NCBI RefSeq assembly: GCF_003600895.1 | Contig: NZ_QYRP01000002.1 | Coordinates: 1,860,001-1,924,000, forward strand | DNA length: 64,000 nt | Reading direction: 5' to 3' | Source of the DNA: Nocardioides cavernaquae | GTDB taxonomy: Bacteria > Actinomycetota > Actinomycetes > Propionibacteriales > Nocardioidaceae | Part shown: positions 1 to 64,000 of the stretch, piece after piece | Layout of the letters: each line of letters begins with the position of its first letter | How positions within the stretch are numbered: the stretch's first letter is position 1 | Made by a program: the position numbers and the translations under genes | The notes under the pieces: generated by a model | The model's input: only the letters and a program-made list of their open reading frames with translations | Told to the model about the DNA's origin: nothing | Databases searched by the model: none

Positions 1-939
1 CTCGTTCGTGTGTACGTCGCGCAGAAGCGCAAGATCTCCGTGGGTGACAAGCTTGCCGGCCGTCACGGCAACAAGGGCGTCATCGCGAAGATCCTGCCGA
101 TCGAGGACATGCCGTTCATGGAGGACGGCACCCCGGTCGACGTCGTGCTGAACCCGCTCGGTGTCCCGCGCCGCATGAACATCGGTCAGATCCTCGAGCT
201 GCACCTGGGCTGGATCGGCAAGCAGGGCTGGGACCTCAACCTGTCCGGCGACCCGGCGAACAGCGACTGGAAGCAGCGCCTGATCTCCATCGGTGCCGAC
301 AAGTCCGAGCCCAACACGAAGGTCGCCACGCCGGTCTTCGACGGTGCCCGCGAGGACGAGATCATCGGTCTGCTCGGTTCCACCACGCTGACCCGTGACG
401 GTGAGCGCCTCGTCGGTGAGTCCGGCAAGGCCAACCTGTTCGACGGTCGTTCCGGTGAGCCGTTCCCCGAGCCCGTCTCGGTCGGCTACATGTACATCCT
501 GAAGCTCCACCACCTGGTCGACGACAAGATCCACGCTCGTTCGACCGGTCCGTACTCCATGATCACGCAGCAGCCCCTGGGTGGTAAGGCCCAGTTCGGT
601 GGCCAGCGGTTCGGCGAGATGGAGGTCTGGGCCATGGAGGCGTACGGCGCCGCCTACGCCCTGCAGGAGCTCCTCACGATCAAGTCGGACGACGTGCCCG
701 GCCGCGTGAAGGTGTACGAAGCCATCGTCAAGGGCGAGAACATCCCCGACTCGGGCATCCCGGAGTCGTTCAAGGTTCTCGTCAAGGAGATGCAGTCGCT
801 CTGCCTGAACGTGGAGGTCCTCTCGCAGGACGGTTCCATGATCGAGCTGCGCGACGCGGAGGAAGACGTCTTCCGCGCCGCCGAGGAGCTCGGCATCGAC
901 CTGTCCCGTCGCGAGCCGAGCTCGGTCGAAGAAGTCTGA
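1..939 (+). CDS. rpoB: RNA polymerase beta subunit, C-terminal part (partial)
   Basis: This is the last 312 residues of the beta subunit of RNA polymerase; the 5' part lies left of the window and the reading frame is open from base 1. The frame carries the conserved beta segment RHGNKGV close to its start, which lies by the active centre in this family, and the later segment [18 protein letters not shown], which is the beta clamp-connector region. The tail ends in an acidic stretch before TGA at 937-939. rpoC follows on the same strand after 112 bases, the normal bacterial rpoBC order. Identification is secure. Confidence 0.98.
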
Positions 940-947
940 TGTGAGTA

Positions 948-996
948 GCGGTACGCCGCCCAACCCGGCGAAGAGCCCAGCCGGGCGGCGTACCGC
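948..996 (+). promoter_or_regulatory. Hairpin in the rpoB-rpoC spacer
   Basis: A perfect 14-bp inverted repeat (GCGGTACGCCGCCC at 948-961 against 983-996) encloses a 21-base loop that can itself form a competing CCCGGC/GCCGGG stem. A pyrimidine-rich run with several T residues follows at about 1008-1024, before the rpoC ribosome binding site. It could be a partial terminator, an RNA processing site or a stability element that sets the ratio of the two subunits. The structure is seen directly; the role is inferred. Confidence 0.7.
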
Positions 997-1051
997 CTCG
1001 ATCAGTCCTCAGTCTTTTCTTTCTCAGTTCTAACGAAGGACAGCAGCCAAA

Positions 1052-4927
<3,876 letters not shown>

Positions 4928-4937
4928 GTCAACCTCG

Positions 4938-4971
4938 AAGGGCCCCGTCGACCTTGGTCGGCGGGGCCCTT
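4938..4971 (+). terminator. Intrinsic terminator of rpoBC
   Basis: AAGGGCCCCG (4938-4947) pairs with CGGGGCCCTT (4962-4971), and the loop contains a further CGACC/GGTCG stem. The sequence CGGGCTTTTC follows. It lies 10 bases after the rpoC stop codon. Confidence 0.85.
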
Positions 4972-5032
4972 CGGGCTTTTCGGCGGCCCCGTCCGGACGC
5001 CGAGGGATGGTCGGGGCCGGTGCAGGGGTCAG

Positions 5033-5098
5033 GCGCCACACCTGACACCTGGACGCGCCAAACCTGACCTCTCGGCGGACCAGACCTGACCTCTCGGC
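5033..5098 (+). repeat. 22-bp tandem intergenic repeat, cluster 1 (three units)
   Basis: Three head-to-tail units of exactly 22 bases (5033-5054, 5055-5076, 5077-5098). The core of the better-preserved units reads CCAAACCTGACC followed by TCTCGGC. The cluster lies between the convergent rpoC and acyltransferase genes and stops four bases before the acyltransferase stop codon. Five further clusters of the same family occur in the window. Confidence 0.85.
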
Positions 5099-5101
5099 GG
5101 T

Positions 5102-6094
5102 CTAGGAGGTGGTGCGGTGCCTCTTCCAGCTGCCGACCGGGTCGGCGAGCCAGGCGAGGCGGCTCGACACCGGGGCCCACGCGAGGAAGACCGAGAGCGC
5201 GATCGCACCGATGATGGTCGGGACCAGGGCCCAGGGACCGGTGTCGATCGTCCAGTCCTGGTAGCCGACGTAGAAGGCGCCCTTCACCACGAAGCCGTGG
5301 AACAGGTAGACCACGAGCGTGGCCGACCCCAGCCGGGAGAACCAGGATGCCTTGCGCGGCACCACCATCAGGATGCCGAGGGCACCCGCGGTCGCCACGG
5401 CCAGGAGGATCAGGCGGATGCCGATGCCCTCGGTCGCCGACGCCCCGAAGTCGGCGTACGCGTCGGAGTAGTAGAGCCAGCCGGTGGCGATCCACTCATC
5501 CGTGAACGCGGCGAACGCGAAGATGCCGACGAGGAGTCCGGCGCCGATCTCGCGGCCGTGGTTGGAGCGGAGGAAGTTCACTGCGCGCGGGCCGAGATAG
5601 AGACCGAGGGTGAAGAAGGGGAGCATCCCGATGGTGCGGTTGAGGTCGAAGAATCCCGATCCTGCCGTGCCCCACAACAGCGAGGCGACGACGCTGAGCG
5701 GCAGCGCGATCCAGTGCTTGCTCAGGATCGGCGTGATCAGCCGCCACTGGAAGAGGGCCGCGAGGTACCACATCGGCCAGTGCGGATTGAGCCAGATGTC
5801 CTCGATCCCCTTCTCGTGGCCCACGTGGATGCGGAACATCACGAGCAGGAACTCGAAGACGAAGTAGGGGAGCGCGATGCCGGTCAGGAGGCCCGTGAGG
5901 CTCTTCCGGGACCAGGTGAACCCGCGCGACAGATAGCCGCTGACCAGCACGAAGGCCGGCATGTGCCAGTAGTAGAAGAAGTCGTAGACCTGCTCGGTCA
6001 GCGGCTCCTCGGGCATGAGGGTCAGCGCATGGCCCACCACGACCAGCGTCACGAGGGTCATCTTGAGGTTGTCGAGCCATGGATCCCGAGTCAT
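5102..6094 (-). CDS. Membrane acyltransferase, family 3 (OafA/fucose 4-O-acetylase-like)
   Basis: An integral membrane protein of 330 residues resembling the Acyl_transf_3 (PF01757) family, which moves acyl groups onto sugars or other small acceptors at the membrane. The N-terminus RDPWLDNLKMTLVTLVVVGH matches the first membrane segment of the family with its conserved histidine. About ten hydrophobic segments follow. A GTG at 6103 is possible, but TAGGGT lies seven bases before ATG 6094, which fits a leaderless start, so 6094 is preferred. The substrate cannot be read from the sequence. It stands alone and is convergent with rpoC. Confidence 0.8.
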   Translation of the reverse strand: MTRDPWLDNLKMTLVTLVVVGHALTLMPEEPLTEQVYDFFYYWHMPAFVLVSGYLSRGFTWSRKSLTGLLTGIALPYFVFEFLLVMFRIHVGHEKGIEDIWLNPHWPMWYLAALFQWRLITPILSKHWIALPLSVVASLLWGTAGSGFFDLNRTIGMLPFFTLGLYLGPRAVNFLRSNHGREIGAGLLVGIFAFAAFTDEWIATGWLYYSDAYADFGASATEGIGIRLILLAVATAGALGILMVVPRKASWFSRLGSATLVVYLFHGFVVKGAFYVGYQDWTIDTGPWALVPTIIGAIALSVFLAWAPVSSRLAWLADPVGSWKRHRTTS

Positions 6095-6143
6095 CGCCTC
6101 CACCCTAGGCGGTGGCTCGGAGGCCAGACCCTAGACTCGGGCC

Positions 6144-7040
6144 ATGGGACGACTTCCGCAGCGCCAGCGCGTCGCGGCGTACGCCGTCATCATCCGCGGT
6201 GGGGAGATCCTGCTCTCGCGCCTGGCGCCGCGCATCTCCGGTGGTGAGCTGTGGACTCTCCCCGGCGGTGGCCTCGACCACGGCGAGGACCCGCAGGCGG
6301 CAGTGGTCCGCGAGATCTTCGAGGAGACCGGCCTGTGCGCGACGGTCTCGCGTGAGGCCCGGGTCTACTCGATGCACAACGCGCGGGCGCGCTTCGGCAA
6401 GGACAAGACCGACTTCCACGCGCTGCGGATCGTCTTCGAGGGCTGGGTTGCGGCCGATGCGCCGGCGCCCGAGGTCCAGGAGGTCGACGGCTCGACGGTC
6501 GCGGCGGCCTGGCACCCGCTCGATGGCGTCCTGGCCGGCGGGATCCCGGTCACCGCGCTGGTCAGCGAGGCGCTGGCAGAGCACCAGAACGCGAAGCACC
6601 AGCGCGTCGCGGCGTACGCCGTGATCTGCCGTGGCGGCGCGACCGGTCGCGAGGTGCTGCTCACGCGGCTGTCCCCGATCGCGCACCAGCCCGGCGCGTG
6701 GACGCTTCCGGGTGGCGGGATCGAGCACGGCGAGCGGCCCGCCGCAGCTCTCGCCCGGGAGGTCTCGGAGGAGTGCGGGGTGGCGTGCGAGACGGGCGCG
6801 CTGCTCGACGTGCACGACGTACGCCTGGTCGGGACGGCGCCCAACGGACGCACGCAGGACTACCACGGCGTCCACCTGCTCTTCGCGGCCTCAGTGCCCG
6901 CTGACGCCACCCTCCGGGTGGTCGAGGACGGCGGCACGACGGACCAGGTGGCCTGGGTGTCGGTCGCCGACGTCGCCGACGGCCGGGTCGAGGTGCTCGA
7001 CGTCGTCGCGCACGCCCTCGCGCTTCCCGGCGTCTCCTGA
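6144..7040 (+). CDS. Tandem Nudix hydrolase (two fused Nudix domains)
   Basis: A 298-residue protein made of two Nudix domains, at about residues 8-135 and 150-295. Nudix enzymes cleave nucleoside diphosphates linked to another group, using magnesium held by the Nudix box. Both boxes are complete: GX5EX7REIFEETGL near residue 45 and the REVSEECGV version near residue 205. Each domain begins with the same QRVAAYAVI sequence, so it arose by internal duplication. TAGACT at 6132-6137 lies six bases before ATG, so translation is probably leaderless. The next gene starts eight bases later. The substrate is unknown. Confidence 0.9.
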   Translation: MGRLPQRQRVAAYAVIIRGGEILLSRLAPRISGGELWTLPGGGLDHGEDPQAAVVREIFEETGLCATVSREARVYSMHNARARFGKDKTDFHALRIVFEGWVAADAPAPEVQEVDGSTVAAAWHPLDGVLAGGIPVTALVSEALAEHQNAKHQRVAAYAVICRGGATGREVLLTRLSPIAHQPGAWTLPGGGIEHGERPAAALAREVSEECGVACETGALLDVHDVRLVGTAPNGRTQDYHGVHLLFAASVPADATLRVVEDGGTTDQVAWVSVADVADGRVEVLDVVAHALALPGVS

Positions 7041-7048
7041 GGACTGCG

Positions 7049-9865
7049 GTGAACGACCTCGTCGCGGAGCTGGGGCGGGCGGGGGTCGCGGACGTCTCGG
7101 CGAGCGCGCTCGACCGTGCGATGTACGCCGCGGACGCGTCGCTCTACCGCGTCGTGCCGGCCGCTGTGGCTCGCCCGCGGACGGTAGATGAGCTGGTGGC
7201 CGCCGTCGAGGTGGCCCGGTCGCTGGGTGTCCCCGTGACGATGCGCGGTGCGGGCACCTCGATCGCGGGCAACGCCGTCGGGCCGGGGCTGGTCATCGAC
7301 ACCGCGCGCCATCTTCGACGGGTGCTCTCGCTGGATCCCGAGGCACGGGTCGCGCGGGTGGAGCCGGGTGTCGTGCACGCCCAGCTCCAGGGCCTCGCGC
7401 TCGCTGAGGGGTTGCGGTTCGGCCCCGATCCCTCGACCCACACGCGCTGCACGATCGGCGGCATGCTCGGCAACAACTCGTGCGGTTCGCGCGCGCTCGG
7501 CTTCGGGCGCACCAGTGACAACGTCGTCGGCATGCGGGTGCTGCTGGGGACAGGTGAGGTCATCTCCACGGATGCGCCCGGGGCCGTCGCGGGGGACCTA
7601 GCCAGCGTGGTCGATGCGAACCTGGCGCACGTGCGCACGCAGTTCGGCCGGTTCTCCCGACAGGGGAGCGGCTACGCGCTGGAGCACCTGCTGCCGGAGA
7701 ACGGTCGGCGGCTGGACCGGTTCCTCGTGGGCTCGGAAGGCACGCTCGGCGTGGTCCTCGAGGCGACCGTCGCCCTGGTCCCGGACCCGGTCCATCGGGT
7801 CCTGCTGGTCCTCGGGCACGCCTCGATGGCAGACGCCGCCGACACCGTGCCCGGGCTGCTCGAATCCGTTCCGCTGCACTCGCCGGGCGGGAGCGGGCTG
7901 CTCGCGCTGGAGGGGATCGACGCACGCATCGTCGACGTCGTGCGGGCTCAGGGTCGTGCAGTGCCCGAGCTGCCGCGCGGTGTGGGGTGGCTGATCGCCG
8001 AGCTCACGGGTTCGACGGTCGGCGAGGCGGTCGCACATGCCCGCGGGCTGGCTGCCTGGGCCTCCGGGGCGGGAGCGCTGGACCACCGGATCGTCATCGA
8101 CACGGCCGAGCAGGACGCGCTCTGGCGGATCCGCGAGGACGGTGCGGGGCTGGCCGGCCGCAGCCTCGGCCGGCCGGCGTACTCCGGGTGGGAGGACGCG
8201 GCGGTCCCACCTGCGCGACTCGGTTCGTGGCTGCGGGAGTTCGACGCGCTGCTCGGCGAGCACGGCCTGTCGGGGGTGCCCTACGGCCACTTCGGTGACG
8301 GGTGCGTGCATGCGCGGATCGACTTCACCTTCGACGACGGCGGAGCTCGCTTCCGGTCGTTCCTCACCGATGCCGCACACGCGGTGGCAGCGTACGGCGG
8401 GTCGCTTTCGGGCGAGCATGGCGATGGACGGGCCCGCTCGGAGCTCCTCCCGGCCCTGTACGACGCGCAGTCGCTCGCCCTGTTCCGCGAGGTGAAGCGG
8501 ATCTGTGACCCGGAGGGACTGCTCAATCCGGGGGTGCTGGTCGATCCGGCGCCGCTCGATGCCGATCTCCGGCCCGCGCGCGAGGTGCACGAGCCGCGCA
8601 CCTTCCTGCGCCTGGCCGGGGAGTCGCTGGGCGAGGCGGTGCACCGGTGCACGGGTGTCGGCAAGTGCCTGGCGACCAGTGGCGGCGGTGGCGTCATGTG
8701 TCCGTCCTACGTGGCGACCCGTGACGAGAAGGACTCCACCCGCGGTCGCGCCCGCGTGCTTCAGGAGGCGCTCGACGGCTCGCTGGTCCATGGTCTCGAC
8801 GACCCGGCCGTCCACGAGGCGCTCGACCTGTGCCTCGCCTGCAAGGGCTGCTCGCGGGACTGCCCTGCCGGCGTCGACATGGCGGCGTACAAGGCGGAGG
8901 CGCTGCAGGCCACCTGGCGTGGGAGGCGGCGGCCGAGGAGCCACTACACGCTCGGGCGGTTGCCATTCTGGGCGCGGGTCACTCCGCCGGGGCTGGCCAA
9001 CCGGGCGCTCGCCCGGCCGGTGCTGGCGCGGATCGCGCAGCGCATGGCTGGGGTGGACCCGCAGCGCACCATGCCGTCCTTCGCGCCGACGCGGCTGCAG
9101 GACCTGGCGGCGGGCTGGTTCTCGTCCCGCCCCGACGGCCGACCGGACGTCTGGGTCTGGGCGGACACCTTCACGGACCGGTTCACGCCCGGCCCCGGGC
9201 TCGCGGCGATCCGGCTGCTGCAGGACGCCGGGCTCGAGGTGCGGGTCATCCCGGCTGACGCGTGCTGCGGATTGACCCTGGTGTCCACGGGCCAGCTCGA
9301 TGCGGCGCGCAAGGTGATGACCCGCACCGTCGACCGGCTGCACCCCTACGTCGCCAGCGGGGTGCCGGTGCTGGGCCTCGAGCCGAGCTGCCTGGCCACG
9401 CTCCGGGACGACCTTTCCCGGCTGGTGGACGGATCGAACGCTGCGACGGTGGCCGCCGGGGTCCTCACGCTGGCCGAAGCCCTCACCGGTCCGCTGGCAG
9501 CGCCACTGGCGAATGCTGGCTGGTCGTTGCCGGACCTGAGCGGCGTCGAGATCGTGGCCCAGCCGCACTGCCACCACGCGTCGGTGCTGGGCTGGGAGAC
9601 GGACGAGGGCCTGTTGAAGGCTGCCGGGGCGACCGTCACACGCGTCGGTGGGTGCTGTGGGTTGGCGGGCAACTTCGGGGTCGAGGCGGGACATCACGAG
9701 ATCTCGGTCGCGATCGCGGAGACATCGCTCCTGCCTGCGGTCCGGTCGGCGGGCCCTGAGGCGGTGGTCGTGGCCGACGGCTTCTCGTGCCGCTACCAGC
9801 TGGCCGACCTGGCCGACGTACGTGCGGTGCACCTGGCGGAGCTGCTGTCGGGCAACCAGTCTTGA
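7049..9865 (+). CDS. FAD-linked dehydrogenase fused to Fe-S (CCG-domain) oxidoreductase
   Basis: A 938-residue fusion of the GlcD/D-lactate dehydrogenase type with a GlpC-like iron-sulphur module, probably oxidising a 2-hydroxy acid at the membrane face. Residues about 25-220 form the FAD-binding 4 domain (RGAGTSIAGNAVGPG; GSEGTLG). The FAD-oxidase C domain follows to about 500, with SGEHGDGRARSELLP. A 4Fe-4S region carries CLACKGCSRDCPAGVDM near residue 595. Two CCG cysteine domains close the protein (CCGLTLVS, CCGLAGNFG). The start is GTG 7049, with a GAGG ribosome binding site overlapping the end of the Nudix gene. The exact substrate cannot be told. Confidence 0.88.
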   Translation: MNDLVAELGRAGVADVSASALDRAMYAADASLYRVVPAAVARPRTVDELVAAVEVARSLGVPVTMRGAGTSIAGNAVGPGLVIDTARHLRRVLSLDPEARVARVEPGVVHAQLQGLALAEGLRFGPDPSTHTRCTIGGMLGNNSCGSRALGFGRTSDNVVGMRVLLGTGEVISTDAPGAVAGDLASVVDANLAHVRTQFGRFSRQGSGYALEHLLPENGRRLDRFLVGSEGTLGVVLEATVALVPDPVHRVLLVLGHASMADAADTVPGLLESVPLHSPGGSGLLALEGIDARIVDVVRAQGRAVPELPRGVGWLIAELTGSTVGEAVAHARGLAAWASGAGALDHRIVIDTAEQDALWRIREDGAGLAGRSLGRPAYSGWEDAAVPPARLGSWLREFDALLGEHGLSGVPYGHFGDGCVHARIDFTFDDGGARFRSFLTDAAHAVAAYGGSLSGEHGDGRARSELLPALYDAQSLALFREVKRICDPEGLLNPGVLVDPAPLDADLRPAREVHEPRTFLRLAGESLGEAVHRCTGVGKCLATSGGGGVMCPSYVATRDEKDSTRGRARVLQEALDGSLVHGLDDPAVHEALDLCLACKGCSRDCPAGVDMAAYKAEALQATWRGRRRPRSHYTLGRLPFWARVTPPGLANRALARPVLARIAQRMAGVDPQRTMPSFAPTRLQDLAAGWFSSRPDGRPDVWVWADTFTDRFTPGPGLAAIRLLQDAGLEVRVIPADACCGLTLVSTGQLDAARKVMTRTVDRLHPYVASGVPVLGLEPSCLATLRDDLSRLVDGSNAATVAAGVLTLAEALTGPLAAPLANAGWSLPDLSGVEIVAQPHCHHASVLGWETDEGLLKAAGATVTRVGGCCGLAGNFGVEAGHHEISVAIAETSLLPAVRSAGPEAVVVADGFSCRYQLADLADVRAVHLAELLSGNQS

Positions 9866-9918
9866 CCTCTCGGCCTGCCAAACCTGACCTCTCGGCGGAC
9901 CAGAGTTGGCCTTTCGGC
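9853..9918 (+). repeat. 22-bp tandem intergenic repeat, cluster 2 (three units)
   Basis: Units at 9853-9874, 9875-9896 and 9897-9918, each 22 bases, same orientation as cluster 1. The TGA stop codon of the upstream dehydrogenase (9863-9865) is formed inside the first unit, at the TGACC part of the consensus. Confidence 0.85.
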
Positions 9919-9960
9919 GGGGCGGGAGGGGGAGGTCTTGGCGGGAACTAGGATTGCCAC

Positions 9961-10044
9961 ATGCACCCCCGATACCGCCGGTACGTCATCCCTGCCCTTC
10001 TCGGGGGGCTGCTTCTCGTTGTCGTCATCGCCAAGTTCAGCTGA
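9961..10044 (+). CDS. Small membrane peptide, 27 residues
   Basis: A short ORF encoding 27 residues: a basic start (MHPRYRRYV) and one hydrophobic helix (IPALLGGLLLVVVIAKFS). TAGGAT at 9949-9954 stands six bases before the ATG, the leaderless promoter spacing seen repeatedly in this window. Its stop overlaps the start of the methyltransferase as TGATG, so the two are probably translationally coupled. The topology would be a single-pass membrane peptide with a positive cytoplasmic end. I recognise no family; the promoter, coupling and clean hydrophobic segment are the reasons to call it a gene. Confidence 0.65.
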   Translation: MHPRYRRYVIPALLGGLLLVVVIAKFS

Positions 10045-11297
10045 TGGCTGAGCCGCTGGCGGGCGCGCTGGCAAGGGTGCGCGCCCACCTCCTCGACGAC
10101 CAGGCCCTGGTGCGCGCGGTCGCGTCCGGCCGCCAGCGTGCCGCCATGCCGCCGTACCGGCGCGTCGAGCTCAGGTTCGTCGACCTGAAGGCCGGACGTC
10201 ACCTCCAGATCACGTCGTACGACGCGACGCAGGCGCACACCGCCAACCACGCGGTCGGCGAGCCCGCCAGCGCAGCCGTCGACGCGCTCCTCGAGCAGCC
10301 CTTCGGGAACTGGCACGTGGAGACGCTCACCCAGCAGCACCAGCTGCGGGTGACCAAGAAGAACGAGGCGATGGTCCACTCCGCCCGACGGACCGAGCCG
10401 GTCGACGCGGGCGAGATCCAGCGGGGGCACGACAAGGCCAAGGGCCGGCTGCTGCCCGAGGACGCACCGGTGCTTATCGCGCTCGGCATCTCCTCGGTGG
10501 AGGGCAGGATCAAGCCGAGCCGCCAGGCGAAGTACCGCCAGGTGGAGGAGTTCCTGCGGCTGCTCGACTCCTCGGTGACCGACGCGCTGCAGACCGGCAA
10601 GCTGCGTCAGCCGACCGCGGACGAGCCGCTGCGCATCGTCGACCTGGGCTGCGGCAACGCCTATCTGACCTTCGCCGCTCAGGCGTACCTCGGCACGAAG
10701 CTGCCCGTCCACCTCACCGGGGTCGACGTGAAGCAGCAGTCCAGCGACCACAACTCCGCCGTCGCCGCGAAGCTCGGACTCGACATGGAGTTCGTCGTCG
10801 GCACGATCGCCGACGCCCAGCTCGCGCAGGCTCCTGACGTCGTCCTCGCGCTGCACGCCTGTGACACCGCCACGGACGAGGCGCTTGCCCGTGCCGACGA
10901 GTGGCGGGCCGCGCTCGTGCTCGCGGCCCCCTGCTGCCACCACGACGTCGCCGCGCAGCTGCGCAAGGCGCCCACGCCCGCGCCGTACTCCCTGCTGACG
11001 CGGCACGGCATCCTCCGCGAGCGCTTCGCCGACACCCTCACCGACGCCGTGCGCGCATCGATCCTGCGCCTGCTCGGCTACCGCGTGGACGTCGTCGAGT
11101 TCGTCGAGTCGGCGCACACCCCTCGCAACACGCTGCTCCGCGCGGTCCGGACGGGCGAGGTGGTGAAGGGCGGAAGCGCCCGCAAGGAGTACGACGACCT
11201 GGTCGCCACGTGGCGCATCCAGCCGAAGCTCGCGGAGCTCGTCGGGATCGCAGGACCGGCCCCGACAGGTGAGGCGGATGCGGATCCCGATGCGTGA
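10044..11297 (+). CDS. SAM-dependent methyltransferase (Methyltransf_32-like)
   Basis: A 417-residue protein with a class I methyltransferase core in its second half. Motif I is IVDLGCGNAYLTFA near residue 200, followed by an acidic GVDV strand end and the segment LHACDTATDEAL. The APCCHHDV motif near residue 295 is typical of the PF13679 group. The first 150 residues form a separate domain (VELRFVDLKAGRHLQIT). The ATG at 10044 is chosen because it overlaps the stop of the small membrane peptide; the frame is open further upstream but would cross the repeat cluster. The methyl acceptor is unknown. Confidence 0.85.
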   Translation: MAEPLAGALARVRAHLLDDQALVRAVASGRQRAAMPPYRRVELRFVDLKAGRHLQITSYDATQAHTANHAVGEPASAAVDALLEQPFGNWHVETLTQQHQLRVTKKNEAMVHSARRTEPVDAGEIQRGHDKAKGRLLPEDAPVLIALGISSVEGRIKPSRQAKYRQVEEFLRLLDSSVTDALQTGKLRQPTADEPLRIVDLGCGNAYLTFAAQAYLGTKLPVHLTGVDVKQQSSDHNSAVAAKLGLDMEFVVGTIADAQLAQAPDVVLALHACDTATDEALARADEWRAALVLAAPCCHHDVAAQLRKAPTPAPYSLLTRHGILRERFADTLTDAVRASILRLLGYRVDVVEFVESAHTPRNTLLRAVRTGEVVKGGSARKEYDDLVATWRIQPKLAELVGIAGPAPTGEADADPDA

Positions 11298-12342
11298 GCT
11301 GCTGATCGGCACCCTGATCGGGACCCCGTTCCTGGTCGGGGCGACCGTGGCGCAGTCCGACGGACCCGTGGTCGCTGATCCCGACGCTCCGTCCATCACC
11401 TTCCAGGACCCCGACATCATCGAGTCGTCCGGCCTCGTCGTGCGGGGTGGCCGGGTGGTGACCATGAACGACTCGGGCGACACCGCCCGCGTCTTCGCCG
11501 TCGACCTCGCCACGGGAGAGACCGTCGGGGTCACGCACTGGTCGGCCGATCCTGAGGACCTCGAGGCGCTCGCGCCCGCCGGTCCGGGGGAGGTCTGGGC
11601 GGGCGACATCGGCGACAACCCACGCGAGCGGTCTGCGATCACGGTGACCCGGGTGCCGGTCGGGCCGGGCGACCGCTCGGTGGACGCCCCGGCGTACGAG
11701 CTGACCTATCCGGATGGTGCTCGCGATGCCGAGTCCCTCTTGTCCGATCCCGTGACCGGCCGCCTGTACGTCGTCTCGAAGGACTCGATGCGCGGCACCG
11801 TCTATGCCGCTCCTGCCCAGCTCCAGGCCGGCGCGGACAACCGCATGGAGGCGCTCGGCTCGGTCCTCGGTCTGGCGACGGACGGAGCCTTCTTCCCCGA
11901 CGGCAAGCACATCGTGGTCCGCAACTACACGAGCGCCTCGGTCTACTCGTTCCCGGATCTGACGCTGCGGGGGTCGTGGGTCCTGCCGGCGCAGCGCCAG
12001 GGTGAGGGCATCGCCGTGGCGGCGGACGACTCGATCTACCTCTCCTCGGAGGGGGCCCACCAGGAGCTGCTGCACGTGACGGTGCCGGCGAAGGTGCGGG
12101 CGGCGATGGGGTCCACGACGACCTCCTCGTCGACCTCTCCGTCGACCACCGCGAACCCGAGCTCGTCACCCTCATCGGAGTCCGGACCAGCGAGTGGCCC
12201 GGCGAGTGGCCCGGCGAGTGGAGCTGCGACCAGCGCCGACGTCGACCAGCCGGGCGACCCCTCGCCGTGGCCGTGGATCCTCGGGGGCGCCCTCGGCCTG
12301 GCTGCGCTGGTTGCCCTCTTCCGGTCACTGCGGCCCCGCTGA
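11278..12342 (+). CDS. Secreted, C-terminally anchored protein of unknown function
   Basis: A 354-residue extracytoplasmic protein. A signal-like hydrophobic N-terminus (ELLIGTLIGTPFLVGATVAQ) is followed by a domain of about 250 residues with recurring strand-like segments (SSGLVVRGGRVVTMNDSGD; GEVWAGDIGDNPRER) that looks like a beta-propeller. A Ser/Thr/Pro-rich linker, including three repeats of SGPA-type sequence, leads to a final membrane helix (WPWILGGALGLAALVALF) and a basic tail. The gene overlaps the end of the methyltransferase. Starts at GTG 11269 or ATG 11290 are also possible. No precise function can be given. Confidence 0.75.
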   Translation: MRIPMRELLIGTLIGTPFLVGATVAQSDGPVVADPDAPSITFQDPDIIESSGLVVRGGRVVTMNDSGDTARVFAVDLATGETVGVTHWSADPEDLEALAPAGPGEVWAGDIGDNPRERSAITVTRVPVGPGDRSVDAPAYELTYPDGARDAESLLSDPVTGRLYVVSKDSMRGTVYAAPAQLQAGADNRMEALGSVLGLATDGAFFPDGKHIVVRNYTSASVYSFPDLTLRGSWVLPAQRQGEGIAVAADDSIYLSSEGAHQELLHVTVPAKVRAAMGSTTTSSSTSPSTTANPSSSPSSESGPASGPASGPASGAATSADVDQPGDPSPWPWILGGALGLAALVALFRSLRPR

Positions 12343-12412
12343 CCTGGCTCCCTCCGCGAGACGACGCACTGCGTGGTTCCACGAGGGCGCGGACGCCGCT
12401 AGGTTGACGGCT

Positions 12413-13495
12413 GTGAGCGGCAGCAGCAAGTTCCTCGATCCGAAGCGCACGCTGGAACAGCGGCGCCAGGCCGTCGTCAACCTCTGGGACTTCCTGGTGC
12501 GCGGTGGCATCGCCGACACGACCCGGAGCCCAGGTGAGGTCATCGACACGGGCCGCGTCCGTCGGCTCACCCGCTACACCCCGGTCGAGGGCGTCGAGCC
12601 CCGTGGACTGCCCGTCCTCCTGGTCCCGCCGCTGGGCGCCCAGTCGCTCTGCTTCGACCTGCGCAAGGGAGCCTCGGTCGTCGAGCACCTGGTGGAGTCG
12701 GGTCGCCCGACCTACCTCGTCGACTACGACGACCTCAAGGCTGCCGACAAGGACCTGGGCATCGAGCACTGGGTCAACGACGTGCTGCCCAACGCGATCC
12801 AGAAGGTCTCCGACGACAACGGCGGCTCCGAGGTCGACCTGATCGGCTGGTGCATGGGCGGCCTGCTGTCGATCTGCACCGACGCCGTCCACCCCGAGCT
12901 GCCGATTCACACGCTGACCCTCGTCGCGAGCCCGTTCGACATGTCGAAGGTGCCGATCATGGCTCCGCTCCGTGCGATCGGGAAGGTCTCCGGAGGCCGC
13001 ATCGTCGGCACCGGACTGCGCACGATCGGCTCGATCCCTTCGCCGCTGGTCAGCCTCGGTTTCAAGGCGACCGCGCTGCCGACGTACCTCAAGAAGCCGA
13101 TGACGGTCTGGAAGCGCCGCGACGACCGTGAGTTCCTCGGTCAGGTGCAGGCGGTCGACCTCTTGATGAACAACATGGTCGCCTACCCGGGCCGCGCCAC
13201 GATGCAGGTCTACCAGCGCATGGCGCTGCGCAACGAGGTCGCCACCGGCAAGATCCAGGGCCCGAACAAGCTCGTCGACCTCGACAACGTCGACGTACCG
13301 GTGCTGGCTGTCGGCGGTCATCGCGACGTGCTTGCGCCGATCCCGGCCGTCCACCACGTCGGTGACCTGCTGCCCAACAGCCCGGACGTCCGGCTGGAGA
13401 CCGCTCCCGGCGGGCACCTCGGTGTGCTGACCGGCACCCAGGCGCGCGACACCACGTGGGCGTTCATCGACAGTTTCCTGGACGACCACGCCTGA
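12413..13495 (+). CDS. PhaC-like alpha/beta hydrolase with cysteine nucleophile
   Basis: A 360-residue alpha/beta-hydrolase related to class III polyhydroxyalkanoate synthase subunit PhaC. The lipase box is GWCMGG with cysteine (about residue 147) as nucleophile, the hallmark of PHA synthases rather than ordinary lipases. The rest of the triad is visible as GGHRD (Asp about 306) and PGGH (His about 336). Other matching blocks are LLVPPLGAQSLCFDLRKG and the SPFDM segment. TAGGTT ends seven bases before GTG 12413, supporting a leaderless start. No phaE, phaR or phasin gene is next to it, so polymer synthesis is not shown; acyl transfer or hydrolysis is possible. Confidence 0.8.
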   Translation: MSGSSKFLDPKRTLEQRRQAVVNLWDFLVRGGIADTTRSPGEVIDTGRVRRLTRYTPVEGVEPRGLPVLLVPPLGAQSLCFDLRKGASVVEHLVESGRPTYLVDYDDLKAADKDLGIEHWVNDVLPNAIQKVSDDNGGSEVDLIGWCMGGLLSICTDAVHPELPIHTLTLVASPFDMSKVPIMAPLRAIGKVSGGRIVGTGLRTIGSIPSPLVSLGFKATALPTYLKKPMTVWKRRDDREFLGQVQAVDLLMNNMVAYPGRATMQVYQRMALRNEVATGKIQGPNKLVDLDNVDVPVLAVGGHRDVLAPIPAVHHVGDLLPNSPDVRLETAPGGHLGVLTGTQARDTTWAFIDSFLDDHA

Positions 13496-13499
13496 GGCC

Positions 13500-13583
13500 A
13501 TGCACCTCACGGTGGTCAGCGGCGACATCACCGACCAGCAGGTCGATGCGGTCGACGCTGCAGTTTCACCGGCCGGCCGGTGA
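13500..13583 (+). pseudogene. Remnant of a macro-domain (ADP-ribose binding) protein
   Basis: A 27-codon frame whose first 21 residues (MHLTVVSGDITDQQVDAVDA) match the start of macro domains, which typically run GDIT-x(4)-DAVVNAAN. The match breaks exactly where a palindromic element begins, and a TGA appears within it at 13581-13583. No continuation of the fold is found after the element. Compared with the family the VDAVVNAA block has lost one residue. It starts four bases after the PhaC-like gene and was probably its operon partner. It is read here as a gene truncated by insertion or deletion. Confidence 0.65.
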
Positions 13584-13651
13584 AACTGTCGCTTGTAGTG
13601 CCGTGCACCGCACTACAAGTGCCCGAATCACCGGCCGACCGGTGAAACTGC
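13560..13651. repeat. 92-bp palindromic element with 24-bp terminal inverted repeats
   Basis: The ends 13560-13583 and 13628-13651 are inverted copies of each other (23 of 24 bases). Each end is itself nearly palindromic, built on TTTCACCGGCC/GGCCGGTGAAA. The centre carries a third hairpin, CTTGTAGTGC (13592-13601) against GCACTACAAG, with an 8-base loop containing GTGCAC. The layout resembles a REP/BIME unit or a very small MITE. It sits inside the macro-domain remnant. Confidence 0.75.
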
Positions 13652-13669
13652 CGGAGGTGAAATGCGCAA

Positions 13670-13698
13670 CGGCGGCCGCGGGAATCCCGCAGCCGCCG
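13670..13698 (-). terminator. Terminator between PhaC-like gene and serC
   Basis: CGGCGGC-c-GCGGG pairs with CCCGC-a-GCCGCCG around an AAT loop. It lies 20 bases beyond the serC stop codon, between convergent genes. There is no clear T run, as is common for actinobacterial terminators. Confidence 0.65.
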
Positions 13699-13718
13699 TC
13701 GTACGACGTGTCAGCTGG

Positions 13719-15426
<1,708 letters not shown>

Positions 15427-15431
15427 ACGTC

Positions 15432-15501
15432 GACACGGCGCAAGGTCGACGTCGAGGCGGCGCAACTTCGCGCCGTGTCAAGGTCGATGTTGCGCCGTGT
15501 C
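15432..15501. repeat. Inverted-repeat cluster between convergent genes
   Basis: GACACGGCGCAA at 15432-15443 is repeated inverted at 15490-15501 (TTGCGCCGTGTC). A third, less exact copy, CGCGCCGTGTC, lies near 15470. The sequence AAGGTCGA also occurs twice. It is placed between the convergent GNAT and citrate synthase genes, where it may act as a two-way terminator. Confidence 0.65.
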
Positions 15502-15507
15502 AACGGG

Positions 15508-16635
15508 TCAGCTGAGCATCCAGTCTTCGTGCCAGCCCTCGACCTCTTGCGCCTTGCGCGTGCCGGGGCCCGCGTAGACCGCGGACGGGCGGATCAGGCG
15601 CCCGGTCTTCTTCTGCTCGAGGATGTGCGCGGACCAGCCACCCGTGCGGGCGCAGGTGAACATCGAGGTGAACATGTTGGCCGGGACCTCGGCGAAGTCG
15701 AGGACGATCGCGGCCCAGAACTCCACGTTGGTCTCGAGCACGCGGTCCGGACGGCGCTCGCGAAGCTCGGCGAGGGCAGCCTGCTCGAGGGCGGAGGCGA
15801 CCTCGTAGCGCTCGGCGCCGAGCTCCTGGGCGGTGCGGCGCAGGACGCGGGCGCGCGGGTCCTCGGCACGGTAGACGCGGTGGCCGAAGCCCATCAGGCG
15901 CTCGCCGTCGTCGAGCAGCTTCTTGACGTAGGTGCGGGCGTCGCCGACCTGCTCGACCTCTTCGATCATGCCGAGGACGCGCGAGGGAGCGCCGCCGTGC
16001 AGCGGGCCGGACATGGCGCCGATGGCCCCGGAGAGGGCTGCGGCGACGTCAGCGCCGGTCGAGGTGATGACGCGTGCGGTGAACGTCGAGGCGTTCATGC
16101 CGTGCTCGGCGGCGGAGGACCAGTACGCGTCGATCGCCTTGGCGTGACGCGGGTCGGCCTCGCCGCGCCAGCGGATCAGGAACTTCTCCGCGAGGGTCTT
16201 GCCCTCGTCGACGAGCTTCTGCGACACGACGGGGCGGCCGACGCCGCGGGCGGACTGGCCGGCCCACGCGAGCACCATGACGGCCGCACGGCCGAGGTCC
16301 TCGCGGACCTTCTCCGGCGTCGAGTCGTAGGTGTAGGTGATGCCGAAGGCGGGCGCGAGCTGCGCGATCGCGGACTGGAGGTCGACGCGGACATCGCCGG
16401 TGTGGACGGGGAGCGAGTAGGCCTCGGCGGGCTGCAGGCCCGGGTCGAAGGCGCCGTCGACGAGCAGGCCCCAGATCTTCTCGAACGGGACGCGGCCGAC
16501 GAGCTCTTCGATGTCGACGCCGCGGTAGCGCAGCGCTGAGCCTTCCTTGTCCGGCTCGGCGATCTGTGTGGAGAAGGCGATGACGCCTTCGAGGCCCTCG
16601 TGTACGACGGGGCCGTTGTTCTCCGCGGAGGTCAT
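15508..16635 (-). CDS. Citrate synthase (type II, short form)
   Basis: A 375-residue citrate synthase, which condenses acetyl-CoA and oxaloacetate; the length matches the CitA/methylcitrate-synthase-like actinobacterial group. Catalytic residues are visible as PLHGG (His 213), GFGHRVYR (His 252) and VLDFAE (Asp 313). The frame is open for another 51 codons, but the ATG at 16635 has a GAAGGAG ribosome binding site and begins the conserved fold, so it is used. A 2-methylcitrate synthase is the alternative; no prpB or prpD lies nearby, which favours citrate synthase. Confidence 0.93.
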   Translation of the reverse strand: MTSAENNGPVVHEGLEGVIAFSTQIAEPDKEGSALRYRGVDIEELVGRVPFEKIWGLLVDGAFDPGLQPAEAYSLPVHTGDVRVDLQSAIAQLAPAFGITYTYDSTPEKVREDLGRAAVMVLAWAGQSARGVGRPVVSQKLVDEGKTLAEKFLIRWRGEADPRHAKAIDAYWSSAAEHGMNASTFTARVITSTGADVAAALSGAIGAMSGPLHGGAPSRVLGMIEEVEQVGDARTYVKKLLDDGERLMGFGHRVYRAEDPRARVLRRTAQELGAERYEVASALEQAALAELRERRPDRVLETNVEFWAAIVLDFAEVPANMFTSMFTCARTGGWSAHILEQKKTGRLIRPSAVYAGPGTRKAQEVEGWHEDWMLS

Positions 16636-16742
16636 GGATGGGACTCCTTCGTCGAGACAGGCGGGCCGGTGGGAACCGCCGCTGCCGCATTCTGCCCCAC
16701 GCGGCCGCCGATGCCACGTGCGCCGTCCCAACAGGCGTACGC

Positions 16743-16771
16743 CGCGGCCCCGGCGTGGTGCCGGGGCCGCG
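16743..16771 (-). terminator. Terminator of the MFS gene
   Basis: A perfect 12-bp stem (CGCGGCCCCGGC against GCCGGGGCCGCG) with loop GTGGT. It lies 38 bases beyond the stop codon of the leftward MFS gene and upstream of the citrate synthase start. Confidence 0.75.
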
Positions 16772-16809
16772 AGGTCGGAGCGGGTCATGCCGGGACGGCG
16801 TTGCCCGGG

Positions 16810-18306
16810 TCAGCCGATGGTGGGAGCCGGGCGACGCCTCGGCACGAGGAGCGCGAAGGAAGCCAGCACGCCCACGGAGGTGATTGCGACGATCACGTGC
16901 AGGCCATCGACCATGCCCGGGATCAGCTGGCCGACCTGGGCCGGACCCTCGCTGGCCGCCGCGCTGCCGAGCACTGCGGAGATGATGGCGAGCACGATCG
17001 CGCCGCCGATCTGCACGCTGGTGTTGACCAGGCCCGAGGCCAGTCCCTGCTCGTGATCGGCGACGCCCGAGGTGGCCTGGGCGTTGATCGACGGGAAGGT
17101 CGTGGCGAAGCCGATGCCCAGCAGGATCATGGTGGGGAGCAGCAGCGGCACGTAGCCGAGCCCCGGGTCGACCCGCAGGAACAGGACGTACGCCGCGAGG
17201 AAGGCCGCCATGCCGACCGCGATCAGCACCTGGGTGCGCACGCGGGCGAGAACGCGGTCGATCTTCGTCGAGGAGGCGACGACCAGCAGGCCGGTCGGCA
17301 GGAAGCCGAGGGCCATCGCGAGCGGAGACCAGCCCAGGGAGTTCTGCAGGTAGAGCGTCACCAGGAACTGGAAGGCGAAGTAGCCGCCGGCCATGATCGC
17401 GCCGGCCACGTTGGCGTGGACCAGGTGCCACGACCGCAGGATGCCCAGTCGGATGAGCGGGGAGCTGTGGCGCAGCTCGGTCACGACGAAGGCGACGGCC
17501 AGCAGCAGGCTCGCGATCAGGGTGGTGAGGACGAAACCGTCGGTCCACCCTCGGGTGGGGGCCTCGACGACGCCGACGACCAGCAGCAGGAGTGCGGCGG
17601 TGCTGGTCACGGCGCCGGTCAGGTCGAAGTCGCGGATCCGGGCGACGGTGCGCTGCGAGCGGGGGACCACCCGCAGGCCGACCACGACGAGGAGCAGGGC
17701 GATCGGGCCGGGCAGCAGGAACACCGCGCGCCAGCCCACCTCGGTGAGCAGGCCGCCGAAGACCAGGCCGAGCGAGAAGCCGCTGGCACCGACGACGGTG
17801 TAGATGCCGAGGGCCCTGTTGCGCGCGGGCCCCTCGACGAACGTCGTCGTGATGATGGACAGTCCGGCCGGCACCGTGAAGGCCGCGGCCACGCCCTTGA
17901 CGAAGCGCAGCGAGACGATGGCCTCCGGGCTGGACAGCAGCGCGCTCACGACAGAGGCAACGCCGAAGACGGCCACGGCGGTCAGGAAGACCTGGCGCCG
18001 CCCGAGCAGGTCGGCCGCGCGGCCGCCGAGCAGCAGCAGGCCGCCGTAGCCGAGGACGTAGCCGCTGACGATCCACTGCAGGCCGGCGGGCGTCATGCCG
18101 AGGTCGGTGCCCATCGAGGGGAGGGCGACGCCGACCATGGAGATGTCGAGGCCGTCGAGGAAGAGTGCGCCGCAGAGGACGACGAGGAGCAGCCAGGTGC
18201 GGGAGCTCCAGCCCTGGGCGTCGTGGATGGTGCCGGCTGAGGTCGCCGGCTCGGGCGCGGAGGTCGCCTCGTGGGCGGCTCGGAAGGTGGGGGTGTCGGT
18301 GGACAT
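16810..18306 (-). CDS. MFS drug-efflux transporter (EmrB/QacA type)
   Basis: A 498-residue major facilitator with about 14 hydrophobic segments, probably a proton-driven drug exporter. Family motifs visible are LDGLDISMVGVALPSM in the first helix, the loop motif GGRAADLLGRRQ near residue 95, and GPIALLLVVVGLRVVPRS after helix 6. The start is ATG 18306; an in-frame ATG at 18318 is possible. It is divergent from a MarR gene with an operator-like palindrome between them, the usual arrangement for a repressed efflux pump. Confidence 0.9.
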   Translation of the reverse strand: MSTDTPTFRAAHEATSAPEPATSAGTIHDAQGWSSRTWLLLVVLCGALFLDGLDISMVGVALPSMGTDLGMTPAGLQWIVSGYVLGYGGLLLLGGRAADLLGRRQVFLTAVAVFGVASVVSALLSSPEAIVSLRFVKGVAAAFTVPAGLSIITTTFVEGPARNRALGIYTVVGASGFSLGLVFGGLLTEVGWRAVFLLPGPIALLLVVVGLRVVPRSQRTVARIRDFDLTGAVTSTAALLLLVVGVVEAPTRGWTDGFVLTTLIASLLLAVAFVVTELRHSSPLIRLGILRSWHLVHANVAGAIMAGGYFAFQFLVTLYLQNSLGWSPLAMALGFLPTGLLVVASSTKIDRVLARVRTQVLIAVGMAAFLAAYVLFLRVDPGLGYVPLLLPTMILLGIGFATTFPSINAQATSGVADHEQGLASGLVNTSVQIGGAIVLAIISAVLGSAAASEGPAQVGQLIPGMVDGLHVIVAITSVGVLASFALLVPRRRPAPTIG

Positions 18307-18338
18307 GCCCACCAGCATGCATGCATGTGCATTAGATG

Positions 18339-18355
18339 CGCAAGCAACATTTGCG
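18339..18355. promoter_or_regulatory. Probable MarR operator
   Basis: The inverted repeat CGCAA-N7-TTGCG lies in the 87-base divergent promoter region. Further short palindromes flank it (GATGC-N4-GCATC at 18373-18386 and TGCA-rich repeats near 18319-18331). The likely ligand is the MarR protein encoded at 18394. Confidence 0.55.
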
Positions 18356-18393
18356 TAAACATAAGATGCGGATGCATCTGCTATCGTGGCGGC

Positions 18394-18813
18394 ATGTCCT
18401 CCGCACGCTCCGATCGCGCACCGTCGTCGACCGACGAGCGCCTTGCCGACGAGTGGCACCAGCTGATGGGCCGCTACCAGCGGCTGATGTGCGCGCTCGA
18501 CCGCGAGCTCGGCGCGGCACACGGGCTCACGGCCAGTGAGTTCGAGGTGCTCCAGCAGCTCCATCGCGCCGACGAGTGCAGCATGCGCCTGCGCGAGCTC
18601 GGCGAGGGCGCCCATCTCAGCCAGAGCGCCCTGTCGCGACTGGTCGCGCGGCTGGAGAACGACGGCCTGCTCGAGCGGCGTACGTGCTCCGAGGACCGGC
18701 GCGCGCAGTACGTCGGGCTGACGGCCGCTGGGCGCGATCGTTACGCCGATGCGCGGCCGACGCAGCGCCAGGTGCTGCGCGAGAACGGCACCGACTGCCT
18801 CGCTCGGGACTGA
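18394..18813 (+). CDS. MarR-family transcriptional regulator
   Basis: A 139-residue winged-helix repressor of the MarR family. The recognition region reads LGEGAHLSQSALSRLVARLENDGLLERR near residues 70-97, followed by the wing CSEDRRAQYVGLTAAGRD. TATCGT at 18382-18387 stands six bases before the ATG, so the message is probably leaderless. It is divergent from the MFS exporter and most likely represses both genes until a drug or aromatic ligand binds. The C-terminal dimerisation helix looks somewhat short. Confidence 0.9.
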   Translation: MSSARSDRAPSSTDERLADEWHQLMGRYQRLMCALDRELGAAHGLTASEFEVLQQLHRADECSMRLRELGEGAHLSQSALSRLVARLENDGLLERRTCSEDRRAQYVGLTAAGRDRYADARPTQRQVLRENGTDCLARD

Positions 18814-18862
18814 GCCGGGGCGTGGGCGCCGGGTTGTCCCGAGCCCGCGTCATGATGGGGAC

Positions 18863-19504
18863 ATGAACGAGCACCTGGCTTCGCTTCGTGCGGAGTATGC
18901 CGCCGCCGGGCTCCACGAGTCCGGGATGCCGGCCGATCCGATCGAGATGTTCCGCCGCTGGTTCGCCGATGCCGGCGAGCTCGACGAGCCCAACGCGATG
19001 ATCCTCGCCACGGTCTCCGCCGAGGGCCAGCCGTCGAGCCGGATCGTGCTGCTCAAGGGACTCGACGCGCGGGGGTTCGCCTTCTACACCAACCAGCGCT
19101 CGCGCAAGGGCCTCGAGCTCGCCGCCAATCCGCGCTGCGCGCTGCTGTTCCCGTGGCACGGGCTCCAGCGCCAGGTGCGGGTCGAGGGGGTGGCCGTGCC
19201 GCTCGCCGACGCCGAGGTCGCGGCGTACTTCGCGAAGCGGCCGCGCGGGGCTCAGCTCGGCGCGATGGCCTCGCCGCAGTCGCAGGTCGTGAGCCGCGAG
19301 GAGCTCGACGCGCGCTTCGTCGCCGCCGACGCGGCGTACCCGGACGAGGTGCCGGTGCCCGACGGCTGGGGAGGGTACGTCGTCGAGCCGACGCTGGTGG
19401 AGTTCTGGCAGGGCGGGGTCAACCGCCTGCACGACCGTGTGCGCTACCGCCTCGCCGGCGCCGGCGAGGGGGAGGAGTGGGCCCTGGAGCGCCTCGCGCC
19501 CTGA
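18863..19504 (+). CDS. pdxH: Pyridoxamine 5'-phosphate oxidase
   Basis: A 213-residue FMN enzyme that oxidises pyridoxine or pyridoxamine 5'-phosphate to pyridoxal phosphate. The family blocks are all present: PNAMILATVSAEGQPSSRIV, the FMN-binding YTNQRSRKGLELAANP, FAKRPRGAQLGAMASPQSQ and the C-terminal VEFWQGGVNRLHDRVRY with the PLP-site histidine and arginines. CATGAT lies six bases before the ATG. It makes the cofactor used by SerC, but it is not co-transcribed with that gene. Confidence 0.97.
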   Translation: MNEHLASLRAEYAAAGLHESGMPADPIEMFRRWFADAGELDEPNAMILATVSAEGQPSSRIVLLKGLDARGFAFYTNQRSRKGLELAANPRCALLFPWHGLQRQVRVEGVAVPLADAEVAAYFAKRPRGAQLGAMASPQSQVVSREELDARFVAADAAYPDEVPVPDGWGGYVVEPTLVEFWQGGVNRLHDRVRYRLAGAGEGEEWALERLAP

Positions 19505-19531
19505 GGCCCGGGTCGCCCCCAATCCACTTGA

Positions 19532-19557
19532 TGAGTGAGTGCTCACTCACTTACACT
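19532..19557 (+). promoter_or_regulatory. TetR operator overlapping the tetR-ABC promoter
   Basis: TGAGTGAG-TG-CTCACTCA (19532-19549) is a perfect palindrome with 8-base arms, immediately followed by a TACACT -10 box (19552-19557). The first codon of tetR is seven bases further on. A repressor bound here would block its own promoter, so the TetR-ABC operon is probably self-regulated. Confidence 0.75.
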
Positions 19558-19564
19558 GGTTGGC

Positions 19565-20140
19565 ATGTCCAAACGAGCTGCACCGATGGCGCCCGACGAC
19601 CGTCGGGCCGCCCTCATCGAGGCGACCCTGCCGCTTCTCCGTGAGCACGGCCGCGCCACCACGACCCGTCAGGTCGCCGAGGCGGCAGGTGTCGCCGAGG
19701 GCACGATCTTCCGGGTCTTCGCCACCAAGGACGAGCTCTTCCTGTGCACGCTGGAGAAGGCGTTCGACCCGACCGAGCTGATCGAGAAGCTCGAGGCGGT
19801 CGACCCCGCCGCCGACCTGCGTGAGCGGCTGCTCGCCATCGTCGGCGTCTTCCAGGACCGCTTCGCCTCGATCTTCGAGCTGATGTCGATCATGGGGATG
19901 ACCCAGCCTCCGCTGTCGGTCAAGCAGCAGGGGGACTGGCGGCGACGGGTCAACGAGCTCACCACGGCGCTGATCGAGCCCGACGCGGACCAGTTCCGGA
20001 TCCAGGTTGACGAAGTGGTCCGGCTGGGCCGCCTCCTCACCTTCTCCGGCAGCCACCCCCACATCTCCGAGGGCCGGCTGCTCACCCCCGACCAGATCGT
20101 CGACGTCGTGCTCCACGGCACGCTGAAGGAGACCGACTGA
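19565..20140 (+). CDS. TetR-family regulator of the ABC exporter operon
   Basis: A 191-residue TetR repressor. The HTH is at about residues 30-50 (TTTRQVAEAAGVAEGTIFRVF), followed by KDELFLCTLEKAF. The ligand domain is unlike any named member I know. The ATG at 19565 follows the -10 box by seven bases. Its stop overlaps the start of the first ABC gene (TGATG), so the three genes form one operon, presumably induced when the exported compound binds. Confidence 0.93.
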   Translation: MSKRAAPMAPDDRRAALIEATLPLLREHGRATTTRQVAEAAGVAEGTIFRVFATKDELFLCTLEKAFDPTELIEKLEAVDPAADLRERLLAIVGVFQDRFASIFELMSIMGMTQPPLSVKQQGDWRRRVNELTTALIEPDADQFRIQVDEVVRLGRLLTFSGSHPHISEGRLLTPDQIVDVVLHGTLKETD

Positions 20141-21873
20141 TGCTGCTCCGCCTCATGCGCAGTCACCTGCGCCCCTACCTGCCCTGGCTGGCGATCGTCG
20201 TCGGGCTCCAGTTCGTCGGCACGCTGGCGATGCTGTTCCTGCCCAGCTTGAACGCCGACATCATCGACCGCGGCGTGGCGCTCGGCGACAGCGGCTACAT
20301 CGTGCGCATCGGTGGCGTGATGCTCGCCGTCTCGCTGGGCCAGATCGCATGCAGCATCATCGCGGTCCGCTACAGCGCCCGCGTCGCGATGAGCTTCGGG
20401 CGCGACGTACGCCGCGACCTCTTCCACCGCGTCGGCGACTTCTCCAGCCAGGAGATCTCGCAGTTCGGTGCGCCGAGCCTGATCACGCGCGGCACCAACG
20501 ACGTGCAGCAGGTGCAGATGCTCGTCCTGATGTCCCTGACCATGCTGGTCTCCGCGCCCATCATGATGCTCGGCGGCATCGTGATGGCGATGCGCGAGAA
20601 CTTCGGTCTCTCCTGGCTGCTCGCGATCTGCGTGCCGGCGCTGCTGGTCACGGTCGGCTTCATCGTGAGTCGCATGGTGCCGGGCTTCAAGCTGATGCAG
20701 GGTCGCATCGACACGATCAACCGGATCCTGCGCGAGCAGATCACGGGCATCCGCGTCGTACGCGCTTTCGTGAGGGAGCCCGACGAGCGTGCCCGCTTCG
20801 GGCGGTCCAACGCCGAGCTGACCGCGTCCGCGACCTCGACGGGTCGGTGGATGGGCAGCATGTTCCCTGCGGTCATGCTGATCATGAACGTCTCGATCGT
20901 GGGGGTCTACTGGTTCGGCGCGCACCGGATCGACGAGGGCCAGATGGAGATCGGCGCGCTGACCGCCTTCATGAGCTACCTGATGCAGATCCTCATGTCG
21001 GTGATGATGGCGACCTTCATGCTCGTGCAGGTGCCGCGCGCGGCGGTCTGCGCCGACCGCATCGTCGAGGTGCTCTCGACGGAGCCGTCCATCGTGCCCT
21101 CGGCGTCACCGGTGGTGCTCGCGGATCCGCGGGGCGAGGTCACCTTCGACAACGTCTCCTTCGCGTACCCGGGTGCCGTTGACCCGGTGCTCACCGGCAT
21201 CTCGTTCACTGCCCGTCCGGGGGAGACCACCGCGATCGTCGGCTCGACCGGTGCCGGCAAGACCACGCTGATGGACCTCGTCCCGCGCCTGTACGACGCG
21301 ACGTCGGGCGCGGTGCGCATCGACGGGATCGACGTGCGTGACCTCGACGAGGAGTCGCTGTGGGGCCTGATCGGCCTGGTGCCACAGCGGGCGTTCCTGT
21401 TCAGCGGGACGATCCGGTCGAACCTCTCCTATGGCAGGGCGGACGCGTCGGACGAGGAGCTGTGGGCCGCGCTGCGCATCGCCCAGGGCGAGGACTTCGT
21501 GCGCGCCATGGCCGAGGGCCTCGATGCCCCGGTCTCGCAGGGAGGGACCAACCTCAGTGGTGGGCAGCGGCAGCGCCTCGCCATCGCGCGAGCTCTCGTG
21601 CGTCAGCCACTGATCCACCTCTACGACGACGCCTTCTCCGCGCTCGACGTCGCCACCGACGCCCGACTGCGCCGGGCGCTCGGGCCGGTCACCGCCGCCG
21701 CGACCGTGATCGTGGTGGCCCAGCGGGTCAGCTCGATCCTGGAGGCCGACCAGATCGTCGTACTCGACGACGGGCGGGTGGTCGGTCTCGGCACCCATGC
21801 GTCGCTGATCGAGGACTGCCCGACCTACCAGGAGATCGTCACGTCCCAGCTCACCGCGGAGGAGGTCGCATGA
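20140..21873 (+). CDS. ABC exporter half-transporter with degenerate ATPase site
   Basis: A 577-residue ABC exporter subunit: six membrane helices (to about residue 320) then the ATPase domain. Walker A is GSTGAGKTT near residue 370 and the signature is a canonical LSGGQ. Walker B reads [13 protein letters not shown], with Asp where catalytic Glu is normal, and the H-loop is VAQRVSSI with Gln in place of His. Those two changes mark the non-catalytic half of heterodimeric exporters such as TM287/288 and BmrCD. It overlaps the next gene by ATGA. Substrates are probably drugs or lipids. Confidence 0.93.
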
Positions 21874-23840
21874 GCGGCACGATGAAGACCACCGAGCGCA
21901 TCGTCGCTCCCGGCGGGCCCGGTCGCGGCGGCCCGTTCGGAGGTGGCATGGTCGCGCAGAAGTCCCTTGCCTTCGGGCCGTCGGCCAAGCGGCTGTTCCG
22001 CCGGATGGCTCCGCAGCGGCTGCGCATCATCGGCCTGCTCGTCCTCGGCGTGGCGTCGGTGGCCTTCATGGTCGTCGCGCCGAAGATCCTCGGCCACGCG
22101 ACGGACCTGATCTTCAACGGCGTCCTCGGTCACAGGATCGGCGACGCCGGCACCACCAAGGAGCAGGCGATCGAGGGCTTGCGTGCCACCGGTGACGACA
22201 AGATGGCGGACATGCTCTCGGGCATGGACGTGATCCCCGGCGTCGGCGTGGACTTCGGCGCTGTCGGGCTCACCCTGCTGGTCGTGCTCGGCGTCTACGT
22301 CGCGGCTGCGCTCACCGGCTGGATGCAGGGCTGGCTGGTCAACGACCTGGTCCAGAAGACGGTCTCGGAGCTGCGTGACGAGGTCGAGGACAAGCTGCAC
22401 CGGTTGCCGCTGAGCTACTTCGACAAGCAGCCGCGCGGCGAGCTCCTGTCGCGCGTGACGAACGACATCGACAACGTCGCCCAGTCCCTGCAGCAGACGC
22501 TCTCGCAGTTGCTGACGTCGCTGCTCACCGTGGTCGGCGTACTCGCGATGATGCTGTGGATCTCGCCCCTGCTGGCGCTGATCGCCCTCGTGACGATCCC
22601 GCTCACGCTGGTGATCAGCAAGCAGGTCATGGGCCGCTCGCAGGGTCTCTTCGTCGACCAGTGGCGCCGCACGGGCACGCTCAACGCGCACATCGAGGAG
22701 ACCTTCTCCGGCCACGCGCTGGTGCGGGTCTACGGTCGCCGCCCGGAGGTCGAGCGCACCTTCGCCGAGCAGAACGAGGGGCTCTACCAGGCGTCGTACG
22801 GCGCGCAGTTCGTCTCCGGGCTGATCATGCCGATGATGATGTTCGTCGGGAACCTGCAGTACGTCGCGATCGCGGTCGTCGGCGGTCTCCGGGTGGCCAG
22901 TGGCTCGATGTCGCTCGGCGACGTGCAGGCCTTCATCCAGTACTCCCGCCAGTTCACCCAGCCGCTCACGCAGGTCGCCTCGATGGCCAACCTGTTGCAG
23001 TCGGGTGTCGCGTCGGCCGAGCGGGTCTTCGAGCTGCTCGACGCACCGGACGAGTCTGCTGAGCCCTCCGGTGAAGGTGGCGCTGTGCTGTCGCGGGGTG
23101 CTGTCGGGTTCGAGGACGTGTCGTTCTCCTACGATCCGTCGCGGCCGTTGATCGAGGGCCTCTCGCTCGAGGTCGCTCCCGGTCAGACAGTGGCGATCGT
23201 GGGCCCGACCGGCGCCGGCAAGACCACGCTGGTCAACCTGATCCTGCGGTTCTACGAGCTCAACGGCGGCTGGATCACGCTTGACGGGGTCGACATCGCC
23301 ACGATGCCGCGCCCGGTGCTGCGGGACCGGATCGGCATGGTCCTCCAGGACACCTGGCTCTTCGAGGGCACGATCCGGGAGAACATCGCCTACGGCCGTC
23401 CTTCGGCTTCGGAGGCGGAGATCCTCGAGGCGGCCCAGGCGACGTTCGTGGATCGGTTCGTCCACTCCCTGCCGGACGGGTACGACACGGTGCTGACCGG
23501 CGAGACCGGTGGCATCTCTGCTGGTGAGCGCCAGCTGATCACGATCGCGCGCGCGTTCCTGTCCGACCCTGCGCTGCTGATCCTCGACGAGGCCACCTCG
23601 TCGGTCGACACCCGCACGGAACTGCTGCTCCAGCACGCGATGGCGGCGCTGCGCTCCGACCGCACCTCGTTCGTGATCGCGCACCGGCTCTCCACCATCC
23701 GCGACGCCGACCTGATCCTGGTGATGGAGGCCGGCCAGATCGTCGAGCAGGGCACGCACTCCTCGCTGCTGTCGGCGGACGGGGCGTACGCCGCGCTCTA
23801 CCGCTCGCAGTTCGAGGCGCCCGTGGAGGAAGCCGTCTGA
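21870..23840 (+). CDS. ABC exporter half-transporter, catalytic partner
   Basis: A 656-residue partner of the preceding subunit. It has a Gly-rich cytoplasmic start, six helices with a roughly 60-residue insertion between the first two, and an ATPase domain with Walker [10 protein letters not shown], Walker [13 protein letters not shown] and H-loop AHRLSTI, all canonical. Its own signature is ISAGERQ rather than LSGGQ. Together the two proteins give one good and one degenerate ATP site, as expected for a heterodimer. The start ATG 21870 overlaps the upstream stop. Confidence 0.93.
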
Positions 23841-23846
23841 CCCCGC

Positions 23847-23934
23847 CGAATGGCCAGGTTTGGCGTGCCGAGCCGTCAGGTGTGGCGCGCCGAAAGGTCA
23901 GGTTTGGGGTGCCGAAGGGTCAGTTTCGGCGCTC
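23847..23934 (-). repeat. 22-bp tandem intergenic repeat, cluster 3 (four units, inverted)
   Basis: Four 22-base units at 23847-23868, 23869-23890, 23891-23912 and 23913-23934, in the orientation opposite to the other clusters (CCGAAAGGTCAGGTTTGG on the plus strand). It starts seven bases after the ABC exporter stop codon. Confidence 0.85.
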
Positions 23935-24008
23935 GCCAGAAAACCGGTCGACGGCCTGCCGGGCGCGGCGTACCGTCGAAGGACACGGGAAAGGAGGTGA
24001 TCGACGCA

Positions 24009-24047
24009 ATGCATGCTTCGAGGACACGTGAGGTGGCTGCGCGCTAG
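24009..24047 (+). CDS. 12-codon ORF with a full-length Shine-Dalgarno sequence
   Basis: The ORF reads MHASRTREVAAR then TAG. Upstream, AAAGGAGGTGATC (23990-24002) is complementary to the whole 3' tail of 16S rRNA, 13 bases without a mismatch, a far stronger site than any other in the window. The gap from GGAGG to ATG is 11 bases, a little long. A large nested hairpin follows 58 bases after the stop. The arrangement suggests a regulatory leader peptide, a toxin-like micropeptide or an sRNA locus. I do not recognise a family. The MFS gene begins 300 bases downstream, but another repeat cluster and an independent promoter lie between. Confidence 0.6.
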   Translation: MHASRTREVAAR

Positions 24048-24105
24048 CAGCCGATGCTCTGACTCCGGTCGGCATCGCCTCTTGCGAATCCACCGCAGTC
24101 CCCGC

Positions 24106-24157
24106 GACCCGCAGGCCCCGGCTGTTGTCCTGGCCGGACAACACAGGCCTGCGGGTC
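24106..24157 (+). terminator. Nested hairpin downstream of the 12-codon ORF
   Basis: GACCCGCAGGCC (24106-24117) pairs with GGCCTGCGGGTC (24146-24157). Inside lies TGTTGTCC paired with GGACAACA around TGGCC. The two stems of 12 and 8 bp are separated by a small internal loop. GTTCCCATTTC follows. A terminator is likely; an attenuator or structured sRNA is possible. Confidence 0.7.
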
Positions 24158-24166
24158 GTTCCCATT

Positions 24167-24254
24167 TCGCCAGCGCTGACCTTTCGCGCCGCCAAACCTG
24201 GCCTCTCGGCATGCCACACCTGACCTCTCGGCGGGCCACGACCAACATCTCGGC
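24167..24254 (+). repeat. 22-bp tandem intergenic repeat, cluster 4 (four units)
   Basis: Units at 24167-24188, 24189-24210, 24211-24232 and 24233-24254 in plus orientation; the middle two fit the consensus best. With the inverted cluster at 23847-23934 it brackets the 12-codon ORF. Confidence 0.83.
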
Positions 24255-24312
24255 GGGGGAGCGGGACGGGCGTCACAAAGGAAAAGGTTGCGGAGCGCAA
24301 CCAAATCTGCAA

Positions 24313-24331
24313 TCGTTGACTTTGACAACGA
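24313..24331. promoter_or_regulatory. MarR-type operator upstream of the MFS-MarR operon
   Basis: TCGTTG-N7-CAACGA is a perfect inverted repeat centred in TTGACTTTGACAA, a pattern common for MarR operators. It ends 17 bases before the MFS start codon and overlaps the expected promoter (TTGACT could be the -35 box). The likely ligand is the MarR encoded at the end of the operon. Confidence 0.65.
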
Positions 24332-24347
24332 CTTTGCAGGAGAACCC

Positions 24348-25901
24348 GTGAGCACCGCAGCACCCCAGAATGACCTGGCGCCGACCGCCATGACCCACCG
24401 CGAGGTGCTGGAGGCGATGTCCGGGCTGCTGCTCGCGATGTTCGTCGCGATGCTCTCCTCGACGGTCGTCTCCAACGCCCTGCCCGTGATCGTGGGCGAC
24501 CTGCACGGCACCGAGTCCGGCTACACGTGGGTGATGGTCGCGACGCTGCTCGCGCTCACTGCGACGACCCCGATCTGGGGCAAGCTCGCCGACCTCTACA
24601 ACAAGAAGGCGCTCGTCCAGATCGCCCTCGTCGTGTACGTCGCGGGGTCGGTCCTCGCCGGTTTCGCGACCTCGATGGAGATGCTGATCGGCGCCCGTGT
24701 GGTCCAGGGTCTCGGCGTCGGCGGCCTCACCGCGCTGGTGCAGATCGTCATCGCCAGCATCGTCTCGCCGCGTGACCGCGGGCGCTACTCCGGCTATCTC
24801 GGTGCGACCTTCGCGGTCGCCACCGTGTCCGGGCCGCTGATCGGCGGACTGGTCGTGGACACGCTCGGCTGGCGCTGGTGCTTCGGAGTTGCCGTCCCGT
24901 TCGCGGTCCTGGCCTTCGTCGTACTCCAGCGGACCCTGCACCTGCCGACGGTCCGCAACGACGCCAAGGTCGACATCCTCGGCGCGACGCTCATCGCAGC
25001 CGGCCTGTCGATCCTGCTGGCCTGGGTCTCGCTCGCGGGCTCGAGCTTCGCGTGGGCCTCGGGCACGACCGCTCTCATGGTCGGTCTCGGCGTGGCCGCA
25101 CTCGTCGCGCTGGTGTTCGTCGAGTCCCGCGTTGCCGAGCCGATGATCCCGCTGCACCTCTTCAAGAACCGGACCGTGACCCTGTCGGTGATCGCCAGCC
25201 TGAGCGTGGGCGTCGCGATGTTCGGCTCGACGGTCTTCCTCTCGCAGTACTTCCAGCTCTCGCACGGGCTCACCCCCACCGAGGCCGGCCTGATGTCGCT
25301 GCCGCTGGTCATGGGCCTGCTCGTGGCCGGCATCGGCAGCGGCCGACGGATCAGCCGCACGGGCCTGTGGAAGAACGTGCTCATCGTCGGCTCGTTCGTG
25401 CTCGCGGTCGGCGTCGCGCTGCTCGGCACGATCGATGGCTCGACCCCGCTGTGGGTGGTCAGCATCTGGATGACGATCACCGGCCTCGGACTCGGCGCGA
25501 TCCAGCAGAACCTGGTTCTCGCCGTACAGAACTCCGTGCCGCACAGCGAGGTCGGCGCGGCATCCTCGTTGGTCGCGACCTTCCGCACGATGGGTGGCGC
25601 GGTCGGTGTCGCCCTGCTCGGCACCGCGATGAGCCACCGCGTGACCGACCACGTCGCCGCCGGGTTCGCGAAGCTCGGCCTCGTGCTGCCGCACGAGGGT
25701 CACCAGGAGATCCCCGACCTCTCCACCTTGCCGCCGGCGGTGCGTGCTGTGGTCACCAGCGCCTATGGCGAGGCCACCGGTCACGTCTTCCTGCTGATGA
25801 TCCCCGCCGCGGTCATCACGGCTGCGCTGGTCTGGCTGTTCCGTGAGGTGCCGCTGCGCTCCACGATCCACAGCGACGAGGAGCTGGAGGCACTCGCATG
25901 A
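24348..25901 (+). CDS. MFS drug-efflux transporter
   Basis: A 517-residue major facilitator of the 14-helix EmrB/QacA group. Visible motifs are MLSSTVVSNALPVIVGDLHG in helix 1, GKLADLYNKKALVQ in the first loop, ARVVQGLGVGGLTAL in helix 4 and GPLIGGLVVDTLGWRWCF in helix 5. The GTG at 24348 has a GCAGGAG site; an earlier in-frame ATG at 24288 would include the operator in the coding region and is rejected. It overlaps marR by ATGA and is probably a drug-inducible pump. Confidence 0.92.
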   Translation: MSTAAPQNDLAPTAMTHREVLEAMSGLLLAMFVAMLSSTVVSNALPVIVGDLHGTESGYTWVMVATLLALTATTPIWGKLADLYNKKALVQIALVVYVAGSVLAGFATSMEMLIGARVVQGLGVGGLTALVQIVIASIVSPRDRGRYSGYLGATFAVATVSGPLIGGLVVDTLGWRWCFGVAVPFAVLAFVVLQRTLHLPTVRNDAKVDILGATLIAAGLSILLAWVSLAGSSFAWASGTTALMVGLGVAALVALVFVESRVAEPMIPLHLFKNRTVTLSVIASLSVGVAMFGSTVFLSQYFQLSHGLTPTEAGLMSLPLVMGLLVAGIGSGRRISRTGLWKNVLIVGSFVLAVGVALLGTIDGSTPLWVVSIWMTITGLGLGAIQQNLVLAVQNSVPHSEVGAASSLVATFRTMGGAVGVALLGTAMSHRVTDHVAAGFAKLGLVLPHEGHQEIPDLSTLPPAVRAVVTSAYGEATGHVFLLMIPAAVITAALVWLFREVPLRSTIHSDEELEALA

Positions 25902-26347
25902 GCACCCAGCCACTGCTCGCCCTCGAAGCCCAGATGCGGTTGATCGGCCGTCGCGTACGCCGCGTGGCCGCGGACCGCGCGGCGGCGGTCGACCCGTCGC
26001 TCGGCGAGGTCGGGTACGCCGTGCTCGAGAGCCTGCACCGCCTCGGTCCGTCCCGTCAGCGTGACCTCGTGTCCGGTCTGTGCGTCGAGAAGGCAGCAGT
26101 GAGTCGAGCGGTCACCCAGCTGGCCGAGCTCGAGCTGGTCGAGCGGATCGACGATCCCCATGACGGTCGTGGCCACCAGCTGACGCTGACGAAGCTCGGT
26201 GCCCGCCGGATCGGTGGCGTGCTGGCCGATCGCCGCGCGATCTACGCTGCCCGGCTGGCGGACTGGTCGCCCGACGAGATCGCTGCGTTCGTGGTGATGC
26301 TCGAGCGCTACAACGCCGCGCTCGAAGGCTCGGGCCACCAGAACTGA
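25898..26347 (+). CDS. MarR-family regulator of the MFS operon
   Basis: A 149-residue winged-helix regulator. The recognition part is SGLCVEKAAVSRAVTQLAELELVERI near residues 60-85, followed by the wing DPHDGRGHQLTLTKLG. It overlaps the MFS stop as ATGA and is therefore co-transcribed with the pump, so binding to the operator at 24313 would give negative feedback. Its stop codon lies within a 22-bp repeat. Confidence 0.92.
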   Translation: MSTQPLLALEAQMRLIGRRVRRVAADRAAAVDPSLGEVGYAVLESLHRLGPSRQRDLVSGLCVEKAAVSRAVTQLAELELVERIDDPHDGRGHQLTLTKLGARRIGGVLADRRAIYAARLADWSPDEIAAFVVMLERYNAALEGSGHQN

Positions 26348-26400
26348 CCTCTCGCCGCACCAAAGGTGGCCTTTCGGCCCGCCAAGCCTGGCCTTTCGGC
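26335..26400 (+). repeat. 22-bp tandem intergenic repeat, cluster 5 (three units)
   Basis: Units at 26335-26356, 26357-26378 and 26379-26400. The marR stop codon (26345-26347) is the TGA of the first unit, so the last four codons of that gene are repeat sequence. It separates convergent genes. Confidence 0.85.
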
Positions 26401-26426
26401 TGGGGGAGAGGGAGAGTGGGAAGGGG

Positions 26427-28082
26427 TCAGGGGCGGTGGAGCCAGGTGGCGGTGTTCGCGTCGCCGGGCCGGGCCTTCGGATCTGAGCCGCTGCACAGCA
26501 GGACCGTGGCTCCCGCGAGCAGCCGGTCCCGGTGCTCGGCCGCGATTGGCTCGCTGCCGGTGTTGAGGTGGCAGACCAGCGGCCCACGGCGGATCACCAG
26601 CTCGTCCTCGGTGCCGGAGACGTGCAGCTCGGGCTCGACACCGGCCAGCTCGGACAGCAGATCGTGGCGGACCGCGAGTGCGCGGCGTACGAACTCGAGT
26701 GTCGACGAGTCGTCGCCGGTCTGGGCCTCCACGGAGAGCTCGGCCCACGACGAAGGCTGGGGCAGCCAGGGCTGACCGTCGCCGGGCCCGAACCCGTACG
26801 GCGGCGCGGCCCCTGACCACGGGATCGGCACGCGGCACCCGTCGCGTCCGCCGCGACCGGGCACGTTGGCACGGGGGTCCTGGCGCAGCTCCGGCGGGAC
26901 GTCGACCTGGGGGAGGCCGAGCTCCGCCCCTTGATAGAGGTACGCCGAGCCCGGCAGCGCCAGCATCGTCAGGAACGTCGCGCGCCACCGCTCGACCCCG
27001 ACAGGACCACCGCCGTAGCGGGTGACCGCCCGCACGACGTCGTGGTTGCCGAGCACCCAGGTCGGCGCGGGCACGGCTGCGAGCGTCTGCTCGATCACCC
27101 CACGGAACGCCGAGGCCGAGAACGGCGCCGCGAGCCAGTGGAAGTTGAACGCCTGCTGCAGCTCGTCGGGACGGACGAAATCGGCGATGTCGCCCGGATC
27201 GCGCACCCACGCCTCGGCGATCGCCATGCGCTCGCCCGGGTAGGAGTCGAGCAGCTTGTGCCAGCCGCGGTAGACCTCGTGGACCTCGGGCTGGTTCCAC
27301 ATCGGGGTGTGGCTCGGGCGCTGGGTGATCAGTGACTCGCCCGGGTCCGCGGACTCGCCCGGTGCCAGCGTCTGGTCCGGCAGGCCGTCTGCCTTGAAGA
27401 GCCCGTGCGCGACGTCGATGCGGATGCCGTCGACGCCACGGTCCAGCCAGAAGCGCAGCACACCGTCGAACATCGCCGGGACATCCGGGTTGTGCCAGTT
27501 GAGGTCGGGCTGGCTGGTGTCGAAGAGGTGGAGGTACCACTCGCCAGGGCCGTCCGGCCGTTCCGGATCGGTGGGAACGCGGGTCCACGCCGGCCCCTCG
27601 AAACGGGAGATCCAGTTGTTGGGCGGGCCTTCGACGCCGTCGGCCCCGATGCGCCCGGGCCGGAAGAGGTAGCGGTCCCGCTCCGGGCTGCCCGGCCCCG
27701 CCGCGAGCGCGTCGACGAACCACGGGTGCTCGCTCGAGGTGTGGTTCGGCACGAGGTCCACGATGACCCGCAGGCCGAGCTCGTGGGCGCGCTCCAGCAG
27801 CGCGTCGGCGTCGGCCAGCGCACCGAACAGCGGGTCGACATCGCAGTAGTCGCTGACGTCGTACCCGGCGTCCTTCTGGGGGGAGACGTAGAACGGCGTG
27901 ATCCACAGGGCGTCGACACCGAGGTCGCGCAGGTAGGGGAGCCGACTCGTGATGCCGGGCAGGTCGCCGACGCCATCACCGTCGGAGTCAGCGAACGAAC
28001 GGACGTAGACCTGGTAGCAGACCGCGTGCAGCCACCAGGGCGTGGACGACGAAGCCGCTGTCCCAGCAACAGTCTCAGCCAT
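26427..28082 (-). CDS. GH13 alpha-glucosidase (oligo-1,6-glucosidase type)
   Basis: A 551-residue glycoside hydrolase of family 13, probably intracellular since no signal peptide is present. It would release glucose from maltose, isomaltose or related alpha-glucosides. The fold begins with YQVYVRSFADSDGDGVGDLPGI, the Asp-rich calcium site of oligo-1,6-glucosidases. Catalytic residues are GIRIDVAHG (nucleophile Asp 223), AIAEAW (acid Glu 290) and GNHD (Asp 348). Trehalose synthase and sucrose hydrolase share this core, so the substrate is uncertain. It is divergent from ideR with no sugar transporter beside it. Confidence 0.9.
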   Translation of the reverse strand: MAETVAGTAASSSTPWWLHAVCYQVYVRSFADSDGDGVGDLPGITSRLPYLRDLGVDALWITPFYVSPQKDAGYDVSDYCDVDPLFGALADADALLERAHELGLRVIVDLVPNHTSSEHPWFVDALAAGPGSPERDRYLFRPGRIGADGVEGPPNNWISRFEGPAWTRVPTDPERPDGPGEWYLHLFDTSQPDLNWHNPDVPAMFDGVLRFWLDRGVDGIRIDVAHGLFKADGLPDQTLAPGESADPGESLITQRPSHTPMWNQPEVHEVYRGWHKLLDSYPGERMAIAEAWVRDPGDIADFVRPDELQQAFNFHWLAAPFSASAFRGVIEQTLAAVPAPTWVLGNHDVVRAVTRYGGGPVGVERWRATFLTMLALPGSAYLYQGAELGLPQVDVPPELRQDPRANVPGRGGRDGCRVPIPWSGAAPPYGFGPGDGQPWLPQPSSWAELSVEAQTGDDSSTLEFVRRALAVRHDLLSELAGVEPELHVSGTEDELVIRRGPLVCHLNTGSEPIAAEHRDRLLAGATVLLCSGSDPKARPGDANTATWLHRP

Positions 28083-28127
28083 GGCTCGACTCTGTCATGC
28101 GCCCATGAATACGGCAGGATGGGGTCC

Positions 28128-28814
28128 GTGAGCGATCTCATCGACACCACCGAGATGTACCTCCGGACGATCTACGAGCTCGTCGAGGAGGACATCGTTC
28201 CCCTGCGCGCACGCATCGCGGAGCGCCTGCACCAGAGCGGCCCGACCGTCTCGCAGACCGTGGCCCGCATGGAGCGCGACGGCCTGCTCACGGTCGAGGG
28301 CGACCGCCACCTCGAGCTCACCGAGGAAGGCATGCGCCTCGCCACTCGGGTCATGCGCAAGCACCGGCTCGCCGAGCGCCTGCTCACCGACGTCATCGGG
28401 CTCGACTGGGAGCTCGTGCATGCCGAGGCCTGCCGCTGGGAGCACGTCATCTCCGAGACCGTCGAGCGCCGGCTCATCGAGCTGCTCGACCACCCCACGG
28501 AGTCGCCCTACGGCAACCCGATCCCGGGCCTGGATGAGCTGGGCGAGACCGAGACCGGCGACGGTTTCATGACCGGTGTCGAGCCGCTCTCCGCGATCAC
28601 CGGCCCCGGCGAGCAGCGGGTCCACGTCCGTCGCATCTCCGAAGAGGTGCAGAAGGACGAGGCGCTCATGGCGGCTCTCCGCCGTGCCGGCGCCCTGCCC
28701 GACAAGACCGTGACCGTTGCCGTCACTCGTGAGGGTGTGCTGGTCGGCTCTGGCGGCGAGACCGCCGAGATCGTCCTCGAGGCGGCCGACCACATCTTCG
28801 TCACTCGTCGGTAG
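28128..28814 (+). CDS. ideR: Iron-dependent repressor (DtxR/IdeR family)
   Basis: A 228-residue metal-dependent repressor very close to mycobacterial IdeR: IDTTEMYLRTIYELVEED at the start, the HTH RIAERLHQSGPTVSQTVARMERDGL, and the metal ligands in MRKHRLAERLL and AEACRWEHVISETVERRL (His, Glu, Cys, His). A C-terminal SH3-like domain is present from about residue 150. With ferrous iron bound it should repress siderophore and iron-uptake genes and activate iron storage. GTG 28128 lies seven bases after CAGGAT; the IdeR N-terminus aligns with this start better than with ATG 28119. Confidence 0.95.
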   Translation: MSDLIDTTEMYLRTIYELVEEDIVPLRARIAERLHQSGPTVSQTVARMERDGLLTVEGDRHLELTEEGMRLATRVMRKHRLAERLLTDVIGLDWELVHAEACRWEHVISETVERRLIELLDHPTESPYGNPIPGLDELGETETGDGFMTGVEPLSAITGPGEQRVHVRRISEEVQKDEALMAALRRAGALPDKTVTVAVTREGVLVGSGGETAEIVLEAADHIFVTRR

Positions 28815-28825
28815 CGCCTGCGCGG

Positions 28826-29095
28826 TCAGCTGCCGTAGCGGAGCTGGGCTCGCGCCCGGGCCTTTTGCGCCTCCGCTTCGCGGTCCTTGGGCGGGGCAGT
28901 GGTCACGAGCTTCTCCAGCAGGTGCGCGGTGATGTGCGCGATCTCGTGAACGGCCTCGTCAAAGGCAGCCTGGTTGGCCTGCGACGGCTTGACGGTGCCG
29001 CTGACCTTGCGGACGAACTGCAGCGCAGCCGCAGTCACCTCGTCGGGGGTCGCGGGCGGCTCGAAGTTGTTCAGTGGGCGAATGTTCCGGCACAT
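28826..29095 (-). CDS. DUF2277 family small protein
   Basis: An 89-residue protein of the DUF2277 family, whose members begin MCRNIRPLNNFEPPAT as here and contain a conserved middle (ALQFVRKVSGTVKPSQANQAAF). The C-terminal part is helical and charged. The function of the family is not known. It is convergent with ideR and separated from the upstream secreted beta-propeller gene by a strong hairpin, so it is probably transcribed separately. Confidence 0.9.
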   Translation of the reverse strand: MCRNIRPLNNFEPPATPDEVTAAALQFVRKVSGTVKPSQANQAAFDEAVHEIAHITAHLLEKLVTTAPPKDREAEAQKARARAQLRYGS

Positions 29096-29115
29096 GCCTC
29101 AAACGGTACGCCGCG

Positions 29116-29164
29116 AGTCGAGTGCGCAGGTGGCTCCAGTCGCCAGGGCGCTGCGCACTCGACT
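29116..29164 (-). terminator. Hairpin after the beta-propeller gene
   Basis: AGTCGAGTGCGCAG (29116-29129) pairs perfectly over 14 bases with 29151-29164, with a 21-base loop. It begins six bases beyond the stop codon of the leftward gene. Its far side is only 20 bases from the DUF2277 start, so it might also influence that message. Confidence 0.7.
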
Positions 29165-29169
29165 GCCGG

Positions 29170-31164
29170 TCAGAGCGCCAGGAACTCGGCGCTGCTCTCG
29201 GTGACGAGGACGACGCGGCCATCGGGGAGCGGGACGGTGCGCAGCGCTGCCACGTCGGCGTACCCCTCGGTGCCCTTGACGTTGCGGCGGTCGATCGAGC
29301 CGTCCTTGGCGACCTCGAGCACGGAGATCCAGGCGGTCATGCCGCCGGCGCGGCCGTAGCGGGAGATCACGGTCAGCGCGGTCTGCTGGTCCGGAAGCCA
29401 GGTGAACTGGCGCGGGTCCTGGCCGGCGCGGACCTCGATGTTGGTGGAGTACTTCTCCACGCCGAGCTGGCGCGGCTTGCGCAGGTCGGCGAGGTCGAAG
29501 ACGGCCACCTGGCCGCCGCGCGTCATGCCGCGGTTGTCGGCATCGACCCCGAGGCCGAGGATCCGGTCCTTGCCGATCGGGTGGAGGTAGTCGGAGTAGC
29601 CGGGGATCTTCAGCGAACCGACCTCCTTCGGGTGCGCCGGGTCGCTCAGGTCGATCGCGTAGAGCGGATCCACCTGCCGGAACGTCACCAGGATCGCCAG
29701 GTCGTCGAACCAGCGCACGGACATGATCTGCTCGTTGACGCCGAGCTTGTCCACACGGCCGAGGGGGACCAGGTCGCCGTCCTCCTCCTTCAGCGTGACG
29801 ATCGAGTTGGAGTTGCCGGTCTCCGAGGACGGACCCGCGGCGACCCGCAGCGTCCCGTCGACGGCGTCCATCGACCAGCGGTCGCGGACGGTGCCCTCGA
29901 CCTCGCCCGACCCGACGTACGCCGCAGTGGGGCCGTCGAGCGCGAACGCGTGGAGCTGGGTGGTGCCGTCGTCCGGCGAGCCTCCGCCCCAGCCCGGGGG
30001 TGCGACGCGGTCGACCAGGACGTCGCAGCACCCACCGCGCCAGCCGAAGGAGGCCGAGGTGGCCAGGTAGAGCCGGTCGGTCGAGGAGTAGACGGTCTGC
30101 GAGGAGGTCGCGACGCCCGTCGTCGAGCGGTCGGTCGGAGTCGACGGGTCGTAGCCGACGACGGAGACGCTGCCGCCGCCGGTGAAGTCCTCGGGGCGGC
30201 TCATGTCGCTGCAGTCGACGAGCTGGGCGGCGTCGCCTGCGGCCCCGTCGGCGGTGTCGCGCACGGCCGGGAGCCACTCGTCGATGGTCGACTCCGCGAG
30301 CACCTTGCGGTTCTCCTTCAGCGCTTCGCGCTGGGTGAACTTGCCCTGCGGCTGCACGAAGTCCAGCTGGGGCAGATCGGTGGCGAGGACGAGGCGCACC
30401 GTCTCGCCGTACTGGCGCGCGGAGAGCAATGACGCGTCGTACCGGGACTCTCCGACCACCTCCGGAGACTTCGGGTCGGAGAGGTCGACGGTCTGCACTG
30501 TGGTCTGGGGGCCGTCCTGGTTCCACTGCTGCGAGAACACGACGACCCGGTCGCCGACGAGCAGCATGTCCGGCTGCAGGTCGCCGCGGTGGGTGCCCGG
30601 GAGGTCGAGGCGGCTCAGCCGTTCGGGGGTCTTCCCCGCCACGGAGTACGTCGTCAGGTCGTCGCCGTCGAGGCGGATCAGGATCTTGCCGTCGGTCTTC
30701 ACGACGTCCGGCTCGTCCACCCCGGACTCCTGCACGTTGGTGCCGGTCTCGCTGGAGCTCTGCGAGCCGTCGAGGGCCTTGCCGGCAGCCGCGGCGACGG
30801 GTGCGTCAGCCACGGAGTTGAGGTTGTCGAGGGCGAAGGTCCGGCGTTGCATGTTCACCCAGGGCCCGCCCCCCTCGGCGTAGATCATCCCGCCGCCCCA
30901 GCCCCACGCGGTGACCATGTCGCGGGTGTTCTCCTGGTACCAGCCGAGCAGGTCGTCGCAGGTCCCGGCGGACACCAGCGCGAGGTCGCCGGAGCCCAGC
31001 GGATCGCCGGCCTTCGCCACGCGCTGCACGGGCTTGTTGCTGCTGCCCGGGGCCGGGGACGGGTCGTCGCCGACGTTGGCGCCGAGGGCGAACGCGCCAC
31101 CGAGTGCGGCCACGGCGACACCGGCAGCCAGGCCGCCCCGGACGAGGGTGCGTGAGGTCAACAT
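29170..31164 (-). CDS. Secreted beta-propeller domain protein (PF09826-like)
   Basis: A 664-residue exported protein. The N-terminus has two arginine-containing basic residues and a hydrophobic stretch (GGLAAGVAVAALGGAFALGANVG), a signal peptide or anchor. The signature TNVQESGVDEPDVVKTDGK, near residue 150, is the hallmark of the PF09826 family. Repeated blade-like segments with WFDDLAILVTF and HPIGKDRILGLGVD follow. Members are extracellular and of unknown biochemical role; some resemble copper-amine-oxidase-associated domains. No partner gene is next to it. Confidence 0.88.
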   Translation of the reverse strand: MLTSRTLVRGGLAAGVAVAALGGAFALGANVGDDPSPAPGSSNKPVQRVAKAGDPLGSGDLALVSAGTCDDLLGWYQENTRDMVTAWGWGGGMIYAEGGGPWVNMQRRTFALDNLNSVADAPVAAAAGKALDGSQSSSETGTNVQESGVDEPDVVKTDGKILIRLDGDDLTTYSVAGKTPERLSRLDLPGTHRGDLQPDMLLVGDRVVVFSQQWNQDGPQTTVQTVDLSDPKSPEVVGESRYDASLLSARQYGETVRLVLATDLPQLDFVQPQGKFTQREALKENRKVLAESTIDEWLPAVRDTADGAAGDAAQLVDCSDMSRPEDFTGGGSVSVVGYDPSTPTDRSTTGVATSSQTVYSSTDRLYLATSASFGWRGGCCDVLVDRVAPPGWGGGSPDDGTTQLHAFALDGPTAAYVGSGEVEGTVRDRWSMDAVDGTLRVAAGPSSETGNSNSIVTLKEEDGDLVPLGRVDKLGVNEQIMSVRWFDDLAILVTFRQVDPLYAIDLSDPAHPKEVGSLKIPGYSDYLHPIGKDRILGLGVDADNRGMTRGGQVAVFDLADLRKPRQLGVEKYSTNIEVRAGQDPRQFTWLPDQQTALTVISRYGRAGGMTAWISVLEVAKDGSIDRRNVKGTEGYADVAALRTVPLPDGRVVLVTESSAEFLAL

Positions 31165-31229
31165 GTCAGTGGGACGCGGGGGACCGGGGTCCGGTTCCCC
31201 GGGCGCGAGGAGTGGGGCAGAGTGGGGTC

Positions 31230-32396
31230 ATGAGTCGCGACTTCGACATCGTCCTGTTCGGCGCCACCGGCTTCACCGGTGGGCTCACCGCGGAGTACCT
31301 CGCCCGCAACGCCCCGGCCCGCCTGACGTGGGCGATCGCCGGTCGCAGCGAGGCGAAGCTGGCCGCGGTGCGTGAGCGGCTGGCCGCCATCGACCCGCGC
31401 CTGGAGACGATGGACGTCCTCGTTGCCGACGTCACCGACGAGTCCGCGCTGCGCGCGGTCGTCGAGCGCGCGAAGGCCGTCATCACCACCGTCGGGCCGT
31501 ACCTCGAGCACGGGGAGCCGCTGGTCGCGGCCTGCGCGGCTGCCGGCACCGACTACGTCGACCTCACCGGCGAGCCCGAGTTCATCGACGAGATGTACGT
31601 CAGGCACCACGCCGCCGCGGAGGCCTCCGGCGCGCGCATCGTGCACGCGTGCGGCTTCGACTCGATCCCTCACGACCTCGGCGCGTTCTTCACCGTCCAG
31701 CACCTCGATGCGAGTGGGCCGGTGACGCTGCGCGGCGTCGTACGGTCGAATGCGACGTTCTCCGGCGGCACCTTCCACTCGTTCCTCGGCTCCGCGCCGC
31801 GTGCCCGGCAGATGCGTGCGGCCCACCAGGCGCGCAAGAGGGCCGAGCCGAAGCTGCTCGGCCGCAAGAGCCGCGCGGTCACCGGCAAGCCGCACCGCGA
31901 CAAGCTGCTCGGCTACTGGCTGCTCCCGCTGCCGACGATCGACCCCGGTGTCGTCGCGCGCAGCGGTGCCGCGCTGAAGTCCTACGGTCCCGACTTCCGC
32001 TACTCGCACTACGCCGGCACCAGGACGCTGCGGTACGCCGCGGGCGGCGCCGCCGGCTTCGCGGCTCTGGCGGGAGCTGCCCAGGTGAAGCCGCTGCGTG
32101 AGTTCCTCGGCCGGAAGGTCCCGCAGGGATCGGGCCCGGACGAGGCTCGCCGCCGGAAGTCGTGGTTCACCGTCGACTTCGTCGGCGAGTCCGCGGGAGA
32201 GACCGTGCACACCCGAGTGTCCGGCGGCGACCCCGGCTACACCGAGACCTCGAAGATGCTCGCGGAGTCCGCCCTGTGCCTGGTCCTCGACTCGAACCCG
32301 CCGACCGCCGGCATGGTCACCACCGCCCAGGCGATGGGGGAGAACCTGCTCAGCCGGCTGCGCAAGGCGGGCATCAAGTTCGAGCTGGTGCGCTGA
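31230..32396 (+). CDS. Saccharopine dehydrogenase-like / trans-acting enoyl reductase family
   Basis: A 388-residue NAD(P)-binding oxidoreductase. The Rossmann motif FGATGFTGGLTAEYLAR starts at about residue 9; the segments TTVGPYLEHGEPLVAACA, GTDYVDLTGEPEFIDEM and HACGFDSIPHDLGA are those of the group containing mycobacterial Rv2449c and Rv2953. Rv2953 is an enoyl reductase acting in trans in glycolipid synthesis, but no polyketide gene is close, so the substrate here is open. CAGAGT lies six bases before ATG 31230. Confidence 0.88.
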   Translation: MSRDFDIVLFGATGFTGGLTAEYLARNAPARLTWAIAGRSEAKLAAVRERLAAIDPRLETMDVLVADVTDESALRAVVERAKAVITTVGPYLEHGEPLVAACAAAGTDYVDLTGEPEFIDEMYVRHHAAAEASGARIVHACGFDSIPHDLGAFFTVQHLDASGPVTLRGVVRSNATFSGGTFHSFLGSAPRARQMRAAHQARKRAEPKLLGRKSRAVTGKPHRDKLLGYWLLPLPTIDPGVVARSGAALKSYGPDFRYSHYAGTRTLRYAAGGAAGFAALAGAAQVKPLREFLGRKVPQGSGPDEARRRKSWFTVDFVGESAGETVHTRVSGGDPGYTETSKMLAESALCLVLDSNPPTAGMVTTAQAMGENLLSRLRKAGIKFELVR

Positions 32397-32414
32397 GCCC
32401 TGATGAAGTGCCTG

Positions 32415-32490
32415 TGGTGCCCCAGGCAAGAGTCGAACTTGCGACCTTTCGCTTAGGAGGCGGCTGCTCTATCCACTGAGCTACTGGGGC
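32415..32490 (-). tRNA. tRNA-Arg (anticodon CCT)
   Basis: Read on the minus strand, the acceptor GCCCCAG pairs with CTGGGGC, followed by an encoded ACCA end. The D arm AGCTCAGTGGATAGAGC, the anticodon loop CTCCTAA and the T loop TTCGACT are all standard. The anticodon CCT reads AGG arginine codons, rare in this genome type. Confidence 0.95.
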
Positions 32491-32680
32491 GGGTCGTGCG
32501 GGCGGGCCCGTCGCGACGGCGTACATCCTCGCACGCGAAGCGCGTGGGCTCGCTGCGGGCGGCGATCTCCGCATTTTGTCCGTTCTCAGGTTCACCGGAG
32601 AGAATCGTCACAAGGTCGGTCGATAGCCTGCCCCGGAGGTCTGCAACAGCGGGCCGGGAGACGTCAGAGAGAAGAGCCCG

Positions 32681-33865
32681 TTGAGCGACGAGAACGCCGT
32701 GGCCCGCCACCGGGCCGACGCGCTCCCGAGGCATCGGATCGCGAAGGCGTTCAGCTACGGCATCGTCTTCCTGACTGTCGGCGTGATGCTCTTCGTCTCC
32801 TACACGTACCGGACGCTCAACGGGAACCTCAACGTCGTCTCCATCGAAACCCTGACCAACAGGCCCGTCAAGGAGAAGGTCGAGGGCGACCGCCAGCCGA
32901 TCAACGTGCTGGTCATGGGGTCGGACTCGCGCGATGGCGCCAACAACATCGACGGGCTGACCGGCGGCGGGCAGCGCTCCGACACCACCATGCTGCTGCA
33001 CCTCTCGGCCGACCGGAAGCAGGCCTACGGCGTCAGCCTGCCGCGTGACGCGATGGTCGAGCGGCCCGAGTGCAAGAAGAAGAACGGCGACGTGATCCCG
33101 GGCGGCTTCGCCATGTGGAACGACGCCTTTTCCTACGGCGGTCCGCTCTGCACGGTGCAGCAGACCGAGCAGCTCACCGGCATCCGCATCGACCACTTCG
33201 TGGTTGTCGACTTCAGTGGCTTCAAGGACATGGTCGACGCTGTCGACGGCGTGGAAATCTGTGTCCCCGAAGAGGTCAACGACACCCACGGCAACATCCA
33301 CCTCGACGCCGGCCGCCGCGAGGTGCGGGGCAAGGAGGCGCTCGACTACGTGCGGGTGCGGTCCAACATCTCCGCCAACGGCGACATCGGCCGCATGAAG
33401 CGCCAGCAGGTCTTCATCGCCTCGATGGTCAACAAGGTCCTGAGTGGCCAGACGCTCGGCAACCCGGTCCGGTTGATCAACTTCCTCAAGGCCGCCACCA
33501 AGTCGCTCACCGTCGACAAGGCGATGGGCAACCTCAAGGAGATGGCGGACCTGGGTGCGCAGTTCCGCGACATCAAGCTCAGCGACATCAAGTTCATCAC
33601 CGTGCCGTGGAGCTTCTGGCCGGAGAACCCCAACCGGCTGATCTGGAAGACCGAGGAGTCCAAGGAGCTGTGGCGCAAGATCCGCAAGGACCTGCCGCTG
33701 AGCAAGCGCCTGTCGTCCGAGGCGGTGACCGCCGACGAGTCGCCCGGCGCGAGCGACAAGCCGTCTCCGTCGAGCTCGCCCAGCTCGTCCCCGTCCGACG
33801 AGCCGTCTGACGAGCCGACGAAGTCGGCCGAGGAGATCGCCGAGGAGAACGGGCTCTGCGCATGA
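32681..33865 (+). CDS. LytR-CpsA-Psr (LCP) family cell-wall ligase
   Basis: A 394-residue membrane protein that would attach glycopolymers to peptidoglycan. A cytoplasmic tail is followed by one helix (YGIVFLTVGVMLFVSYTY, residues about 27-44) and the extracellular LCP domain with INVLVMGSDSRDG, RSDTTMLLHLSADRKQAYGVSLPRD, the HFVVVDFSGFKDMVDAVDG block and YVRVR near the end, holding the arginines that bind the lipid pyrophosphate. The C-terminus is Ser/Pro/Glu-rich. The start is TTG 32681, the only start that keeps the short basic tail; the upstream site is weak. The next gene overlaps by ATGA. Confidence 0.93.
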   Translation: MSDENAVARHRADALPRHRIAKAFSYGIVFLTVGVMLFVSYTYRTLNGNLNVVSIETLTNRPVKEKVEGDRQPINVLVMGSDSRDGANNIDGLTGGGQRSDTTMLLHLSADRKQAYGVSLPRDAMVERPECKKKNGDVIPGGFAMWNDAFSYGGPLCTVQQTEQLTGIRIDHFVVVDFSGFKDMVDAVDGVEICVPEEVNDTHGNIHLDAGRREVRGKEALDYVRVRSNISANGDIGRMKRQQVFIASMVNKVLSGQTLGNPVRLINFLKAATKSLTVDKAMGNLKEMADLGAQFRDIKLSDIKFITVPWSFWPENPNRLIWKTEESKELWRKIRKDLPLSKRLSSEAVTADESPGASDKPSPSSSPSSSPSDEPSDEPTKSAEEIAEENGLCA

Positions 33866-34092
33866 GCGACGAGACACCCGCCGTCGAGTCCGGCGCTGAG
33901 CCGGCTGCTGAGTCCTCCGCTGGGTCGGTCCCTGCGAAGGAGCCGGCATGGAAGCGACGCGCCCGCCTGGCCGCCGTCTTCGGTGACGTCCTGCCTGAGT
34001 CGACCCGCGACGACCGCGATCCCGACGCCTCGGGCGATGCCGGCACGTCCGAGGCCTGGCTCAAGCGGCAGGTGCCGCCGCACCACGGCTGA
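33862..34092 (+). CDS. Small conserved-looking protein after the LCP gene
   Basis: A 76-residue hydrophilic protein. It starts inside the end of the LCP gene (ATGA overlap). The first 27 residues are low-complexity Glu/Ala/Pro/Ser; the rest contains WKRRARLAAVFGDVLPE and ends in SEAWLKRQVPPHHG. The tail looks like a binding peptide or conserved motif, since low-complexity proteins rarely end so distinctly. The function is unknown; coupling to the LCP gene suggests a role at the cell wall or in its control. Confidence 0.7.
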   Translation: MSDETPAVESGAEPAAESSAGSVPAKEPAWKRRARLAAVFGDVLPESTRDDRDPDASGDAGTSEAWLKRQVPPHHG

Positions 34093-34166
34093 GGCTTCTC
34101 GCGCTCGGGTCGCGTGCCTGTGGAGGAGCGCGGCGAGCGATCGTGGATCCGTCCTAGCGTCGCGGC

Positions 34167-34826
34167 ATGGAGAACCCTGATCCGCGCGCCTCGTTCCGCG
34201 TTCGCGTCGAGACCCTGCGCCACGGCGTACGCCGGGTGGTGCTCGGGCACCGGCGGTTGCTGGCCGCCGTGCTCGTCTGCCTTGCTGCGTTCGCAGCGCT
34301 GCGTTCGGTGGCACCGCCACCTGCAGAGACCGTGACGGTGCTGCGGGCGGGCAGCGATCTGGCTGCGGGCACGGTGCTGGCCGACGACGACCTGGTCGAG
34401 GCGGCCGTGCCGCCCGACGACGTGCCGGACGGAGTTGTGGGCTCCCCGGTCGGGCGCCAGCTGGCGACTCCGGTCCGGCGCGGCGAGGTGATCACCGAGG
34501 TGCGGGTGGTCGGGCCGGGCCTGCTGAGGGGAGCTGATGGTCAGGTGGCGCTTCCCGTGCGGATCACCGATGGCGACACGGTGGCGTTGCTCCGGGTGGG
34601 GGATCGCATCGATCTCCTCTCGGGTGATCCGGCGAGCGCCGAGCCAGTGGGCGTGACGGTGGCCCGCGGCGTGCGCGTTCTGGCGCTGCCTGCGATCGAT
34701 GGCGCGAGCCAGTCCGCTGTGGCATCCCGTGGACGCATCGTGGTCATTCAGGTGTCACCGGCTGTGGCCGAAATCGTTACGGGTCACGCCGCGCGTGGCC
34801 TTCTGAGCGTCGCCATCGACGGATAA
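34167..34826 (+). CDS. SAF-domain protein (RcpC/CpaB-like)
   Basis: A 219-residue protein with a basic cytoplasmic start, a membrane helix (LLAAVLVCLAAFAALRSV) and an SAF domain, seen in AGSDLAAGTVLADDDLVEAAVP and GSPVGRQLATPVRRGEVITE. SAF proteins of this build help assemble pili or flagellar rings (CpaB, FlgA), but no pilus gene is nearby. TAGCGT stands six bases before ATG, suggesting a leaderless message. It is followed by mscL. Confidence 0.85.
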   Translation: MENPDPRASFRVRVETLRHGVRRVVLGHRRLLAAVLVCLAAFAALRSVAPPPAETVTVLRAGSDLAAGTVLADDDLVEAAVPPDDVPDGVVGSPVGRQLATPVRRGEVITEVRVVGPGLLRGADGQVALPVRITDGDTVALLRVGDRIDLLSGDPASAEPVGVTVARGVRVLALPAIDGASQSAVASRGRIVVIQVSPAVAEIVTGHAARGLLSVAIDG

Positions 34827-34898
34827 GGTGCTGGCCACCACGTGTTCCCAGTCGCTCGGATGGCTGGGGGCCTCCCGCGTCTCGAAGGAGATCAACGC

Positions 34899-35234
34899 AT
34901 GTCCGGTTTCAAGAACTTCATCCTCCGCGGCAACCTGATCGAGGTTGCTGTCGCGTTCATCATGGCGACGTCGTTCGGCCTCGTCGTCACGAGCTTCGTG
35001 GCTTGGCTGACGGCGCAGATGCCCGAGAGCGCTGCGGACTACTTCTCCAACAAGGAGAACTCGTTCGGTGCGTTCCTGAACGCTGTCATCTCGTTCGTGC
35101 TGCTCGCCGCGGTCGTCTACTTCTTCATCGTGGTGCCCTACACGAAGGCCAAGGAGAAGTTCTTCCCGGCCGAGGCCGCGGGCCCGTCCGAGCTGGACAT
35201 CCTGACGCAGATCCGCGACTCGCTCGCCAAGTGA
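34899..35234 (+). CDS. mscL: Large-conductance mechanosensitive channel
   Basis: A 111-residue MscL, which opens under membrane tension and releases solutes after osmotic downshock. The first amphipathic helix (MSGFKNFILRGN) and the pore helix (LIEVAVAFIMATSFGLVVTSFV) are present, then the periplasmic loop, the second helix (AVISFVLLAAVVYFFIVVPY) and a cytoplasmic helix. The ATG at 34899 has a GAAGGAG site eight bases upstream. The order mscL, FmdB protein, 5-FTHF cyclo-ligase is also that of M. tuberculosis Rv0985c-Rv0992c. Confidence 0.93.
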   Translation: MSGFKNFILRGNLIEVAVAFIMATSFGLVVTSFVAWLTAQMPESAADYFSNKENSFGAFLNAVISFVLLAAVVYFFIVVPYTKAKEKFFPAEAAGPSELDILTQIRDSLAK

Positions 35235-35283
35235 TCCACTGATCCACTTCTCCACGGGCCGTCAGGCTCCAGCTTTCGAGAGG

Positions 35284-35319
35284 CCCGTCTCCCCGCCGGG
35301 GAGGCGGGTTTCTCGTTTT
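35284..35319 (+). terminator. Intrinsic terminator of mscL
   Basis: CCCGTCTCCCC and GGGGAGGCGGG form an 11-bp stem (one G-T pair) with a 3-base loop, followed by TTTCTCGTTTTC. This is a textbook terminator, 50 bases past mscL. A TATCAT -10 box for the next gene follows at 35334. Confidence 0.9.
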
Positions 35320-35413
35320 CCCGTATCATTGGCAGTCGGCTGGCCGGAGTGCCAGCCACCTGCGTGACACGAACAGCACCGACAGCCGCCGAACCGTCCG
35401 AGAGGAGCGCCTC

Positions 35414-35644
35414 GTGCCGACCTACCAGTACGCCTGCACTGAGTGTGACCACGCCTTCGAGCAGGTCCAGAGCTTCTCCGACGACGCGCTCACCGTCTGC
35501 CCCGACTGCGGTGGCAAGCTCCGCAAGGTGTTCAGCGCCGCGGGCGTGGTCTTCAAAGGCTCGGGCTTCTACCGCACCGACTCGCGCAGCTCCAGCTCGA
35601 GCAGCAGCCCGGCGAAGCCCGCCGCTCCTGCCGCCAGCAGCTGA
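35414..35644 (+). CDS. FmdB-family zinc-ribbon protein (Rv0991c/Ruc-like)
   Basis: A 76-residue protein. It has an N-terminal zinc ribbon with two CxxC pairs (YACTECDHAF and VCPDCGGKL), then a Ser-rich, probably disordered tail. GTG 35414 has a GAGAGGAG site. The mycobacterial gene in the same position, Rv0991c (Ruc), is described as a zinc-dependent, oxidation-activated chaperone with just this layout. Equivalence here is an inference from size, cysteines, tail and gene order. Confidence 0.88.
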   Translation: MPTYQYACTECDHAFEQVQSFSDDALTVCPDCGGKLRKVFSAAGVVFKGSGFYRTDSRSSSSSSSPAKPAAPAASS

Positions 35645-35706
35645 CCAGACTTGACCTGTCGAGGCGCCAGACCTGGCCTCTCGACTCGCCATTGGTGACC
35701 TTTCGG
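35641..35706 (+). repeat. 22-bp tandem intergenic repeat, cluster 6 (three units)
   Basis: Units at 35641-35662, 35663-35684 and 35685-35706; the most diverged cluster, with TCGA in place of TCGG in two units. It starts at the FmdB stop codon and ends 13 bases short of the convergent cyclo-ligase stop. Confidence 0.78.
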
Positions 35707-35718
35707 CGGTGAGAAGCG

Positions 35719-36327
35719 TCAGAAGCGGGTGAGGGCTGACGGCGTTACCGCGGCTGTGACCGGTCGGTCGTGGGGCTCGGACGGCACCGATGCGAGCAGC
35801 TCGCCGTCGTGGAGCAGGACGCACATGAACGTCCCGACGGGCACGCGGCCGAGCGCCCGGTCGTAGGAACCTCCGCCGCGCCCCATGCGGATGCCGTCTG
35901 CTCCGACCGCCAGCCCCGGCACGAGGACGACGTCGGCGGTCGCGATCGCATCGACGCCCAGGCGCTCGCCGGTGGGCTCCAGCAGCCCGCGCGGGGCGGG
36001 ACCCAGCTCGCCGTCGTACGCCGCCCAGTCGAGGTCGTTGTCCGCCAGCAGCACCGGGAGGATCACGCGCTTCCCGCTTGCCCTGAGCGCGTCGAGCAGC
36101 ACTGCGGTGCCGGGTTCGCTGCCGAGCGACACGTACGCCGCGACCGTGGCCGCCCGGCGTACCTCGGGAGCGGCGAGCAGCAGCTCGGCGGTGGCGCGGG
36201 CACCCGTGGCAACCGCGGACAGGGGGAGCTGTCGACGCGCGGCGAGCAGCTGGTCGCGCAGCGAGGTCTTGGCGGCGCGCAGCGCCGGGCTCTGGTCTGG
36301 TCCGGTCCCGGCGGCGTACTCCGACAT
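35719..36327 (-). CDS. 5-formyltetrahydrofolate cyclo-ligase
   Basis: A 202-residue enzyme that uses ATP to convert 5-formyl-THF to 5,10-methenyl-THF, returning a stored folate to one-carbon metabolism. The conserved C-terminal phosphate-binding segment RMGRGGGSYDRALGR is near residue 147, and the N-terminal lysine region KTSLRDQLLAARR is present. TAGTCT lies seven bases before the ATG on this strand, again a leaderless start. It is divergent from the UDP-glucose pyrophosphorylase gene. Confidence 0.93.
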   Translation of the reverse strand: MSEYAAGTGPDQSPALRAAKTSLRDQLLAARRQLPLSAVATGARATAELLLAAPEVRRAATVAAYVSLGSEPGTAVLLDALRASGKRVILPVLLADNDLDWAAYDGELGPAPRGLLEPTGERLGVDAIATADVVLVPGLAVGADGIRMGRGGGSYDRALGRVPVGTFMCVLLHDGELLASVPSEPHDRPVTAAVTPSALTRF

Positions 36328-36386
36328 GCGGACCAGACTAGGGGTCCCGCCCGCACGTCCTCGCCGATCGGCCTACGATCGAGGGT

Positions 36387-37772
36387 ATGGCTAGTAAGGC
36401 GCTGGATCGAGCCCGCAACAAGATGAGCGATGCCGGCGTGGATCCCACGGCGATCGAGGTCTTCGCCCACTACTTCCGGCTGCTGGAGCTCGGTGAGACG
36501 GGGAAGATCCCCGAGTCGACCATCGAACCGCACGAGATGGACTCGCTCGCGGACGTGACCGTCCCCGACGACGTGGCGACCGAGGCGATCCGGCACACCG
36601 CGGTGATCAAGCTCAACGGCGGCCTCGGCACGTCGATGGGCATGGACCGCGCGAAGTCCCTGCTCTGCGTGCGCCGCGGCCTCTCGTTCCTCGACATCAT
36701 CGCCCGGCAGGTGCTCCACCTCCGTGCCGAGTACGACGCGCCGCTGCCGCTGATGTTCATGAACAGCTTCCGCACGAGCGCCGACACCATGGCCGCGTTG
36801 GAGCGCTACGACGCCCTTCCGGTGGAGGGCCTGCCGCTGGAGTTCCTGCAGAACAAGGAGCCCAAGCTGCTGGTCGGCTCGCTCGAGCCGGTCCGCCACG
36901 ACAAGGACCCGAGCCTCGAGTGGTGTCCGCCCGGGCACGGCGACCTCTACACCGCGCTGCTCGGGACGGGCCTGCTCGACAAGCTGATTGACGCGGGCTA
37001 CCGCCACGTCTTCGTCTCCAACTCCGACAACCTCGGTGCCGTCCCGGACGCCCGCGTCGCGGGCTGGTTCGCGCAGTCGGGCGCGCCGTTCGCGATCGAG
37101 GCGGTCCGCCGCACGCCGAGCGACCGCAAGGGCGGCCACTTCGCCCGCCGCAAGGTCGACGGGCGCATCGTCCTGCGCGAGTCGGCGCAGACCCTGGACA
37201 GCGACCGCGAGGCGCTCGCCGACCTGGCTCGCCACCGCTACATGTCGACCAACAACCTGTGGTTCGACACCGCTGCGATGAAGGCAGCCCTCGTCGCCCG
37301 CGACGGCGTGCTCGGGTTGCCGCTGATCCGCAACGAGAAGAGCGTCGACCCGGCCGACCCCTCGACGCCGAAGGTGATCCAGATCGAGACGGCGATGGGT
37401 GCCGCGATCGAGATCTTCGACGGTGCGACCACGATCGAGGTCGGCCGCGACCGCTTCGTCCCGGTGAAGACCACCGACGACCTGCTGGTCCTCCGTTCCG
37501 ACGTCTACGACATCGGCACCGACTTCGTGCTCGACCGGGCTGCGGCCGACGTGCCCTACGTCGGTCTGGACCCGGACTTCTTCCGGTTCGTGGGCGAGTT
37601 CGACAAGCGCTTCCCGGACGGCGCTCCCTCGCTGCGCGAGGCGACCAGCTTCGTCGTCGACGGCGACTGGACCTTCGAGCGGGGAGTCCAGGTCAAGGGC
37701 GAGGTCGCCCTGCAGAAGCCTGACGTCGCGCGCCGCGTCGCCGCGGCCTCCGTCCTCGGCCCCGAGGACTGA
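36387..37772 (+). CDS. UTP--glucose-1-phosphate uridylyltransferase (UDPGP family)
   Basis: A 461-residue enzyme making UDP-glucose from UTP and glucose-1-phosphate. It belongs to the long, eukaryote-like UDPGP family (PF01704), shown by KLNGGLGTSMGMDRAKSLL at residues 72-90, FLQNKEPKLL, the GHGDLYTALL site and SNSDNLGAVPD. It occupies the position of galU (Rv0993) in mycobacteria, but GalU is a shorter, unrelated type. TACGAT lies seven bases before ATG. It probably feeds glycogen, trehalose and cell-wall glycan synthesis. moeA follows after five bases. Confidence 0.93.
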   Translation: MASKALDRARNKMSDAGVDPTAIEVFAHYFRLLELGETGKIPESTIEPHEMDSLADVTVPDDVATEAIRHTAVIKLNGGLGTSMGMDRAKSLLCVRRGLSFLDIIARQVLHLRAEYDAPLPLMFMNSFRTSADTMAALERYDALPVEGLPLEFLQNKEPKLLVGSLEPVRHDKDPSLEWCPPGHGDLYTALLGTGLLDKLIDAGYRHVFVSNSDNLGAVPDARVAGWFAQSGAPFAIEAVRRTPSDRKGGHFARRKVDGRIVLRESAQTLDSDREALADLARHRYMSTNNLWFDTAAMKAALVARDGVLGLPLIRNEKSVDPADPSTPKVIQIETAMGAAIEIFDGATTIEVGRDRFVPVKTTDDLLVLRSDVYDIGTDFVLDRAAADVPYVGLDPDFFRFVGEFDKRFPDGAPSLREATSFVVDGDWTFERGVQVKGEVALQKPDVARRVAAASVLGPED

Positions 37773-37777
37773 CCGGG

Positions 37778-39013
37778 ATGGATGCTTGCGGCGCCGGGCG
37801 CTCCGCCACGCCCGTTGACGACCATGTCGCGCGGATCCTGGCGGCGGTCGAGCCGCTGCCCGCGGTCGCGGTGCCGGTCCTCGACGCGCTCGACCTGACC
37901 CTGGCCGAGGACGTGCGGGCCGCTGTCGCCCTGCCGACCTTCGACAACTCCGCGATGGACGGCTACGCCGTGCACTGGCACGACGTCGCCGACGCCCGCT
38001 CCGATGCCCCGATCCACCTTCCCGTCGTCGGCGCGATCGAGGCCGGTGCCGCGGCGCTCTCCGAGCTGGTCCCGGGGACCGCGATCAAGATCATGACCGG
38101 CGCTCCCGTGCCGCCCGGTGCGACCGCCGTCGTCCCCTACGAGTGGACTGACCGTGGCGCGCAGGAGGTGCTGATCCACCAGGCGCCGCGCGAGGGGGCC
38201 AACATCCGTTCCCGGGGCGAGGACGTCGAGGTCGGCGACCTGCTCGTCGAGGCCGGCACGGTTCTCGGCCCGCGCCAGATCGGGCTGCTGGCTGCCGTCG
38301 GCCAGGCCCGGGTCAGTGCCCGTCCGCGTCCACGCGTGGTGATCCTGTCCACCGGCAGCGAGCTGTGCGAGCCCGGCCACCCGCTGGGACCCGGGCAGAT
38401 CTACGAGTCCAACTCGTACATGCTCGCTGCGGCAGCGCGCGCGGCCGGTGCCTCGGCGTACCGGGCGAGCTCGGTCTCCGACGATCCCGACGCCTTCCTC
38501 GAGCGACTGACCGACCAGCTCGTCCGCGCCGACATCGTGGTGACCAGTGGTGGCGTCAGCCAGGGCGACTTCGACGTCGTGAAGGCGGCACTCTCCGGGC
38601 TCGGCACCGTCTGGTTCGGTGACGTCGCGATGCAGCCGGGCAAGCCACAGGGCTTCGGCACCGTCGGGGACGACAGCACGCCGGTCTTCACGCTGCCGGG
38701 CAACCCGGTCTCGGCGTACCTCTCCTTCCAGCTCTTCGTCCTGCCCGCGATCCGCACGATGCAGGGCAAGGCACGCGCCTCGATGCCGCAGCGGACGGCG
38801 CGCTGCACGAAGGGCTTCACCTCGGCCGCCGGCAAGCGCCAGTTCGTCCGCGGCTCGTACGACGCGGCGCTGGTGGCACCCGTCGGCGGACACGGCTCGC
38901 ACCTGCTCGGCGACCTGGCCGCGTCCAATGCGCTGATCGTGGTGCCCGAGGACGTCACCGAGGTCGCGGCTGGCGATAGCGTGCAGGTCATGTTGCTGGA
39001 TGTGGACTTCTGA
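37778..39013 (+). CDS. moeA: MoeA / gephyrin-like protein (Glp)
   Basis: A 411-residue gephyrin E-domain protein. MoeA inserts molybdate into adenylylated molybdopterin. Motifs are DNSAMDGYAVH, MTGAPVPPGATAVVPYE, TSGGVSQGDFD and MQPGKPQGFG. The segment STGSEL has Ser where, from memory, E. coli MoeA has Asp. In Corynebacterium the homologue Glp works in the divisome with a membrane receptor GlpR encoded nearby; a GlpR-like gene lies at 40691 here. Both roles are possible, and moaC and mog next door support cofactor synthesis. The start is ATG 37778. Confidence 0.93.
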   Translation: MDACGAGRSATPVDDHVARILAAVEPLPAVAVPVLDALDLTLAEDVRAAVALPTFDNSAMDGYAVHWHDVADARSDAPIHLPVVGAIEAGAAALSELVPGTAIKIMTGAPVPPGATAVVPYEWTDRGAQEVLIHQAPREGANIRSRGEDVEVGDLLVEAGTVLGPRQIGLLAAVGQARVSARPRPRVVILSTGSELCEPGHPLGPGQIYESNSYMLAAAARAAGASAYRASSVSDDPDAFLERLTDQLVRADIVVTSGGVSQGDFDVVKAALSGLGTVWFGDVAMQPGKPQGFGTVGDDSTPVFTLPGNPVSAYLSFQLFVLPAIRTMQGKARASMPQRTARCTKGFTSAAGKRQFVRGSYDAALVAPVGGHGSHLLGDLAASNALIVVPEDVTEVAAGDSVQVMLLDVDF

Positions 39014-39537
39014 TGGGCGGCCAGACTGATGGGCAGGGCCTGACCCATGTCGACGAGACCGGTGCCGCGCGCATGGTGGACGTCTCGGAGAAGGCCGTCA
39101 CCACCCGCGTTGCCACCGCTTCGGGTCGGGTCCTGGTCTCGCCGACCGTAATCGGTCTGCTGCGGGGTGAGGGAGTGCCCAAGGGCGATGCGCTGGCCGT
39201 TGCCCGCATCGCCGGCATCATGGGCGCGAAGAAGACCCCCGAGCTGATCCCGCTGTGCCACCCGCTCGCGGTCTCCGGAGTCACCGTCGACCTGTCGGTC
39301 GCGGATGACGCTGTCGAGATCAGTGCGACCGTGAAGACCACCGACCGCACCGGTGTCGAGATGGAGGCCCTGACGGCCGTTGCGGTTGCGGGGCTGACCG
39401 TGATCGACATGGTCAAGGCCGTCGACAAGGCCGCGACGATCACCGACGTGCGCGTCGACACCAAGACGGGCGGCAAGTCGGGGGAGTACAGCCGGGCGGA
39501 GCAGGCAATCCAGCATGGTCGGCCGGTGGCGGAGTGA
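39013..39537 (+). CDS. moaC: Cyclic pyranopterin monophosphate synthase
   Basis: A 174-residue MoaC, which completes formation of cyclic pyranopterin monophosphate in molybdenum cofactor synthesis. The signature AGIMGAKKTPELIPLCHPL and the block TTDRTGVEMEALTAV with catalytic residues are complete. Its start overlaps the moeA stop (TGATG) and its stop overlaps the next start, so the genes are translationally coupled. Confidence 0.96.
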   Translation: MGGQTDGQGLTHVDETGAARMVDVSEKAVTTRVATASGRVLVSPTVIGLLRGEGVPKGDALAVARIAGIMGAKKTPELIPLCHPLAVSGVTVDLSVADDAVEISATVKTTDRTGVEMEALTAVAVAGLTVIDMVKAVDKAATITDVRVDTKTGGKSGEYSRAEQAIQHGRPVAE

Positions 39538-40010
39538 GCGCGCCCAAGGCCTTCGTCGTCATCGCCTCCAACCGCGCAGCGGCTGGTGTCTACGAGGACG
39601 AGACCGGTCCGGTGATCGTGGAAGCCTTGCAGGGTTGGGGATTCGACGTCGCGTCGATCGTCGTGCCTGACGGCAAGCCCGTGAAGGAAGCCATGCTGAA
39701 GGCCCTCTCGCGTGGTGCCCGCGTGATCCTCACCTCCGGTGGCACCGGCCTGACGCCGACCGACAAGACGCCCGAGATGACGCGCCCGCTCATCGACGTA
39801 CCCGTACCCGGCCTGGCCGATGCGATCCGCATGCGCGGCATCGCCAACGGCGTACCCACCGCAGCCCTGTCGCGCGGGCTGGCCGGCATCTCCGGCAACT
39901 GCCTGATCGTGAACCTCCCCGGTTCGAAGGGCGGCGTGAAGGACGGGCTCGCCGCGCTCGACGGGGTCCTGATGCACGCCGTCGAACAGATCACCGGCAG
40001 TGACCATTGA
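39534..40010 (+). CDS. Molybdopterin adenylyltransferase-type protein (MoaB/Mog)
   Basis: A 158-residue protein of the MoaB/Mog fold (gephyrin G domain), which adenylylates molybdopterin before MoeA acts. The substrate loop LTSGGTGLTPTDKTPEMTRP is clear near residue 66, followed by the NLPGSKGGVKDGL segment. GTG 39534 overlaps the moaC stop codon. MoaB and Mog cannot be separated by sequence inspection alone. Confidence 0.92.
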   Translation: MSAPKAFVVIASNRAAAGVYEDETGPVIVEALQGWGFDVASIVVPDGKPVKEAMLKALSRGARVILTSGGTGLTPTDKTPEMTRPLIDVPVPGLADAIRMRGIANGVPTAALSRGLAGISGNCLIVNLPGSKGGVKDGLAALDGVLMHAVEQITGSDH

Positions 40011-40608
40011 CCCCGCCTCCATGAGGTGGCCCGTCACGCTTCGTCACGGGCCCCTCGTGCTGCGCCCCCTCGTCGTCGGCGACGGCCGCGCCTGGCGCGA
40101 GCTCCGCTCCCGCAACGCCGACTGGCTGCGGCAGTGGGAGGCGACGATGCCGCCCGACAGCGGATCCCGGCCGACGACGTTCCGTGCGCTGGTACGCCGC
40201 CTCGGGCGCATGGCGCGCGAGGGGCAGGCGCTGCCCTTCGCGATCGAGGTCGACGGCGAGTTCGCCGGCCAGATCACCGTCAACAACATCGTGCTCGGAT
40301 CGGCGCGGTTCTGCTCGGTGGGCTACTGGATCGGCCAGGAGTACGCCGGCCGGGGGCTGGTCCCACTCGCCGTCGCGATGGTCGTCGACCACCTCTTCCT
40401 CATCGAGCGGCTGCATCGCGTCGAGATCGCGATCCGTCCGGAGAACACCAACTCCCTGCGGGTGGTGGAGAAGCTCGGCATCGAGCGGTGTGGCCTGGCG
40501 CCGCGCTACCTGCACATCGACGGGGCCTGGCGTGACCACGTGCTGTTCGGGATCACTGCCGAAGAGGTGCCCGGGGGACTGGTCCGAAGGCTGCTGAACG
40601 GGTTCTGA
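40000..40608 (+). CDS. RimJ-like GNAT acetyltransferase
   Basis: A 202-residue acetyltransferase resembling RimJ/RimL, enzymes that acetylate N-terminal residues of ribosomal proteins. Motifs are SVGYWIGQEYAGRGLVPLAVAM (acetyl-CoA loop) and RVEIAIRPENTNSLRVVEKLGI. GTG 40000 lies inside the end of the preceding gene; an ATG at 40021 is an alternative. A rimJ homologue is at the same place in mycobacteria (Rv0995). The substrate in actinobacteria is not established. Confidence 0.88.
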   Translation: MTIDPASMRWPVTLRHGPLVLRPLVVGDGRAWRELRSRNADWLRQWEATMPPDSGSRPTTFRALVRRLGRMAREGQALPFAIEVDGEFAGQITVNNIVLGSARFCSVGYWIGQEYAGRGLVPLAVAMVVDHLFLIERLHRVEIAIRPENTNSLRVVEKLGIERCGLAPRYLHIDGAWRDHVLFGITAEEVPGGLVRRLLNGF

Positions 40609-40690
40609 TCCCAGTTGTCACACAAGTGATTTTGCGACACACCTATGGACTTGCGCCCCATCCTGCGCTACCGCTTCTAATCTCGGACAC

Positions 40691-41578
40691 GTGGACCTGA
40701 CCCCGTTTATCTTCGTAGCTCTGGTTGTGGCCTGGGCGGTCTATCTGATTCCCCAGGTGCGCCGACACTCAGACGAGGTGTCGAGCAGTCGATCCGTCGA
40801 CCGGTTCTCCTCCACCATGCGGGTGCTCGCCCGCCGGGAGACGGCCGAATCCCGAGTTGTCGTGACGCCGGCTCGCGCCGGTGCTGCGCCGGTGGTCACC
40901 ACCAAGGCCCAGTCGTCTCCGGGTCAGTCCTCCGCTACGCCCGCCTCGTCTCCGGGGCCCTCGCGTCGTCCGTCGGCTGCGCAGATCCGCGCGCGCCGCG
41001 CGGCTGCGAAGAAGGCTGCCCAGCGCCGCCGTCGGGTGCTCGGCACGATCGTCACCCTCAACGTCATCGTGGCGGCCGTCGCCGCGTTCGGTGTCATCGG
41101 CTGGGTCTGGCAGGCGGCTCCGGCCACCCTGCTCGTCGCCTGGCTGGTCACCTGCCGCCTGATGGTCCGCTCCGAGCAGGCGCAGGCCACCTGGGCGCCG
41201 GTCCGGATCAAGATGCCGACCTCCCTCGCGGAGACCGCGGCCGAGACCGAGAGCGTCGCAGGCGCGGTGCCGGCCGACATCGCCGTCGAGCGCAACGACC
41301 AGGGCTTCGACGAGGTCGGCTCCGACGCCGACACCTCGACGATCCCGGCCATCCGCGAGCCGCTCTGGGACCCGGTCCCGACCACGCTCCCGACCTACGT
41401 CAGCAAGCCGGCGGCCACGCGTCGCACGGTGCGCACGATCGACCTGGGTGCCCCCGGCACCTGGACGTCGGGCCGCACCGAGGAGTCCTCCGCGATCGCC
41501 CGCGAGGCCGACCAGGCCGAGCGCGACGCGAAGGTCTCTGCCCGCCAGCGTCGCGAGCAGCGTCGTACCGGTTCCTGA
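40691..41578 (+). CDS. Membrane protein, GlpR/SepX-like (Rv0996 position)
   Basis: A 295-residue membrane protein. It begins with a helix at the very N-terminus (TPFIFVALVVAWAVYLIP), a basic and Ser/Pro-rich cytoplasmic region of about 90 residues, and a helical pair (VLGTIVTLNVIVAAVAAFGVIGWVW; APATLLVAWLVTCRLMV), then a long charged tail. Layout and gene position match the actinobacterial family containing GlpR, the membrane receptor of the gephyrin-like divisome protein Glp, and Streptomyces SepX. TAATCT seven bases before GTG 40691 gives it its own leaderless promoter. Confidence 0.75.
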   Translation: MDLTPFIFVALVVAWAVYLIPQVRRHSDEVSSSRSVDRFSSTMRVLARRETAESRVVVTPARAGAAPVVTTKAQSSPGQSSATPASSPGPSRRPSAAQIRARRAAAKKAAQRRRRVLGTIVTLNVIVAAVAAFGVIGWVWQAAPATLLVAWLVTCRLMVRSEQAQATWAPVRIKMPTSLAETAAETESVAGAVPADIAVERNDQGFDEVGSDADTSTIPAIREPLWDPVPTTLPTYVSKPAATRRTVRTIDLGAPGTWTSGRTEESSAIAREADQAERDAKVSARQRREQRRTGS

Positions 41579-41654
41579 ACCCCGGATTGGGATCACCCCT
41601 CGGGCTGGTGCTATCTTTTCGTCTCGCATCGCAGCACTTGCAGCGATGCAAGTT

Positions 41655-41727
41655 GGGGGTGTGGCGCAGCTGGTAGCGCGTCTCGTTCGCATCGAGAAGG
41701 CCAGGGGTTCGAGTCCCCTCACCTCCA
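41655..41727 (+). tRNA. tRNA-Ala (anticodon CGC)
   Basis: The acceptor GGGGGTG pairs with CACCTCC (one G-T pair). The D arm GCGCAGCTGGTAGCGC, the anticodon arm TCTCG-TTCGCAT-CGAGA with CGC, and the T arm GGGGTTCGAGTCCCC are standard. The CCA end is not encoded. TATCTT about 40 bases upstream may be its -10 box. Confidence 0.95.
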
Positions 41728-41738
41728 CCCAAGAGCAA

Positions 41739-41776
41739 ACCGCCCGCCACCTGTGAAGACAGGTCGCGGGCGGTTC
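41739..41776 (+). terminator. Terminator after tRNA-Ala
   Basis: AACCGCCCGC (41739-41748) pairs with GCGGGCGGTT (41767-41776), with an inner CCTGT/ACAGG stem. It starts 11 bases after the tRNA. Confidence 0.85.
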
Positions 41777-41806
41777 GCATTGCTGGCCACGTTCAGCTGG
41801 CCAGGT

Positions 41807-42844
41807 TCAGATGGTGGCGGCGTCGATCACGAACCGGTAGCGGACGTCCGAGGCCAGGACCCGTTCGTACGCCTCGTTGACCTTGTCTGCGGAGATGATC
41901 TCGATCTCGGAGCCGATGCCGTGCTCGGCGCAGAAGTCGAGCATCTCCTGGGTCTCTGCGATGCCGCCGATCATCGAGCCGGCGAACGAGCGCCGACCGG
42001 TGATCAGCGAGAAGACGTTCACGCCCAGCGGCTCGGCGGGAGCACCGACGTTGACCAGGGTGCCGCCGACGGCGAGGAGCCGGAGGTGGGCATCGACGTC
42101 GATTGCGGCGCTGACGGTGTTGATGATCAGGTCGAACGAGCCCGCGAGCTGCTCGAAAGTGGTCGGGTCCGACGTCGCGTAGTAGTGGTCGGCGCCGAGC
42201 CGGAGGCCGTCCTCCTGCTTCTTCAGCGACTGCGACAGGACGGTCACCTCCGCGCCCATGGCGTGGGCGATCTTGACCGCCATGTGGCCCAGCCCGCCGA
42301 GGCCGACGACGGCGACCTTCGTGCCGGGGCCGGCGTTCCAGTGCCGCAGCGGGGAGTACGTCGTGATGCCGGCGCACAGCAGCGGTGCGGCGGCTGCCGG
42401 GTCGATGCCGTCGGGCACAGAGACGACGAAGTCCGCGTCGACGACGACGTGGGTGGAGTAGCCGCCCTGGGTGGTGGTCCCGTCGCGGTCGGTCGCGGCG
42501 TACGTCCCGACCATCCCGTTGAGGCAGTACTGCTCGTCGCCGTTGCGGCAGTTGGCGCACTCGCGGCAGGAGTTGACCATGCAGCCCACGCCGGCGCGGT
42601 CGCCGACCTGGTGCTTCGTCACGGCCGGTCCGACCTCGGTGACGGTGCCGACGATCTCGTGGCCGGGCACGACGGGGAAGGGCTGCGGGCCCCAGTCGCC
42701 GTTGACGGTGTGGATGTCGGAGTGGCAGATGCCGGCGTACTCGATCGTGATGAGGACGTCGTTCGCGCCGACCTTGCGGCGCTCGATGGTGGTGGGAGCC
42801 AGCGGCTGGCCGGCGGCGGGTGCTGCGTAGGCGTTCACGCGCAT
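41807..42844 (-). CDS. Zinc-dependent NAD(P) alcohol dehydrogenase
   Basis: A 345-residue medium-chain alcohol dehydrogenase of the cinnamyl-alcohol-dehydrogenase/YahK-like group, reducing aldehydes with NADPH. The catalytic zinc ligands are in [10 protein letters not shown] and PGHEIVG, the structural zinc cysteines in [17 protein letters not shown], and the cofactor motif is [17 protein letters not shown]. The start is ATG 42844; a GTG or ATG a few codons later is possible. A MerR regulator lies just upstream on the same strand, suggesting induction by reactive aldehydes. Confidence 0.92.
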
Positions 42845-42880
42845 GAGTGGACGTTTCCCTTCGGGGAGCGATGGGGGGGG

Positions 42881-43342
42881 TCAGTGGTTCTTGTGGTGCG
42901 TGAGCTCGTCGATGAGGGCGCGGGACTCCGCCGAGAGACGGTCGGCCGCTGTGATGTCGCCCGCGGCCACGGCGGACCAGTAGGCGACCTTCAGGCTCAC
43001 GTAGCGCTGCCGGAGCTTGAGGTGTTCCGCCTCGCGCTCCAGTCGCGCCGCCTGTGCCTCGAGCAGGGCCACCTGTTCGGCGGCCGCCTCCGGTCCACGG
43101 TGCCCGTTGGCGACGTACTGCTTCATGTCGCTGACGGACAGGCCGGTCGCGGAGAGGCAGGCGACCCAGGTCAGCTGGTCGAGGTCGTCCTCGTCGTAGA
43201 CGCGGTGGCCACTGCTCGCGCCGCGGCTGACCGGCGCGATCACGCCGATCGACTCGTAGTAGCGCAGCGTGCTGGCGGGAAGGCCGCTCAGTGCGGCGGC
43301 CTCCTTGATCGTGTAGGTCCTGCGGGTCGCGATCGAGCTCAC
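42881..43342 (-). CDS. MerR-family regulator of the alcohol dehydrogenase
   Basis: A MerR regulator of about 153 residues. The N-terminal winged HTH is YTIKEAAALSGLPASTLRYYESIGVIAP, and a long coiled coil (EQVALLEAQAARLEREAEHLKLR) lies near the C-terminus. No cysteine cluster is seen, so metal sensing is unlikely. An ATG at 43348 is only one base past a TAGCGT -10 box; GTG 43342, seven bases past it, fits the leaderless spacing of the window and is preferred. Confidence 0.88.
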   Translation of the reverse strand: MSSIATRRTYTIKEAAALSGLPASTLRYYESIGVIAPVSRGASSGHRVYDEDDLDQLTWVACLSATGLSVSDMKQYVANGHRGPEAAAEQVALLEAQAARLEREAEHLKLRQRYVSLKVAYWSAVAAGDITAADRLSAESRALIDELTHHKNH

Positions 43343-43358
43343 GTCCATGACGCTAGGA

Positions 43359-43376
43359 ACTTCAAGTACTTGAAGT
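43359..43376 (-). promoter_or_regulatory. MerR operator in a long-spacer promoter
   Basis: ACTTCAAGT-ACTTGAAGT is a perfect 18-bp palindrome lying between a TTGACT -35 box (43374-43379 on the minus strand) and the TAGCGT -10 box. The spacer is 18 bases, longer than the usual 17, the arrangement that MerR proteins activate by twisting DNA. Confidence 0.8.
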
Positions 43377-43433
43377 CAAAGCCCCTGGCGCGGTCCTCGG
43401 TCTCGAGGGGCCCGGCCTTCGTCGTTCCTGGGG

Positions 43434-44081
43434 TCAGGCGTCCTTGAAGGCGCGGTGGACCGCACGCCCGACGAACTCGCCCAGGTCATCGGGGCCCCAG
43501 TCGTTGGACTCCTCGAGCACGGAGCGGACCGCTGACTCGCACGAGGCGAGGAAGAGCTCGATCAGCACGGGGAGCTTGCGGTCGAGGTCCGGCGTCTGCC
43601 ACCACAGCTCCATGGCGGGGGCGATCCAGGCCGTCGTCTGCTCGGTGACGTGCGCGCGTGCTGCGCGGAAGCGTTCGGCGACGGCCAGGTCGGGCTCGCC
43701 GGAGAAGACCAGTCGCCAGGTGTCGGGGGAGGCCGTGACGGTCGCCAGCAGTGCGCGGAAGCCGATCACGAATGCTTGCTCGGAGTCCGCGGCGCCGCCC
43801 GAGCTGTGCAGTGCGTCGAGGACTCCTGCGACGAGCAGGGGCACCTCGCGGTCCAGCAGGGCCTCGACCATCTCCACCCGGTCGGAGAAACAGGCGTAGA
43901 CGACAGGGCGGGTCACGCCCATCTCGGACGCGACGGAACCGATGGTCACCGCGCCGATGCCCTCGCGGACCGCGATCGTCAGGGCAGCATCGAGCACCTG
44001 GGGGCGTCGTCGCTCGGGCCCCAGGTGGGGCGCGCGCTCACGCGGGCGGGGGCCCGTGCTGGGCCGGGTGCTGGCAGGCAT
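43434..44081 (-). CDS. TetR-family regulator of the ACAD-MpaB operon
   Basis: A 215-residue TetR protein. The HTH is VTIGSVASEMGVTRPVVYACFSDR at about residues 45-68. TAGGAT ends six bases before the ATG, so the message is probably leaderless. It is divergent from the acyl-CoA dehydrogenase-like and MpaB genes with two operator-like sites between. The ligand is unknown but could be an acyl-CoA or the substrate of those enzymes. The protein resembles the TetR at 49792 in its TRPVVYxxF recognition helix. Confidence 0.9.
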   Translation of the reverse strand: MPASTRPSTGPRPRERAPHLGPERRRPQVLDAALTIAVREGIGAVTIGSVASEMGVTRPVVYACFSDRVEMVEALLDREVPLLVAGVLDALHSSGGAADSEQAFVIGFRALLATVTASPDTWRLVFSGEPDLAVAERFRAARAHVTEQTTAWIAPAMELWWQTPDLDRKLPVLIELFLASCESAVRSVLEESNDWGPDDLGEFVGRAVHRAFKDA

Positions 44082-44111
44082 GGGCAGATCCTAGTGGCGG
44101 GAAATGTTTCC

Positions 44112-44144
44112 TACATCACCGTAGCAACTTCCTACATCAATGTA
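44112..44144. promoter_or_regulatory. Two operator-like sites between tetR and the ACAD gene
   Basis: TACATCAATGTA (44133-44144) is a perfect palindrome, and a related copy TACATCACCGTA (44112-44123) lies exactly 21 bases upstream in the same register, two helical turns away. The preceding bases are also repeated (TTCC before each). TATTAATGT beyond the second site may be the -10 region of the rightward operon. Confidence 0.65.
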
Positions 44145-44182
44145 TTAATGTGGATCCGTCCCTTCCAGACGAAAGAGTCCCC

Positions 44183-46042
44183 ATGACGCTGTTCAACCCC
44201 CACAAGCCTGACTTCGCCGAGTTCGATGCGGAGACGCGTCGCATCTTCGAGGAGACCATCAACTTCTTCGAGGGCAAGGGCAAGGCGTGGCTGCTCCAGC
44301 AGGACCGCGACCGCGTCTGGTTCGCCGACTTCCTGGAGTTCCAGAAGAAGGAGAAGGTGTTCGCGACCTTCCTGACCCCGGCCGAGCAGGCTGACGGCGA
44401 CCCGAACAAGCGGTGGGACGAAGCCCGCGTCACCAAGTACAGCCAGATCCTCGGCTTCTACGGCATGTCGTACTGGTACGTCTGGCAGGTCACGATCCTC
44501 GGCCTCGGCCCGATCTGGCAGACCTCCAACGAGGCCGTCAAGCGCAAGGCCGCCAAGCTCCTCGACGAGGGCGAGATCTTCGCCTTCGGTCTCTCCGAGC
44601 GTGACCACGGCGCCGACGTCTACACCTCCGACATGGTGCTCACCCCGAAGGGTGACGGCACGTACGTCGCCAACGGCGGCAAGTACTACATCGGCAACGG
44701 CAACAAGGCCGGCATGGTGTCGATCTTCGGTCGCGTCGAGGGTCTCCCGACCGGCCCGAAGACCCAGGACGGCTACGTCTTCTTCGTCGTCGACAGCCAG
44801 CACAAGGCCTACAAGCTGCGCAAGAACGTCGTGAACTCGCAGATCTACGTCGCTGCCTTCGACCTGGAGAACTACCCGGTCCGCGAAGAGGACATCATCC
44901 ACGTCGGCTCTGAGGCCTTCGACGCGGCGATCAACACCGTCAACGTCGGCAAGTTCAACATCGGCTTCGGCTCCGTCGGTGCCACCCAGCACGTCTGGCA
45001 CGAGGGTCTGACCCACGCCGACAACCGCGTGCTCTTCGACACCAAGGTCACCGACTTCGCGCAGGTGCGCGCCAACTTCACCGAGAGCTGGGTCCGCCTC
45101 CAGGCGATGGACCTCTACTCCGAGCGCGCTGTCGACTACATGCGGTCCGCCTCGGCCGACGACCGCCGCTACCTGCTCTTCGACGCCATCGAGAAGATGA
45201 GCGTCAGCCGCCAGGGCGCCCACGTCTACGAGCTGATCGCCGACTGCATCGCGGCCCGCGGCTTCGAGAACGACATGTACTACCCGGTCGGCGCAGTCGC
45301 GATGATGGGTCTGCCGCGACTCGAGGGCACGGTTCACCTCAACATGGCGCTGTCGCTGAAGTTCCTGCAGAACTACATCTTCAGCCCGACCGACCCGAGC
45401 CTGGCCCTGCTGGCCGTGCGCGGCAAGGCGAGCAAGGTCCCGGACGTGGCGTTCGCCCCGGCGTTCAAGGCCACCCGCGCCGCGATCCGCGCCGCCAAGC
45501 CGCTCGGCGCCAAGCTGGCCGCCAAGTCGCCCGAGCTGCCGCCGCGTCGCCGCGACACCGCGGACGACACCTACCTGTGGAACCAGGGCCCGACCGCGGG
45601 TCTGAGCAAGGTCGCCTTCCACGACTGGCGTGCCGTGTACGCCGAGTGGGCGCACCTGCCCAACGTGAAGCTCATGCTCGAGCAGTGCGACGCGTTCCAG
45701 GCGCTGCTGGGCACCGCCCCGCTGGACAAGAAGCAGATGCGCGACCTGGACCTGCTGCTTGTCGTGGGTGACATCTTCACGACCGTCGCCTATGGCGATC
45801 TGATCCTGCAGCAGTCCAAGATCTGGAGTGTCGACAACGACCTCGTCGACAGCATCTTTGAGGTGCTGGTCGGTGACGTTTCCAGGCACGCACTCGTGCT
45901 CACCCAGAAGCCCTCGCTGACGAAGGCCCAGGTCAAGGCGGCCAACGCGATCCAGCGTCGCCCCGTCTTCGACGACGAGCGCACCGCGCGCGTGTGGGCC
46001 GAGGCCCGCTCCACCGCCGGCGACTACTCAATGAACCCGTGA
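44183..46042 (+). CDS. Acyl-CoA dehydrogenase/oxidase-like flavoprotein
   Basis: A 619-residue protein of the acyl-CoA dehydrogenase superfamily, longer than usual dehydrogenases (about 380) and closer in size to acyl-CoA oxidases. The segment FAFGLSERDHGADVYTSDMVLTP matches the FAD-binding middle domain and KYYIGNGNKAGMVSIFGR the beta domain. Helical domain motifs (EKMSVSRQGAHVYELIADCIAARG, RLEGTVHLNM) follow, then a C-terminal helical extension of about 150 residues. It forms an operon with the MpaB gene eight bases downstream. The substrate is unknown. The start is ATG 44183. Confidence 0.8.
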   Translation: MTLFNPHKPDFAEFDAETRRIFEETINFFEGKGKAWLLQQDRDRVWFADFLEFQKKEKVFATFLTPAEQADGDPNKRWDEARVTKYSQILGFYGMSYWYVWQVTILGLGPIWQTSNEAVKRKAAKLLDEGEIFAFGLSERDHGADVYTSDMVLTPKGDGTYVANGGKYYIGNGNKAGMVSIFGRVEGLPTGPKTQDGYVFFVVDSQHKAYKLRKNVVNSQIYVAAFDLENYPVREEDIIHVGSEAFDAAINTVNVGKFNIGFGSVGATQHVWHEGLTHADNRVLFDTKVTDFAQVRANFTESWVRLQAMDLYSERAVDYMRSASADDRRYLLFDAIEKMSVSRQGAHVYELIADCIAARGFENDMYYPVGAVAMMGLPRLEGTVHLNMALSLKFLQNYIFSPTDPSLALLAVRGKASKVPDVAFAPAFKATRAAIRAAKPLGAKLAAKSPELPPRRRDTADDTYLWNQGPTAGLSKVAFHDWRAVYAEWAHLPNVKLMLEQCDAFQALLGTAPLDKKQMRDLDLLLVVGDIFTTVAYGDLILQQSKIWSVDNDLVDSIFEVLVGDVSRHALVLTQKPSLTKAQVKAANAIQRRPVFDDERTARVWAEARSTAGDYSMNP

Positions 46043-46050
46043 GGTTTCCA

Positions 46051-47115
46051 ATGAAGAAGAGCAAGGTAGAAATCAAGCCGCACGCGGACAACGGGTTCTT
46101 CGCTCCCGGTTCGGTCACTCGCAAGGTGTGGGGCTACCCCACGACCCCGCTGATGGGCATCATCCGCGCCGTCGTGATCGAGGAGTTCGACCCCAACCTG
46201 GTGGCCTCCGTGCACCAGACGGGCGCGAACTACGACCGGCTCGACACCCGCTACGCCCGCACCGTCCAGTACTTCGCGGCGGTGGCGTTCGCGGACAGTG
46301 CGACCGTGGCGAAGATGGCCGACGTGCTGGTCAAGATCCACTCCAAGTCGATCGGCATCGAGCCGGTGAGCGGTAACAAGTACGACGCCAATGACCCGGA
46401 CTCACAGCTGTGGATCCTGATCACCGGCTGGCACTCCGTGCTCACCGCCTACGAGATGTTCGGCCCCGGCAAGCTCACCGAAGCCGAGGAGAACGAGTTC
46501 TGGGCCGACTGCGCCATCGCTGCGGAGTTCCAGACCTGCGACCCGCTGAAGGTGCCCCGCAACGCAGAAGAGGTGCGGGCGTACTTCGACAGCTGGGAGC
46601 CGCGCCTGGCCTCGAGCCTGTCGACGCACCAGATGATCAACCAGCTGCTCAACGGTGTGACCGCGGTCCTGGCGCCCCACAAGGCGCTCCACATCCGGCT
46701 GCTCAGCCCGATCATCAACTTCGTGATGCGCAAGGCAACGATCGCGACCCTCCCGCGCCACATGCGTGAGCTCGCGAACGTCCGCCAGGGGCGGTTCACC
46801 GATCTGTGGATCACGGTGCTGGCGCGCCTCCTGATGGCTGCTGCCTCGCGGAGCCTCTTCATCCAGCGCTGGGTGCTCGGCATGGTTGCGCCCCGCACGC
46901 TGGCGATCATCGAGCCGCACTGGCAGGGTCTCGAGCCGTTGAGCCCGGAGATCCTGACGCCGGCCCAGGCGCGCGAGCGCTACGGCTACCCGAAGCCGGC
47001 TGACGCCCACCTCGAGCTCCGCGCCCGCCAGCACCACCGCGTCTTCGACGAGCACCTGCCGCCGAGCGACGAGGGCCTGATCGAGTCGCAGCCCGTGCTC
47101 GGCACGCTCGGCTGA
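46051..47115 (+). CDS. MpaB/DUF2236-family oxygenase-like protein
   Basis: A 354-residue all-helical protein of the DUF2236 (MpaB/latex-clearing-protein-like) family, whose studied members bind haem b and cleave isoprenoid chains or act as oxygenases. Diagnostic blocks are GSVTRKVWGYPTTPLMGIIRAVVIEEFDP near the start, the central LWILITGWHSVLTAYEMFG with the conserved histidine, and the TLPRHMRELANV region near the end. The start is ATG 46051 with a GAGG site. The substrate is unknown; co-expression with a flavoprotein suggests sequential steps on one lipid or terpenoid. Confidence 0.82.
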   Translation: MKKSKVEIKPHADNGFFAPGSVTRKVWGYPTTPLMGIIRAVVIEEFDPNLVASVHQTGANYDRLDTRYARTVQYFAAVAFADSATVAKMADVLVKIHSKSIGIEPVSGNKYDANDPDSQLWILITGWHSVLTAYEMFGPGKLTEAEENEFWADCAIAAEFQTCDPLKVPRNAEEVRAYFDSWEPRLASSLSTHQMINQLLNGVTAVLAPHKALHIRLLSPIINFVMRKATIATLPRHMRELANVRQGRFTDLWITVLARLLMAAASRSLFIQRWVLGMVAPRTLAIIEPHWQGLEPLSPEILTPAQARERYGYPKPADAHLELRARQHHRVFDEHLPPSDEGLIESQPVLGTLG

Positions 47116-47167
47116 CCGAGCTCGTGCCGTGACACGGCTTTGAAACACATGGCTTTGAAACACCCGG

Positions 47168-47200
47168 CAACAGGGCGGCCCGTAGCGGGCCGTCCTGTTG
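47168..47200 (+). terminator. Terminator of the ACAD-MpaB operon
   Basis: CAACAGGGCGGCCCG-TAG-CGGGCCGTCCTGTTG is a 15-bp stem with one mismatch and a 3-base loop, followed by CGTTTCC. Just before it, a 15-base sequence (GGCTTTGAAACACAT) occurs twice in tandem at about 47134-47162. Confidence 0.85.
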
Positions 47201-47265
47201 CGTTTCCGAAACGCTCGGTGGCCCGGATTACCCCTACTTCTGAGTAGTGCTGCACGCTTGCCGCC

Positions 47266-48036
47266 ATGGCAGAACGTGTCACCTTTCCGAGCTCCACAGG
47301 TCCCATGCTCGCCGGGCTCATCGACGTACCGACGGGGCCCGTGCGCGGCTGGGGTGTCTTCATCCACGGCTTCACGCTCGGCAAGGACTGCCCTGCGGCC
47401 GCGCGCATGTGCAAGCAGCTGGCCAGCGAGGGCATCGGGATGCTCCGGTACGACGCCCACGGGCTCGGCGACTCGGAGGGCGACTGGGGCGATGGCTCGT
47501 TCACCCACAAGGTCGCCGACACCGTTCGTGCCGCTGCGTTCATGGCCGAGCGCGGCACGCCGGTCGACCTGCTGGTCGGCCACTCGTGGGGCGGGGCAGC
47601 GGTCATCGCGGCGGCACGCGACGTACCCGGTGTGCGGGCTGTCGCGACGGTGGCAGCGCCGGTCGACCCGAGCCACGTCGAGCACCAGTACGACGTCGTG
47701 GTCGAGCGCGTCCTTGCGGAGGGCGCGGCTGAGTGGCTGGTCGGCGGCAAGGCGCTGGTCCTGAAGAAGGCCTTCGTCGAGGACGTACGCCGCGCCGAGC
47801 TGCGCGACCGGATCCGCAACCTGCGGCTTCCCCTCCTGGTCATGCACTCGCCCACCGACAACACCGTCGGCATCGCCAATGCCAGCGAGATCTTCCGCAC
47901 CGCCCGTCACCCGCGCAGCTTCGTCTCGCTCGAGGGCTCCGACCACCTGCTCACGCAGCCCGGTCAGGCAAAGCGCGCGGCCCGCATCGTGAGTGCCTGG
48001 GCCGACCCCTACCTGGGAGCTGGCGCGGGCAACTAG
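47266..48036 (+). CDS. Alpha/beta hydrolase
   Basis: A 256-residue serine hydrolase of the alpha/beta fold. The oxyanion region is FIHGFTLGKDCPAAARM, the nucleophile elbow GHSWGG (Ser about 107), and the remaining triad lies in HSPTDNTV (Asp) and GSDHLL (His). The sequence DAHGLGDSEGDW is typical of the hydrolases often found with OsmC, but no OsmC is nearby. It stands alone between a terminator and a convergent operon. The substrate cannot be told. Confidence 0.88.
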   Translation: MAERVTFPSSTGPMLAGLIDVPTGPVRGWGVFIHGFTLGKDCPAAARMCKQLASEGIGMLRYDAHGLGDSEGDWGDGSFTHKVADTVRAAAFMAERGTPVDLLVGHSWGGAAVIAAARDVPGVRAVATVAAPVDPSHVEHQYDVVVERVLAEGAAEWLVGGKALVLKKAFVEDVRRAELRDRIRNLRLPLLVMHSPTDNTVGIANASEIFRTARHPRSFVSLEGSDHLLTQPGQAKRAARIVSAWADPYLGAGAGN

Positions 48037-48055
48037 GTGCCCGCGCCGACTCGCC

Positions 48056-49507
48056 TCAGGCGAGGGCCGCGCTGATCGGGCCGAGGTCGTCGAGCATCCC
48101 GAGCCGGGTCGCCGCGTCGATGACCCGGCGGCGGAGGTCGGCAGGCAGCGCGGCAGCGTGCACGGCCAGCTCCTCGAGGGTTGCCCCGTCGAGGCGCGCG
48201 AGCAGCCCAAGTCCCTCGGCCCACAGCCCGGTGTGGTCGGCGGCGTCGATGACGCGGCTCATGATCGCCTCGACATCGAGTGCGACGGCCTGGCGGGCCA
48301 GTCGGGCGACGTGCTCGTCCGGGACCCGCTCGGCGATCGACAGCACGTCACCCCACAGGTCGGCATCGGCGACGTCGCCGAGGAAGGCGTCCATCTCGGC
48401 CTCGCCCATCCTCGCGACGATCTGGCCGATGTCCCACGGCAGGTTCTCCCACGGGACGTCATCGCCCAGTGCGGCGGCGATCGTGACCAGGGGCGCCCAG
48501 AGGTTGTGCTCGGAAGCCTCGGCCAGCACCCGCTCCTGGACGTCGGGGCCTAGCTCCAGGGCGATCCTCGCGACCTCGCGACGCGCCTCGACGGGGAGGA
48601 GCGGGACGAGGGGGAGCAGCTCTGGCCACAGCTCCTTGTCGGCGGCGGTCCGCACGACCTTGGCGAGCACCTCGGGCCTGCCGAACGTCGGCAGGGCCGC
48701 GAAGCGCTTGCGCGAGTCCGGGTTCATCGTGCGCGCCACGGGCAGGGCGATCTCCCACAGGTCCTCCTCGTGGGCGACGGCGACCATGCCGTCGAGGACG
48801 GCCGCCTCCTCGCCGGCCGCGATGTCGGCGAGCAGACCGCGTGCGGCGTCGTCGAGGTGGTCGAGCATGTTGAGGGCCTCGGGCCACAGCTCCTCCTCGT
48901 ACGCCGCGCGGATGACGCCGCGCAGCCGCTCCGGAGGCAGCAGCCGGACCATCTCCGGCAGCACGGCCGGGTCCTCGAGGACGAACCCGGTGCGCAACAG
49001 GGACGCGTCGCTGAGCACGGCCGCCGTCTGCGCGATGGCGTCCTTGTTCACGTAGCTGACGAAGCGACCCATCGTGATGTGCTCGCCGGCATCGCCGAGG
49101 ATCCTGCCGACCTTGACGACGATGTCGCTGGGGATCCGCTCGATGATCGCGCTGACCCGGCGCGGGTCGAGGTAGGGCGTCATCTCGGCGAGGAACGGGA
49201 TCGAGACCTTGCGGGCGAGGTCCACCGCGCGGCTCGGCTCGAGCAGCCCGGAGACACGTGCCGCGAGCGGGGCGGGAAAGGCCAGCTCGGCGATCCTTGC
49301 GGAGATGCCGACGGGCACCAACTTGCTGGCGGTGGCGATGCCGACCAGTCGCTTGCGGTCGGACTCGAAGAGCCGGTCGGTGATGCTCTCGCGCAGTGCC
49401 CGCAGCTCACCGGGCTGGTAGCCCTCGAGATAGGTCAGCTGGTCGACCGGGATGTCGAGCAGCGCGGCGAGCTTGACCAGCTCCGCGCGCGTCGCCAGCG
49501 TCGTCAC
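48056..49507 (-). CDS. Large helical-repeat protein of unknown function
   Basis: A 483-residue soluble protein with no membrane segment and no family I recognise. It is almost wholly alpha-helical, built from recurring units of roughly 40 residues with the pattern EEELWPEALNML, HEEDLWEIALPVA, DKELWPELLPLVP, EHNLWAPLVTIAA, DADLWGDVLSIAE, HTGLWAEGLGLLA: an acidic residue, Leu-Trp, then a helix. That is a HEAT-like or MgtE-N-like solenoid. GTG 49507 overlaps the stop of the 76-residue gene upstream, so it belongs to the TetR-led operon. Confidence 0.75.
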   Translation of the reverse strand: MTTLATRAELVKLAALLDIPVDQLTYLEGYQPGELRALRESITDRLFESDRKRLVGIATASKLVPVGISARIAELAFPAPLAARVSGLLEPSRAVDLARKVSIPFLAEMTPYLDPRRVSAIIERIPSDIVVKVGRILGDAGEHITMGRFVSYVNKDAIAQTAAVLSDASLLRTGFVLEDPAVLPEMVRLLPPERLRGVIRAAYEEELWPEALNMLDHLDDAARGLLADIAAGEEAAVLDGMVAVAHEEDLWEIALPVARTMNPDSRKRFAALPTFGRPEVLAKVVRTAADKELWPELLPLVPLLPVEARREVARIALELGPDVQERVLAEASEHNLWAPLVTIAAALGDDVPWENLPWDIGQIVARMGEAEMDAFLGDVADADLWGDVLSIAERVPDEHVARLARQAVALDVEAIMSRVIDAADHTGLWAEGLGLLARLDGATLEELAVHAAALPADLRRRVIDAATRLGMLDDLGPISAALA

Positions 49508-49734
49508 AGTCCCACCGCCTTGCGGACGGCGCCGCGGAGCGGGCGCGGCACGTGGTTGAGGGCGTCGGTCACGGCGCCTTCGAGCTGTGCGCCCTGTCGC
49601 GCCTGTGCGGTGCGGATGGCAGCCGTGAGGTGCTCCGCATCGGCTGATCCGAGCGCGGCGAATGCGTCCGGAACCGGGGTGCCGAGTGCGCGCTCGAGCT
49701 CGGTGAGCGCGGCAGTGGTGTCGTGGTTCCCCAT
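49504..49734 (-). CDS. Small helical protein, 76 residues
   Basis: A 76-residue, mostly helical protein of unknown function with an acidic N-terminal half (TTAALTELERALGTPVPDAF) and a basic end (HVPRPLRGAVRKAVGL). It overlaps the start of the helical-repeat gene by four bases and lies 57 bases after tetR. It may be a partner of the helical-repeat protein. Confidence 0.7.
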   Translation of the reverse strand: MGNHDTTAALTELERALGTPVPDAFAALGSADAEHLTAAIRTAQARQGAQLEGAVTDALNHVPRPLRGAVRKAVGL

Positions 49735-49791
49735 GGGTGACTCCCTTGAAGGTGACGTGAAGGTGAGGCGGCGGCGGACGGGCCGTGTCCG

Positions 49792-50427
49792 TCACGTCGT
49801 GAGGACGAGGCCGATCGTCTGGACGACAGCGGCGGTGATCCGCTCGGGGGTGAACTGGTCGGGGTCGGTCAGCATCAGCCGCCCGAAGTGCTCGAGCAGC
49901 GCGACCGCGGCATGGGCCACGAGTGGAGCGTCGACAGATCGGGCCCCGGTCATCAGGGCATAGCCGGAGATGAGTCCGGCGATCGTGTCGCGCACCTTGG
50001 ACCGGTCGGCCTCGATCCGGTGGATCACCGCCGCCGGGGCACCGGCCTGGGTGAGCAGCATCGGGCGCCACTGGTCGGGGTTGGCGGCGAACATCGCGAC
50101 CAGTCGGTTCACCGCCTCGGTGACATAGGCCTCGAGGGACGTCGCGGAGCCGAGGTCGGGCAGCGAGTTCATGAGGTCGCCGAGCATGCGCGCTTCCTCG
50201 CGGTCGAGCAGCGCGGAGAGGAGCGCGTCGAGGCCGTCGAAGGCGCCGTACACGACGGGGCGGGTGACGCCCGCCTCGCGCGCGATCGCGTCGACCGAGA
50301 GGTGGTCGTAGCCGTCGCGGACGACGATGGCGAGGGCGGCATCCATGAGCTGCTCCCGGCGCTCCGGCATGGGGACGCGCGCGGCGTACGGGCGTCTCCT
50401 CCCCGTCGTCTCGCTCACGGGCGTCAC
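49792..50427 (-). CDS. TetR-family regulator
   Basis: A 211-residue TetR repressor with the HTH LSVDAIAREAGVTRPVVYGAFDG at about residues 43-65. Two starts are credible. GTG 50427 overlaps the stop of a 26-codon ORF as GTGA, implying translational coupling. GTG 50418 lies seven bases after TACAGT, implying a leaderless message. A palindromic operator 105 bases upstream suggests autoregulation. It heads an operon with the two unknown genes to its left. Confidence 0.88.
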   Translation of the reverse strand: MTPVSETTGRRRPYAARVPMPERREQLMDAALAIVVRDGYDHLSVDAIAREAGVTRPVVYGAFDGLDALLSALLDREEARMLGDLMNSLPDLGSATSLEAYVTEAVNRLVAMFAANPDQWRPMLLTQAGAPAAVIHRIEADRSKVRDTIAGLISGYALMTGARSVDAPLVAHAAVALLEHFGRLMLTDPDQFTPERITAAVVQTIGLVLTT

Positions 50428-50504
50428 TGTAGTGGTGCCGTCTCGTGAGGCGGCTCCGGAAATCCCGCGCCCATCAGGGGAGCGCGACGGGCGACGAGCG
50501 TCAT
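50424..50504 (-). CDS. 26-codon ORF ahead of tetR
   Basis: MTLVARRAPLMGAGFPEPPH plus six further residues. The ATG at 50504 follows a GAGGAG ribosome binding site by six bases, and the stop overlaps the GTG of tetR (GTGA). The palindromic operator at 50532 lies in its presumed promoter. The text looks like the first part of a larger protein, so it may be the scar of a deleted gene, or a real leader ORF that couples tetR translation. Confidence 0.5.
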   Translation of the reverse strand: MTLVARRAPLMGAGFPEPPHETAPLQ

Positions 50505-50531
50505 GTAGGTCTCCTCTGGTCCGGCTCCGAC

Positions 50532-50553
50532 ATTACTACGCCTATGTAGTAAT
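50532..50553. promoter_or_regulatory. TetR operator
   Basis: ATTACTAC-N6-GTAGTAAT is a perfect inverted repeat with 8-base arms in an AT-rich patch, unlike its GC-rich surroundings. It lies 27 bases upstream of the 26-codon ORF start on the minus strand and about 100 bases from the rightward gene at 50653. Confidence 0.75.
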
Positions 50554-50652
50554 TAACAGATGTCCTGCACCTCACCGGTCGCGGACCTGCGCGTTTGACG
50601 CCGGCGGCATGATGGCCAGACGTACGCGAACGGCAATCGAGGGGCGGACACC

Positions 50653-51105
50653 GTGGACGACGCAGCAAAGCAGCGGATCAAGGCAGCGCTGGTCGCGCAG
50701 GCGACCGAGGCCCTGGATGCGCTCCAGGCACAGGTCAGTGACGACAACGCGGCCGCCGTCCTTCCCGAGGACGACACCTATCAGGTCGACGACCTCTCGC
50801 AGGCAGCGGAGGCGGGCGACCTGGGCGAGCTCTTCGAGCAGTCCGTGGCGCGCCAGCAGGCCCTTCTCGAGACCGTCGAGGCCCTCGACTTCTCGCCCAC
50901 CGACACCGTCCGGCCCGGCGCAGTCGTCGCCTTCGGTGGTTCGCACTACGTGGTCGGCGTCGTTGCCGACGAGTTCGAGGTCGACGGTGTCACCTACGAG
51001 GGCATCAGCGCCGATGCGCCGGTGGGTGAGGCGATCGCAGGCCTGAAGTCCGGGGAGTCGTTCACGTTCAACGAGCACACCCAGACGCTCGACGTCGTCG
51101 CCTGA
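50653..51105 (+). CDS. GreA C-terminal-like protein
   Basis: A 150-residue acidic protein. Residues 1-75 are helical and acidic (QRIKAALVAQATEALDALQA). Residues about 78-150 (VRPGAVVAFGGSHYVVGVVAD, then ADAPVGEAIAGLKSGESFTF) resemble the FKBP-like C-terminal domain of GreA/GreB elongation factors. The N-terminal coiled coil that reaches into RNA polymerase has no obvious two-stranded tip, so it may compete with GreA rather than cleave RNA. GTG 50653 is the start; the membrane gene follows after one base. Confidence 0.7.
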   Translation: MDDAAKQRIKAALVAQATEALDALQAQVSDDNAAAVLPEDDTYQVDDLSQAAEAGDLGELFEQSVARQQALLETVEALDFSPTDTVRPGAVVAFGGSHYVVGVVADEFEVDGVTYEGISADAPVGEAIAGLKSGESFTFNEHTQTLDVVA

Positions 51106-51106
51106 C

Positions 51107-51742
51107 GTGGCAGCCCACAAGCCGATGTCGGCGATCCCGCGGATCGTCGGTGCGGCCGTCCTCGGCGCCGTGAGTGCCGGTCTTGTCGCCGCGATCAGCG
51201 GGTCCGCGCTCGGCATACTCTCCGGGATCGCGGTCACCTGTGCGGTCTTCGTCGTCGTCGGCTGGATCGTCCTGTGGCCGATGAATGCAGAGGAGACCGC
51301 AGAGTTCATCGGGCGCGAGGCGGTCGACAAGGCCCTCGAGGAGGGCATCATCGTCTTCGCCTCGGTCGGTGGCCTGGCTGCGATCCTCGTGCTGATGCTG
51401 CTCGGCCACGGAGCCGACAGCGGGACCGCCGCACTGGCACTGGGTGGCGTGTTCCTGGCCTGGGGGTCGGTGCACCTGATGTACGCGACCCGCTATGCGG
51501 ATCTCTACTACACCGCCGACGCGGGCGGGATCGACTTCAACAGCCCCGGCACCCAGCCGTCGTACCGCGACTTCCTCTACTTCAGCTACAACCTCGGCAT
51601 GACGTACGCCGTGTCCGACACCAACGTCACCCGATCGGAGATCCGCTCCGTCGTGCTGCGCCACTGCATGCTGTCCTATGTCTTCGGTGCGCTCATCCTG
51701 GCCACGACCATCAACCTGGTCGTCGCCATCGTCAACGCCTGA
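51107..51742 (+). CDS. DUF1345-like membrane protein
   Basis: A 211-residue membrane protein with about five hydrophobic segments: two near the N-terminus, one at residues 83-100, one over AALALGGVFLAWGSVHLMYATRYA, and one at the C-terminus (LSYVFGALILATTINLVVAIV). The block YRDFLYFSYNLGMTYAVSDTNVT is the DUF1345 signature. The function of the family is unknown. GTG 51107 follows the GreA-like stop by one base, so the two are co-transcribed. Confidence 0.85.
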   Translation: MAAHKPMSAIPRIVGAAVLGAVSAGLVAAISGSALGILSGIAVTCAVFVVVGWIVLWPMNAEETAEFIGREAVDKALEEGIIVFASVGGLAAILVLMLLGHGADSGTAALALGGVFLAWGSVHLMYATRYADLYYTADAGGIDFNSPGTQPSYRDFLYFSYNLGMTYAVSDTNVTRSEIRSVVLRHCMLSYVFGALILATTINLVVAIVNA

Positions 51743-51755
51743 GCCGGTCACCCAG

Positions 51756-51802
51756 CCCCTGAGTGCGCGGCCCCTGACGGCGCGGTCCCTGAGGGGGCGC
51801 GG
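51756..51802 (+). repeat. Short tandem repeat between convergent genes
   Basis: Three units of 15-17 bases: CCCCTGAGTGCGCGG (51756-51770), CCCCTGACGGCGCGG (51771-51785) and TCCCTGAGGGGGCGCGG (51786-51802). It lies between the DUF1345 gene and the convergent HAD gene. Confidence 0.7.
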
Positions 51803-51813
51803 GTGCTGCGACG

Positions 51814-52875
51814 TCAGGCCAGGCCCGCGGCCACCTCGAGGGCGCGCCACATCGCCGGGTCGCTGCTGACCTGCTCGCCCCCGTCGAGTGCGGCCCAGAT
51901 CGCGGCGACCACGGCGGGAAGCACCAGCTCCGCGGAGGCCGATGGTGCGATGTCGATCGTGCCGTCGCCGCGCACTGAGACGAGGTCGCCGGGGACGTCG
52001 GAGATGCGCGGGACCACCGTGCGCAGGCCGGTCAGGTCGCGGGCGACGTGCGTCGGTCGTATCGCCTTCGACGCGAAGCAGACGTCCTGCAACGACGCGG
52101 CACCGGTGAAGACCAGTAGTGAGTCGAGGCCTGCCGCGTTGGCTCCCTCGATGTCGGTGTCGAGCCGGTCACCGCAGGCCAGGGTCCGGGCCGGAGAGCA
52201 GCCGAGCCGCTCCCGACAGAGGTCGTAGAGATCGGGAGCGGGCTTGCCGACCACATGAGGTACGGCGCCGGTCGCGGTCCGGACGGCAGCCACCAGCGCC
52301 CCGTTGCCCGGAGCAGGTCCGCGGCCGGTCGGAAGCATGATGTCGAGGTTGGCCGCCACCCAGGGCAGCCCGGCCTGCGTCCGGTAGGCGATCTCGGCGA
52401 GCTCGGTCCAGGTGACGTCGACGCCGAGTCCCTGGAGCACCGCGACGAGAGGTACGCCCTCGCTCGAGCCGGCGTCTGCCCCGGTGTGGAGCTCGGTGTG
52501 GAGCTCGGTGACCGTGACCGGCACCAGACCGGCCTCTGCGATCGCCTCGTGCACGCCCGGTCCGCCGACCGCGAGCACCCGGCTGCCCGGAGGTGCCATC
52601 CCCGCGATGTACGCCGCGGCCGCCTGTGAGCTGGTCACGACCGACCATGCCGACCCGTCGGAGCCTCCCTCGAGGCCGAGCGCACGTAGGTGGTCGACGA
52701 CCTGGTCCGGCGGGCGGGAGGCGTTGTTGGTCGCGAAGGAGACACGCATGCCGTCGGCCATCACCTGGTTCAGTGTCTCGACCGCCCCGGGCACTTCGTG
52801 GGGGCCGCGATAGACGACGCCGTCGAGATCGCAGACCAGACCGTCATACCTGGTGGCGAGGGGTGCGGTGGGCAT
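51814..52875 (-). CDS. HAD-IIA phosphatase, possible phosphoglycolate phosphatase
   Basis: A 353-residue HAD hydrolase of subfamily IIA (NagD/PGP-like). Motif I is VCDLDGVVYRGPHEVPGAVE, motif II SFATNNASRP, the cap carries VAANLDIMLPTGRG, motif III is VVGKPAPDLYD and motif IV CGDRLDTDIEGANAAGLDSLLV. About 80 extra residues follow the core. The family includes phosphoglycolate phosphatases, and the position beside Calvin cycle genes makes that activity plausible. ATG 52875 has a GGAGGAG site. It is divergent from fbp. Confidence 0.88.
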   Translation of the reverse strand: MPTAPLATRYDGLVCDLDGVVYRGPHEVPGAVETLNQVMADGMRVSFATNNASRPPDQVVDHLRALGLEGGSDGSAWSVVTSSQAAAAYIAGMAPPGSRVLAVGGPGVHEAIAEAGLVPVTVTELHTELHTGADAGSSEGVPLVAVLQGLGVDVTWTELAEIAYRTQAGLPWVAANLDIMLPTGRGPAPGNGALVAAVRTATGAVPHVVGKPAPDLYDLCRERLGCSPARTLACGDRLDTDIEGANAAGLDSLLVFTGAASLQDVCFASKAIRPTHVARDLTGLRTVVPRISDVPGDLVSVRGDGTIDIAPSASAELVLPAVVAAIWAALDGGEQVSSDPAMWRALEVAAGLA

Positions 52876-53088
52876 GGCGGACTCCTCCGGGCACGGGATC
52901 GGGGCCACAGCCTGACCTGTGCGCCCGGGTCGGCGACTCACCCGCGCGCGTGAGCCTGCGGGTGGGACGAGGCGATCGAAGGACCCGTCACCCCCCACGT
53001 CACCCCTGGGAGGGATGCCTGTGACCGGGGCCACTGGTGTGCTCGTCATCAGCCCCGTCGGAGGGCTGGACACGAGGAGGCGACAGAG

Positions 53089-54162
53089 ATGCTGACCGAT
53101 CGATCGACACTCACGCAGTTCCTCATCGAGGAACGGCGCCGGCACCCGGGGTCGAGCGGCGAGCTGAACTCGCTCATCCTCGACGTTGCCCTGGCCTGCA
53201 AGGCGATCTCCCGTCGCATCGCCTCGGGCGCCCTGACCGGCAGCCTGGGCAAGGTCGGCGCCGTCAACGTCCAGGGCGAGCAGCAGCAGAAGCTCGACGT
53301 GATCGCCAACGACATCTTCCTGCGCGCCAACGAGTGGGCCGGCCAGCTCACGGGCATGGCCTCCGAGGAGCTCGACGACCCGTACGCGATCCCGGACGGC
53401 TACCCGCGCGGCAAGTACCTGCTCACCTTCGACCCGCTCGACGGGTCCTCCAACATCGACGTCAACGTCTCCGTCGGCAGCATCTTCTCGATCCTGCGCG
53501 CCCCCGTCGCCGGCGAGCACGCGGTCGTCGAGGACTTCCTCCAGCCCGGCACCGAGCAGGTCGCCGCGGGCTACGCGATCTACGGCCCGTCGACACTGCT
53601 CGTGCTGACCGTCGGCACCGGCGTGCACGCGTTCACACTCGACCCGGACCTGGGTGAGTTCATCCTGACCCGCCAGGACATCCAGATCCCGCAGACCACC
53701 TCCGAGTACGCCGTGAACAGCTCCAACCGCCGCTTCTGGGAGCCAGCCATCCTGCGCTACGTCGACGAGTGCCTGCAGGGCGTCAACGGCCCGCGCCAGC
53801 GCGACTTCAACATGCGCTGGGTGGCCTCCCTGGTCGCCGAGACCCACCGGATCCTGACCCGCGGTGGCGTCTTCCTCTACCCGCGCGACAGCAAGGACCC
53901 GACCAAGGAGGGCCGGCTGCGGCTGCTCTACGAAGCCGGTCCGATCGCGATGCTGGTCGAGCAGGCCGGAGGCCGGGCAACCACCGGGCGTGAGCGGATC
54001 CTCGAGGTCAAGCCGACCGACCTGCACCAGCGCATCGGGTTCATCTTCGGCTCGCGCGAGGAGGTCGAGCTGATCGAGAAGTACCACGCCGAGGAGCCCG
54101 ACGGTCCGGTCGCCGAGCACGCCCTCTACGGCCTGCGTGGCCTGTTCCGTCCCGGCAACTGA
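53089..54162 (+). CDS. fbp: Fructose-1,6-bisphosphatase, class I
   Basis: A 357-residue class I FBPase, which removes the 1-phosphate of fructose bisphosphate in gluconeogenesis and in the Calvin cycle. The metal site [22 protein letters not shown] is near residue 120, and the C-terminal block [25 protein letters not shown] is complete. Most actinobacteria use the unrelated class II (GlpX) enzyme, so a class I gene next to phosphoribulokinase points to a cbb role. The start is ATG 53089 with GAGGAGG upstream. Confidence 0.96.
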
Positions 54163-54217
54163 GTCCCGCCCACCCGACCGTCCGCCGAGCACCGATCCAT
54201 CACCCGAGGAGGGCGCC

Positions 54218-55093
54218 ATGTCCGCCAAGCACCCCGTCGTCGTCATCACCGGCTCGTCCGGCGCCGGCACGTCCACCGTCCTGAAGACGTTCTCCCAGAT
54301 CTTCCGCCGCGAGAACATGAACGCGGCGTACGTCGAGGGCGACAGCTTCCACCGCTACGACCGCATGGCGATGAAGGAGGAGATGTCGAAGGCGATCGCC
54401 TCCGGCGACCACACCTTCAGCCACTTCGGCCCGGAGGCCAACCTCTTCGAGGAGCTCGAGACCCTCTTCCGCGAGTACGGCGAGACCGGCTCGGGCAAGA
54501 TCCGCAAGTACCTCCACGACGACGAGGAGGCCGCGCCGTACGGCCAGGAGCCGGGCACGTTCACGCCGTGGGAGACCATCCCGGCCGGCACGGACCTGCT
54601 CTTCTACGAGGGCCTGCACGGCGCGATCACGACCGAGAAGGTCGACATCGCCTCCTTCGCCGACCTCACCGTCGGCGTCGTCCCGGTCATCAACCTGGAG
54701 TGGATGCAGAAGCTGCACCGCGACAAGTCGAAGCGCGGCTACTCCACCGAGGCGGTCACCGAGACGATCCTGCGCCGCATGGACGACTACGTGAACTACA
54801 TGTGCCCGCAGTTCTCGCGCACGGACGTGAACTTCCAGCGCGTCCCGGTCGTCGACACGTCCAACCCGTTCATCGCCCGCACGATCCCGACGAACGACGA
54901 GTCGATGCTGGTGATCCGGTTCAAGGACCCCCGCGGGATCGACTTCCCGTACCTGCTCTCGATGCTGCACGACTCGTTCATGTCGCGCCCGAACACCATC
55001 GTCTGCCCCGGCGGAAAGATGGATCTGGCGATGCAGCTCATCTTCACCCCGATGCTGTGGCGCCTCATGGAGCGTCGCAGCAAGGCCCGCTGA
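54218..55093 (+). CDS. prk: Phosphoribulokinase, class I (CbbP type)
   Basis: A 291-residue phosphoribulokinase, which makes ribulose-1,5-bisphosphate, the RuBisCO substrate, from ribulose-5-phosphate and ATP. The P-loop GSSGAGTST is at residues 12-20; YVEGDSFHRYDR, HFGPEAN, FYEGLHGA and the C-terminal MHD-containing segment are all typical of the proteobacterial class I enzymes of about 290 residues. The ATG at 54218 has a GAGGAGG site. This enzyme has no common role apart from carbon fixation. Confidence 0.96.
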   Translation: MSAKHPVVVITGSSGAGTSTVLKTFSQIFRRENMNAAYVEGDSFHRYDRMAMKEEMSKAIASGDHTFSHFGPEANLFEELETLFREYGETGSGKIRKYLHDDEEAAPYGQEPGTFTPWETIPAGTDLLFYEGLHGAITTEKVDIASFADLTVGVVPVINLEWMQKLHRDKSKRGYSTEAVTETILRRMDDYVNYMCPQFSRTDVNFQRVPVVDTSNPFIARTIPTNDESMLVIRFKDPRGIDFPYLLSMLHDSFMSRPNTIVCPGGKMDLAMQLIFTPMLWRLMERRSKAR

Positions 55094-55120
55094 CCCGGCC
55101 TGACCCCCGCCCAGCCTTGA

Positions 55121-56173
<1,053 letters not shown>

Positions 56174-56176
56174 ACC

Positions 56177-57382
56177 ATGGCCGACCTCTCCTCGCTCGGC
56201 GACCTCCGCGGCAAGCGCGTCCTCGTGCGCTCCGATCTCAACGTCCCGCTCGATGGCCCGGCGGATGACCTGCGGATCACCGACGACGGCCGGATCCGCG
56301 CGTCAGTGCCGACGATCAAGGCTCTGGCCGATGCGGGAGCCCGGGTGGTCGTGACGGCGCACCTCGGCCGGCCCTCCGGCGCTCCTGACGCGGCGTACTC
56401 ACTGGCTCCTGTTGCCGCCCGCCTCGGCGAGCTCCTGGCCCAGGACGTTGCGTTCGCAGCCGACACGGTGGGGGACAGCGCCACAGCTGTCGTCGGTGCC
56501 CTCGCCGACGGTCAGGTCGCCGTCCTCGAGAACGTACGTTTCAACGCCGGTGAGACGTCGAAGGACGACGCCGAGCGTGGTGCGTTCGCCGACCAGCTCG
56601 CTGCCCTGGCTGATGCGTTCGTCTCCGACGGGTTCGGGGTGGTGCACCGCAAGCAGGCCAGCGTGTACGACGTGGCGCAGCGTCTGCCGCACGCGATGGG
56701 CAACCTGGTCGCGACCGAGATCGACGTGCTGCGTCGGCTCACCGAGACCCCCGAGCGGCCCTACGTGGTCGTCCTCGGCGGCTCCAAGGTCTCCGACAAG
56801 CTCGGCGTGATCGACAACCTGCTGGGCAAGGCCGACAAGCTCCTCATCGGCGGCGGGATGGTCTTCACGTTCCTCAAGGCCCAGGGCCACGAGGTCGGCA
56901 AGAGCCTGCTCGAGGAGGACCAGATCCCCACGGTCCTGGACTACCTCAAGCGTGCCGCCGACACCGGCGTGGAGATCGTCCTGCCGACCGACATCGTGGT
57001 TGCCGACGCGTTCGGCGACGAAGCCTCTGCCCGCGTCGTCGCGGCGGACGCGATCCCCGCCGAGTCCCTGGGGCTCGACATCGGGCCCGAGTCCGGCAAG
57101 GCCTTCGCGGAGGCGCTGGCGGATGCGAAGACCGTTTTCTGGAACGGACCCATGGGGGTCTTCGAGCAGGCTGCCTTCGCCGAGGGCACCCGCGCGGTCG
57201 CGCAGGCGCTGACCGGCATCTCCGGGCTCTCGGTCGTCGGTGGCGGCGACTCTGCTGCTGCGGTGCGCACGCTCGGGTTCGACGAGGCCGCGTTCGGCCA
57301 CATCTCGACCGGCGGCGGCGCGTCGCTGGAGTACCTCGAGGGCAGGGAGCTTCCGGGCGTCACCGTGCTGGAAGCGCGCTGA
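56177..57382 (+). CDS. pgk: Phosphoglycerate kinase
   Basis: A 401-residue phosphoglycerate kinase, which interconverts 3-phosphoglycerate and 1,3-bisphosphoglycerate. Motifs are [16 protein letters not shown] at the start, [26 protein letters not shown] in the middle, and the nucleotide site [10 protein letters not shown] with the final [13 protein letters not shown] and [16 protein letters not shown] 56177 follows gap by three bases, so they are co-transcribed. The last six codons form the first copy of a 25-bp tandem repeat. Confidence 0.97.
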
Positions 57383-57476
57383 GGAGACCGTGCTGGAAGC
57401 GCGCTGAGGAGACCGTGCTGGAAGCGCGCTGAGGAGACCGTGCTGGAAGCGCGCTGAGGAGACCGTGCTGGAGGCG
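57365..57476 (+). repeat. 25-bp tandem repeat spanning the pgk stop codon
   Basis: Four identical copies at 57365-57389, 57390-57414, 57415-57439 and 57440-57464, plus a 12-base partial copy (57465-57476). Each unit starts GTGCTGGAAGCGCGCTGA, the last codons and stop of pgk, and ends GGAGACC. So each unit also makes a small reading frame (GTG-CTG-GAA-GCG-CGC-TGA) behind a GAGGAG site. Confidence 0.95.
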
Positions 57477-57607
57477 TGACACGGCGCGCACGCGCTGGGG
57501 CAGGGGCAGTCCTCCGCCTCCTCCTGCGACCACGCCTGTGCAACAGTGGCGCCGGGTAGCGGTGGTCGGGTCACCGGCACCGGCGAGCTGACGAACGGGG
57601 TACGCAA

Positions 57608-58573
57608 GTGGCGGCGAAGGCGATTCCGCAGGACGTGCTGGCTCCACCGGCGAGGTCGGCCATCTTCCTGGTCCTGACTGTCCGCGACGGCGACGAGGCG
57701 GCGGACACGGTCCGCGGCGTACTCGGTGATGTTGCTGCCTTGGTCCGCTCGGTCGGCTTCCGCATCCCCGAGGCGCAGCTGAGCTGCGTGACGGGCATCG
57801 GCAGCGACCTCTGGGACCGGCTCTATCCCGAGGCCGCGCGCCCCGCGCACCTGCACCCGTTCCGGGCACTCGCCGGCACCGTGCCCAGCGTCGTGACGGG
57901 AGCTGCGCACCAGGCGCCTTCGACTCCCGGCGACCTGCTCTTCCACATCCGCTCGACCCGCCAGGACACCTGCTTCGAGCTCAGCCGTCAGTTGATGGTG
58001 CGGCTCGGCGAGGTGGCCGAGGCGGTTGATGAGGTGCACGGCTTCCGCTACTACGACGAGCGCGACCTGCTCGGCTTCGTCGACGGCACGGAGAACCCGG
58101 GTGGCGCCATCGCCATCGACACGGTCTTCGTGGGCGACGAGGACCATGAGTTCGCGGGCAGCAGCTATGTCATCGTGCAGAAGTACCTCCACGACCTGGA
58201 CGCCTGGGGGAGGCTCACCGTCGAGCAGCAGCAGCTCATCGTCGGCCGCACCAAATCGGACGACATCGAGCTGCCCGACGACGTCAAGCCGACCAACTCC
58301 CATGTCGCGGTCAACACGATCGTCGACACGGACGGCAACGAGCAGCGCATCGTGCGGGAGAACATGCCCTTCGGCTCGGCTGGTGCGGGCGAGTTCGGCA
58401 CCTTCTTCTGCGGCTATGCGGCGGACCCCCGCATCACCGAGCTCATGCTGAGCCGCATGTTCATCGGCGAGCCCGAGGGCAACTACGACCGGATCCTCGA
58501 CTTCTCGCGCGCAGTCACAGGCTGCAGCTTCTTCGTCCCGACGGCCTCGTTCCTCGAGGACCAGGCCGACTGA
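57608..58573 (+). CDS. Dyp-type peroxidase
   Basis: A 321-residue dye-decolourising haem peroxidase. The distal signature GFVDGTENP (GxxDG) is near residue 157, the proximal histidine is in NSHVAVNTIV, and the distal arginine in ENMPFG comes after RIVR. No Tat signal is seen, so it is cytoplasmic. It is like the B-type enzymes that can be packaged in encapsulins, but no encapsulin gene lies in the window. GTG 57608 is used as start. It interrupts the cbb cluster between pgk and cbbY. Confidence 0.92.
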   Translation: MAAKAIPQDVLAPPARSAIFLVLTVRDGDEAADTVRGVLGDVAALVRSVGFRIPEAQLSCVTGIGSDLWDRLYPEAARPAHLHPFRALAGTVPSVVTGAAHQAPSTPGDLLFHIRSTRQDTCFELSRQLMVRLGEVAEAVDEVHGFRYYDERDLLGFVDGTENPGGAIAIDTVFVGDEDHEFAGSSYVIVQKYLHDLDAWGRLTVEQQQLIVGRTKSDDIELPDDVKPTNSHVAVNTIVDTDGNEQRIVRENMPFGSAGAGEFGTFFCGYAADPRITELMLSRMFIGEPEGNYDRILDFSRAVTGCSFFVPTASFLEDQAD

Positions 58574-58611
58574 GTGCGGTTCGCTGAGGGCGACCTGGCG
58601 CCGGTGCTGTC

Positions 58612-59328
58612 CTACGCCCCGCTGACCATCTGGGGCATGCGCTGCCGGAACCACCCGACCAGGGCCGGGTTGTCGAAGCTCGACACGATCAGCTTCGCGC
58701 CCTCGAGATCGTCGTCGCGCGTGTAGGAGTTGTACGACGCGATGCACGTCAGCCCGGCTGCAACGGCCGCCCGCACCCCGTTGGAGGAGTCCTCCACGGC
58801 GACAGTGTGCGAGGGCGAGGCGCCGGTGAGCCGCAGCACCTCGAGGTACGCCGCGGGGCTGGGCTTGAGGTCAGTGACCTCCGTGCCGGTGACCACCGTG
58901 TCGAACCGGTCCCCGAAGCTGCGCTCGAGCAGCGGATCCACCCAGGCGCGGGTGCCCGTGGTGGCGACATGCACGGCCACCCCGCGTGCGATCAGCGCAT
59001 CGATCAGCGCGGTGACCCCGGGGCGGGGTCGCACCGCACCCTCGGCGATGAGCTCGCGCATGATCTCGGTCTTGCGCGGGTGCAGCCTTTCGCCGAGCTC
59101 TCGAGCCTGCGCGGGAGGCATCCCGTTGCGCTCGAACCAGTGCGCCATCCGGCGGTTGCCGCCGGTGATGCGCAGCAGCTTCCCGTAGGTCGCCAGGTCC
59201 CAGTGGTCCGGCAGGCCGGCCTCCTCGAAGGTGCGGTTGAAGGCAACCCGGTGACCGTCCCGCTCGCTGTCGACGAGCGTGCCGTCGACGTCGAAGATCA
59301 CGGCCTCCAGACGGTCCCCGGGTCGCAC
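58612..59328 (-). CDS. cbbY: CbbY-type HAD phosphatase (xylulose-1,5-bisphosphatase)
   Basis: A 238-residue HAD phosphatase closely resembling CbbY of photosynthetic and chemoautotrophic bacteria. Motif I is IFDVDGTLVDSERDGHRVAFN; WDLATYGKLLRITGGNRRMAHW is the CbbY cap signature; motif III is LKPSPAAYLEVLR and motif IV VEDSSNGVRAAVAAG. CbbY degrades xylulose-1,5-bisphosphate, a misfire product that inhibits RuBisCO. GTG 59328 lies one base after the transketolase stop; the frame is open further upstream inside tkt. They form an operon. Confidence 0.88.
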   Translation of the reverse strand: MRPGDRLEAVIFDVDGTLVDSERDGHRVAFNRTFEEAGLPDHWDLATYGKLLRITGGNRRMAHWFERNGMPPAQARELGERLHPRKTEIMRELIAEGAVRPRPGVTALIDALIARGVAVHVATTGTRAWVDPLLERSFGDRFDTVVTGTEVTDLKPSPAAYLEVLRLTGASPSHTVAVEDSSNGVRAAVAAGLTCIASYNSYTRDDDLEGAKLIVSSFDNPALVGWFRQRMPQMVSGA

Positions 59329-59329
59329 G

Positions 59330-61285
59330 TCAGCGTCCTTCCGCTGAGCGAAGGTGGCTGCGGACCCTGGACAGCACGGCATCGGTCGTGAAGCCGTGGT
59401 GAGCGAGCACCTCGCCGCCGGGCCCGCAGGTGCCGAAGTCGTCCAGGCCGATCGCGAGGTCGACGATGCCGTCCCACCCTGCGGTGACACCGGCCTCGAT
59501 GCTGACCCTGGTGGCCCCCGCGCTGGGTGCGTAGCGGGTCCGGTCGAGCGGCGACACGACGCCGACGTTGTAGCCGTCGCCGCGCAGGCCCTCGGCGACC
59601 GCCTCGGCGAGGTGGACCTCCGAGCCGGTGGCCACGATCTCGACGGTCGCCGACGGGTTGTGCCGGGCCGGGTCGAGCTGGGGGAGGTTCTGGCGGGACA
59701 GGATCAGGGCTGTGGGCCCATCCGTCCGCGACAGCGCCATCCGCCAGGCCTCGGCGGTCTCGGCGTCATCGGCCGGACGCAGGACCTGCACGCCGGGGAT
59801 GATCCGCAGCGACTCGACGTGCTCGACCGGCTGGTGGGTCGGACCGTCCTCGCCGACCGCGATCGAGTCGTGGGTGAGCACGTAGATCACCGGCTGCTTC
59901 ATCAGCGCGGAGAGCCGCAGGGCGGGGCGCAGGTAGTCGGCGAAGACCAGGAACGTGCTGCCGAAGACCCGGAAGCCGCCGTGCAGGCTCATGCCGTTGA
60001 GGATCGCTGCCATGCCGAACTCGCGGATGCCGAAGGCGATCGCCCGGTTGGCGTAGTCGCCGGCCGTGACCGGGTCACCGGCCGCCGTACCCGTGGATCC
60101 CGCGAGGTCGGCGGAGCCGCCGACCAGCTCCGGCATCACCGGGAACAGTGCGTTCAGGCAGGCCTGCGACGCGACGCGCGTGGCGCGGGGCTTGTCGGCC
60201 GGCACCGAGGCCAGCGCCTCGGCGACTCCGCGCGGCAGCTCACGTGCGTGAGTACGCCGCCACTCGGCCGCCGCGTCCGGGTTCGCGGCCTCGAACGCAG
60301 CGAACGCGCCATCCCACTCGGCGCGCGCCTCGGCGCCGCGGCCGGCGATCGCGGCGCACGCCGCGCGCACGTCAGCCGGGACACCGAAGTCGGGCTCGGT
60401 CCACCCGAAGATCTCCTTGGTCCGGGTCAGCAGCTCGGGGCCGAGCGGCGAACCGTGGGCCTTGGAGGTGCCCTCCACACCGGGTGCGCCGAAGCCGATG
60501 ACCGTGCGGACCGCGATGAAGCTCGGACGCGGGTCGGCCTTGGCGCGGGTGATTGCCGCATCGATGGCCTCGACGTCGTTGCCGTCGATGACGGCCTCGG
60601 TGTGCCAGCCGTACGCCGCGAAGCGGGCCAGCTGGTCATCGCCACAGGAGCGACCGACTCCGCCGTCGATGGTGATGTCGTTGTCGTCCCAGAGCACGAT
60701 CAGGTTGCCCAGGCCGAGGTGGCCGGCGAAGGACCCGGCCTCGTGGCTGATGCCCTCCATGAGGCAGCCGTCGCCGACGATCGCGTAGGTGTGGTGGCCG
60801 GTGATGTCGGGGAAGCGGGCGTTCGCCATGCGCTCAGCGAGCGCCATGCCGACGGCCATCGTGAGGCCCTGGCCCAGCGGGCCGGTCGTGCACTCGACGC
60901 CGGCCGTGTGCCCGAACTCCGGGTGGCCCGGAGTCTGCGATCCGACCTGCCGGAAGCGCCGCAGCTCGGCCTCGGGGAGGTCGTACCCGAAGATGTGCAG
61001 CAGGCCGTAGAGCAGCGCCGAGCCGTGGCCCGCCGACAGGACGAAACGGTCCCGGTCTGCCCAGTCCGGCGAGGCCGGGTCGTGCCGGAGGTGCCGGCTC
61101 CACAGGGTCCACGCCATCGGGGCCGCACCCATCGGCATGCCGGGGTGGCCGGAGTTGGCGGCCTGCACCATGTCGGCGGCGAGGAAGCGCAGCGTGTCGA
61201 TGGCCCGCTGGTCGGTCTCGGCCGCCAGGTCTGTCGAGGCCGCCCGCGGCGCTCCGGTGGTGCTCGTGCTGATGGTCTCGGTCAT
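59330..61285 (-). CDS. tkt: Transketolase
   Basis: A 651-residue transketolase, a thiamine diphosphate enzyme that moves two-carbon units in the pentose phosphate and Calvin cycles. The ThDP motif GDGCLMEGISHEAGSFAGHL is near residue 170, GHGSALLYGLLHIFG near 85, and the middle domain shows GEDGPTHQPVEHVESLR near 475. ATG 61285 has a GGAGAGGA site. Its partner cbbY and the nearby kinase genes suggest that this is the cbb copy. Confidence 0.96.
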   Translation of the reverse strand: MTETISTSTTGAPRAASTDLAAETDQRAIDTLRFLAADMVQAANSGHPGMPMGAAPMAWTLWSRHLRHDPASPDWADRDRFVLSAGHGSALLYGLLHIFGYDLPEAELRRFRQVGSQTPGHPEFGHTAGVECTTGPLGQGLTMAVGMALAERMANARFPDITGHHTYAIVGDGCLMEGISHEAGSFAGHLGLGNLIVLWDDNDITIDGGVGRSCGDDQLARFAAYGWHTEAVIDGNDVEAIDAAITRAKADPRPSFIAVRTVIGFGAPGVEGTSKAHGSPLGPELLTRTKEIFGWTEPDFGVPADVRAACAAIAGRGAEARAEWDGAFAAFEAANPDAAAEWRRTHARELPRGVAEALASVPADKPRATRVASQACLNALFPVMPELVGGSADLAGSTGTAAGDPVTAGDYANRAIAFGIREFGMAAILNGMSLHGGFRVFGSTFLVFADYLRPALRLSALMKQPVIYVLTHDSIAVGEDGPTHQPVEHVESLRIIPGVQVLRPADDAETAEAWRMALSRTDGPTALILSRQNLPQLDPARHNPSATVEIVATGSEVHLAEAVAEGLRGDGYNVGVVSPLDRTRYAPSAGATRVSIEAGVTAGWDGIVDLAIGLDDFGTCGPGGEVLAHHGFTTDAVLSRVRSHLRSAEGR

Positions 61286-61368
61286 CGCGCTGGTCCTCTC
61301 CGAGGGTGTGGCTCGCCCCCGTCTTGTGGGGGTGGTTCATCGCACCGCGCCGGGCACGGCGGCGTACT

Positions 61369-61382
61369 CACCCACGTGGGTG
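61369..61382. promoter_or_regulatory. Palindrome in the tkt/response-regulator promoter region
   Basis: CACCCACGTGGGTG is a perfect 14-bp palindrome in the 160-base divergent region, 84 bases upstream of tkt and 64 upstream of the response regulator. It could bind the LuxR-type regulator encoded at 61446 or another factor. No further evidence is visible. Confidence 0.45.
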
Positions 61383-61445
61383 GAGGGGCGGGTGAGATCC
61401 CTCCAGGTCCTTCGCGCGGTAGGGCGCGAGCCCTACGCTGACGGA

Positions 61446-62111
61446 ATGCCGACGCCTCCGCCCCCGCAGCGACTCGTGCTCGTCGACGACCACGAGATGG
61501 TGCTGCACGGCCTTGACGCGATGCTCGGGCACTTCCCCGACGACGTGGAGGTCGTCGGGCACGCGACCAACGCCACGGACGCGCTGACGGCCGTCGCGGA
61601 CACGGCTCCGGACACGGTCCTGTGCGACGTGCGCCTGGGCAAGGAGAGCGGTCTCGACCTGTGCCGCCAGATCACCACGCAGTACCCGGACACGAAGGTC
61701 GTCCTGCTCACGGTGTACGACGACGAGCACTACCTCTTCCAGGCGCTCCGGGTCGGGGCGTCGGGCTACATCCTCAAGCGGATCGACGGCCAGGAGCTGG
61801 TCAACCACCTCAACCGGGTGCGCGAGGGTGAGGTCGTGGTCGACCACGCGCTGGCCGGCCGGGTCGCGCTGTCTGCCGCCCGTCTCTCGGCCGGGGAGTT
61901 CTGGTCGGGCGCCCACCTGGGCCTGACCCAGCGCGAGTCCGAGGTGCTCGAGCTCTTGGTTGCCGGCCACTCCAACAAGGGTGTCGCGGGCAAGCTCGTG
62001 GTCAGTGAGGACACCGTGAAGACCCACATCCGCGGGCTCTATCGCAAGCTCGGTGTCTCCGACCGCAGCGGTGCGATCGCGGTCGCGCTGCGCGAGGGGC
62101 TCTTCCGATGA
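61446..62111 (+). CDS. NarL/LuxR-type response regulator
   Basis: A 221-residue two-component response regulator. The receiver domain (residues about 10-125) has the acidic pocket VDDHE, the phosphorylated Asp 61 in LCDVRLG and the conserved Lys in YILKRIDG. The LuxR HTH (LTQRESEVLELLVAGHSNKGVAGKLVVSEDTVKTHIRGLYRKLGV) fills the C-terminus. TACGCT stands six bases before ATG. The kinase gene follows, and tkt is divergent, so control of cbb genes is a reasonable guess. Confidence 0.94.
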   Translation: MPTPPPPQRLVLVDDHEMVLHGLDAMLGHFPDDVEVVGHATNATDALTAVADTAPDTVLCDVRLGKESGLDLCRQITTQYPDTKVVLLTVYDDEHYLFQALRVGASGYILKRIDGQELVNHLNRVREGEVVVDHALAGRVALSAARLSAGEFWSGAHLGLTQRESEVLELLVAGHSNKGVAGKLVVSEDTVKTHIRGLYRKLGVSDRSGAIAVALREGLFR

Positions 62112-62148
62112 GGCCGCAGCGGAGGGGTCGTCCGAGGAGGGTGGGTCG

Positions 62149-63387
62149 GTGAGCAAGGCTGCCCTGTCCGTTCCCGACGCTGCCGAGCTGGCGGCGCGGT
62201 TCAGCGCGGACAGCGTGATCCTCTACGCGATCGAGGGCCAGGACCTCGGCATCGTCGACATCTGGCCGGTCCACCCATCCGCCAGGGACCTCAAGCTGCA
62301 GGTCGGGTTCGGCGTGACGGGCCGCGTTGCGCGCACCCGCCGACCGCTGCTGCTGCACGAGGACTCACCGCGCAACCCTCTCCACCGCGAGCTGATCCAC
62401 ATCGGCCCCAACGAGACCGTTGCGCGCATGTGCGTGCCGCTTCCCGGGCTCCACGGTGGCCTGGAGGAAGGCGTTCTCGGCGTGCTGGCGCTGACCCGCC
62501 CGCCACGCCGGCCCTTCACCCCAGACGACCTCGAGCGTGCCCAGGCGTTCGCTCCGATCCTCGGCCTGCACCTCCATGCGGAGCAGCTCTGGCGCGCGGT
62601 CAACCGGCACCGCACCGAGCGTGACCGGCTGATCAAGCAGGCGATCTCGGCGCAGGAGGCCGAGCGCCGGCGCATCGCGTTCGACCTGCACGACGGCGTC
62701 ACGACCGCGCTCGCATCCATGGCGTTCCACCTGTCCGCGGCGGACCTCACGGTCGGCCAGCTCGCGGCGGCCAGCACCCTCGCGCAGCCGGGGACCGATG
62801 CCACGCCCGCTGCCGACGCCGACGCCGCTGCCGCTGCCGACGCCGAGAAGCGGAAGCAGGGCCTCGAGCGTGCCCGCGCCGAGCTGGGTGCGGCCCGCGC
62901 CCTTGCCGACATGGCCTACGCCCAGACCAGGGCCGCGATCTCCGGGCTGCACAGCCTCGTGCTCGACGACCTCGGGCTGACCGCCGCCTTCGAGTCGCTG
63001 GTGCAGATGGCGAGCCGCGAGGACGGCCCGCGCATCGACCTGGTCGTCGATCCCGCGGTCGAGAGCGACGACGTGCCCGACCATGCGGCCGCGGCGTTCT
63101 ACCGGATCGCGCAGGAGACGCTGGCCAATGCGGTCAAGCACGCCGATGCCACCCGGATCCGGCTCTCGCTCCGCCGCGACGGTGACTCGATCGTGCTCAA
63201 CTGCAGCGACGACGGCCAGGGGTTCGACCTCGAGGCACAGCGGAGTGCGCGTGCAGCCGATGACGAGGGCGAGCAGCACTTCGGGCTCAGCTCCGTCGCC
63301 GAGCGCTGCGCCATGATCGAGGCGTCGCTGCGGGTCGAGTCACGCCCTGGTGGCGGCACGATCGTCATGGTCGAGCTGCCGCTCTAA
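62149..63387 (+). CDS. GAF-domain sensor histidine kinase (NarX/DesK type)
   Basis: A 412-residue soluble kinase without membrane helices. A GAF domain covers about residues 10-150 (DSVILYAIEGQDLGIVDIWPVH; GVTGRVARTRRPLLL; MCVPLPG). The HisKA_3 region has His 181 in RRRIAFDLHDGVTTALASM. An Ala/Asp-rich low-complexity linker lies near residues 220-235. The ATPase shows ETLANAVKHADAT and CSDDGQGFD. GTG 62149 has a GAGGAGGG site. It probably senses a cytoplasmic signal, such as redox state or a small metabolite, for the regulator upstream. Confidence 0.92.
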   Translation: MSKAALSVPDAAELAARFSADSVILYAIEGQDLGIVDIWPVHPSARDLKLQVGFGVTGRVARTRRPLLLHEDSPRNPLHRELIHIGPNETVARMCVPLPGLHGGLEEGVLGVLALTRPPRRPFTPDDLERAQAFAPILGLHLHAEQLWRAVNRHRTERDRLIKQAISAQEAERRRIAFDLHDGVTTALASMAFHLSAADLTVGQLAAASTLAQPGTDATPAADADAAAAADAEKRKQGLERARAELGAARALADMAYAQTRAAISGLHSLVLDDLGLTAAFESLVQMASREDGPRIDLVVDPAVESDDVPDHAAAAFYRIAQETLANAVKHADATRIRLSLRRDGDSIVLNCSDDGQGFDLEAQRSARAADDEGEQHFGLSSVAERCAMIEASLRVESRPGGGTIVMVELPL

Positions 63388-63408
63388 GTCGGTCCGAAAT
63401 GCGGAGAG

Positions 63409-63448
63409 CCAGCCTGGCCTCACCAAACGATTGGTGAGGCCAGGCTGG
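63409..63448. terminator. Bidirectional terminator between the kinase and aldolase genes
   Basis: CCAGCCTGGCCTCACCAA (63409-63426) pairs perfectly over 18 bases with 63431-63448, with loop ACGA. It lies between convergent genes and can serve both. Confidence 0.9.
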
Positions 63449-63478
63449 CATCCCCCATGGTCCGGAGGCCGCCGGAGC

Positions 63479-64000
63479 TCAGCTGGCGGCGTCGGAGGAG
63501 ACCTTGCAGTTCGCCTTGAGCACGTCCTGCGCGGCCGTCACGTTGGCGGCGTCGCCGGCCCAGGTGTGCAGTGCGTCGCTGACCAGCGCGCGACCGAACG
63601 AGAACGTGACGTTCCACGGGCGGTCCGGCACGGCGCTCAGTGCGGAGAGGAAGGCACACACGTCGGCCGTCGGGTGACCGCCGGACAGGAACGCGATGCC
63701 GGGCACCGTCGAGGGGACCGTGTCGAGCAGCACCTCGTACGTCGCCGCCGCGACGTCGTGCGCTCCGACCGACGCCGCGTCGAGGCCGGGGGTCACGAAG
63801 TTCGGCTTCAGCACGATGCCGGTCATGTCGACACCGGCCCGCCCGAGCTCCTCGAAGAGTGCCGCGAGCGCCAGCCCGGTGGCCTGCGCGCAGGTCTCCA
63901 GGTCGTGGGCGCCGCTGCACAGCACCTCGGGCTCGACGATCGGGACGATGCCGTGCTCCTGGCAGAGTGCGGCATAGCGGGCGAGCGCGGCGGCGTTGGC
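63479..64000 (-). CDS. Fructose-bisphosphate aldolase class I, C-terminal part (partial)
   Basis: The last 173 residues of a class I (Schiff-base) fructose-1,6-bisphosphate aldolase; the start lies right of the window. The visible part starts ANAAALARYAALCQEHGIVP followed by IVEPEVL, then has VLKPNFVTPG with the Schiff-base Lys, and FLSGGHPTADVCAFLSAL, the phosphate-binding loop. It makes or splits fructose-1,6-bisphosphate and sedoheptulose-1,7-bisphosphate, steps of the Calvin cycle. The last residues (CKVSSDAAS) are unlike the usual Tyr-containing tail. It is convergent with the kinase gene. Confidence 0.92.
   Translation of the reverse strand, partial: ANAAALARYAALCQEHGIVPIVEPEVLCSGAHDLETCAQATGLALAALFEELGRAGVDMTGIVLKPNFVTPGLDAASVGAHDVAAATYEVLLDTVPSTVPGIAFLSGGHPTADVCAFLSALSAVPDRPWNVTFSFGRALVSDALHTWAGDAANVTAAQDVLKANCKVSSDAAS

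Follow-up and report, generated by a model that had tools for sequence, protein, structure and literature searches.

The window (the whole stretch of DNA analysed, 64,000 nucleotides) contains on its forward strand a unit in which a candidate promoter, ACACGGGAAAGGAGGTGATC, an ATG at 24009, 12 codons, a TAG at 24045, a linker and a terminator stem follow one another. Its features, including the pairing strands discussed further on, are the following:

23948..23976, + strand, candidate sigma-A-like promoter, TCGACG (-35) N17 TACCGT (-10), read from the sequence
23983..24164, + strand, RNA of Rfam family RF02471 (Ms_IGR-5), 101.3 bits over the whole model (1-184) against a gathering threshold of 45 (cmscan)
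23984..23987, + strand, 5' strand of helix P0, CACG, pairing with 24027-24030 (covariation)
23990..24002, + strand, Shine-Dalgarno (SD) sequence, 13-nt exact complement of the 16S tail, AAAGGAGGTGATC (pattern search and 16S gene ends)
24009..24047, + strand, micro-ORF of 12 codons plus TAG (ATG 24009, TAG 24045-24047), MHASRTREVAAR
24022..24026, + strand, 5' strand of the pseudoknot, GGACA (codons 5-6), pairing with TGTCC 24126-24130 in the terminator loop (covariation)
24027..24030, + strand, 3' strand of P0, CGTG, made up of codon 7 plus the base that opens codon 8 (covariation)
24030..24035, + strand, internal SD-like motif GAGGTG in codons 8-9, separated by 6 nt from the last sense codon (ORF comparison)
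24032..24040, + strand, 5' strand of helix P3, GGTGGCTGC (codons 8-11), pairing with GCAGTCCCC with one mismatch in the window (covariation)
24035..24052, + strand, local hairpin spanning the stop codon, GGCTGC gcgcta GCAGCC, competing with P3 (minimum-energy fold)
24086..24091, + strand, GAATCC between P2 and P3, conserved in Actinomycetes and not retained in the phylum to which the Truepera record belongs
24095..24103, + strand, 3' strand of P3 in the linker, GCAGTCCCC (covariation)
24105..24158, + strand, terminator hairpin with a 13-bp outer stem (24105-24117 / 24146-24158) and a loop containing TGTCC (24126-24130)

The initial annotation had described a 13-base site, a micro-ORF and a 12+8 bp hairpin, all of which are present. 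In the terminator, the outer stem pairs CGACCCGCAGGCC (24105-24117) with GGCCTGCGGGTCG (24146-24158), and the inner 8-bp hairpin pairs TGTTGTCC (24123-24130) with GGACAACA (24136-24143). In the other loci read, CCGG...loop...CCGG-like inner stems take the place of the latter. Relatives have a TTGnnn-N17/18-TAnnnT motif whose spacing from the RNA equals that of the candidate promoter in the window. The surroundings also contain a 22-bp unit (approximately AGGTCAGGTTTGGCGNGCCGA) in tandem, with three copies before the RNA (23844-23931), three inverted ones behind it (24183-24260) and three more near 26329 (26329-26406); with up to three mismatches it is found at 76 places in the genome, the reversed control giving none.

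Since both 16S genes of the genome end with ...GGATCACCTCCTTTCT, the 13-mer is the exact complement of the 16S tail; the following base, a G at 24003, no longer matches. The perfect complementarity claimed for this site is thus exact, and in the 3.47-Mb genome the sequence occurs at only two other places, i.e., the two 16S genes. Allowing one mismatch adds a single place genome-wide, and the reversed control pattern has none. In an alignment of 74 sequences from four groups, whose members were partly found by the SD motif, the nine SD columns are invariant. This invariance, together with a complementarity that spans the whole free tail, might indicate a guide or quality-control RNA for the 3' end of 16S rRNA, whose function would be tail pairing and not translation; this reading is nevertheless very unlikely, as it leaves the conserved in-frame start and stop described below unexplained.

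The Rfam family and its distribution

The family RF02471, named after M. smegmatis and labelled actinobacterial, is present in a single copy in the genome. It shares sequence and terminator with the window locus (101 bits), while its model contains neither the ORF nor P0, P3 and the pseudoknot. The RNA had been presented as possibly undescribed; it is instead RF02471, and transcripts of its relatives are already published. A passage of PMC10454040 reports the transcript of M. smegmatis, where IGR-5 is listed as ncMSMEG15794c with a citation of Li et al. 2013; passages of PMC8079986 and PMC8780764 report, respectively, RNA-seq support in S. lividans and a transcription unit coinciding with the RNA in S. 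avermitilis. A search in a collection of open-access papers yielded none that deals with an ORF or a function of the RF02471 RNA. Within this known Rfam family the window locus is nothing unusual; the family is far more interesting than the text of its entry.

A search with the Rfam model found RF02471 in 118/149 genomes of the same family (31 without a match), 220/345 of the class (125 without a match) and 70/396 of the phylum; a lack of conservation in neighbouring species, which the initial annotation had named as refuting its idea, is contradicted by the first of these figures. A model of the 5' domain constructed from the 74 sequences (R1, with rough E-values) reaches 150/396 genomes of the phylum, leaving 246 without a match, versus the 70 of RF02471, and extends to other phyla: 40/199 genomes in the phylum of a Bryobacterales record (Acidobacteriota), 39/111 in that of a Truepera record (G822) and 20/47 in that of an Eisenbacteria record (G823). 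The 5' domain was seen in all 35 inspected among the 79 matches of the Bryobacterales and Truepera phyla; the 20 matches of the Eisenbacteria phylum were judged by the ORFs and P3 partners of nine new anchorable loci. A 24-base gapped pattern occurs at at least 80 loci, and the matches listed include Bryobacterales, Solibacter, Terriglobia, Truepera and Eisenbacteria records; viral contigs gave no exact match to one such pattern. An Rfam scan with E up to 0.5 gave matches in 6/8 and 8/17 sources, all of them RF02471 and most below the cut-off. As judged from these sequence matches, the family extends to Acidobacteriota and to the phyla of the Truepera and Eisenbacteria metagenome-assembled genomes (MAGs), which is a new finding.

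Some records carry a doubtful label. The locus L221, titled "Chlamydiae", shares its 5' domain with L196, an "Actinobacteria" record of the same project. Two loci titled "Acidobacteria", L189 and L216, look like the Acidimicrobiia/Thermoleophilia type. Since all three are likely misbinned, the claim on the phyla does not rest on them.

Conservation of the frame and drift of the peptide

Among the 94 Actinomycetes loci read, 93 have exactly 12 codons, with ATG (44), TTG (39) or GTG (10) as start; the remaining one (L049) has ATT in the usual start place, preceded by an ATC one codon before. The stop is TAG in 91 cases, TAA in two and TGA in one. The spacing between SD and start differs by a few bases among these loci, and the frame is therefore tied to the downstream fold. 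A canonical start in frame with the fold-fixed stop is present in 131/135 Actinomycetes loci; three of the four misses are anchor errors (TTG starts are actually there) and the fourth is L049. In the other actinobacterial classes, 51 canonical and 52 near-cognate starts were found in 108 loci, five having neither. The corresponding figures are 26 and 2 of 28 in Acidobacteriota (the two near-cognate rows being L189 and L216), 0 and 15 of 15 in the G822 phylum (ATT, ATC or ATA, with CTG in two), and 9 and 1 of 10 in the G823 phylum, where two loci, L338 and L344, are doubtful. For the two remaining frames, the canonical starts number 30/269 in Actinomycetes, 27/211 in the other actinobacterial classes, 0/44 in Acidobacteriota, 0/24 in the G822 phylum and 0/15 in the G823 phylum; counting near-cognate codons as well, these values become 52/269, 50/211, 1/44, 2/24 and 2/15. 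Near-cognate starts weigh less, because such codons are common by chance; CTG, ATT, ATC or ATA is the only start in 69/161 loci of the four groups other than Actinomycetes, plus 1/135 in Actinomycetes. The length of the micro-ORF across groups is mostly 10-20 codons.

In some lineages near-cognate starts (CTG, or ATT/ATC/ATA) occur lineage-wide, 7-9 nt after a very strong SD; this is the case of L101-L137 and L180-L257 (Acidimicrobiia/Thermoleophilia-like) and of L319-L333 (G822 phylum). The start codon of infC, AUU, is the classical example of a start that is sensitive to IF3; the fidelity of initiation may thus belong to the design of this RNA.

The encoded peptide behaves differently from its frame. 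Single-base differences between close relatives (counted over pairs of relatives, which are not independent events) are non-silent in 329/470 cases and silent in 141 at codons 2-4, the neutral expectation being 0.79. At codons 7 and 10, 36 and 47 changes, respectively, are non-silent and none is silent (0/83 together), and codon 12 shows 123 non-silent and 15 silent changes. In the G822 phylum the ORF crosses the same RNA in a different frame (INRCEMTSGGARRG). The amino-acid conservation suggested as a check was thus not found, and the ORF and codon comparisons revealed no conserved peptide of the kind expected of a dual-function sRNA. GAGGTG is unchanged in 131/131 ORFs of 12 codons, which were located by GAGGTG itself, and is invariant in the 74-sequence alignment, whose members were likewise located by the motif.

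A functional micropeptide ending with (T/P)REVxxx might still be proposed, given that REV recurs in Acidobacteriota and Actinobacteriota and that the changes of codon 6 are nearly all silent (121/126, with five non-silent). However, the same bases (GAGGTG, CGYG and GGAC) are explained by pairing and by the SD, codons 5, 7, 10 and 12 change mostly non-silently, and the peptides, mostly 10-20 codons long, are read in a different frame in some lineages (LLQTSGGDCS, INRCEMTSGGARRG), which makes a peptide function quite unlikely. The changes of codons 5 and 7 track the RNA and not the protein. A secreted signal peptide, one of the initial suggestions, does not fit with ORFs of only 10-20 codons whose products differ in length and even in frame.

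The comparison of the loci shows that five phylogenetic groups preserve a frame running from start to stop, whereas the start codon, the length, the reading frame and the peptide vary; that a short ORF is kept across these relatives and its peptide is not is a new observation. Since the ORF is kept but the peptide is not, being read by a ribosome seems to be the point. The idea that ribosome occupancy itself matters is supported in two ways: an ORF with a structure-fixed stop is kept where the peptide is not, and passages of PMC4974804 report significant ribosomal reads, i.e., ribosome-protected fragments, on the homologues of M. abscessus and M. smegmatis. Frame conservation and the footprints on relatives argue for translation of the micro-ORF.

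As for the neighbouring genes, a rough gene caller was applied to 174 loci: the next downstream gene is co-oriented with the RNA in 65 of them and lies on the opposite strand in 97, no gene being called in 12. In 97/162 loci with a gene call it is therefore oppositely oriented, and the neighbour families change between clades; a constant co-oriented downstream gene, the mark of a leader or attenuator, was not found. As the downstream genes are mostly not co-oriented, the RNA appears to be free-standing. The proposal of a leader peptide for the next gene is not supported on these grounds, the RNA also having its own candidate sigma-A-like promoter and its own terminator. In the window the next gene, which encodes an MFS transporter, is co-oriented and lies about 190 bases further on, which could suggest that an attenuator or leader peptide serves this gene, but the opposite orientation in 97/162 loci, the variable neighbours and the failure to find an antiterminator strand competing with the terminator render it extremely improbable. 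The leader peptides and attenuators of trp and erm share with the RF02471 RNA a short ORF, a strong SD and a hairpin; the latter RNA differs in having no fixed downstream gene and no alternative terminator. Secreted peptide, leader peptide and attenuator were all rejected on the ORF comparison and the orientation of the neighbouring genes.

Covarying helices and terminator

In order to identify covarying positions, a MAFFT alignment constructed from sequence alone (174 loci, 173 distinct rows) was analysed with APC correction over 18,915 column pairs. The pairs of P0 rank 1, 2 and 6, those of P3 rank 3 and 4, those of the terminator 5, 8, 13, 15, 19 and 24, and those of the pseudoknot 22 and 37. 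Paired cells amount to 657/672 in P0, 1602/1716 in P3 (ten pairs) and 855/1027 in the pseudoknot (six pairs); in a set of 65 sequences (A2) the corresponding fractions are 96.8%, 94.7% and 92.6%. In A2, the whole structure, P3 and the pseudoknot beat all 500 shuffles in percentage of paired cells, double-changed cells and covariation score, and the signal falls when the strands are slid; some measures gave no excess over shuffles in this set, e.g., the number of double-changed pairs of P3 was matched in 82/500. In the 74 diverse sequences, 91.1% of the P0 cells are paired versus 61.7% after shuffling, while the numbers of double-changed pairs and of pair types were no higher than in the shuffles. 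An unguided RNAalifold run predicted P0, P1, P3 and the terminator. Covariation supports three helices that are absent from the Rfam model, i.e., P0, P3 and the pseudoknot, which are proposed here as new elements.

The presence of P3 outside Actinomycetes depends on how it is searched for. An ungapped test was negative in four groups (485, 445, 1721 and 126 of 2000 permutations as high), whereas an anchored, bulge-tolerant test gave 0/2000 permutations as high in Acidobacteriota, 0 in the other actinobacterial classes and 0 in Actinomycetes, 15/2000 in the G823 phylum and 73/2000 in the G822 phylum. Outside Actinobacteriota, the anchored test only suggests a P3 signal that is strong in Acidobacteriota, weaker for G823 and weak for G822. 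Concerning the pseudoknot, GGACC is found with GGTCC in 82/92 loci, and CGACC with GGTCG in 7/8 and with GGTCC in 0/8. It is missing in members with TGACC (2/17 have a partner) or AGACC (1/15), and 28 loci in this comparison are without NGACC. By sequence, the stop codon holds a constant position within a predicted fold that comprises P0, P3, a stem at the stop codon and, in Actinobacteriota and an Eisenbacteria-like lineage, the pseudoknot. In the window, the TGTTGTCC/GGACAACA 8-bp hairpin (24126-24143) would compete with the pseudoknot for the TGTCC of the loop.

Two further helices involve the SD region. The pairing of the GGTCC after the SD with the GGAC of codons 5-6 (P1) is possible in 728/865 cells, without covariation, and its bases also belong to the complement of the 16S tail; it is lost in the window. 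P1 and the pseudoknot, which share GGAC, would be mutually exclusive. The first helix of the Rfam consensus (SD with GCUGCC) is compatible with the relatives, pairing in 932/1038 cells (92.3% in the slide-test count), with no double change; its competitor P3 counts 97 double-changed cells. The 182-nt RNA of the window has a folding energy of -92.4 kcal/mol (z -4.1, 0/200 shuffles as low). Since its minimum-energy fold lacks P0, P3 and the pseudoknot, the fold model rests on covariation and not on the folding of a single sequence.

A possible ribosome-directed function

The constant parts of the RNA (SD, start-to-stop frame and GAGGTG) face the ribosome, and the pairing strands co-change; for this reason a ribosome-directed reading is favoured. 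We give about even chances to the view that this is a free-standing, transcribed small RNA, about 180 nt long, with the conserved task of letting a ribosome enter and of leading it to a stop fixed by the fold, which is opened on the way. Beyond the conservation, the covariation and the SD uniqueness established above, we infer docking, gating, retention at the stop and sensing or trapping, for which the following course may be envisaged. Subunits of 30S would dock on the SD loop by pairing through the 16S tail. The closed fold would start at about the mRNA-entry edge of the initiating ribosome and might slow or gate its entry. A ribosome passing through would melt the pseudoknot, P0 and P3, and would halt once the stop codon occupies its A site. 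The internal GAGGUG would then lie 6 nt upstream of the P-site codon, which is a good SD spacing, so that the anti-SD could hold the stopped ribosome. As the ribosome would melt the fold on its way to the stop, the RNA might exist in two forms, open (occupied) and closed (free), and might thereby act as a sensor or as a temporary trap of free ribosomal subunits.

A rather unlikely alternative is a dual-function antisense sRNA, in which the linker GCAGTCACC or the terminator loop would pair with target mRNAs and translation would merely unmask or degrade the RNA. It is true that P3 hides the linker behind the ORF and that the linker is conserved within Actinomycetes, but across groups the linker co-changes with the ORF strand, and in the G822 phylum it is quite different, unlike a constant seed. 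SgrS/SgrT and RNAIII/hld are dual-function sRNAs with a short ORF that keep both a peptide and a base-pairing seed. The RF02471 RNA resembles them in being a stand-alone sRNA with an SD-led ORF; in contrast to them, neither peptide nor seed seems to be constant.

The ribosome-directed reading may tentatively be taken further. It is known that 6S RNA binds RNA polymerase, and a passage of PMC10454040 reports the same for the mycobacterial RNA Ms1. The likeness to these RNAs is one of working analogy only, that of a folded RNA directed at one of the central machines of the cell; the sequence differs, and the machine would be the ribosome. The RF02471 RNA might accordingly be imagined as an ancient multi-phylum ribosome-directed RNA, the translation counterpart of 6S RNA, on which a free 30S, docked through the complement of the whole 16S tail, would lead to a single brief passage along the folded micro-ORF from a start codon that is weak or near-cognate. 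The proportion of RNA in the open and in the closed form would report or buffer the pool of initiation-competent ribosomes, and the peptide would be a by-product; we regard this extension as possible, though with clearly less than even chances.

What persists from phylum to phylum is the SD, the internal SD and a frame from start to stop; the peptide and most stems change. If the ribosome-directed view holds, what Rfam lists as a function-less actinobacterial sRNA would be a widespread RNA having the ribosome as its conserved partner, as well as an example of a start-to-stop frame under selection without its peptide. It would also provide a genetically simple route to how bacteria, from Streptomyces to the Truepera lineage, sense or store free ribosomal subunits.
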